Shown: one piece after another, positions 1-35,903 of the stretch
How the letters are laid out: every line of letters begins with the position of its first letter
Numbering within the stretch: position 1 is the first letter of the stretch
Virus record (IMG/VR): IMGVR_UViG_3300042731_003330
Location: 1 to 35,903 of that record
Origin: a virus
Length of the DNA: 35,903 nt
Direction: 5' to 3' (one strand)
Notes under the pieces: generated by a model
What the model was told of the DNA's origin: nothing
Databases searched by the model: none
Seen by the model: only the letters and a program-made list of their open reading frames with translations
Position numbers and translations under genes: made by a program

Positions 1-66
1 AAACTTCTCACAGAATACATTGGAAAGTTTGTTAGAGATAAACTGGAACTCTATGGAACCGAATAA
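1..66 (+). CDS. C-terminal end of an unidentified upstream gene (partial)
   Basis: The first reading frame is open from base 1 to a TAA at 64-66 and encodes 21 residues ending in a charged segment (KFVRDKLELYGTE). It would overlap the likely gp33 start (ATG at 53) by 14 bases, which fits the tight overlaps of the following genes. Too little is present to name it. It could be a chance open frame, because the frame used by gp33 is also open to the window edge. Confidence 0.4.
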   Translation, partial: KLLTEYIGKFVRDKLELYGTE

Positions 67-313
67 AGAACTAGAAAGTGCAATAGAAAGTAAATTTTTA
101 TCGCCTGCAAAATTTGCGATCGAGATTGAAAAAATTGTCGCGCAAGAAAAAATTAATTATATTGATGCGATCATACACTATTGCGAAGTGAATGAACTTG
201 AGGTAGACTCTATTACGAAACTCGTTTCGAAACCTCTAAAAGAAAAGTTGAAATGGGATGCAACCCGTCTCAACTTTATGAAAAAAACATCTAGGGCAAA
301 ACTACCTATATGA
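53..313 (+). CDS. gp33: gp33-like late promoter transcription accessory protein
   Basis: In T4, gp33 bridges RNA polymerase and the sliding clamp so that the gp55-containing polymerase can be activated at late promoters. This small protein (86 residues from ATG 53) has the compact, charged helical character of the family. Its core (LSPAKFAIEIEKIVAQ, then KPLKEKLKWDATRLNF and a basic C-terminus) looks like cyanophage gp33, and gp59 follows directly as in T4. A TTG at base 20 and the open frame further upstream would allow a longer form. I prefer ATG 53 because GGAA lies just before it and the family core starts soon after. The stop overlaps the gp59 start (ATGA). T4 gp33 is 112 residues, so this is a short version. 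Confidence 0.75.
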   Translation: MEPNKELESAIESKFLSPAKFAIEIEKIVAQEKINYIDAIIHYCEVNELEVDSITKLVSKPLKEKLKWDATRLNFMKKTSRAKLPI

Positions 314-906
314 TCGTGACTCCCTTTGAAACCTATCAACATTATCTGTCACTAAAAAATCATTTCACAAATCCAAAATACGATTTCTTCAAATACGGAG
401 CGAAGACCCGTGCTAGTGTGACCTCTTTTAATAAGAGGAAAGACAAATACTGGTTCGAGAAAACTTCGCGTAAGTATTCCGACAAAGAAGTCGTAAATTT
501 TCTTGTATCAAATTTCGTATCCGCAAGTAACCCTCAAAACCTATGGATTGGAGAAATTATCAATTCTGGCGAAAGAACCTACGCAGAGTGGATGAAACGC
601 CAACAGAGTTTGACCTACTTGTTCAAAGAACAAAGCAGCGAATTGTTCTCGGAGAACGAATTAGAGAGTCTGTTCAAATGTTCCAAAGGACATCCAATAA
701 TCCTGAGAAAGTTTCTAAGCGGGAGTATATCTCTAGAAACCTTCGTAATCTACGACAAAATCTTCCATTTTTCAAAAAACTTCGATAAGAAGTTAGATGA
801 TCCAGTGTGGGAAACCGTCAGTTTAAAGTTGAAGAAGTACAGCCCCTTCATAAATATTGATGTATTCCAATTTAAAAAAGTTTTGCGGTCAATAGTCAAT
901 GAGTGA
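310..906 (+). CDS. gp59: gp59-like loader of the gp41 replicative helicase
   Basis: gp59 loads the replicative helicase gp41 onto gp32-coated single-stranded DNA at forks and recombination intermediates. The 198-residue product is close to the 217 of T4 gp59, is basic, and opens with the typical MIVTPFETYQHYLSLKNHF segment followed by a KYDFFKYG motif. It lies between gp33 and gp32, the T4 order. The start ATG shares bases with the gp33 stop, indicating translational coupling, and the 3' end overlaps the next gene by 8 bases. Identification rests on motif recognition plus conserved gene order. Confidence 0.85.
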   Translation: MIVTPFETYQHYLSLKNHFTNPKYDFFKYGAKTRASVTSFNKRKDKYWFEKTSRKYSDKEVVNFLVSNFVSASNPQNLWIGEIINSGERTYAEWMKRQQSLTYLFKEQSSELFSENELESLFKCSKGHPIILRKFLSGSISLETFVIYDKIFHFSKNFDKKLDDPVWETVSLKLKKYSPFINIDVFQFKKVLRSIVNE

Positions 907-1231
907 TTTTTTTAATTCTGATATTATTCAAGAGGAACTGGGAGAAATTAATAGACTCCAAGAAGAAATTTATGGAAGTCTTCTCTCTTTTAGTGCGATG
1001 GACCGCAAAACAAAAATGGAACACGTTGAAATGTTACAAATCTTGCTGGACAAGCAGCGAGTGATGTATACTAGACTCTCTCTTTCGGACGATCCACACG
1101 CGATTGAGATGAAAGAGAATCTACGCAAATCGGTTGCTCTGATGGGATTCCCACCAGAAACTGATATGTTGGTCTTATTCGACAGTATGAATAAAACCAT
1201 CGAGTCTCTCAAAGAATACATTGACGACTGA
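899..1231 (+). CDS. DUF1825-like small helical protein
   Basis: The 110-residue product resembles the cyanobacterial family DUF1825, whose members start with a FFDS(E/D)IVQEE-like motif. Here residues 4-13 read FFNSDIIQEE, followed by an acidic, all-helical body with a DRKTK segment, QRVMYTRLSLSDD and a C-terminal helix (SMNKTIESLKEYI). Function of the family is unknown to me. The gene overlaps gp59 by 8 bases and precedes the gp32 promoter, whose -35 box lies in its last codons. Its place inside the replication block suggests a replication-linked role, but that is inference. It may have come from a cyanobacterial host. Confidence 0.65.
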   Translation: MSDFFNSDIIQEELGEINRLQEEIYGSLLSFSAMDRKTKMEHVEMLQILLDKQRVMYTRLSLSDDPHAIEMKENLRKSVALMGFPPETDMLVLFDSMNKTIESLKEYIDD

Positions 1232-1249
1232 CTCGACTTTTGCTATACT
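1221..1249 (+). promoter_or_regulatory. Host-type sigma70 promoter for gp32
   Basis: A -35 box TTGACG (1221-1226), a spacer of exactly 17 bases and a -10 box TATACT (1244-1249) stand 45 bases before the gp32 start codon. The -35 box lies within the final codons of the preceding gene. It matches bacterial housekeeping promoters rather than the TATAAATA late type, so gp32 can be expressed early or throughout infection. Confidence 0.8.
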
Positions 1250-1293
1250 ATCCGAGTAATCCACCAAATCCAAACTAATCCGAGGAAATCCAA

Positions 1294-2250
1294 ATGTCTT
1301 TTGCTGATCTTAAGAAGCAATCTAAATTGGGCTCTCTGACCCAAAAACTGGTCAAAGAAGTTGAAAAAATGAATACTACTGGCGGTTCTGGTGATGAACG
1401 CCAATGGAAACTAGAAGTAGATAAAAGCGGCAATGGTTATGCCGTCATCCGTTTCCTTCCTGCACCAAACGGAGAAGATCTCCCGTTTGTGAAACTGTAC
1501 TCCCACGCCTTCCAAGGTCCTGGTGGTTGGTACATCGAAAACTCTCTGACCACTCTGGGACAAAAAGATCCCGTGTCTGAGTACAACACGATGCTGTGGA
1601 ATAACGGCACCGATGCTGGTAAAGAGCAAGCACGTAAGCAAAAGCGTAAACTGACTTATGTTGCTAACGTTTACATCGTCAAAGATCCTGCTAATCCTTC
1701 CAACGAAGGTAAGGTGATGTTGTATAAGTTCGGCAAGAAAATCTTTGATAAGATTACTGCCGCAATGCAACCTGAGTTCGAGGACGAAGAAGCAATTGAT
1801 CCCTTCGATTTCTGGCAGGGTGCTAACTTTAAACTGAAGGCAAAGAACGTTGCTGGTTATCGTAACTATGACTCTTCGGAGTTTGCACGTCCTTCCGCAC
1901 TCCTTGATGATGACGATGCAATGGAAGCAATCTGGAAGAAAGAGTATTCTCTTGCAGAACTGGTAGCACCTGACCAATTCAAAGATTATGATGCTCTGAA
2001 GAAGCGTCTGGATTATGTTCTGGGTATCAAAGGTACTCCTAAGTTCCAAGATCAAGAGTCTATCGAAGAGGAAGAGGAGTTCCGCGCACAGAACCGTGGG
2101 GAAGTTAAGTCCATGCCTCAGTCAATGAAGAATGAACTTGACTCTTTGAGTGAAGGTCGCGACTTCAATTCTCCCGATATCAGTTTGAGTAATTCTTCTG
2201 ATGAGGATGATGATACTCTCTCTTACTTCGCTCGTCTTGCCGAAGAATGA
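1294..2250 (+). CDS. gp32: gp32 single-stranded DNA-binding protein
   Basis: gp32 coats single-stranded DNA in replication, recombination and repair. The 318-residue product aligns well with T4 gp32 (301 residues): a basic N-terminal region with a KQSKLGSLTQKL segment, WYIEN near residue 80, then VYIVKDPANPSNEGKV, YKFGKKIFDKI and FWQGANFKLKAKNVAG in the core, and a very acidic C-terminal tail (SDEDDDTLSYFARL). T4 gp32 binds zinc through one His and three Cys. Here the His (YSHAF) is kept but the protein has no cysteine at all, so the T4 zinc site is absent. Codons are richer in CTG, CTC, CGT and GGT than in the downstream fibre genes, as expected for strong expression. A host-type promoter lies directly upstream. 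Confidence 0.95.
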   Translation: MSFADLKKQSKLGSLTQKLVKEVEKMNTTGGSGDERQWKLEVDKSGNGYAVIRFLPAPNGEDLPFVKLYSHAFQGPGGWYIENSLTTLGQKDPVSEYNTMLWNNGTDAGKEQARKQKRKLTYVANVYIVKDPANPSNEGKVMLYKFGKKIFDKITAAMQPEFEDEEAIDPFDFWQGANFKLKAKNVAGYRNYDSSEFARPSALLDDDDAMEAIWKKEYSLAELVAPDQFKDYDALKKRLDYVLGIKGTPKFQDQESIEEEEEFRAQNRGEVKSMPQSMKNELDSLSEGRDFNSPDISLSNSSDEDDDTLSYFARLAEE

Positions 2251-2336
2251 AGCGTAAAAAGTTTCAGTGGTCGTATGAGAGGGTCTGCCTGACCCTCTTG
2301 GTTGCAGCAACTTATTACATGTTAATTTTTAAATAA
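2247..2336 (+). CDS. Putative 29-residue membrane micro-protein
   Basis: An ATG overlapping the gp32 stop (ATGA) opens a 29-codon frame. The product begins with a basic stretch (MKRKKFQW) followed by a hydrophobic segment (VCLTLLVAATYYMLIF) long enough to span a membrane. Its TAA overlaps the start of the next small ORF by one base. The ATGA overlap, the basic-then-hydrophobic layout and the chain of overlaps suggest a real gene. Against it, the frame contains a strong hairpin that may be the gp32 terminator, and so short an ORF can arise by chance. Function unknown. Confidence 0.45.
   Translation: MKRKKFQWSYERVCLTLLVAATYYMLIFK
2278..2298 (+). terminator. Hairpin after gp32, possible terminator or mRNA stabiliser
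   Basis: AGAGGGTC (2278-2285) pairs perfectly with GACCCTCT (2291-2298) around a five-base loop, about 28 bases after the gp32 stop. The following sequence (TTGGTTGC) is only moderately T-rich, so it may attenuate transcription or protect the 3' end rather than fully terminate. T4 also has a terminator after gene 32. It lies inside the 29-codon ORF. Confidence 0.5.
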
Positions 2337-2494
2337 TGGACTCAGCAGTAGAAGCATGGAACACAATGGGGTGGTTTGAGGGTTTCCTCTTCACTCTATG
2401 GATTGTCGGACTCTATGTCGGAAAACTTAAGATTGATCAGAGGTTTGCTCGTCGAACCGTGTATCGTGTTAAATTAGAACAAAGTGAAAAGTGA
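2336..2494 (+). CDS. Putative 52-residue single-span membrane protein
   Basis: This ORF starts at an ATG overlapping the TAA of the previous micro-ORF and encodes 52 residues. Residues 13-30 (GWFEGFLFTLWIVGLYVG) form a hydrophobic stretch compatible with one membrane span, followed by a basic tail (QRFARRTVYRVK). By the positive-inside rule the C-terminus would be cytoplasmic. Its end overlaps the GTG start of the Mom-like gene by 11 bases, suggesting coupled translation. I do not recognise a family. Confidence 0.55.
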   Translation: MDSAVEAWNTMGWFEGFLFTLWIVGLYVGKLKIDQRFARRTVYRVKLEQSEK

Positions 2495-3071
2495 TTACAC
2501 AATAGAACGTGTAACCAAATCAGAAGCCGCGGAGTTACTTCTGCGGTTTCATTATTTGAAGGACATTTCAAAAACCTTTAAATCTGGTTATAATTACGGT
2601 TTATATAAAAATAACGACTTCTGTCCACTGAATATTGGTGGTATTCAAGGAGTCTGTATCTTTACTGGACTTCCTGTTCCAGAAATTGCTAAAGGTGCTT
2701 TTGGATTAGAACGTCATGAACAGCAAGGACTTTTTGAACTATCCAGACTCTGCATCCACCCGTCTACACAGCAGAGCGAGTATAATATCACTTCTTGGTT
2801 CGTGTCTAAAGCGATTAGACGACTTAGAAAAGAAACCAATGTTAGGGGGATTATCTCATACGCTGATAGTGACCATCATACTGGTACAATTTATCGTGCT
2901 TGTAACTTTCGGTATTGCGGTCTATCAGAACCAAAGAAAGATTTCTACTTTGCAGATGGAACTAAACACTCTAGAGGAAGTGTTAAGGGATCAGAAGGTG
3001 AATGGAAAGAAAGATCTCGTAAACACAGATACGTTATGATCTTTGATAAGAGTCTAGAACTCTTATGGTAA
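2484..3071 (+). CDS. Mom-like DNA adenine modification protein (GNAT-fold family)
   Basis: The 195-residue product resembles the phage Mu Mom family, which adds a carbamoylmethyl group to adenines and protects phage DNA from restriction. Visible family features are an early HYLK motif (residues 23-26), ELSRLCIHPS in the middle, then SWFVSKAIRRLR, SYADSDHHTGTIYRACNF and a YCGLS segment, with a basic C-terminus (RSRKHRYVMIF). Mom proteins are related to GNAT acetyltransferases. The GTG start at 2484 is the only start in this frame near the family N-terminus and overlaps the preceding small ORF. The 3' end overlaps gp53, on the other strand, by 9 bases. Adenine modification of this phage is inferred, not shown. 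Confidence 0.65.
   Translation: MKSDYTIERVTKSEAAELLLRFHYLKDISKTFKSGYNYGLYKNNDFCPLNIGGIQGVCIFTGLPVPEIAKGAFGLERHEQQGLFELSRLCIHPSTQQSEYNITSWFVSKAIRRLRKETNVRGIISYADSDHHTGTIYRACNFRYCGLSEPKKDFYFADGTKHSRGSVKGSEGEWKERSRKHRYVMIFDKSLELLW
3046..3066. terminator. Hairpin at the convergent gene ends, possible weak terminator
   Basis: ATAAGAG (3046-3052) pairs perfectly with CTCTTAT (3060-3066) over a seven-base loop where the Mom-like gene and gp53 meet tail to tail. A T-run follows at 3075-3080, about 8 bases too far for a classical terminator. A second copy of ATAAGAG at 3097-3103 could pair with the same CTCTTAT. Confidence 0.35.
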
Positions 3072-3710
3072 TGTATTTTTTGTATTTTCTGTTTCGATAA
3101 GAGAATTATTTACATACTGAGAAGACCTGTCGTAAACCATAATATTTCTGAAGTCATTCAAGAACTGCTGTAAATAATCTGATCTCAAAACATTTATTGT
3201 TCTTTTTTCGTTATTCTTAACAACTTCATATTCGTAATTTGATATACCAACTACAGGATTTAAAGTTGCTGTTGGATCTGCTGGATTTGGAATTGTAAAG
3301 TTACTATCAACCACTTTTCCTGCAGGTAAAATAATTCTTCCTCTAGAATCTTTTACTTCGGTTGTCTCATAATGACGAATTGCATTTAGATCATCGCCAT
3401 ATTTGTCTTCCGAATATCTGTAGACTTGATAATCAGACAATGGCCATTGATCTCTAACATTTGTGATACCAGCAGTGATTAAAACAACCCAATCTAGATT
3501 TGATTTCCCATAAAGTTCTTCTGCTACTGTCTCTGGTCTCGCACCATCTTCAATTATATACTTATTAAAAAGAGTAAAGACATTCTTCAAATCATCACGA
3601 AGTTTTACTCTACGAAATAGATTTTTTACACGAACATATTCATCTGAACCGTTTCTATGTGATAGAAAAGATTGATAGTTTAAATCTGGTAGTTCTCTAA
3701 AGTAACCCAT
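3063..3710 (-). CDS. gp53: gp53-like baseplate wedge protein
   Basis: gp53 completes the wedges and joins them into the hexagonal baseplate in T4. The 215-residue protein (T4: 196) opens with MGYFRELPDLNYQSFLSHR and contains the family stretch on filling of the baseplate core (DDLKNVFTLFNKYIIEDGARPE, then AEELYGKSNLDWVVLITAGI and QWPLSDYQVYRY). It is the last gene of a minus-strand operon. Its ATG overlaps the stop of gp48 by one base (TGATG), a coupling arrangement. Its end overlaps the convergent Mom-like gene. Confidence 0.85.
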   Translation of the reverse strand: MGYFRELPDLNYQSFLSHRNGSDEYVRVKNLFRRVKLRDDLKNVFTLFNKYIIEDGARPETVAEELYGKSNLDWVVLITAGITNVRDQWPLSDYQVYRYSEDKYGDDLNAIRHYETTEVKDSRGRIILPAGKVVDSNFTIPNPADPTATLNPVVGISNYEYEVVKNNEKRTINVLRSDYLQQFLNDFRNIMVYDRSSQYVNNSLIETENTKNTLP

Positions 3711-4687
3711 CAGTAACCTACACCTCTTTGAGATTCTTTATTAGAATAATCTTCTGCATAAATTGGATTTAGTTCTTGGAATGAAAGTTGCATTTTCATA
3801 TGTACTGGTGTTGTATCACTATACGTTGCATAAGTTCCAGAACCAGTATAGTTAACGGACATATTAACCAAAGCCATGGGTTTAAATGTATTTAAGAACT
3901 CATGCTTTTGATTACCAGTTTTATATGTTAACTGAAAAACATTTGGTGAACCAAGAAATAAACCGTCTGAAGATTTACTAGCATTTGGTGCCATATTTAT
4001 TTTAAATTCTCTAATTATTTGTTTTATAACTTTTGCTTCATCAGCATCTCTTGGAGTAAAATCAAAATCAAAATTAAATGATCTCAATTTTACACCATTA
4101 AATAAAAGTTCAGTATTTGGATTTAGAATTTGCCCACTGGATCTTGCTAAAAGACCATTTAATGATGTATTAGCACCTAATATGTTTATTGCTTTAGATG
4201 TAAAAAACTGATTAGCTAAAGTTCTTAAAGTGTCAGTTTCTCCAGCACCTTTAAGGTCACCTATAATATTACCAATTTTACCTGGAATTTCTTGTGCTCT
4301 TGATCCAATTAAGTCACTAACTTGACCAGCACCATAAGCAGCAATACTATTTAAACTGTCTTCTCCCCATCCGACAGCATTTGTATCTTGAATATTTTGT
4401 GGAATTGGTAAGAATATGGTTTGTTTTGGTACAGTAGTTCTTAAATTTTTTGAAGCTGTATTTTGTACAAATAGACGATTTTTGAGTTGGTTAACATTTT
4501 CAGGTATATCTAATCCAGTTGCTTTATATTGTTTAATATCAATCTGCAAGTAGTCAGTATCTTTCTCCATCTGCTTAAGAGGATATCTTAATCCTCTATC
4601 AGATTTCTCTTGATTTTTCTTACTATTAGGGCGCTGTGGAGTATTAGTTCCAGGCGGCACTACTTGTAGTCTTATTGGATCAGGCAT
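3710..4687 (-). CDS. gp48: gp48-like baseplate tail tube cap protein
   Basis: gp48 caps the baseplate and, with gp54, starts polymerisation of the tail tube. The 325-residue protein (T4: 364) has a proline- and lysine-rich N-terminus, a TIFLPIPQNIQDTNAVGWGE motif near residues 90-110 and a C-terminal tube-like beta region (LRSFNFDFDFTPRDADE, then VFQLTYKTG and a PVHMKMQLSFQEL end) of the kind shared by T4 tube and tube-cap proteins. Its neighbours gp53 and gp4 on the same strand support the call. It follows the 134-residue gene by 8 bases. Confidence 0.8.
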   Translation of the reverse strand: MPDPIRLQVVPPGTNTPQRPNSKKNQEKSDRGLRYPLKQMEKDTDYLQIDIKQYKATGLDIPENVNQLKNRLFVQNTASKNLRTTVPKQTIFLPIPQNIQDTNAVGWGEDSLNSIAAYGAGQVSDLIGSRAQEIPGKIGNIIGDLKGAGETDTLRTLANQFFTSKAINILGANTSLNGLLARSSGQILNPNTELLFNGVKLRSFNFDFDFTPRDADEAKVIKQIIREFKINMAPNASKSSDGLFLGSPNVFQLTYKTGNQKHEFLNTFKPMALVNMSVNYTGSGTYATYSDTTPVHMKMQLSFQELNPIYAEDYSNKESQRGVGY

Positions 4688-4695
4688 CGCCTTTT

Positions 4696-5100
4696 TTAAC
4701 TATTTAGACGTATATTTTGAAAAGGTATCATTTGTAGGTCTTTTAGTTCAGATCTTGTGACTTCATAGATACCGCCAGCAATTTCATTCCATGTATATTG
4801 TCTAACACTACCATCCCAATGAAAGTTTATTCCACGAAATCCCCATTGAAATACATCAGTTACGGCAACTAATGGATGTTGATCATAACTAATGTTTGGA
4901 GTTTTTGCATTGTAGATAAAGATATAAAATTTACCAGATTCTGGAACTTTTGTTCCTTCTTCTAGTGCATCAATTAATTCAAGCATGATATCATCCGGAT
5001 GATCATATTTACCAACTTTATCGGAGATATGACGAATCCGATTTATATTATAATCAGTATCAGTTCTTCCTCTTCTTTGCTTTAGAGTTTTTCTTGGCAT
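4696..5100 (-). CDS. Conserved-looking structural protein of unknown function between gp4 and gp48
   Basis: A 134-residue protein with a basic N-terminus (MPRKTLKQRRGR) and a beta-rich, aromatic body: KFYIFIYNAKTP, a HPLVAVTDVFQWGFRGINF stretch and QYTWNEIAGGIYEV. No signal peptide or membrane span is visible. Its position inside the gp4-gp48-gp53 operon points to a role in head-tail or baseplate assembly. I recall similar proteins in other T4-like marine phages but cannot assign a function. The start ATG lies 1 base after the gp4 stop. Confidence 0.75.
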   Translation of the reverse strand: MPRKTLKQRRGRTDTDYNINRIRHISDKVGKYDHPDDIMLELIDALEEGTKVPESGKFYIFIYNAKTPNISYDQHPLVAVTDVFQWGFRGINFHWDGSVRQYTWNEIAGGIYEVTRSELKDLQMIPFQNIRLNS

Positions 5101-5101
5101 T

Positions 5102-5536
5102 TTAGATACCTAGTTCGTCCTCTGTTAAAACTTTAAACTCCCATTGACGATCTGCACAAAATTCTTTCGCTGCTTCCCATTTTGCTTGGTTCTTAACATA
5201 TTCACGTACTTCATAAATGTAACCTCTGGTCTTTTTCTTTTGAACTTTTGGTTCAATACATTGTTTTTTAGGTTTGATTTCAATGATGTATTTTTTTATC
5301 TGACCAGTTGACTCGCGAACCTTAATATAAAAATCTGGAAAGTAACGATGAATTTTATTATCTATTGGTGAACGATATGGAAGAGCAATTTCTTCACTAC
5401 CCCACTCAAGAATATTTTCATTCAAATCACAGTATCTCATAAATTTTCTTTCCCAAAGAGATCTGTAAATGATGTTATTAGAATTACCTCTGTATTTTCT
5501 TGGGAAAGATGGTTGGTATTTTCCTTTATATGACAT
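5102..5536 (-). CDS. gp4: gp4-like head completion protein (nuclease-fold)
   Basis: T4 gp4 (also called gp50/65) finishes DNA-filled heads before tail joining. The 144-residue product (T4: 150) carries the expected layout: a short basic N-terminus (YKGKYQPSFPRKYRGN), the RSLWERKFMRYCD helix, ILEWGSEEIALPYRSPID, RYFPDFYIKV and YIIEIKPKKQ. The E...PDF...EIKPK arrangement is that of a TnsA/restriction-type nuclease fold, with candidate acid and lysine residues at D (in PDF), E and K (in EIKPK). It is the first gene of the minus-strand operon, and a late-promoter-like box lies 34 bases upstream. Confidence 0.85.
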   Translation of the reverse strand: MSYKGKYQPSFPRKYRGNSNNIIYRSLWERKFMRYCDLNENILEWGSEEIALPYRSPIDNKIHRYFPDFYIKVRESTGQIKKYIIEIKPKKQCIEPKVQKKKTRGYIYEVREYVKNQAKWEAAKEFCADRQWEFKVLTEDELGI

Positions 5537-5543
5537 CTAAATA
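5536..5543 (+). promoter_or_regulatory. Late-promoter-like box TCTAAATA for the rightward tail operon
   Basis: TCTAAATA resembles the T4-type late -10 element TATAAATA with changes in the first two bases. It lies 34 bases before the GTG start of the gp54-like gene, at the expected distance, and touches the gp4 start codon. A matching box on the other strand lies at 5570-5577. Confidence 0.5.
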
Positions 5544-5569
5544 ACTAATAATATAAGACTCGTATAAGG

Positions 5570-5577
5570 TATTTAGA
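5570..5577 (-). promoter_or_regulatory. Late-promoter-like box TCTAAATA for the leftward gp4-gp53 operon
   Basis: Read on the minus strand these bases are TCTAAATA, identical to the box at 5536-5543 on the plus strand. It stands 33 bases upstream of the gp4 start codon and directly abuts the gp54-like start codon. The two boxes make a symmetrical divergent promoter region. Confidence 0.5.
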
Positions 5578-6336
5578 GTGCCGAGATCTAAGAAGATATC
5601 AGAGTTCAAACCTCTGTTCACTAATTTAGCGCAAACATCACACTATCAAGTTTCTTTTGGTGGTCTCTCTAATGATTTAGTTTCCTATTTGAATAGGAGA
5701 GGAATTACTAGAAGATTTATTGCAGAAGATGCTGGATTACTTTGCTCTTCTGCATTTATTCCTGGAAGTGGACTAGCAACTGCTGATGTTGAGGGCAACT
5801 TCATGGGCGTGATGGAAAAGTTTGCCCACACTAGAATTTTTACTCAAATTGATTTAGAATTTTATGTTGATAGTGATTACAGGATGCTAAAGTTCTTAGA
5901 GCATTGGATGGAATTTGTTAGTAGTGGATCTGGAGCAAATCAAAATCAAGATGGATATTACTATAGAATGAGGTATCCATATGCAGATAAAAATGGATCA
6001 AACGGTGGTTACAAGTGTGATAAAACAAAGATAGTAAAATTTGAACGAGATTATAACAGAGAAATTGAATATACTTTCAGAGGAATGTTTCCGATTAATT
6101 TATCTTCAACACCGGTAAATTATGAAGCTTCTAGAATCATGAAAGTTAGTGCATCATTTAACTTTGAGCGTTATATTACTGGAAAAGAAACAAGTATTGC
6201 AGAGAAACAAGGTGTAAACAACAATAAGGAGAATAATAAACCTAGAGAACTGAATCTTTCTGCGATTGAGCAGTATAGTCAAGTATTAAGTGATGAAGAA
6301 AGATTGAAACAACTAGAAATTAATAGGGTCCTCTAA
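5578..6336 (+). CDS. gp54: gp54-like baseplate tail tube initiator
   Basis: gp54 sits on gp48 and nucleates the tail tube in T4. The 252-residue product (T4: 320) has the tube-protein character: an N-terminal beta strand (TSHYQVSFGGL), EDAGLLCSSAFIPGSGLATAD in the first hundred residues, RIFTQIDLEFYVDSDYRML in the middle, and VSASFNFERYIT as the closing strand, followed by a polar C-terminal extension. The start is a GTG at 5578 with AAGG about 8 bases upstream, and no ATG is available near it. The gene begins the long rightward tail operon. The homologous T4 tube protein gp19 shares this fold, but the neighbours favour gp54. Confidence 0.7.
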   Translation: MPRSKKISEFKPLFTNLAQTSHYQVSFGGLSNDLVSYLNRRGITRRFIAEDAGLLCSSAFIPGSGLATADVEGNFMGVMEKFAHTRIFTQIDLEFYVDSDYRMLKFLEHWMEFVSSGSGANQNQDGYYYRMRYPYADKNGSNGGYKCDKTKIVKFERDYNREIEYTFRGMFPINLSSTPVNYEASRIMKVSASFNFERYITGKETSIAEKQGVNNNKENNKPRELNLSAIEQYSQVLSDEERLKQLEINRVL

Positions 6337-6340
6337 CCAT

Positions 6341-6348
6341 AATAAATA
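6341..6348 (+). promoter_or_regulatory. Late-promoter-like box AATAAATA before the gp26-like gene
   Basis: AATAAATA matches the T4 late -10 consensus TATAAATA at seven of eight positions. It lies 29 bases before the ATG at 6378, in the short gap after the gp54-like gene. Confidence 0.5.
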
Positions 6349-6377
6349 ACCATAACTGAATTTTTTCATGGGTCAGT

Positions 6378-7097
6378 ATGCCTTTACCAAAGATTAATAC
6401 TCCAATTTATGAATTGGAAATTCCTTCGATTAAGAAAAAGATTCGATACAGACCATTTCTAGTTAAGGAGGAAAAGATTCTTATCATTGCGATGGAATCT
6501 GAAGATCAAAAACAAATTACCAATGCTATTAAGACAGTAATTGGTAATTGTATTTTGAGTAGAGGTATTAAGGTAGAAAACTTATCAACTTTTGATATTG
6601 AATATCTTTTCTTAAACATCAGAGGTAAATCTGTTGGTGAATCTGTAGATATTTTAGTAACTTGTCCAGATGATGGTGAAACTCAAGTTCCAGTAACTAT
6701 TAATCTTGATGAGATTGAAGTTAAAAAAGATCCAGATCATAAAATTGATATTAAACTGGATGAAAATTTAAAAATGAGAATGAAATATCCATCACTCTCT
6801 GAGTTCATCAAAAATAATTTTGCAATGGAAAATTCTATTGGTGTTGATGAATCTTTTAAATTAATTTCGTCTTGTATTGAACAAGTTTATAATGAAGAGG
6901 AATCGTGGTCTGCATCTGATTGTTCCAAAAAAGAGTTGGATGATTTCATTGAACAACTAAGTTCAAAACAGTTTAAAGAGATTGAAAAATTCTTTGATAC
7001 AATGCCCAAACTTTCACATACATTGAAAGTTAAGAATCCAAATACTAATGTTGAAAGTGAAGTTGTCCTTGAGGGTCTAGCAAGTTTTTTCGCATAA
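6378..7097 (+). CDS. gp26: gp26-like baseplate hub/tail assembly chaperone (0-frame product)
   Basis: The 239-residue protein matches the T4 gp26-type baseplate hub family (T4: 208): MPLPKINTPIYELEIPS at the N-terminus, KKIRYRPFLVKEEKILIIA next, LSTFDIEYLFLNIRGKSVGE near residues 73-92, a beta-rich CPDDGETQVPV region, then an acidic helical second half. It sits directly before the tape-measure genes, the place held by the G/GT tail chaperones in phage lambda. The 3' end carries a slippery T-TTT-TTC with a hairpin behind it, and the next frame (7100-7279) is open in the -1 register. Both a 239-residue and a 300-residue product are therefore likely. Confidence 0.8.
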   Translation: MPLPKINTPIYELEIPSIKKKIRYRPFLVKEEKILIIAMESEDQKQITNAIKTVIGNCILSRGIKVENLSTFDIEYLFLNIRGKSVGESVDILVTCPDDGETQVPVTINLDEIEVKKDPDHKIDIKLDENLKMRMKYPSLSEFIKNNFAMENSIGVDESFKLISSCIEQVYNEEESWSASDCSKKELDDFIEQLSSKQFKEIEKFFDTMPKLSHTLKVKNPNTNVESEVVLEGLASFFA

Positions 7098-7111
7098 GTA
7101 TGGCGCATACT
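7085..7111 (+). other. Probable -1 programmed ribosomal frameshift site
   Basis: The heptamer T-TTT-TTC (7085-7091) lies in the reading frame of the gp26-like gene with codons TTT TTC, so both tRNAs can re-pair one base back. Five bases later AGTATG (7097-7102) pairs perfectly with CATACT (7106-7111) around a GCG loop. The zero-frame stop TAA is at 7095-7097, just past the slip site. After slippage the ribosome reads CGC ATA AGT ATG and continues to the stop at 7277-7279. Confidence 0.7.
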
Positions 7112-7279
7112 GATCTTGCGTCATACTATCAGATTAATTTTGCCTTAATGCAGCATCATAAATATAGTTTGACAGAACTAGAAAATATGATTCCTTGGGA
7201 GAAAGAAATATATCTTACACTCTTACAGCAATACATTGAAGAAGAAAATCTAAAACAGCAGCAAGGCAGTGGCATCTAA
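7100..7279 (+). CDS. C-terminal extension of the gp26-like chaperone, reached by -1 frameshift (T-like)
   Basis: The frame encodes 59 residues from ATG 7100, with HHKYSLTELENMIPWEKEIY as the core and a glutamine-rich end. This is the look of the short second reading frame of lambda-type tail chaperones. There is no ribosome-binding sequence before the ATG (the preceding bases are the T-run and GCATAAGT), and the ATG itself is buried in the hairpin stem. It is therefore more likely translated as a fusion: 238 residues of the gp26-like protein plus 62 from 7091 onward, 300 in all. The stop overlaps the tape-measure start by 11 bases. Independent initiation cannot be excluded. Confidence 0.7.
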   Translation: MAHTDLASYYQINFALMQHHKYSLTELENMIPWEKEIYLTLLQQYIEEENLKQQQGSGI

Positions 7280-9248
7280 ACTTTCCAGGAATATTTTACA
7301 ATCTGCAGCTTTAAGTGGGGTAAATCCTTCTACTGGACAGTATTTGTCACCATCTCAAAGAAAAGCTATTTTTAGAAGAAGTAAAGTAAATTCTGCAAAT
7401 GTCTTTGCTAGATCTAGCAGTGACTTAGTTGCCGCAAACTCTTCTGCTATTGTAAAATATCAGGATAAATCATCTTCGATTAAACTTGATAAAGTTATTT
7501 CATATTTTAAGAGACAGGAGCGTGAGGATAAAAAATTAAAAAAGAGAGAATTAAAACTCTTAAGAGAACAAAAAATAGAGAGAGAAAGACAGAGAGAATT
7601 ATTAAGAAGAAAGGAAAAAGAGGAAGGACTAGAGGGTGGTTTTGGTAAAAAACTTGCTAAAACGTTAATTGCACCAGTAAAAGCAACTGCTGCAAAAACA
7701 CAAGGAATATTACAACAATTACTTGATTTTTTTCTTGTCGTATTTGCTGGTTGGTTAACCGATAAAGGTTTATTAGCAATAAAATTAAGTGCTGAGGGAA
7801 ATACTGAAGAATTAAAAAATTTAGCAGCTGAAGTAGGTATTGCCTTAGGTGCTGTTACAGCAACTCTTGGTATATTGAATGGATCATTGATTGGACTTGC
7901 GGCAACAATTGGTGGTCTTGCACTTGGAGTTACTACTTGGTTAGCAACAAGACCGTTTGCTTGGGCAAGAGGATTCATACAAGGTAGAAATCAACCTCGC
8001 GTAAATCCCAATAGACAAACTGGAACGGGAACGGGTAGGGGTAGAACTACTGTTACTCAGGGTAGAGGTGGTCAATCTCAACCCAGAAATCCTTTAAGAC
8101 CGAGAGCACCTGTTACTCAGAGTAGAGGTGGTAGAACAACTTTCAGAGAAAGATTTGGAATTAAACCTGGAATAAGATATAGATTTGGACAATTGATGAA
8201 AGGATATAAACCAGGTTCTGGTGCAGCACCACCTGGTCCTAAAACTTCCGGTACTGGTTCTGGTGTGGGTGCAGGAGCGGCAACGGTTGCTATGATGTTA
8301 CTTCCTTTGTTTGAAGAACCTATCAATAATTTATTATATGATGCTGGATATATGGGTTACTCAAGATTATCTGATGGTGAAATGCTACTTCAATTGCAAA
8401 AATATGACAAAAAGATGATAGCACATGAAAAAAGGATAAATGATGAGGAACAAAAAGCAAAGAATGGTGGATACTGGCAAAACACGGCAAAATTTATTGG
8501 TGATACTCTTTCTTCTATGCTTCCTAATGAAATGGATAGCGATTTAAGAGCTTTTGCTGCACTGTATAGACTATCTCAAAATAGAGGATTAATTGATTCT
8601 GAAGGGAATCTAACGGATAAGGGAGGAAAAACAGAAGTACCTACTGCAAAGGTTACTCGTGTAACACCAACTTTAGAAAATTTAAAATTAGCTTTAGATA
8701 AACTCAATAAGAGTAAATCCGGAAGTGGTGAATCTATCGTTGTTCCTGGAGTTGGAGTGGTTGTAAGAGGTCATAATCTTGGTGGATTAGTTCATCAGGA
8801 CAAATATTTTGATCCAGAGGGTAGTCCAATGAATCAAGAAGAGTTTTCTTTTGCTATTCAGAGTGTACAAAGAAAACTTCAACGTAAACAAACAGAACAA
8901 TCGACAGAACAAACACCAGAAACACCTACAGCACCAGTTAGTAATGTTCCACTTGGTAGAAATGATCCGTTCGCACCAGTAACACCAGAAACATCGGTAG
9001 CACCGACAATTTCACCAACAGTTGAACCACAGACAGCTCAAGTTGATCCTATTCCACTTCGTCGTTCTATACCAGAACAACTTCCAGAACCAGCACCAAA
9101 CGTTATCTACAAGAGAGTTGGGGGACAACAAAATCAATCAGCATCACTTAAGACTGGATCTGCTACTGATGTTCCATCAATACCATCATCGAATCCGGAT
9201 AATTTCTATACCATGTATTCTCAAATGAACTATAATGTGGTAGATTAA
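7269..9248 (+). CDS. Tape-measure-like tail protein 1 (gp29-position)
   Basis: A 659-residue protein directly after the chaperone genes, where the tail-length ruler is expected. It has a long charged coiled coil (about residues 77-119, rich in K, R and E), hydrophobic segments at about 147-171 (LLDFFLVVFAGWL) and 186-232 (alanine-, glycine- and leucine-rich), an arginine/glycine/glutamine-rich low-complexity linker (about 238-300), and a proline/threonine-rich C-terminal region. Hydrophobic segments and coiled coils are usual for tape-measure proteins. The first 170 residues are paralogous to the next protein. The GTG start overlaps the previous frame. T4 gp29 has 590 residues. Identification rests on position and composition, not on a specific motif. 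Confidence 0.65.
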   Translation: MASKLSRNILQSAALSGVNPSTGQYLSPSQRKAIFRRSKVNSANVFARSSSDLVAANSSAIVKYQDKSSSIKLDKVISYFKRQEREDKKLKKRELKLLREQKIERERQRELLRRKEKEEGLEGGFGKKLAKTLIAPVKATAAKTQGILQQLLDFFLVVFAGWLTDKGLLAIKLSAEGNTEELKNLAAEVGIALGAVTATLGILNGSLIGLAATIGGLALGVTTWLATRPFAWARGFIQGRNQPRVNPNRQTGTGTGRGRTTVTQGRGGQSQPRNPLRPRAPVTQSRGGRTTFRERFGIKPGIRYRFGQLMKGYKPGSGAAPPGPKTSGTGSGVGAGAATVAMMLLPLFEEPINNLLYDAGYMGYSRLSDGEMLLQLQKYDKKMIAHEKRINDEEQKAKNGGYWQNTAKFIGDTLSSMLPNEMDSDLRAFAALYRLSQNRGLIDSEGNLTDKGGKTEVPTAKVTRVTPTLENLKLALDKLNKSKSGSGESIVVPGVGVVVRGHNLGGLVHQDKYFDPEGSPMNQEEFSFAIQSVQRKLQRKQTEQSTEQTPETPTAPVSNVPLGRNDPFAPVTPETSVAPTISPTVEPQTAQVDPIPLRRSIPEQLPEPAPNVIYKRVGGQQNQSASLKTGSATDVPSIPSSNPDNFYTMYSQMNYNVVD

Positions 9249-9249
9249 A

Positions 9250-10845
9250 ATGATAAAACCAGCAATACGTAGACCAGGAACTAGTTCTAATAATCTTACT
9301 TTAAAAAGATCTTTTATTAGTCGTGAAAAAGTTTTTAATGATAAGTTTGATTCATATAAACAAAGAGAGCGAGAAAAAAGAAAAACAAAAGAAAAATTAT
9401 TAGAGTCTATTCCTTCTAAATCTGATATAACTAAACCCTTTGCTGGTATTGCCGCTAAAGGAAAGGGTATGTTGGATACTCTTTTAAATTTTTTGGGAAC
9501 AATTTTAGTTGGATGGTTAATTAACAATCTTCCAGCAATAATTAAATTTGTTGAAAATCTTATTGAAAGAATAAAAAAACTTTTCAAGACATTAAAACAA
9601 TTTATTTCAAATTTAACAACTACGTTAAAGAAGTTTACTAACGTAATTGGTGCATATACTCAAAATTTAAAGGAATTTGATTTCTTTGATACTAAAGGTA
9701 GAGTAAAAAAAGCAACAGAAGAATTAGAAGAATCTTTTGAGGCAATGAAAAATGATCTCAATGAAGCAATGGGATTATTGACTACACCACTTGGTCAGGA
9801 TGGTGTATCTGGTGGAACATCTGGACCTGGACTTCAAGGATTGTCTTCATATATTATGCAGGCAGAAAGTGGAACAAATTATAATGTAATTGCTGGAGGT
9901 GCAGTTGATCCAAATCTAACTTCTATGACCTTAGAACAAATTATGAGAAAATATGAAGGGCAAGCAGTTGGAGCTCCACAATTTAAACCAGCAACTGCGA
10001 GTGGTCTCGCAAGACAGATGGGAGAGGATCCTAATGCATTTGTCTATTCCCCAGAAAATCAGAGAAAGTTGCACCAATTCCATCTAAGAAAACTTGGATA
10101 TGATAAGTTTAAATCTGGTCAAATGACTGCAGAACAATTTGGAACAAATATTGCACAACAATACAGAGCACTCCCTGATCCAAGAACTGGGCGTACTTAT
10201 GCTGATCAATATTCAAGATACAATACTGCACAGGTTTCTTTACCGTCATTTATGTCTCAACTCGAAAGATCGAAACAGGCATCGACACAAACTGGTGGTT
10301 CAGTTACTGGATATGTAACTGGGGATACAACACACCCAAATTATGCAGCAGATCATGATGGTGATAATTATCATGAACATTTTGGATTTGCTTCTACAGC
10401 AGAAAAAGACAGAGCAAAGGCAGCATTAGAAAGTGCTGGATTTGTAATTACTAGTGAATATAGACCAATGGATACCAATAGTGCTCATGGACAAAATCGA
10501 GCATTGGATGTTGGATTTTATCCAAGTGGTTTAACAAAAGGATACTCTGATGATAGAGCTGGAACTACTGCATTTAGTAGAGACGTTAGAAATGTATTAT
10601 TATCTGCTGGTTTTTCTGGAGTTGGAATTGGTCAATCACCAATAACTCCTGCTCAGACCAGTCAACCAGAAACTCAAGTTAGACCCCTTCAATCAGAAAG
10701 GAGGGGACAAACCGTTATTGTTATTGAAGAAGAACAACCGACAGCAGCAGTTCCTATTGGTGGATCTGATGGTGGAGTTATTATTGTCCCAGATAATTCG
10801 TTAAATAGACTTAAGAAACAACAATTTTTAAACTCTTTACAATAA
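9250..10845 (+). CDS. Tape-measure-like tail protein 2 with lysozyme-like and peptidase-like domains
   Basis: This 531-residue protein shares its N-terminus with the preceding one: basic coiled-coil region (about residues 38-52) and a hydrophobic segment (74-105) with MLDTLLNFLGTILVGWL resembling ILQQLLDFFLVVFAGWL. After a helical part, residues 197-325 look like a lysozyme/lytic transglycosylase domain: the QAESG motif gives a candidate catalytic Glu206, followed by VGAPQFKPATA as in phage lysozyme-type proteins. Residues 365-460 hold SAHGQNRALD (411-420), which fits the SxHxxGxAxD zinc motif of M15 peptidases with Asn in place of Gly, and an earlier HEHFGF (375-380). It could cut peptidoglycan glycan and peptide bonds during DNA entry. 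The domain calls are by eye. Confidence 0.65.
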   Translation: MIKPAIRRPGTSSNNLTLKRSFISREKVFNDKFDSYKQREREKRKTKEKLLESIPSKSDITKPFAGIAAKGKGMLDTLLNFLGTILVGWLINNLPAIIKFVENLIERIKKLFKTLKQFISNLTTTLKKFTNVIGAYTQNLKEFDFFDTKGRVKKATEELEESFEAMKNDLNEAMGLLTTPLGQDGVSGGTSGPGLQGLSSYIMQAESGTNYNVIAGGAVDPNLTSMTLEQIMRKYEGQAVGAPQFKPATASGLARQMGEDPNAFVYSPENQRKLHQFHLRKLGYDKFKSGQMTAEQFGTNIAQQYRALPDPRTGRTYADQYSRYNTAQVSLPSFMSQLERSKQASTQTGGSVTGYVTGDTTHPNYAADHDGDNYHEHFGFASTAEKDRAKAALESAGFVITSEYRPMDTNSAHGQNRALDVGFYPSGLTKGYSDDRAGTTAFSRDVRNVLLSAGFSGVGIGQSPITPAQTSQPETQVRPLQSERRGQTVIVIEEEQPTAAVPIGGSDGGVIIVPDNSLNRLKKQQFLNSLQ

Positions 10846-10852
10846 TATCTAA

Positions 10853-12202
10853 ATGTCTGCAGCGTCCGAATCATCTCTTTACGAGATATTACTTTTAGAA
10901 TCAAACGATCAAAAAAGAACGGTTGATATTAGACTGGGTGCGATTTCTATTGATTATTATGAAGATATATTTTCACCAACAGTTACTGCTAAGATTAAAG
11001 TAATAAACACTGGAGATTCTATTTCTCCACCAAATTCTGATGGTAATCCAGATGGTCCAAGACAATCAATATATCATGGTCTTCCTTTAAGAGGTGGAGA
11101 AAGATTAGCAGTTAAAGTCAGAGATCAAGGAACAGATAAAGATGGAGAAACTAAAAAGGGATTGGATTTTTCACAATCATCAAAAAGATATCTTTATGTA
11201 TCCAGTATCACTGATGTAATTTCAGAAACTCAAAGAGAAAGTTTTACTCTAAATTTAGTTTCGAGAGAAGCAATAACAAATGAAACTACGAGAGTATCTA
11301 AAAAATATCCAACCAATTTAACTATTGATCAGTCAGTCAACCTTATTTTAAAGAATGTTTTGAAAACCGATCAAATAGGAAAACTTGATAAGTCAATTAA
11401 CAAATATGGTTTTATTGGTAACATGAAAAAACCATTTAATGTATTGACTTGGTTAGCATCTAAGGCAGTTCCAGATATTGGTAAAAATTCTACTGCAGGA
11501 TTTCTTTTCTATCAGACTCAAGACGGATTTCAATTCAGATCTGTAGATAGTCTTATTGGTCAGGAATCAAAGGCATCATACAAATATATTGAGAAAAATG
11601 AATCAAGTATAACAAGAAATAACGATTACAATATTTTAAACTATTATACCGAGAAGAATCAAAATCTCATTGAAAAATTGCGTCTTGGTACATATTCAAC
11701 ATCTAGGTCTTATTTTGACCCATTGACTTTTAATTTTTACGGTGGAAAGTTTAGTCTACCAAACTATCAAGATAGAATTAAAAATCTTGGTGGTAAGTCT
11801 TTAGATTTGCCCAAACTATCAAGTTCTTCAAATCAAGCTCTTGGAGAAGCACCTACAAGAACACTTTGTTCTATTCTTGATGTTGGTACAATGGAAAAGG
11901 GAGTTTCTAAGGATGTTAATGCTGATCCTGCAGATTATCAGGCACAGGCACTCATGAGATATAATGTCCTATTCACACAAACTGTGAGTATGATTGTTCC
12001 TTGCAACACAGAGTTAAAGGCAGGTGATATTATTAATTGCGATTTTCCAAAGATTTCTTCTGAAGACGTGAATGAAATTGACCGTGAACAAAGTGGTCTA
12101 TATATGATAAAGGAATTGTGTCATCATTTTGAACCGAATCGATCATATACATCTATGAAGTTGGTAAGAGATACTTTTGGTAAAAATAAACCTTCTAGTT
12201 AA
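10853..12202 (+). CDS. gp27: gp27-like baseplate central hub protein
   Basis: gp27 forms the trimeric hub that holds the gp5 spike and connects to the tube. The 449-residue product (T4: 391) begins with SLYEILLLESNDQKRTVDIR and a DYYEDIFSPTVTAKIKVI strand, typical of this family of hub proteins, and later has DQSVNLILKNVLKTDQIG, PFNVLTWLASKAVP and a C-terminal part with MIVPCNTELKAGDIINCDF. It lies between the tape-measure pair and the gp5-like gene, the expected hub cluster. The start ATG follows the preceding stop by 8 bases without a clear ribosome-binding site, as for several genes here. Confidence 0.85.
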   Translation: MSAASESSLYEILLLESNDQKRTVDIRLGAISIDYYEDIFSPTVTAKIKVINTGDSISPPNSDGNPDGPRQSIYHGLPLRGGERLAVKVRDQGTDKDGETKKGLDFSQSSKRYLYVSSITDVISETQRESFTLNLVSREAITNETTRVSKKYPTNLTIDQSVNLILKNVLKTDQIGKLDKSINKYGFIGNMKKPFNVLTWLASKAVPDIGKNSTAGFLFYQTQDGFQFRSVDSLIGQESKASYKYIEKNESSITRNNDYNILNYYTEKNQNLIEKLRLGTYSTSRSYFDPLTFNFYGGKFSLPNYQDRIKNLGGKSLDLPKLSSSSNQALGEAPTRTLCSILDVGTMEKGVSKDVNADPADYQAQALMRYNVLFTQTVSMIVPCNTELKAGDIINCDFPKISSEDVNEIDREQSGLYMIKELCHHFEPNRSYTSMKLVRDTFGKNKPSS

Positions 12203-12204
12203 CA

Positions 12205-14307
12205 ATGGAACAATCTTTATTTAAAACTAATTTTATTGGTAGAGATGGTTTCCGTTGGTGGATAGGACAAATTGCTCCTATAGAATATTGGGAATCATCT
12301 GTTAATGGTGGCGGATGGGGAACGAGATATAAAGTTCGTATCATGGGTTATCACCCAGATAATGAAACAGAATTAAAGAATGAAGATCTTCCATGGGCAG
12401 GTGTTTTAATGCCCACAACCGCTGGAAGTGGCGGATCAAATTTTGGTCAAAGTGGTGCATTAAGACCAGGTGATATTGTTGTTGGTTTCTTCTTAGATGG
12501 AGATGATGCTCAGATTCCCATGATTATGGGGACGTTTGGAAGGACAGGAGATGCTAACCCATTTGATTCATATTCATCACCATTTGTTCCATTTACTGGA
12601 TATACTGAAAGAATTAAAAAACCATCTGAAACACTGCTAAATTCAAATGAATCTGTTGGTAATAATACAGAAGATGGTAAGTCTACGAGATCTGTTGATA
12701 AAAAAACAGCAGATAGACTAAATGAAGAATTAAATGAAGATGATGCTAAAGAGACATCTTCTTCCAGTTCTATTGGTCAAACAGTTGTCTTTGCAGATAC
12801 ATGTGAAGATACTTTACTTAAAAGCATTGCTGCAGAAGTTAATAATCTTTTAAATAAAATTCAAAACGGTTCTAGCGCATTTTTAAATATTGAAAATGAA
12901 TTAAACAAGTCTGTAATGGCCATTAAAGGGATGGCGAATGGATTTGTTGGTCAAATGTTTAATGCTTTATATAATAAACTTGAAGGACTTTTGATAGAAG
13001 GTTTAGATTTATTATATAAAACTGTTTTTGCTAAAGTTTTATCTGCAACGGGAAATCCAATCACTGCACATTTAGCTGGAGTTGCGGCACAAACTGCTAT
13101 GGTTCCTCCAGTGAAATTGCTTGAAGAAGCAATAGCATGTATAGCATCTAAAATCGTTGAAGGTCTAGAAGCAACTATTAAAGAACTTTTAAGAGAAATT
13201 GTAAAAAATATAACTAATTTTGTTACTTGCGTTGGTAATCAATTTGTCGGATCATTTTTAAATAAAATTATTGATGATGTTACTGATGGACTTTCTTCTG
13301 TAATAAATGGTGTTTCTAAAATTTTGGATCCAGCATTTTCTGTTGCCGAATTTTTAAGAAGTAGTGTTGATACACTTAAAGCAATAGGTGGTTTATTTGA
13401 CTGTAATCAAGGGCAGGATAAGTGTGCAGAAGTGAAAGAGGTTGTTATTGGAATGGGTCCAAAGGAATCTGAGAATGAAAATGATACTTTTGATAAGATT
13501 TTAGAAAATATGAATGTTTCAAAGTCTATTGGTAATCTTGCTAATGATTTTGAACGTCAATATGGTAAGTGGGATATTTTTGGTGATGGAACAAAAGTTT
13601 CCGATGCTCCTCCTTCTGCTACTGGTAACTGTTATACTGGAACATGTTTTGATGATGGAGGTGGTGCCGAGGTTAGAATATTTGGTGGTGGGGGCGTCGA
13701 TGCTGTAGGAAAAGCACTACTAGGATCTTTTGTGAGTAATGTTGATGGGTTATCCAATGCAATTGATTCAGTATCTGTAACTGCGAGTATTATTGGTGTG
13801 GAAATAGAAAATCCAGGTAGAGGTTATAGATTCCCACCATTTATTGAATTTGTAGATAAATGTGGTAGAGGATATGGTGCTATTGCTAGAACAACTATAG
13901 ATTCTGATGAAAGATCGGAAACTTTTGGACAAATAAAGTCAATTTACATGGTTTCTCAAGGAGAAAATTATCCCGTAAGTATTGATGGAATTGTAAATCA
14001 AGGTGTATCTGAAGTTGTTGTTACAGATTCTGGTAGAAATTATTCTCCAACAGATATTGCCGTGGACAACTTTGGAAATACTTATGACTTGGATATTGAC
14101 TTTGGAAGAATCGTTTCTGCTAGACCAATAAATAGTCAAGTAATAACTGATATACCTACCATTACTGTAGTTTCAGAAACTGGTGAGGGTGCATTATTGA
14201 GACCGATTATTAAATCTTTCTCTACGGCAGAACCTTCTACTTTTGGTTCTAGTCAACGTGTTGGTATTACGACAAGTGTCCTTAAAGTTATCGATTGTAT
14301 AAGTTAA
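12205..14307 (+). CDS. gp5: gp5-like hub OB-fold protein lacking a lysozyme domain
   Basis: The N-terminal 125 residues fit the gp5 OB-fold domain that sits on gp27 (FRWWIGQIAPIEYWES, RYKVRIMGYHPDNE, LPWAGVLMPTTAGSGGS, LRPGDIVVGFFLDGDDAQIP, IMGTFGR). A polar serine-rich linker follows, then a helical, hydrophobic-patterned region (about 195-410) and a beta-rich C-terminal region with repeats of an (N/S)PGRGY type. No lysozyme domain is visible between the OB fold and the C-terminus, unlike T4 gp5 (575 residues, lysozyme in the middle). The needle beta-helix is encoded by the next gene. The 700-residue length results from the unusual middle and C-terminal parts, whose roles I cannot state. Confidence 0.75.
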   Translation: MEQSLFKTNFIGRDGFRWWIGQIAPIEYWESSVNGGGWGTRYKVRIMGYHPDNETELKNEDLPWAGVLMPTTAGSGGSNFGQSGALRPGDIVVGFFLDGDDAQIPMIMGTFGRTGDANPFDSYSSPFVPFTGYTERIKKPSETLLNSNESVGNNTEDGKSTRSVDKKTADRLNEELNEDDAKETSSSSSIGQTVVFADTCEDTLLKSIAAEVNNLLNKIQNGSSAFLNIENELNKSVMAIKGMANGFVGQMFNALYNKLEGLLIEGLDLLYKTVFAKVLSATGNPITAHLAGVAAQTAMVPPVKLLEEAIACIASKIVEGLEATIKELLREIVKNITNFVTCVGNQFVGSFLNKIIDDVTDGLSSVINGVSKILDPAFSVAEFLRSSVDTLKAIGGLFDCNQGQDKCAEVKEVVIGMGPKESENENDTFDKILENMNVSKSIGNLANDFERQYGKWDIFGDGTKVSDAPPSATGNCYTGTCFDDGGGAEVRIFGGGGVDAVGKALLGSFVSNVDGLSNAIDSVSVTASIIGVEIENPGRGYRFPPFIEFVDKCGRGYGAIARTTIDSDERSETFGQIKSIYMVSQGENYPVSIDGIVNQGVSEVVVTDSGRNYSPTDIAVDNFGNTYDLDIDFGRIVSARPINSQVITDIPTITVVSETGEGALLRPIIKSFSTAEPSTFGSSQRVGITTSVLKVIDCIS

Positions 14308-14916
14308 ATGGCGACTAGACCAAACCAGAATTGGGAAGCAAGGCAATTAGATAGTCGTGGTCCTCAATTTAGGATCGACGTTAAGAATCCTCAAATGGGA
14401 TTTAATGGATCGGACTTGTATCAAATTTATTCGTTTAATGATAATCAAGATGTAAATCTAGCAGGATTTACTGAAGGTGGAATGTATAGAATTTATAGTG
14501 ATCGTAATATTGAAATTATTTCTGGATCAAAAAGTGAAGAAGAAGGTACTGTTGATGTTAATATTGTTGGTTTGAATGGTGATGTTTGTATCACTGCTGC
14601 GAGAAATGGAAGAGTTCGCATCAAAGCAAAAAATATAATGGTTGAGGCTGATGAAGATCTCGATTTAAAAGGTGGAAGAAATGTAACTATTTCTGCTGGA
14701 TCTGGAAGAGTTTTAACTGAAGCTAACAAGATAGATGTAAAGGCACTAACTGGAAATGGAATTGCAGAAACATTTGGAATGAAAGTATTTGCAGAGTCTT
14801 TTGTTGGTGCAGATTTAATTACTAGTACTTTCTCAAATGTTGCACCAATTATTGGTGGATCTATAGGTGGACCAGTTGGATCTGCAGTTGGTTCATTTAT
14901 TGGTGGTTTATTCTAA
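14308..14916 (+). CDS. Spike beta-helix protein (gp5 C-terminal-like needle)
   Basis: A 202-residue protein directly after the gp5-like gene (ATG abuts the stop). Residues about 50-145 alternate short strands and turns (MYRIYSDRNIEIISG, DVNIVGLNGDVCITAA, GRVRIKAKNIMVEADED, DLDLKGGRNVTISAG), the pattern of the gp5/VgrG-type triple beta-helix that makes the membrane-piercing needle. The last 40 residues are rich in glycine, alanine and isoleucine (IIGGSIGGPVGSAVG), suggesting a hydrophobic tip or a tail-membrane segment. It is probably the needle of a gp5 split into two polypeptides. Confidence 0.7.
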   Translation: MATRPNQNWEARQLDSRGPQFRIDVKNPQMGFNGSDLYQIYSFNDNQDVNLAGFTEGGMYRIYSDRNIEIISGSKSEEEGTVDVNIVGLNGDVCITAARNGRVRIKAKNIMVEADEDLDLKGGRNVTISAGSGRVLTEANKIDVKALTGNGIAETFGMKVFAESFVGADLITSTFSNVAPIIGGSIGGPVGSAVGSFIGGLF

Positions 14917-14924
14917 GGAGAAAA

Positions 14925-15236
14925 ATGGCGGAAAGAAACAAAAAGTTAACTGGTACAGGTCAAGAGGCATTTTTTAATGACCAGGTAAAATTTTATAACC
15001 GAAATGTTACTATTGATGGAGAAAATCCACTTGATCCCAAATTAGATGTAAACAAAGATGGAATAAATATTTCAACTAAGGTTAAAGGTCTAAACTTTAC
15101 AGGAAATGCTGTTTCTTCAGTAAATATTGATCAAGAACAAACTAACGTTGTTGTTGAAATGTCTACAAATATTGATGGTGGAGAACCAGATTCTGAATTC
15201 GGATCAATTTCAAGATTAGACGGCGGAGCGATCTAA
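14925..15236 (+). CDS. Small structural protein, fibre-domain-like
   Basis: A 103-residue, polar protein preceded by a good ribosome-binding site (AAGGAG at 14914-14919). It contains a FFNDQVKFYNRNVTIDG segment and an alternating-strand part (AVSSVNIDQEQTNVVVEM) of the kind common in phage fibre proteins, and ends with FGSISRLDGGAI. It stops 3 bases before the collagen-like fibre gene and may be an adaptor or partner of that fibre. No family recognised. Confidence 0.6.
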   Translation: MAERNKKLTGTGQEAFFNDQVKFYNRNVTIDGENPLDPKLDVNKDGINISTKVKGLNFTGNAVSSVNIDQEQTNVVVEMSTNIDGGEPDSEFGSISRLDGGAI

Positions 15237-15239
15237 TAA

Positions 15240-18200
15240 ATGGCAACTAGAATTCAAATCAGAAGAGGTACCGCAGCAGAATGGGCATCAGCAAATCCCA
15301 TTCTTGCTCAAGGTGAATTAGGTGCCGAACTAGATACTGACAGTATTAAAGTAGGTGATGGTACTACTGATTGGAATTCTTTAGGATATGTAACTGGTGG
15401 TGCTGGTCCACAAGGTGCTACTGGAACGCAAGGTCGCCAAGGTATCCAAGGATATGGATGGCAGGGAACTCAGGGTGCATTTGGAAGACAAGGAATTGTT
15501 GGTCCCCAAGGTGAAGGTGGAACTCAGGGTCTTCAGGGTGTATTTGGTACACAAGGTTTTCAAGGTAAAGATGGTACCGCTCAAGGTACTCAAGGTTTAC
15601 AAGGACTTCAGGGAATTGGAAGTCAGGGATTCCAAGGTGCCGATGGTACTGGAAGTCAGGGTGCCCAAGGAACACAAGGAGCTTTTGGACTTCAAGGAAC
15701 TCAAGGTGTACAAGGAACTCAAGGAATTCAGGGCGTTCAAGGCAGTCAGGGTACTGCAATTAGATTCTTAGGCACTGTATCTACTAAAACTTTACTTCCG
15801 GGATATCCAAATTCATATTTGGGAGCAGTTGGTGATTCATATACAACTCTTGATATTTCTGAATTTTGGTATTGGAATGGGTCTGCATGGGTAAGTGGCG
15901 GTCAAATTAGTGGTGCTCAGGGTGTTAGAGGTAGACAAGGATTCACTGGTACTCAAGGTGCTCAAGGTATACAGGGAATTCAAGGTGTCCAGGGTGAAGA
16001 TGGTGCATATGCATCTCAAGGTGTTCAGGGTAGACAAGGTGTTCAAGGTACTCAAGGAACACAAGGTACTCAAGGATCGCAAGGTGCTCAAGGTGCTCAA
16101 GGCACTCAGGGTGAAGATGGTGCATATGCATCTATTGGTGTTCAGGGAAATCTTGGTATTCAAGGTATTCAGGGTGTTGGAGCACAAGGAACTCAAGGCA
16201 CTCAAGGTCTTCGTGGAGACTTTGCTGGACAAGGTATTCAAGGTTCTCAGGGTTCTCAAGGAACGCAAGGTACTCAAGGAGCTTTTGGACTTCAAGGTAC
16301 TCAAGGTATTCAGGGTGTTACGGGAAATTTTGGTGGAGCATCATTTAATTATCTGTTTAAATCCACACTGACTGGTGATCCTGGTCCTGGATTTTTACTA
16401 TTTGATAGAACAACCTTCGGATTAGCTACTAGTCTTAATATTGATGATCAAGATGTTAATAATGATGATATTCAATCATATTTGAGAACGATTGATGATT
16501 CAACATCAACAATTAAGGGACACTTTAGAATTTCTTTAAGGGATGATCCTTCAGATTATGCTCTGTTTACTATTTCTGGATTAACAGAACAAGGTGGATA
16601 TTTCACAATTGATTGTGATTTTATATCTGGTACTAGAAATAGTTTATCAAATAATGATGATATTATTATTACTTTTGCTAGAACTGGTGATAAAGGTGAA
16701 ATAGGAACTCAAGGTACCCAAGGTATTCAAGGATTACAGGGAACACAAGGTACTCAAGGTGTTCAAGGTCCTCAAGGTACACAAGGTCTTCAGGGTACAC
16801 AAGGTACTCAGGGTGAAGACGGTGCTTTTGCGAGTCAAGGTATTCAAGGAACTCAAGGTACTCAAGGTCTTCAAGGACCTCAGGGAACACAGGGTACCCA
16901 AGGTTTACAGGGTATCCAAGGAACTGCGGGATATATTGGTGAAGATGGAGCACAAGGAAGGCAGGGTATCCAAGGATCTCAAGGACCGCAAGGTCTTCAA
17001 GGTACTCAAGGCACTCAAGGATCTGCAGGATATGTTGGTGAAGATGGATCTCAGGGTGCTCAGGGTACTCAAGGAACTGATGGTGCATACGCATCTATTG
17101 GTCTTCAAGGATTACAAGGTACACAGGGTACACAAGGACTTCAGGGATCTCAAGGTCTTCATGGTGAATTTGCTGGACAAGGTGTTCAGGGTGGACAAGG
17201 CATTCAAGGTATTGCCGCTCAAGGATCTGTTGGTGATCTTGGTGCTCAAGGTCGTCAGGGTATTCAAGGCGTTCAAGGACCACAAGGTGTTCAGGGTCTC
17301 CATGGTGAATTTGCTGGTCAAGGTGTTCAAGGAACTACTGGTATTCAGGGTCCAGCTGATGGTCCTCAAGGTGCTGCTGGTGCTCAGGGATCAGGAACTT
17401 ATTTTTCAAAAAATACTGATATATTTACTGCTACCGAAGGTCAAACTTCTTTTAGTGTAACGTATAATAGTGGTTATATTGACGTATATTTAAACGGTGT
17501 TCTATTAGCAGAAACAGAATACACTGCTACTGATGGTACTTCCGTAGTTTTAAATAATCCAGTTTCTGCTGGATCAAAATTAATTGTACTGTCTTATTCG
17601 GAGTCTGGTGTACAAGGTATTCAAGGTTTAGATGGTACTGGATTCCAAGGTTTAGATGGTGCCTTTGCTGGACAAGGTGTACAAGGTACTCAAGGTGTAC
17701 AAGGTAGAGCAACATTTTTCAGAAGAGATATTACTTCAATCACTGCAACTAGTGGACAAACTATCTTTAACGTTACCTATGTGGTTGGATATTTAGATGT
17801 CTTCGTTACAGGTGTCCTCTTAGACCCTTCAGATTACACTGCAACTAATTCTTCAACAGTAACATTAAATGATCCTGTTTCTGAAGGAACCGTACTGAAC
17901 TTTGTTGCATATCAAGAATCTGGTGCTCAAGGTAGGCAAGGAATTCAAGGATTACAGGGAACTCAAGGCACTCAAGGTCTTCAAGGATTACAGGGAACTC
18001 AAGGAACTCAAGGTACTCAAGGTCTTCAAGGATTACAGGGAACTCAAGGTACTCAAGGATTACAGGGAACTCAAGGTACTCAAGGTACTCAAGGATTACA
18101 GGGAACTCAGGGTGAAGATGGTGCCTTTGCTGGTCAAGGTGTTCAAGGAACTCAAGGTGTCCAGGGTCTCCAAGGTTCTGGATTACAAGGTTTAGATGGT

Positions 18201-19832
18201 GCTTTTGCTGGTCAAGGTGTTCAGGGAACTCAAGGACCTCAAGGTCTTCAAGGATTACAAGGTCCTCAAGGTCTTCAAGGATTACAAGGTCCTCAAGGAA
18301 CTCAAGGAACTCAAGGTATCCAAGGTGTTCAGGGTCTTGATGGATTATTTGCTGGTCAAGGTGCTACTGGAAGACAAGGTTTAGATGGTGCCTTTGCTGG
18401 TCAAGGTGTTCAAGGAACTCAAGGTCCTTTAGGTATCCAAGGTACAACTGAATTTTTTAGTAGAAATGTTTCAGTCGTATCTGCTACTAATGGACAAGAT
18501 ACTTTCTATGTTACTTACAACATTGGTTTTATTGAGATATTTGTAAATGGTTCTAAGTTAAATCCAACAGAATATATTGCTAATAATGGAACAACGGTAG
18601 TTTTAGCAGAAGCTGTTGGTGATAACACTCAAATAGAATTTATAACTTATTCTCAAGCTGGACCTCAAGGTATTCAAGGACCACAAGGATCTCAAGGTCT
18701 TGATGGAGAATATGCTGGACAAGGTATTCAAGGACCACAAGGTGTTCAAGGTGAGATTGGTATTCAGGGTCCAGCTGATGGTCCTCAAGGTATTCAGGGT
18801 AGACAAGGTATTCAAGGTATTCTTGGTGGATTTAGTGGTCTAGTATTTGACTACACATATTCCAACAATACAACAGCATCAGATCCAGGGTCTGGAACAG
18901 TAAAAGCTAATGCTATTAGTTTATCGACAATATCATCAATTTATCTTGACGATACTGATGGTGCAGGAACAAACTTAGATACATTCATACAAAGTCTCTT
19001 ATCAAATTCACCTTTCTTTTATATAAGAATTTTTGAAAGATTAAATCCAGAAATTTATGGATTATATAGAGCATCATCTATGACTGATAATGGTGGATGG
19101 TATAATATTCCAGTAACTCATGTTTCATCTTCAGCAACAAACTTCAATGTATCAGATGTTTTAGTATCATTTGCATTTGGTAATGGACTACAAGGACCAC
19201 AAGGTGTTCAAGGTGTTCAGGGTGAAACAGGCACTTCTACATTCAACCCAATTCAAGTTGCGAGTGATGGAGGAACTGTTCTTAGTGGTGATAATTTGGT
19301 AGCAACTGGATCAGAAGCTCTTGAATTTGTTGCTGGTAATGGTATTCAACTAGTAACAGATCCAAGTGCAACACCAAAATCACTTAAAATTAATGCAACA
19401 TTTAGTGATTTTTCTGTTAGTAATGATAATACATCATCTTCAGTATTTTATCCTGTTATAGTTAATGCTACTAGTGGAATTCCTTCTCAGATTAGAGTAT
19501 CAAGTTATGGATTAAGTTATCGTCCAGACACTGGTACTCTTAATGCAAAAGGATTTGTTTCAACTTCGGATATAACAAAGAAGAAAAATATAAGGACTAT
19601 TGATAATGCTCTAGATATTGTAGATAGTCTTGATGGTGTTAGGTTTGATTGGATAGATAATAATACACCATCTTTAGGATTAATCGCACAAAATGTCGAA
19701 CAAGTTTTACCAGAATTAGTTGAAATTCTACCCGATGGAACAAAAGCAGTTTCTTATGGTAATATTATTGGAGTATTGATAGAAGCAATTAAGCAACAGC
19801 AAACACAAATAAACGAATTGAGGGAAAATTAA
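15240..19832 (+). CDS. Giant modular tail fibre with collagen-like repeats and S74-type chaperone
   Basis: A 1530-residue fibre. Residues 1-52 form an MTD-N/hyaluronidase-type domain common at the start of phage fibres ([15 protein letters not shown], then [18 protein letters not shown]). Most of the remainder is Gly-X-Y collagen-like repeat, mostly Gly-X-Gln (about 55-170, 222-362, 485-715, 790-822, 893-1068, 1141-1195), which should form stiff triple-helical rods. Between them are three copies of one beta domain (720-790, 826-896, 1071-1142) and two of another (365-483, 1198-1316). Residues 1442-1530 match the endosialidase/S74 intramolecular chaperone (SDITKKKNI start, then [15 protein letters not shown], final helix), with S1443-D1444 as likely self-cleavage point. 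Gln in the Y position instead of hydroxyproline suits a bacterial host. Confidence 0.85.
18240..18293 (+). repeat. Perfect tandem 27-bp repeat (two copies) in the collagen-like region
   Basis: Two exact adjacent copies (18240-18266 and 18267-18293), each encoding nine residues of Gly-X-Gln repeat. It suggests a recent unequal crossover or slippage event in the fibre gene. Similar near-perfect repeats fill 17940-18110. Confidence 0.9.
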
Positions 19833-21356
19833 ATGTATGTAGCAGCTGGTATTGGTACTTATAAAATAGGAATTTCAACTGGTGGTGGAGGAGCTCAACC
19901 TGTAGGACTTCGAACTGCATTTAGTGAAATAGGTTCGTTTGAAGATGCAATTTTTCAAGTATATCCTGGAGCTAATGAGGGTATTTTTCCACATATGGAC
20001 GATCAGGGAGATGATCGACGTACAATAAACAATAATACATATACAGCAGAACCATTAATTGATGAAGATTTCAAAATAACTGTTTCAAGTGGAACTGTTC
20101 TTCCACTAGCGGCAGGATATGGAAGAATTGTTGCTAATAATAAAATTTATAGTGCAAAAGATGGAACTGAACTAGGAACACTCGCCAATATTGGTGATTC
20201 TGTAGCAATAGGATGTGGAAGGATAGTTACGGCTAAAAAAAGCACTCAAAGTGGATGGATTTATGATTTAGATGGAAATCAACTTGGAACATTTTCAGCA
20301 TCAATATCTCAATCTGGTCAAGATTATGGGCAGTCTATAGCGATTGGGTGTGGTAGGATAGCTGTTGGAGCTCCACATTGGGATGATACGAGTTTGCCTG
20401 TTTGGACTTATAGTCAATATAGAGATAATGCTAAAGATTGTGGACAAGTTTTTTTATATGATTTAAATGGCAATCAAATAGATGTACTTAGACCACCAGA
20501 TTATCCTCAGTCAAGATTTGACAACTCACGAAGCGATGCCCTAGAAGGTGAATTTGGATTTTCTGTAGCAATAAAATATGGAAGAGTTGTTATTGGAGCA
20601 CCGAGATATAGAGCAAAACAGACTAGTCATCGTATGGGAAAGTGTTTTATATTTGATTGTAATGGGTATTTTATGAGTGATATAGAAACTCCAAGCAGTA
20701 TAACTAGTCAATATAGATTTGGCGAGTCTGTTGCATTTTCAAATTACAAAATTCTTGTTGGAATTCCTGATCGATATGGTCCTAGTGACAGTGATGGTGG
20801 AGTATACATGTATAATTTAACGGGAGTTCAAAAAGATCAATATTCCCGTTGGTTTTTTGGAGGTGTATCTAGAACTAGAACTGGATTTAGAGTAGCAGGA
20901 AATGGTACTATGATAGCTATTTCTGCACCACTAGGTGATCCTAATAATGATAATCATACTACAGGATTTCCAAATTACGCCGGTCAAGGTCTAGTTTATC
21001 TTCGTGGAGTAGCACCTTCACAAATTCCTAGGTCCTCTACTGTACTTGGTCCAACTTCTGTTATAGGGGCATGTAAAGCATCTGATGGAGCAATTGGAGA
21101 TACATTTGGTGAAGAAATAGCTATGAGTAGTGGTGTTTTAGTGGTTGCTGGTGGTGGAGGTTCTAGTCAACCAAGATCTGATCCATATGGACTTTATACT
21201 TTTACTGATTGGTATGATGATTATCCTGGTACAGTTACTCCTGCAGCTTCTAATAAACTTTACGTTTATAAGTTGAAAAAAACATCCTTTGATTATTGGG
21301 ACGAAATGCTTGAAGGGTGGTCTGGATATGCTGATGAATTTTCTGAGAACTTTTAA
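19833..21356 (+). CDS. FG-GAP beta-propeller protein 1, putative host-recognition protein
   Basis: A 507-residue protein starting 1 base after the fibre stop. It contains seven repeats of an FG-GAP/integrin-alpha-like unit, starting near residues 91, 119, 164, 240, 295, 349 and 423. Each has an FG-SVAIG-GR-(I/V)(V/A)VGAP core and often a following YDLNGN strand (such as YGQSIAIGCGRIAVGAP). Seven repeats predict a seven-bladed propeller, a fold that in other systems binds protein or sugar ligands. No signal peptide or membrane segment is seen. Together with the next two genes it is likely part of the tail adhesion apparatus, by position. Function is inferred. Confidence 0.75.
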   Translation: MYVAAGIGTYKIGISTGGGGAQPVGLRTAFSEIGSFEDAIFQVYPGANEGIFPHMDDQGDDRRTINNNTYTAEPLIDEDFKITVSSGTVLPLAAGYGRIVANNKIYSAKDGTELGTLANIGDSVAIGCGRIVTAKKSTQSGWIYDLDGNQLGTFSASISQSGQDYGQSIAIGCGRIAVGAPHWDDTSLPVWTYSQYRDNAKDCGQVFLYDLNGNQIDVLRPPDYPQSRFDNSRSDALEGEFGFSVAIKYGRVVIGAPRYRAKQTSHRMGKCFIFDCNGYFMSDIETPSSITSQYRFGESVAFSNYKILVGIPDRYGPSDSDGGVYMYNLTGVQKDQYSRWFFGGVSRTRTGFRVAGNGTMIAISAPLGDPNNDNHTTGFPNYAGQGLVYLRGVAPSQIPRSSTVLGPTSVIGACKASDGAIGDTFGEEIAMSSGVLVVAGGGGSSQPRSDPYGLYTFTDWYDDYPGTVTPAASNKLYVYKLKKTSFDYWDEMLEGWSGYADEFSENF

Positions 21357-21365
21357 GAAATGTAC

Positions 21366-21373
21366 ACTAAATA
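21366..21373 (+). promoter_or_regulatory. Possible late-promoter box ACTAAATA before propeller 2
   Basis: ACTAAATA, with six bases in common with the late consensus TATAAATA, lies 22 bases before the ATG of the second propeller gene in a short gap. The match is weaker than at other sites. Confidence 0.3.
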
Positions 21374-21395
21374 TTTTATATTGAGGTACTAAAAG

Positions 21396-23015
21396 ATGCC
21401 CGATTCTAAGGATGGTCTTGTAGGTCCAGGATTTTCTATAGTTAATGATTTTGATTATCCATCTATTTTTATAACAACATTTAGAAATAAAATAGAAACT
21501 GGTAAAGATACACAGTTTAATTCTAATAGGTATGAAGATCCCGTTGTTACTGAAAATCCAATTGATTCTCCGTATAATACTAACCCTACTAATACGACAT
21601 ACTACACATTTAGACCAAAACCAGGAATAACAACTTCATCAATTATAGATCCTGATGATTTTTATGAGATAGAAACTGGAGATCCTCGCGCATTTGGATA
21701 TGGAAAACTGTTGATGCCTCCCAGTTCTCAAATTAACGCTGGAGATAAATTTGGTGCAGCAGTTGCTATAGGGTGCGGTAGGCTCGTTGTTGGAGCACCA
21801 TATGATATGCAGGGATCTGGTTCAATAGGAGAATATGGTTCTATACATATCTTCAAATCAACAGAAGAGCAAGATACGGATATTACTAATGAATTTGATT
21901 GGATAAAAAAGGTAAATGGACCACAACAAGTATATGGGCATTTTGGTGAGGCGATAGCAGTAGGATGTGGTCGGATAGTAGTTGGAGCTCCGCGTGGAAA
22001 TTCGGGGAAAGGTGCTGCCTATGTCTATGATTTAAATGGAAATCTAATAAAAACAATTCATCCTTCAGACACTTCAATAAATGATGAATTTGGATATTCT
22101 GTAGCGGTAGGAAATAATAGAATAGTTGTTGGTGCTCGTAAGCAAAATCTAGGTAATTCCAACACATATGCTGCTAATGGTGCTGCATATGTATTTGACT
22201 TAAATGGAAATCAATTATTTAAATTAAATCCAGAAGAAGGTGGTGAATATGGTCATTCTGTAGCAGTTGGATCCTATACAATCGCTGTTAGTGCTCCAAA
22301 ATGGAGATATTATAATTCTTATAATCAAACAAATAATGATAACGCTGGAAAGATATGGATATATGATCTTAATGGTCAATTATTAAGGTCAACCAGGTCT
22401 TCAACTGCTAATCGATATTATGGTTGGGCGTTAGCAATTGCAGATGGAACTATTTGTATTTCAAATTTAAGTGGAACAGTTTCTGATCCTTTTGGATCAT
22501 CATTTATTTACACCTATTCTGTAGGGGGTGTAAGTGCATATAAACTCGTTGGTGATGGTGGTCTTGTATTTCGTTATTCTTTACAGCCCAGTATCGCCTG
22601 GAACAATACTATAGAAACTGTGTTGGGTGGAACTGTTCCACGATTTGATATGAATCAAATGTATGGGTATTCATTAGCAGCAGGAAATGGTACGGTAGTT
22701 GTTGGAAGTCCATATTGGTATGATGATTATACTAGAAATTATGGTGCTGCTGAGGTTTTTACACAGGATTCAAATAATTATAACCATCATAATCGGCGTA
22801 ATAATGATTATAATATACCATTATGGTCTGCTAGTGGTTGGCAGAAGTATGCAGAATATGCATATTCTGTAGCAGTAGGAAATGGAACTATAGCTATTGG
22901 TGCTCCAAAACATAATCATGGCAGTGGTGGTGTTGACGTTGATATGGGAGCAGTATTTTGTCTTAGCGGTATTCCAGCGCGTAAATACTTTTTAGATCAA
23001 TTAGATGGGAAGTAA
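21396..23015 (+). CDS. FG-GAP beta-propeller protein 2, putative host-recognition protein
   Basis: A 539-residue paralog of its neighbours with a distinct N-terminal segment of about 100 residues. Seven FG-GAP-type repeats start near residues 116, 181, 230, 283, 341, 421 and 488 (for example FGEAIAVGCGRIVVGAP and FGYSVAVGNNRIVVGA), several followed by YVYDLNGN. The ribosome-binding site GAGG lies about 10 bases before the ATG. Repeats are more regular than in the first copy. Role proposed as a propeller adhesin, by family resemblance and position. Confidence 0.75.
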   Translation: MPDSKDGLVGPGFSIVNDFDYPSIFITTFRNKIETGKDTQFNSNRYEDPVVTENPIDSPYNTNPTNTTYYTFRPKPGITTSSIIDPDDFYEIETGDPRAFGYGKLLMPPSSQINAGDKFGAAVAIGCGRLVVGAPYDMQGSGSIGEYGSIHIFKSTEEQDTDITNEFDWIKKVNGPQQVYGHFGEAIAVGCGRIVVGAPRGNSGKGAAYVYDLNGNLIKTIHPSDTSINDEFGYSVAVGNNRIVVGARKQNLGNSNTYAANGAAYVFDLNGNQLFKLNPEEGGEYGHSVAVGSYTIAVSAPKWRYYNSYNQTNNDNAGKIWIYDLNGQLLRSTRSSTANRYYGWALAIADGTICISNLSGTVSDPFGSSFIYTYSVGGVSAYKLVGDGGLVFRYSLQPSIAWNNTIETVLGGTVPRFDMNQMYGYSLAAGNGTVVVGSPYWYDDYTRNYGAAEVFTQDSNNYNHHNRRNNDYNIPLWSASGWQKYAEYAYSVAVGNGTIAIGAPKHNHGSGGVDVDMGAVFCLSGIPARKYFLDQLDGK

Positions 23016-23020
23016 TTAAA

Positions 23021-24763
23021 ATGGGTAATTTCAGACAACATATTATATGGAGTAATAGTGACTTGAATAACAACGAGCATCATTGGTATCGTCAACAGAT
23101 GACTGATGATGGAATTCCATATTCGACTCCACATTTGGGACCATACTATAAAGGCTCCAATTATTCTTATGGTTATTCTACTGTTGGTGTTGCAGAAACT
23201 GCTTATCCCAAAATCATCACTTACGAGAGCACGTCATGGGGCAATAGTCCTTCTTTTAGAAGTAGTGATAATGAATTTGATGATGATGAATTTGGATTTC
23301 ATATTGCAGTGGGAAATAATACATTATTAATTGGAGCACCAGAGCATAAAGGGCAGTATACAGGATCAACCAGACCCGGAAAATTATATCGCTTTTCTTT
23401 AAATGCTACATGGTATGGTAGCAGTACATATGATAAAAGATACGAACCATATAATTATCATCACTTTGTCTATAATCAATATAATAATACAATCGGTATT
23501 AATGCTGGAATAGCTGGAACTCATGTTTATTCTGGTACTTCTTCTAGTTCTAATAATGGAAATCCTGCAAATACACTACGATTTGGACGTTCTGTAGCAG
23601 CGGCATGTGATAGAATCGCTGTTGGTGCTCCAGGAGCCGATGGTACTAGTAATAATGGAACTGTAAAAATTTTTGAACATAACTCTATTATTGCAACTTC
23701 ACAAACACCACTCGGTAGCGCTCCCGGTGGAGATGAAGTACTTGGGAATTGGAACTTTCTACCAACAACACTAAAAACTTTATATGGAGATGCTAGTGGA
23801 GATAGATATGGACATGATGTTGCAATTGGATGTGGAAGAATTGTTGTCGGTGCTCCATTAGCAGATAGAGGTAGCACTAATTATAATGAAGGTGCTGCTT
23901 ACATTTATGATTTAAACGGAAATAATCCAATAAAAATTGGACCTGAAGGATCTTCCCATAGTAATAAAAGATTTGGATCTGCAGTAGCAATAGGAAATGG
24001 TAAAGTAGTTGTTAGTAGACCAGAAGCAGAACAAGTATTGATATATGATTTAGATGGAAATCAAACTGGTGTAGCTGAACTAAAGTTTGATTCTGGTACA
24101 ACTTACAATTATGTTTATGAATCAAACCGTCAGTCAGAATTTGGTACAGAAAAATGGTATGCTAAGCAACCTGGAATGTTGTCTGTCGGACAAGGAAGAA
24201 TAGTTGTTGGTGCTATTGAGCAAAGGGGAACCTCAGGATATTATGCTCCTATAGGAGCTGTATACATTTATAATTTAAAAGGTAAATTAATAAAAAGAAT
24301 TCAAGCTCCAGACGCTGATGTTCGGACTCGTATAGAATCTTTTACGACCGCAGGTCGTAATTTTGGAAGAGCGGTTACAGTGGGAATGGGTTTTATTTTT
24401 GTTGGAGATAACTTATTTGATGAAAGACATGATTATACGAGAGATTCTAATAATATCCCACGCTACAACCCACCAGTGGGAAAAGTGTATGTTTTTGATT
24501 TAGATGGAGATTTTATAGGAGAGATTCCAAATCCAGATATAAATGACCAAAGATATTTTGGAAAAAGTCTAGCTGTTAGCGAAGAACATTTATTCATTGG
24601 TTCTTCATCCTGGAATAACGCATTGGCTCCATCTCAATCTGATGGAGGTGCTGATCCAGATTTTATTGGTAGGTCAAAAATATGGAGATGTCATCTCCAC
24701 AATGCATCGTACAATATCTATGACCGCATTGAAATGGAAAATGGATGGTTACACCACAGTTGA
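23021..24763 (+). CDS. FG-GAP beta-propeller protein 3, putative host-recognition protein
   Basis: A 580-residue third paralog, beginning 5 bases after the second. Seven repeats start near residues 88, 186, 262, 316, 382, 446 and 511 (for example YGHDVAIGCGRIVVGAP and FGSAVAIGNGKVVVS), with intervening DLNGN and DLDGN strands. The N-terminal 85 residues are tyrosine- and asparagine-rich and unlike those of the other two copies. The stop TGA is part of the -35 box of the next promoter. Three tandem copies with diverged N-termini suggest duplication followed by specialisation. Confidence 0.75.
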   Translation: MGNFRQHIIWSNSDLNNNEHHWYRQQMTDDGIPYSTPHLGPYYKGSNYSYGYSTVGVAETAYPKIITYESTSWGNSPSFRSSDNEFDDDEFGFHIAVGNNTLLIGAPEHKGQYTGSTRPGKLYRFSLNATWYGSSTYDKRYEPYNYHHFVYNQYNNTIGINAGIAGTHVYSGTSSSSNNGNPANTLRFGRSVAAACDRIAVGAPGADGTSNNGTVKIFEHNSIIATSQTPLGSAPGGDEVLGNWNFLPTTLKTLYGDASGDRYGHDVAIGCGRIVVGAPLADRGSTNYNEGAAYIYDLNGNNPIKIGPEGSSHSNKRFGSAVAIGNGKVVVSRPEAEQVLIYDLDGNQTGVAELKFDSGTTYNYVYESNRQSEFGTEKWYAKQPGMLSVGQGRIVVGAIEQRGTSGYYAPIGAVYIYNLKGKLIKRIQAPDADVRTRIESFTTAGRNFGRAVTVGMGFIFVGDNLFDERHDYTRDSNNIPRYNPPVGKVYVFDLDGDFIGEIPNPDINDQRYFGKSLAVSEEHLFIGSSSWNNALAPSQSDGGADPDFIGRSKIWRCHLHNASYNIYDRIEMENGWLHHS

Positions 24764-24788
24764 CGCCTGCCCCTTTATGCCCTATAAT
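24760..24788 (+). promoter_or_regulatory. Strong host-type sigma70 promoter
   Basis: TTGACG (24760-24765), exactly 17 bases of spacer and TATAAT (24783-24788), a near-perfect consensus, lie just upstream of the 64-residue gene. The -35 box contains the stop codon of the last propeller gene. It should be read by the host polymerase early in infection. Confidence 0.85.
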
Positions 24789-24816
24789 ATGGGGGTACTC
24801 AAGGGAACGACACCCA

Positions 24817-25011
24817 ATGAACAACACAGAGCAGCACCTTGTCGGAGTTGTAATTGATCTCTGTACTCGCAGTTTTCTTCTTCTCTCTAGTGATGGTGAA
24901 GAAAAGATTGTTGAATGTGAAACTCCAGATCAATTCATGAGAGTTCTATCTGTTGTAAACGATCAAGTTTCTGATGATTATATTGAATATGCAGAGGTTG
25001 CAGTTTCCTGA
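24817..25011 (+). CDS. Small acidic protein of unknown function under an early promoter
   Basis: Starting from ATG 24817, with AAGGGA about 10 bases upstream and the promoter start point some 20 bases before that, the product has 64 residues (core TEQHLVGVVIDLCTRSFLLL, then an acidic helical end). A longer frame from 24745 would begin before the promoter and inside the preceding gene, so I rejected it. The product resembles a short conserved protein I have seen in cyanophages. No function can be given. A strong promoter and small size suggest an early host-takeover factor, which is only inference. Confidence 0.65.
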   Translation: MNNTEQHLVGVVIDLCTRSFLLLSSDGEEKIVECETPDQFMRVLSVVNDQVSDDYIEYAEVAVS

Positions 25012-25025
25012 TAAATAAACCAAAA

Positions 25026-25202
25026 ATGGAAATATTTACAGTGAAAGAATGGGAAGAAAACTTTGATGAACTTTTTGAAAGAGTTGAAAATGGAGAAACA
25101 ATAGGAATTATAAACGAAAATGGAGAATCGGCAGTTATGATGCCTGTTGATGAATTTGAATTTTTGCAAATACATACGGAGTTAAACAACGAAGCAAGTT
25201 GA
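25026..25202 (+). CDS. Phd/YefM antitoxin-like protein
   Basis: The 58-residue product follows the Phd/YefM antitoxin pattern: an N-terminal strand (MEIFTVKEWEENFDEL), a helix with ELFERVENGET, then IGIINENGESAVMMPVDEFE. These proteins repress their own operon and bind toxins of the Doc, Fic or RelE type. No toxin gene is visible next to it, so it would be an orphan antitoxin that might neutralise a host toxin or act as a DNA-binding regulator. The stop TGA is shared with the -35 box of the tRNA promoter. Confidence 0.65.
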   Translation: MEIFTVKEWEENFDELFERVENGETIGIINENGESAVMMPVDEFEFLQIHTELNNEAS

Positions 25203-25227
25203 CCAAAGCATTCAGATCTGCTATAAT
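25199..25227 (+). promoter_or_regulatory. Host-type sigma70 promoter for the tRNA cluster
   Basis: TTGACC (25199-25204), a 17-base spacer and TATAAT (25222-25227) lie 15 bases before the first tRNA. The -35 box includes the stop codon of the antitoxin-like gene. Confidence 0.8.
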
Positions 25228-25242
25228 TGATCTGAACCCAAT

Positions 25243-25314
25243 GGGAGTATAGCTTAATGGTTAGAGCGGGCTGCTTATAACGGCTTAGTCTGGGTTCAAC
25301 TCCCAGTACTCCTA
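25243..25314 (+). tRNA. tRNA-Ile (anticodon UAU)
   Basis: A 72-base cloverleaf: acceptor GGGAGTA/TACTCCT (first pair G-U), D stem GCTT/GAGC with GG in the loop, anticodon stem GGCTG/CGGCT around loop CTTATAA (anticodon TAT at 25276-25278), four-base variable region, T stem CTGGG/CCCAG with loop TTCAACT, and discriminator A. Anticodon UAU would decode AUA. No CCA is encoded. The G-U pairs in acceptor and anticodon stems make the structure slightly weak but consistent. Confidence 0.75.
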
Positions 25315-25316
25315 TT

Positions 25317-25389
25317 GCTCCTTTAGCAATCTGGTGAATGCAGCGAACTCATAATTCGCCTGAGGCGTGTTCGATCCACGCAAGGAGCA
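25317..25389 (+). tRNA. tRNA with anticodon CAU (Met or Ile2)
   Basis: A 73-base cloverleaf: acceptor GCTCCTT/AAGGAGC, D stem GCA/TGC, anticodon stem GCGAA/TTCGC around CTCATAA (anticodon CAT at 25345-25357 region), variable CTGAG, T stem GCGTG/CACGC with loop TTCGATC, discriminator A. The paired first base excludes an initiator tRNA. Whether it reads AUG (Met) or, after lysidine modification, AUA (Ile) cannot be told from the sequence. It lies 2 bases after the previous tRNA. Confidence 0.85.
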
Positions 25390-25394
25390 CCTAA

Positions 25395-25478
25395 GGGACG
25401 GTGGCGGAATCGGTAGACGCACCAGACTTAAAATCTGTTGAGATTTTTCTCGTGAGGGTTCAAGTCCCTCTCGTCCTA
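25395..25478 (+). tRNA. tRNA-Leu (anticodon UAA)
   Basis: An 84-base tRNA with the long variable arm typical of leucine tRNAs. Acceptor is GGGACGG/TCGTCCT, anticodon stem CCAGA/TCTG-type around CTTAAAA (anticodon TAA), T stem GAGGG/CCCTC with loop TTCAAGT. It decodes UUA, a codon used often in the AT-rich fibre genes of this window. Confidence 0.9.
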
Positions 25479-25481
25479 TAA

Positions 25482-25489
25482 AATAAATA
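25482..25489 (+). promoter_or_regulatory. Late-promoter-like box AATAAATA before the 103-residue gene
   Basis: AATAAATA, one base from the late consensus, lies 18 bases before the ATG at 25508, right after the tRNA-Leu gene. Weak evidence on its own. Confidence 0.35.
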
Positions 25490-25507
25490 AGACAAAGGGA
25501 AGTGCCT

Positions 25508-25819
25508 ATGTCTTCAAAATATAAAATTTCTCAAAAATACTGTTGGTATAACAGAAACAGTATAATTGTGAGAATGTATTTTATTAACAATATCCCATTT
25601 ACTTTTGATACCTTAGAAGAGGGATATTTTTATGATCATGAAATAGTGGGAGAAGCAGACGATAATTTAGGATATGAACCAGAAGATTTGTATAAGTCTT
25701 CTTTTTATCTCATAGATGAGGAAGCTCATCCTATGTTATTTTCAATGGATTTAGAAAATCCTGAAGATATGCCTGATGATGACGTTGAATATTTTTGTGG
25801 CGAAGATTTAACTGGATAA
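25508..25819 (+). CDS. Acidic protein of unknown function
   Basis: A 103-residue, very acidic protein, starting at the ATG at 25508 because AAGGGAAG lies 7-14 bases before it; the upstream GTG at 25502 overlaps that site. It contains KYCWYNRNSIIVRMYFINN at the N-terminus and an acidic C-terminal half (ENPEDMPDDDVEYFCGEDL). I do not recognise a family. It lies between the tRNA cluster and the large fibre gene and may be an accessory or regulatory protein. Confidence 0.6.
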   Translation: MSSKYKISQKYCWYNRNSIIVRMYFINNIPFTFDTLEEGYFYDHEIVGEADDNLGYEPEDLYKSSFYLIDEEAHPMLFSMDLENPEDMPDDDVEYFCGEDLTG

Positions 25820-25822
25820 ATA
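25815..25822 (+). promoter_or_regulatory. Late-promoter-like box GATAAATA before the large appendage gene
   Basis: GATAAATA matches seven of eight bases of TATAAATA and lies 32 bases before the ATG at 25855. It overlaps the stop codon of the preceding gene (GGA TAA ATA). Confidence 0.55.
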
Positions 25823-25854
25823 AAACATAGAAATCTAATGGTTGATAATCCGAG

Positions 25855-28800
25855 ATGCCTCTTAATAAATTAGATAATTTTATCAAGAACACTGAAGGGA
25901 GAATTCTTTACGTAAATCCCTATGATATTGATTCTACAGATGCAATCAGTAATCAGGGTAATTCGTTAGCTTCTCCATTTAAAACTATTCAGAGAGCACT
26001 TCTTGAGGCAGCAAGATTCTCATATGTTAGAGGATCAAACAACGATATTGTAGAAAAAACTACTATATTATTATATCCAGGTGTCCACACTATTGATAAC
26101 CGCCCAGGATTTGCAATTAAGGATGTTTCTGGTACTGCAAAAGCAGTTTCTCCAGCTGGAACAGAAACTCTAGCACAAGAAACTCTCACGTTATCTGGAG
26201 ATTCTATATTTGATTTAACACAAGAAGAAAATATTCTTTATAAGTTTAATAGTATTCATGGTGGTGTTATTGTACCTAGAGGTACATCTATTGTTGGTAT
26301 GGATCTTAGAAAAACTAAGATTCGTGCAAAATACGTACCAAACCCAACAGATCCAAACGTTGATAATAGTGCTATCTTCAGAATCACTGGTGCCTGCTAT
26401 TTCTGGCAGATGTCCTTCTTTGATGGAGATGAGTCGGGACTAGTTTATACAGACCCAGCAGACTTTTCTGAATTAAATAGATCAATTCCTCTGTTCTCTC
26501 ACCATAAGTTAACAGTATTTGAATATGCTGATGGTGTCAATAAACCAGCTGGTTATGATATCACTGACTTGGACATGTATTATAGCAAATTGTCCAACGC
26601 ATTCAATCTTTCTTCTGATAGAGACATTGATCAAAAATATCCAGCAGATCCTCTTGGATTTGTTTCAATGCGTCCTGAGTATGAAATTGTTGGAGCTTTT
26701 GGTACAGATCCAATTAATATTTCAGAAATTATTTCTGGAGATGGTATAACGCCATCAACTATTGTAAGAGTAACAACATCTGGACCACATAATCTAACCA
26801 CTGATACACCTGTTAAAATCAATGGTCTTGCTGTAGAAGATTATAACGTAAGTACTAAAGTTCAAAACGTTATAAGCAGCACTGAATTTACATATTTACT
26901 TCCAACTATACGAGTAAACCTACCAGCAAATCCAAGCTCTAATAATGGAACAGTAACTATTGAGACTGATACTGTTTCTGGTGCATCTCCATACATCTTC
27001 AACTGTTCTCTAAGATCAGTCTATGGTATGCAAGGAATTCTTGGTGACGGAAGAAAAGCAACAGGATTCCGCTCAATCGTTCTTGCACAATATACTGGTA
27101 TTTCTCTCCAGAAGGACGATAGAGCTTTTGTAAAATATAATGAATCATCTAGATCATATGAAGGCATTTTTATTTCTAAAGTAACTGGAGCAGAATTACC
27201 ACTAGGGGCATCATCAACTAATCCAAACACTGCATATCATTTAGACTCTGATGCTCGTTACAGAAAGGGTTGGGAAACATCTCATGTTAAGGTAGAAAAT
27301 GATGCATTCATGCAGATCGTATCTGTATTTGGTGTAGGATTCTCTGCTCACTTTGTTGCTGATACTGGTGGTGATCAAAGTATCACTAACTCCAACTCAA
27401 ACTTTGGTCAAACATCTCTGAAGGCTGAAGGATTTAAGAAAAATGCATTTGCAAAAGATGATAGTGCATACATAACCTCTATTGTTGCACCACGATCAAT
27501 CGATTCTGAAGAAGAAAATATTGAGTGGTTATCTCTTGATGTTGCAAAAACAATCTCTGTAGGAAAATCAAACCAATTATATCTCTTTGGACTAACGGAA
27601 GAAGATGATATTCCACCAAGTTTAACACAAGGATATAGAATCGGTGCAAGTGTAAATGATAAACTATATGTGAATATTGCTGGAGTAGGAACATACTCGG
27701 CAGATATTTACATGACTGATACTTTTGATGGTGAAACATCAACAGGAACTACGAGTTCTAAAAAAGAATTTGAAGTAAATGGAATATCAAATAGTATCAT
27801 TACACTCAACTCTATTCATACATTTAAAACTGGTGAAAAAATAAAGATTTTGAGTTCTGATGGTGATTATCCAGAAAACACTGATGGAAAAACCACATAC
27901 TATGTAATTGCTAATGATGTTGATACTGCTTTAGATACTGATGAGATTAAAATCGCAATATCAGAGAATAATGCAGTACTAGATGATGAACTATCCATAT
28001 ATGGTGGTTCAAATGTATCTGTTTACAGTATGGTTTCTGATAAAAACTCTGGAGATATTGGATCTCCAGTGCAATATGATACAACAAATAATAATTGGTT
28101 CATTCATACTAATGCATCATCTGATCTTTACAACGCGATTGTATCTAATGGCGTTAGTGGTATTGGTGCTAGAACGGAAGTTTCTTTTGTAAAGAGAACT
28201 CCAGACAATAGAAGTTTGGATGAAAAGATTTATAAGTTAAGAGTCGTTGTTCCTAAAGAAGTAACAAACTCTAGAGATCCTGTTGAAGGATTTATCATGC
28301 AAGAATCTAGTACTACTGGATTTAGAAATGATCTTGATGATGGTTTAACAAGTATCACAATAGATGACCATGCATACAATAGAAATCCAAGATTTATTAG
28401 TACTTGCAGCACGTCAACAAATACTGTAACAGTTGTTTCCGAACTTCCACATGACTTGAGTGTTGGTGAAAATATTATTATCAAAAATGTATCCAGTGAT
28501 TCAAATACTGCCGCAACTGATGACGTTGGATTTAACGGAACATTTGAGGTTGCTTCAATTGTAGATGAATTAACATTTACTCATTCAACAACTGATGTTA
28601 ATGGTGTAGTACATACCACTGGTTCATTTACCAATAACACTTCTAGTAGAACCACATCTTTACCAAGATTTGAGAGGAATGATTTAAAAACAAACTACTA
28701 TGTTTATAGAAATGAAGTAATTACTCCTTATGTTGAGGGGATTCAAGATGGTGTGTATTACATATATGCACTAAATGCAAGCAATGCTGTAGCAGAGGAA

Positions 28801-31473
28801 TTTACTGATAAAAAGTATAGTCAGAATGTTTCCGACTTATATCCTCAACTCGATAGAGATAATAATGAAGATAATGCACCATCAGCAAAATCTTATGCGA
28901 GAAGATCTCCTCTTGGTAGAGTAACAACAAATGATCTCAAGAGTTCTATTACTAGAGAAACCGCAGATTTAATACTTCAAGATTTTGGAAAAGGATTTGC
29001 AGTAGATGCAGTTGCTAATACTACAGATACATCCACAATCACATTTGATAGGGCGCATGGTTTATCTGGTATCACTACATATAGCACATTAACTGGTGGT
29101 ACTGGACACACTAACGGAACTTATTATAACGTAAAACTTTATAATAACTCTGTCTTGAGTTCTTGGGATGGTGCAACAGCTAAAGTTGTTGTATCTGGTG
29201 GATCTGTAACAGGTTTAGATGTTCAGGCACATGGATCTGGATATACAGATGGTGAAACATTATATATTGATACAGAACAAATTGGTGGTACTGCAGATGC
29301 ATCTATCACTCTTGCAACTTCTGGAATTTCAACAAACATTGGTGATGTAATTCAGTTTACTGGTGATGGTACAACATCAGATCAGTATTATCGTATTACT
29401 TCAATTCCATCTAAGGTTCAAGTTGCTGTTGCTAGAACCGCTGGTGATATTTCTGTTACAACAAATCAGTATGGTCTAGTAGTTGGTCCATCAGTTGAAG
29501 TTTCTTCATCAAGTTATAGTTCTACAACTGGTGTTCTCACAGTTAACTGTACTGGTCCTCATGGATTACTAGCAGGAAATAAATTTAAGATTGTTGACTC
29601 AAGTAATAATAATCTTGGTGATTATCTAGTAGATTCTAAAACTGGAGTTGATTCATTTACTGCTATTACAAATAGAGATGTTTCTCCAAAATATATCTTC
29701 AAACATGGATTCTCTTCCAATAATGCTATTGCAGACTCCAGTATAGAAAATATTGGTGTTAGAGATGTATTCTTCTATGATAATGAAGTTTTAGAGGTTG
29801 TATCGTTCACAAGTGATACTCAAATTAGAATTAGCAGTCCAGTTTCTGGTATCTCAACGACTAAGAGATTCCCAATGGGATCTTATATTCAAGTAGATAG
29901 TGAAATTATGAGAATTACCAGCAGTACTTTAAGTGGATCTGGTAATGATGAAATTTCTGTTATTCGTGGATCAATGGGAACCACGAAAGCAACTCATAGA
30001 AATGGATCTTTGATCAGAAAAATTGATTTGATTCCAGTTGAATTTAGAAGACCTTCAATTCTGAGAGCATCTGGACATACATTCGAATATCTTGGATATG
30101 GTCCTGGTAATTATTCTACTGGATTACCACAAGTTCAAGTGAAAACTTTGACTGAAGATGAAGAATTCTTAGTACAAGCTCAAGAACTCTCTTGTGGTTC
30201 TATTCTATACTCTGGTATGAGTAGTAGAGGTGATTTCTTCCTTGGTAATAAGAAATCTAATTCAACCACTGGTAAAGAAGTAACGTTTAAAATTCCAATT
30301 CCAACAATTACAGGACAAGATCCATCAAGATTGAGTGTTGTATTTGATGAAGTTATTGTTAAAGAAAGACTTTTGGTTGAGGGTGGAAATTCTGGAACTG
30401 TTTTATCAGAATTTGATGGACCAGTAACATTTAATAATAATGTTAGATATAAGGGTGAAACTACTTTTGCCAATAAAGTAAGAATCACTTCACCAGCAGA
30501 TGATGCTCTAGACGTAAGTGGTGGAATTACAGTTGGAAATCTTACTGCTGCTGATGCTAATGTTGAAGATTTAAATGTAAGTGGAGATATTGATGCTAAT
30601 GGTGTTTCAGAATTTGGTAATGTTAGAATTAGTGGAGAAACAATTAATACTACTACAGGAGATTTAACTCTTGATGCTGCTAGTGGACAACAAGTTGTTG
30701 TTGAATCGGATGCAACATTTAAGGGTGATGTAACTGTATTCAATACACTCAATTCTAACAGCATTGCTCCAATTGGAAGTGTTGTAATGTGGTCTGGTGC
30801 AACTAATAGTATTCCTGCTGGTTGGTTATTGTGTAATGGTGCTAGAGTTTCTAGATCTACTTTCAGTGCGCTATTTAGTGTAACTGGAACAACCTTTGGT
30901 AATGGTAATGGATCGACAACGTTCAACCTACCAAATCTACAAGATAGATTTGCTCTTGGTGGTGGAGATTCTTACTCAAGAGGTGAGACTGGAGGATCCA
31001 AAGATGCAATCGTAGTATCTCATACTCATGATGGTACTACTGGTGATAATAACAGAGGTCATACTCATGATGGTACCACTGGTATTAATGACAAAAATCA
31101 TACTCATGAAGGAACGACTGATAATGGTGGTGCCCATGATCATGGTATTGATGATCCTGGACATTCTCATGAGTTTACAGCTGCTGTACAAGTTGCAAGT
31201 ACTGAAAGTGGTGACGGTGATGATGAAGCTCATAACAGAAATCTTGATACCGCAGATGCAACTACTGGAATCACTGTTAATTCTAGTGGTAGTAAACACG
31301 AACATACGTTTGATACAGCTAAGCAATCAGCTAATCATAAACATTCTTTCACAACTGATAGTCAAAACAGAAATCACAATCACGCATTTGAAACTGATAC
31401 TGCAGGTTCTTCGGGATCCAATAAAAATATGCCTCCATACATTGTGTTAGGTTATATCATTCGTTATGAATGA
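25855..31473 (+). CDS. Giant baseplate/short-tail-fibre protein with collar domain and histidine-rich tip
   Basis: A 1872-residue protein. Its N-terminus has the G.S.ASPFKTIQRALLEAARFS pattern of pectate-lyase-like/beta-helix fibre proteins with a later TTILLYPGVHTI strand. The middle consists of repeated beta-rich segments (VTTSGPHNL, TGPHGLLAGNKF, TFDRAHGLSGI and others of HGL type) common in marine T4-like structural proteins. Residues about 1636-1700 match the T4 gp12-type tail collar (PIGSVVMWSGATNSIPAGWL, then LLCNG and FNLPNLQDRFALGG). The final 150 residues are rich in His-X-His pairs (HTH, HTH, HTH, HDH, HSH, HEH, HKH, HNH), like metal-binding fibre tips. It probably is a baseplate-attached adhesive fibre; which T4 counterpart it replaces is uncertain. 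Confidence 0.75.
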   Translation: MPLNKLDNFIKNTEGRILYVNPYDIDSTDAISNQGNSLASPFKTIQRALLEAARFSYVRGSNNDIVEKTTILLYPGVHTIDNRPGFAIKDVSGTAKAVSPAGTETLAQETLTLSGDSIFDLTQEENILYKFNSIHGGVIVPRGTSIVGMDLRKTKIRAKYVPNPTDPNVDNSAIFRITGACYFWQMSFFDGDESGLVYTDPADFSELNRSIPLFSHHKLTVFEYADGVNKPAGYDITDLDMYYSKLSNAFNLSSDRDIDQKYPADPLGFVSMRPEYEIVGAFGTDPINISEIISGDGITPSTIVRVTTSGPHNLTTDTPVKINGLAVEDYNVSTKVQNVISSTEFTYLLPTIRVNLPANPSSNNGTVTIETDTVSGASPYIFNCSLRSVYGMQGILGDGRKATGFRSIVLAQYTGISLQKDDRAFVKYNESSRSYEGIFISKVTGAELPLGASSTNPNTAYHLDSDARYRKGWETSHVKVENDAFMQIVSVFGVGFSAHFVADTGGDQSITNSNSNFGQTSLKAEGFKKNAFAKDDSAYITSIVAPRSIDSEEENIEWLSLDVAKTISVGKSNQLYLFGLTEEDDIPPSLTQGYRIGASVNDKLYVNIAGVGTYSADIYMTDTFDGETSTGTTSSKKEFEVNGISNSIITLNSIHTFKTGEKIKILSSDGDYPENTDGKTTYYVIANDVDTALDTDEIKIAISENNAVLDDELSIYGGSNVSVYSMVSDKNSGDIGSPVQYDTTNNNWFIHTNASSDLYNAIVSNGVSGIGARTEVSFVKRTPDNRSLDEKIYKLRVVVPKEVTNSRDPVEGFIMQESSTTGFRNDLDDGLTSITIDDHAYNRNPRFISTCSTSTNTVTVVSELPHDLSVGENIIIKNVSSDSNTAATDDVGFNGTFEVASIVDELTFTHSTTDVNGVVHTTGSFTNNTSSRTTSLPRFERNDLKTNYYVYRNEVITPYVEGIQDGVYYIYALNASNAVAEEFTDKKYSQNVSDLYPQLDRDNNEDNAPSAKSYARRSPLGRVTTNDLKSSITRETADLILQDFGKGFAVDAVANTTDTSTITFDRAHGLSGITTYSTLTGGTGHTNGTYYNVKLYNNSVLSSWDGATAKVVVSGGSVTGLDVQAHGSGYTDGETLYIDTEQIGGTADASITLATSGISTNIGDVIQFTGDGTTSDQYYRITSIPSKVQVAVARTAGDISVTTNQYGLVVGPSVEVSSSSYSSTTGVLTVNCTGPHGLLAGNKFKIVDSSNNNLGDYLVDSKTGVDSFTAITNRDVSPKYIFKHGFSSNNAIADSSIENIGVRDVFFYDNEVLEVVSFTSDTQIRISSPVSGISTTKRFPMGSYIQVDSEIMRITSSTLSGSGNDEISVIRGSMGTTKATHRNGSLIRKIDLIPVEFRRPSILRASGHTFEYLGYGPGNYSTGLPQVQVKTLTEDEEFLVQAQELSCGSILYSGMSSRGDFFLGNKKSNSTTGKEVTFKIPIPTITGQDPSRLSVVFDEVIVKERLLVEGGNSGTVLSEFDGPVTFNNNVRYKGETTFANKVRITSPADDALDVSGGITVGNLTAADANVEDLNVSGDIDANGVSEFGNVRISGETINTTTGDLTLDAASGQQVVVESDATFKGDVTVFNTLNSNSIAPIGSVVMWSGATNSIPAGWLLCNGARVSRSTFSALFSVTGTTFGNGNGSTTFNLPNLQDRFALGGGDSYSRGETGGSKDAIVVSHTHDGTTGDNNRGHTHDGTTGINDKNHTHEGTTDNGGAHDHGIDDPGHSHEFTAAVQVASTESGDGDDEAHNRNLDTADATTGITVNSSGSKHEHTFDTAKQSANHKHSFTTDSQNRNHNHAFETDTAGSSGSNKNMPPYIVLGYIIRYE

Positions 31474-31484
31474 TTTGTTATGAG

Positions 31485-31504
31485 TTCACAGTCTTTGCTG
31501 TGAA
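31485..31504. terminator. Hairpin after the giant fibre gene
   Basis: TTCACAG (31485-31491) pairs perfectly with CTGTGAA (31498-31504) around a six-base loop, 12 bases past the stop of the giant fibre gene. It is followed by A bases rather than T bases on the plus strand, so it is not a classical rightward terminator. A 3' end stabiliser or a processing site is as likely. Confidence 0.35.
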
Positions 31505-31506
31505 AA

Positions 31507-31514
31507 AATAAATA
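31507..31514 (+). promoter_or_regulatory. Late-promoter-like box AATAAATA before the next fibre gene
   Basis: AATAAATA lies 21 bases before the ATG at 31536 in the short gap after the hairpin and matches the late consensus at seven of eight bases. Confidence 0.45.
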
Positions 31515-31535
31515 GTTCAAATAAAGTATCCAGAA

Positions 31536-33536
31536 ATGGCAAATTATAGAAAATCATTCAATTTTCGTAATGGTGTTCAAGTTGATAATGATAACTTTGT
31601 AGTAAATCAACTTGGTTTGGTTGGAATAGGCACAACTATTCCGACCGAATTTTTGGATGTGAGGGGGAATGTGACTATTAGTGGGTTAACAACCACTGAT
31701 AATTTTTATGCTGGAATGTCTACCATTTCTACCTTGAATGTAAATGATTCGGTAACAGTATCTCAAGATGTTGATGTTACTGGTGTTGTTACTGCAACAA
31801 CGTTTTATGGAAGTGCCGCTGGATTAACTGGTATCTTTGCAATTGCTGTTGATGGTTGGTATACTGCAGATAGTGCTGGAATACACACAACTGGTTCTGT
31901 TGGTATTGGAACAACAGCAATTGTAAATGTTCTTACAGTATCTGGTGGAACTGATATTGATGGAGATTTAAATGTTAGTGGTGTTGCAACTGCAACTAGT
32001 TTTTATGGTAGTGGGGCAAATCTAACAAGTTTAAATGCGTCAAATATATCATCAGGAACTTTAGATAATGCTAGATTATCTGGAATTATAACAGCATCTC
32101 AACATTTTGATGGACGTTTAGTTGGAGTTGCAGATACAGCAGATTCGGTTACAACAACTTCTCTAATTACTGTCGCAGGTGTTAATGTTACTGGAGTAGT
32201 AACAACAACTAACATTGAGGTTACTAAGTCTGGTATTTCTTCAGTACATATTAAATCTACTGACGGAGAATCTAGTGTATCAGTTGGAAGATCTGATGGA
32301 TTCTCAAATTCTATTGGTAAAGTTAGATTTGGAAATACCAATCCTTTATATACTTTTAGTACAGATCAGTCTTTAGATATTATAAACTATGATGATGGTA
32401 ATATCAACTCATATTTACAATATGGTTCTTCTGGTATAGGAACTGGTAATTTTAACTGGATTTACGGTCAGAATCAAAATAGCTCTTTGATGACCTTAAC
32501 TTATGATGGTAAGTTAGGTATTAATGAATCAGACCCATCAAACACTTTACAAGTCGATGGTGGATCTTACGTAACTGGAAACAGTTATGTTGGAGGAGCT
32601 TCAACTGTTGCTGGTAATTTGACTGTTGATGGTTCAATTACTATTCCAAATCTTGTAGTTCCAATTCTCGGTGTAGCAAGAAATGCTGCTCCAACATTAT
32701 ATGAATTTGAAGTTGGAGAAAATGGAACTAGTGTTGGAATTGGATCTACAGGAAATATTGATGTTGATGGATATCTAACTGCTTTAAGTGGAACTTTTTC
32801 AGAAAAAGTAACAGCAAATAATATAGAAACCACAAATGATATTCTTGTTGGTGGAGGAATCACAGCACAAACTTATGGTGATGGTACAGGAACAGTTGAT
32901 GTAGAAAGTATTCAGTCAACAACTATTGGCGTAACAACAATTACTGTTGCTGATAAAATAACATCTAATGTTTCTATTGCATCAACTTTTGGTAATGGTA
33001 CAGGAATTGTAACAGTTTCGACCGTTTATGCAAATATTTTTGGTGGTGGTACTGGAACAGTTAATGTACATAAAGTTCAAGCACCAAGTATCACTGGTGT
33101 AACAACAATCACCTCTACTATTGGAAACATTACTAGAGTCAATGCTACACATTTAGATGTTACTGGTGTTTCAACATCTATCGATTTAAATGTTAGCAAT
33201 CAATTAACAATTGATGGAACTTTGTGTGGTATCAATAGTACTACAACAGAAACCGTAAGTCAAACTGCAATTGATGCATCTTTCCAAGTCGGTGACTATC
33301 GTACTATTGAATATACTATTCAAGCAACAGAAGGATCAAATTATCACTCAACAAAAATATTAGCGATTCATGATGGTTCAAATGCATATCATACTGAATA
33401 TGGTTCAATATTTAATTCATCAGAACTAGCAACATATGATGTTGATGTTAGTGCAGGAAATATTAGAGTTTTAGCAACACCAGCTAGTGCAAACTTAACC
33501 CGCTATGTATTAAAGTATGAAGCAATGAGAATTTGA
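31536..33536 (+). CDS. Tail fibre/structural protein with TATTF-type repeats
   Basis: A 666-residue, threonine-, serine-, glycine- and valine-rich protein with no membrane segment. The N-terminus (MANYRKSFNFRNGVQVDNDN) resembles that of the next gene. Repeats of the VTATTFYGSAAGLTG type occur near residues 84-98 and 150-165, and short VSGVATATSF/IDGDLNVSG units recur throughout; such repeats are common in fibre shafts. GTGIVTVSTVYANIFGGGTG-like segments fill the C-terminal half, which ends in a compact domain (residues about 575-666). Likely a fibre or baseplate appendage protein; T4 counterpart unknown. Confidence 0.65.
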   Translation: MANYRKSFNFRNGVQVDNDNFVVNQLGLVGIGTTIPTEFLDVRGNVTISGLTTTDNFYAGMSTISTLNVNDSVTVSQDVDVTGVVTATTFYGSAAGLTGIFAIAVDGWYTADSAGIHTTGSVGIGTTAIVNVLTVSGGTDIDGDLNVSGVATATSFYGSGANLTSLNASNISSGTLDNARLSGIITASQHFDGRLVGVADTADSVTTTSLITVAGVNVTGVVTTTNIEVTKSGISSVHIKSTDGESSVSVGRSDGFSNSIGKVRFGNTNPLYTFSTDQSLDIINYDDGNINSYLQYGSSGIGTGNFNWIYGQNQNSSLMTLTYDGKLGINESDPSNTLQVDGGSYVTGNSYVGGASTVAGNLTVDGSITIPNLVVPILGVARNAAPTLYEFEVGENGTSVGIGSTGNIDVDGYLTALSGTFSEKVTANNIETTNDILVGGGITAQTYGDGTGTVDVESIQSTTIGVTTITVADKITSNVSIASTFGNGTGIVTVSTVYANIFGGGTGTVNVHKVQAPSITGVTTITSTIGNITRVNATHLDVTGVSTSIDLNVSNQLTIDGTLCGINSTTTETVSQTAIDASFQVGDYRTIEYTIQATEGSNYHSTKILAIHDGSNAYHTEYGSIFNSSELATYDVDVSAGNIRVLATPASANLTRYVLKYEAMRI

Positions 33537-33542
33537 TAAATA
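33535..33542 (+). promoter_or_regulatory. Late-promoter-like box GATAAATA before the last fibre gene
   Basis: GATAAATA lies 29 bases before the GTG at 33572 and includes bases of the preceding stop codon (TGA). It matches seven of eight bases of the late consensus. Confidence 0.45.
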
Positions 33543-33571
33543 TCTAGAAACACTTAGGGGATAGTGAACCT

Positions 33572-35903
33572 GTGTCTACTAGAAACTTTAGAGTAAAAAA
33601 CGGAATAGATATTGGATCTGCTGTAACGATTGATGGATCAAGTGGAATTATTACAGCAACAACATTTGTTGGTGATGGATCTGGTCTGATTAATGTTACT
33701 TCAACAGGATCAGGAATTGAAATTAAAGACGCTGGAGCAACAGTTGGTGTTGCTGCGACGATTGAGTTTGGAGCAAATATAGATGTAACACCACTGTCTG
33801 CTGGTATTGTAACTGTTACGGCACCAGATCAAGGTATCGCTGGTATTGATACTACCACAACATCATTCTTTAATGATGTTCAAATTGGTGGAGCTGTTAC
33901 TGCAACAACATTTATTGGTGACGGATCTGGTTTAACTGGAGTCGTTGGATCTGGATCTGGTGTAGTTATAGAAGAAGATGGTGCAACCGTAGGAACTGCA
34001 GGTACCATTAACTTTGTTAATTTAGCAGTCTCACCAATATCTGCTGGTATTGTAACTGTAAGTACTCAAAGTGCGGATGATTTTACTGCTGGTTCTCTTA
34101 ACGTAACTGGAGTTTCTACATTTGGTGGAGAATCTAATTTCAACGATAATATTAATATATCGACTGGATCTACAGCAATTTTCGGATCAGATCTTTTAGT
34201 ATATCGTCAACCTACAGGTGATCAAAATTCTGTTGTTGCATATAAAGGATCAAATGATTTTGAAATTCATTCGGATGAAATCATACTAAGAGATTCTGAT
34301 GACTCTAGATCAATAGCAAGATTTAGTGAAGGAAGTACAACCTTTTATGGTCTTGGTTACGCCTTGATGAATCTCAGTAACAATAATGTTACGACATATA
34401 CTAGTCTCGTAGTAAATGGCGGTATTACTGCTAGTGGTAATTCACATTCTTTTGGTAGCGGAAGTCAACTATCCTTTACCTTTGGTACAAAAAATCAAAT
34501 TAAAAATATACAAAATAAAGATTTTGAAATCAGTAACACATATCCTGGTAAAAATTTAGAATTAACCGCACAAGGTGGTGTGGAAATGCAGGATTATTCG
34601 GAACGAAATACCAGATTTCGGTTTGATGGTGATACTGGTGATACTTTCTTGTATACCGGTGTTGGTACTACATTATTCCAGGCAAAAAATAATAGTATCG
34701 AGATACCACATCAGTTAAATGTAACTGGTCTCAGCACTTTCTCAAATGTATTGGAATTTATACCATCTGGTAGTGGATATGTTAATATTGGATCCGAAAC
34801 TAGGAGATTCAATGAGGCTTGGATAGGTAAGTTAAAATTAACTGGATCTAGATATGGAGAAATCAAACAGATCCATGATGGATATGAATTTAGTAGATTA
34901 AGCTTTAGTGGAAATTATGTTTCTGCATCATTGGATTTGAGAACAGCTAATAATAACTCATATTATATTATACCACCAAATAATACATCGACTAGTCTGT
35001 CGCTTAGATTACCATCTACATCACCATCTGCAAACAGTCTTCTTGTTTCCGAAGACACTGGTGGAACATTAACCTGGTCAAATTCTCTCTCCTTATCAAA
35101 TTTAAGTGTAACTGGTGTTACTACATTCCAAGATAATGTTAATCTTGGTGATAGCGATAAAATTTTGTTGGGTGCAGATAATGATCTTGAAATCTATCAT
35201 GATGGTTCTAATGGTTATATTGATAATTCCACAGGTGAATTATACATTAGAGATACTAACGCAACTGGTACGAATAGAATCTTTATTCAACCAAAATCTG
35301 GTGAAGATGGAATTATTGCATATGAAGATGGTCAAGTAGAACTTTACTATGATAATTCAAAGAAACTCAATACTAATTCCAATGGCGTAACTATTGTTGG
35401 TGATCTCACTGCAAGTGGTGATCTCACTGCAAGTGGTCTCTCATTATCAACTCTTACTGATATTACTGGTGCTTTTGGTGTATCTAATACACTGAATTTT
35501 GGTGGTGATATGAGCATATTCCATATGCAAGATCCACTACATGGTACAAAGAATAGAATTGTTGTTGATGAGAATAATCTTATTATTGGAACGAAAGGCG
35601 AGAGTTCTGGTAATACGTATTACAGTTCTCTAATTACGGTTGATGTTGGAAATGATTTAGGATTCACTGATGGTAATAATTCATACGTCACATTAGGATT
35701 TGGTACCGATGGTGAAAAATTACGTACAACTTCTGATGGTGTATCGATTGGTGGAACCGTTAGTGTTGATGGTGCAGTAAAACTAGCAGGTATTAATACA
35801 ACACTTGTAGGAACTGGAGGAACAACTGGCGACATCAAGATGATTCTTGGTGCTCCATTCTTCCATGATGGTAATACCTGGAGAGAATTCTACCTTAAGG
35901 AAG
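33572..35903 (+). CDS. Tail fibre/structural protein with TATTF-type repeats (partial, runs off the window)
   Basis: An open frame from GTG 33572 to the window end, at least 777 codons, with no stop. The start follows AGGGG at 33557-33560; no better ATG is available in frame. The N-terminus MSTRNFRVKNGIDIGSA is followed by repeats of GIITATTFVGDGSGL type (similar units near 33640 and 33900) and by long beta-rich fibre sequence. An EIYHDGSNGYIDNSTGELYI-like motif near 35190 is typical of phage fibre domains. It resembles the preceding gene at its N-terminus and repeats, so both may belong to one appendage. Its C-terminus is outside the window. Confidence 0.65.
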   Translation, partial: MSTRNFRVKNGIDIGSAVTIDGSSGIITATTFVGDGSGLINVTSTGSGIEIKDAGATVGVAATIEFGANIDVTPLSAGIVTVTAPDQGIAGIDTTTTSFFNDVQIGGAVTATTFIGDGSGLTGVVGSGSGVVIEEDGATVGTAGTINFVNLAVSPISAGIVTVSTQSADDFTAGSLNVTGVSTFGGESNFNDNINISTGSTAIFGSDLLVYRQPTGDQNSVVAYKGSNDFEIHSDEIILRDSDDSRSIARFSEGSTTFYGLGYALMNLSNNNVTTYTSLVVNGGITASGNSHSFGSGSQLSFTFGTKNQIKNIQNKDFEISNTYPGKNLELTAQGGVEMQDYSERNTRFRFDGDTGDTFLYTGVGTTLFQAKNNSIEIPHQLNVTGLSTFSNVLEFIPSGSGYVNIGSETRRFNEAWIGKLKLTGSRYGEIKQIHDGYEFSRLSFSGNYVSASLDLRTANNNSYYIIPPNNTSTSLSLRLPSTSPSANSLLVSEDTGGTLTWSNSLSLSNLSVTGVTTFQDNVNLGDSDKILLGADNDLEIYHDGSNGYIDNSTGELYIRDTNATGTNRIFIQPKSGEDGIIAYEDGQVELYYDNSKKLNTNSNGVTIVGDLTASGDLTASGLSLSTLTDITGAFGVSNTLNFGGDMSIFHMQDPLHGTKNRIVVDENNLIIGTKGESSGNTYYSSLITVDVGNDLGFTDGNNSYVTLGFGTDGEKLRTTSDGVSIGGTVSVDGAVKLAGINTTLVGTGGTTGDIKMILGAPFFHDGNTWREFYLKE
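35399..35434 (+). repeat. Perfect tandem 18-bp repeat (two copies) in the last fibre gene
   Basis: Two adjacent exact copies, 35399-35416 and 35417-35434, in frame and encoding GDLTAS twice. This suggests a recent small duplication. Confidence 0.9.

Follow-up and report, generated by a model that had tools for sequence, protein, structure and literature searches.

Organization of the gp26/51 locus

The window analyzed here, by which we mean the whole 35.9-kb stretch of uncultivated-virus DNA, has a gene content like that of T4-like cyanophages, and its nearest named relatives include S-SKS1, S-SRM01 and P-SSM2. The gene order at the locus is tail tube, gp26/51, tape-measure position (Table 1). 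The tape measure was placed through annotated relatives, in which the gene at the position of the downstream ORF, or the next but one, is annotated as tail tape measure. This ORF shares 11 nt with the end of the frame that precedes it. It is the first of an adjacent pair of long ORFs (7269-10845; 659 and 531 aa), both at the tape-measure position, and its start is a GTG (7269) lying within the end of the preceding frame.

The gp26-like gene belongs to the T4 gp26 family of Pfam (PF12322; E=3.8e-76, 256 bits, cut-off 24.5). It ends with GCA AGT TTT TTC GCA TAA, followed by GT ATG GCG CAT ACT. As an earlier sequence-only reading of this DNA had pointed out, a perfect slippery heptamer, T_TTT_TTC, lies in the zero frame 3 bases ahead of the stop, from which a single sense codon (GCA) separates it. 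The downstream frame, which is -1 relative to the gp26-like gene, is open from the slip site through to the TAA at 7277-7279 and is under coding conservation; the closest upstream stop in this register is 5 codons ahead of the heptamer. It corresponds to the small domain that annotations of relatives call gp51, “baseplate hub assembly catalyst”. The open -1 register had also been claimed in the sequence-only reading, together with a fusion of 300 residues, and both agree with our results: 238 residues of the gp26-like protein plus 62 of the -1 frame give a predicted product of that length. Early in the second frame, the only start codon is the ATG at 7100-7102. It has no Shine-Dalgarno (SD) match of at least 4 nt, and it lies in a paired arm of the downstream stem, bearing out the earlier statements that this frame has no ribosome-binding site and that its only ATG is within a hairpin stem.

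Table 1. Features of the gp26/51 locus, in coordinates of the window
Feature	Position	Strand	Basis or remark
Tail tube protein gene, upstream of the gp26-like gene	5578..6336	+	Pfam Phage_TTP_2 (E=9e-20); phrog_45 tail tube
gp26-like gene, putative short tail assembly chaperone (TAC-N), 239 aa	6378..7097	+	PF12322; phrog_150; AlphaFold model
SD-like GAGGGT, putative dnaX-like 5' stimulator	7069..7074	+	About 10 nt upstream of the heptamer
Slippery heptamer T_TTT_TTC	7085..7091	+	Sequence and conservation
-1 frame, putative C-terminal extension (TAC-C), 62 codons	7091..7279	+	phrog_634 (E=7.4e-28)
Zero-frame stop TAA of the short form	7095..7097	+	Sequence
11-bp stem-loop, putative 3' stimulator	7097..7127	+	Arms 7097-7107/7117-7127, 9-nt loop; holds ATG 7100-7102
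Long ORF at the tape-measure position, downstream	7269..9248	+	Position; weak phrog_3405 match; annotation of relatives

Conservation of the slip site

Among close relatives from viral contigs, all 80 have T_TTT_TTY (ending in TTC or TTT) at the end of the gene, and 79 have the gp51 domain in the -1 frame, the 80th ending too early for alignment. The annotated phages examined also have gp51 in the -1 frame. A wider set of relatives adds phages of Vibrio, Stenotrophomonas, Ochrobactrum, Pseudomonas, Aeromonas, Sinorhizobium, Rhizobium, Caulobacter, Acidovorax, Pelagibacter and Methylophilales. Of its non-redundant members below 85% identity, 58 of 59 have T_TTT_TTN at the gene end, 0-3 codons ahead of the stop, with gp51 in the -1 frame, and below 75% identity the heptamer is at this distance in 29 of 30, all of these counts coming from sequences of shared ancestry and not from independent events. 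The background for the motif is 5 in-frame matches at 13,292 codon positions elsewhere in the same genes. In 10 of the 58 heptamer-bearing relatives, a -1 stop lies directly ahead of the heptamer.

The codon before TTT TTN is always of the form NNT (AGT, TCT, GCT, GAT, AAT, CGT, GGT or ACT). The first T of the heptamer is the third base of this variable codon, which encodes Ser, Asp, Ala, Asn, Arg, Gly or Thr, and for the five amino acids whose codon usage was examined NNT makes up only 24-75%. In T4 gene 26, where no slip site is needed, Phe-Phe is retained but spelled G_TTC_TTT; the heptamer is thus not simply a consequence of the peptide. Since the heptamer and the -1 frame are conserved across relatives, coincidence is excluded.

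The sole lineage that we found without the heptamer comprises Vibrio D503 (L101, 2070-2110) and K388 (L123). Here the slip region reads TCA CTT TTC AAG TAATGG, and gp51 remains in the -1 frame. As the ATG overlaps the stop, this lineage may have switched to stop-start coupling.

Putative stimulatory elements

The sequence-only reading described a 6-bp hairpin (AGTATG/CATACT, 7097-7111) downstream of the heptamer. Such a hairpin is present, with the 5-nt spacer that had been noted, but with only -2.9 kcal/mol over 15 nt it is weak, and another fold is preferred: the same 5' arm pairs instead with a second CATACT further downstream, giving an 11-bp stem (AGTATGGCGCA/TGCGTCATACT) of about -15 to -16 kcal/mol. 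The 6-bp hairpin was consequently dropped as candidate stimulator for this more stable stem. The plus strand of the window has 20 TTTTTTN sites, and the slip site is the only one followed by a 45-nt fold at or below -12 kcal/mol; just 6 of 2,391 45-nt segments reach -16 kcal/mol. Across 47 sequences of the clade, 96.3% of cells are paired in the 11-bp stem, and its covariation score was never reached by shuffles. One stem pair is fully compensatory, being GC in 27 sequences, UA in 19 and AU in 1, and broken in none.

The 11-bp stem is confined to the clade of the window and a few others. A universal hairpin is ruled out: of 29 relatives with less than 75% identity, just 5 have an unusually stable fold at the site. 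The heptamer, the -1 frame and the hairpin had all been expected to be conserved across T4-like cyanophages; the first two are conserved across T4-like phages, and the hairpin is not. S-PM2 has a perfect 14-bp hairpin (TGTTCTATAATAAT/ATTATTATAGAACA; L109, about 2205-2255) 3' of the heptamer; its sequence is not related to that of the stem of the window. P-HM2 has at the same place a GC-rich hairpin of different sequence. In many lineages there is no hairpin after the heptamer. We observed that in L103, L117 and other hairpin-less lineages a GAGGG upstream of the heptamer is complementary to a CCCTC downstream of it, possibly forming a stem around the slip site, or a pseudoknot.

Upstream of the heptamer, the SD-like element of the window itself is just a 4-nt match. 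In relatives, SD-like matches exceed synonymous shuffles in length (0 of 200 sets reached them), a test inflated by the relatedness of its rows, and their usual spacer is 8-10 nt. At the Glu codon of this site, GAG is preferred 30:12, compared with 363:932 elsewhere. This pattern suggests a dnaX-like 5' element.

Relationship to T4 gp26 and gp51

T4 gp51 consists of a PF12322 domain (residues 1-201), like gp26, and the same C-terminal domain as the -1 frame of the window; T4 gp26 and gp51 are therefore short and long paralogues, the former matching the short form of the window. PF12322 is found in two copies in T4 and in Aeromonas phage Aes508, and in one copy in all 24 genomes with the frameshift layout. 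Short and long forms with a common N-terminal domain are thus specified by layout in the window and as paralogous genes in T4 and Aes508, and T4 differs from the window in having two genes and no heptamer. One group of phages appears to have met one problem with two solutions, frameshifting on one side and gene duplication on the other. In T4, gp26 and gp51 are both listed as hub assembly chaperones, and gp51 is required yet absent from the particle (PMC3004832).

The AlphaFold model of the gp26-like protein (pLDDT 86) has as top PDB matches the HK97 tail assembly chaperone (Z 7.8), 3fgx (7.7) and YqbN (3klu, 7.2), followed by a match at 5.4. The three top matches span residues 1-88 (about 85 residues) and, all being below Z 8, indicate a moderate resemblance in fold, supportive of the chaperone assignment but short of proof. 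No credible relative emerged when PDB sequences were searched with profiles of gp26 and gp51, the NCBIfam search gave nothing useful, and scans of viral contigs with single distant proteins returned few loci. Matches of gp41 to the gp51 profile were set aside as coiled-coil-like. From its homology, predicted fold and gene order, the gp26/51 of the window is likely a tail assembly chaperone of the lambda G/GT type.

Proposed mechanism and alternative explanations

We infer that a programmed -1 frameshift very probably makes the short and long forms of one tail assembly chaperone. A frameshift of this kind, fusing the gp26-like gene with the frame that follows, was the central proposal of the sequence-only reading, and it gains support from the conservation of the site and from the many relatives without an alternative start. 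The majority of ribosomes would reach the TAA at 7095 and yield the short form of 239 aa. A minority would slip back one base at T_TTT_TTC, where both Phe tRNAs could re-pair on TTT TTT; slippage would be aided by the 11-bp hairpin 5 nt further on, with a possible contribution from the upstream SD-like sequence, and the slipped ribosomes would produce the 300-aa form bearing the gp51 domain. If the parallel with lambda gpG/gpGT holds, the tape measure protein would be coated by the short chaperone in many copies and the long one in few, and the long form would recruit tail tube subunits through its extension. That slippage occurs, how often it would do so, and the chaperone function are predictions drawn from the comparison of sequences.

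Alternatively, gp51 could be a separate protein made by translational coupling, with ribosomes stopping at the TAA at 7095 and restarting at the ATG at 7100, the T run being a by-product of Phe-Phe. In the clade of the window the ATG does lie 2 nt past the zero-frame stop, gp26 and gp51 are annotated as separate genes in all records examined, and Vibrio D503 combines an overlapping TAATG with the lack of a heptamer. We nevertheless regard coupling as very improbable. Among the 58 heptamer-bearing relatives, 15 lack ATG, GTG and TTG alike within the initial 16 codons of the second frame, and an SD match of at least 4 nt accompanies a start in only 5, which rules out independent initiation of gp51 as a general explanation. 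In the window, the ATG is buried in the stem. The heptamer, moreover, is fixed at the nucleotide level, even at the third base of a variable codon, and the long form of T4 is one polypeptide.

The T run itself, 6-7 nt long in nearly all relatives, could also lead to the long form through slippage of RNA polymerase, with an extra U in some mRNAs, instead of ribosomal frameshifting. In bacteria, however, such slippage has been described at A or T stretches about 9 nt long (PMC5009743). Ribosomal slippage, for its part, requires the phasing of codons as T_TTT_TTN and a downstream stem such as the covarying one seen here, so that we hold polymerase slippage to be the least probable of the alternatives. 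It is unlikely, too, that both routes operate in the clade of the window, that is, that reinitiation at ATG 7100 yields some C-terminal domain in free form alongside the frameshift fusion, both under control of the stem. Nearly every member of the hairpin clade does have the ATG, as this would predict; it lies in a paired arm, though, where base constraint alone could retain it, and sister lineages (e.g., L034, L042, L062 and L065) have lost it.

Returning to the programmed frameshift as the preferred explanation, we tentatively suggest that the clade of the window carries a full three-part cassette (SD-like element, T_TTT_TTC and a stem hiding the ATG) and that the efficiency of the site differs by lineage. 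Under the same cassette reading, S-PM2 and P-HM2 would perhaps have replaced the stem, while Vibrio D503 went to stop-start coupling and T4 to gene duplication, a scenario that we put forward with some reserve.

Comparison with known systems

The 2022 work of Vladimirov and colleagues is said to have found frameshifting conserved in several groups of T4-like phages, with T4 using genes 26 and 51. Earlier, G-T frameshifting had been described as conserved in long-tailed phages except T4 (Atkins et al. 2016). The sequence-only reading knew of no such arrangement in T4-like phages; this did not stand, as it had already been described in outline in 2022, according to papers citing Vladimirov, Gautam & Davidson (Virology 566:9-15). 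As conveyed there, that study identified the tail assembly chaperones of T4-like phages (gp26/gp51), the same gene family as in the window; TAC-N genes of T4-like phages are known to have poly-T slippery sequences (PMC12846349), and in some T4-like phages the short and the fused form are encoded by separate genes (PMC10885494). On the evidence of these citing papers, the kind of arrangement is thus already known. Our literature search, in which the 2022 study was represented by the papers citing it, found no other description of the cyanophage slip site, and none of the covarying 11-bp stem, the SD-like element or the heptamer-less lineage.

The likeness to the G/GT layout of lambda, also proposed in the sequence-only reading, is the best explanation in view of the conserved heptamer and -1 frame. 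The lambda heptamer, G_GGA_AAG, differs from the T_TTT_TTC of the window, and the two systems share no demonstrated sequence homology. In Vandenendeviridae and Andersonviridae (phage Adele), a -1 frameshift is likewise conserved at the end of TAC-N, with a GTTTTT motif (PMC12846349); these are other phage families with another slip motif. The E. coli dnaX cassette resembles the locus in combining a heptamer and a downstream stem-loop with, possibly, an SD-like element at about 10 nt, which in the window is only suggestive. It differs in that dnaX slips at A_AAA_AAG and ends one codon later (PMC5009743).

Annotation of gp51

Cyanophage gp51 has been reported to be only about 20% as long as that of T4 (PMC3037559), and its short length is explained if it is the C-terminal part of a frameshifted chaperone. 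Most likely, what is annotated as “gp51, baseplate hub assembly catalyst” in cyanophages, vibriophages and other T4-like genomes is the C-terminal part of the chaperone and not an independent gene. None of the annotated records examined has a joined CDS for gp26/gp51. The gp51 region is unannotated in ACG-2014e, ACG-2014d, S-MbCM25 and Ah1 (L112-L114 and the L117 entry), and in P-HM2, HTVC008M and Melnitz gp51 is annotated with a late start.
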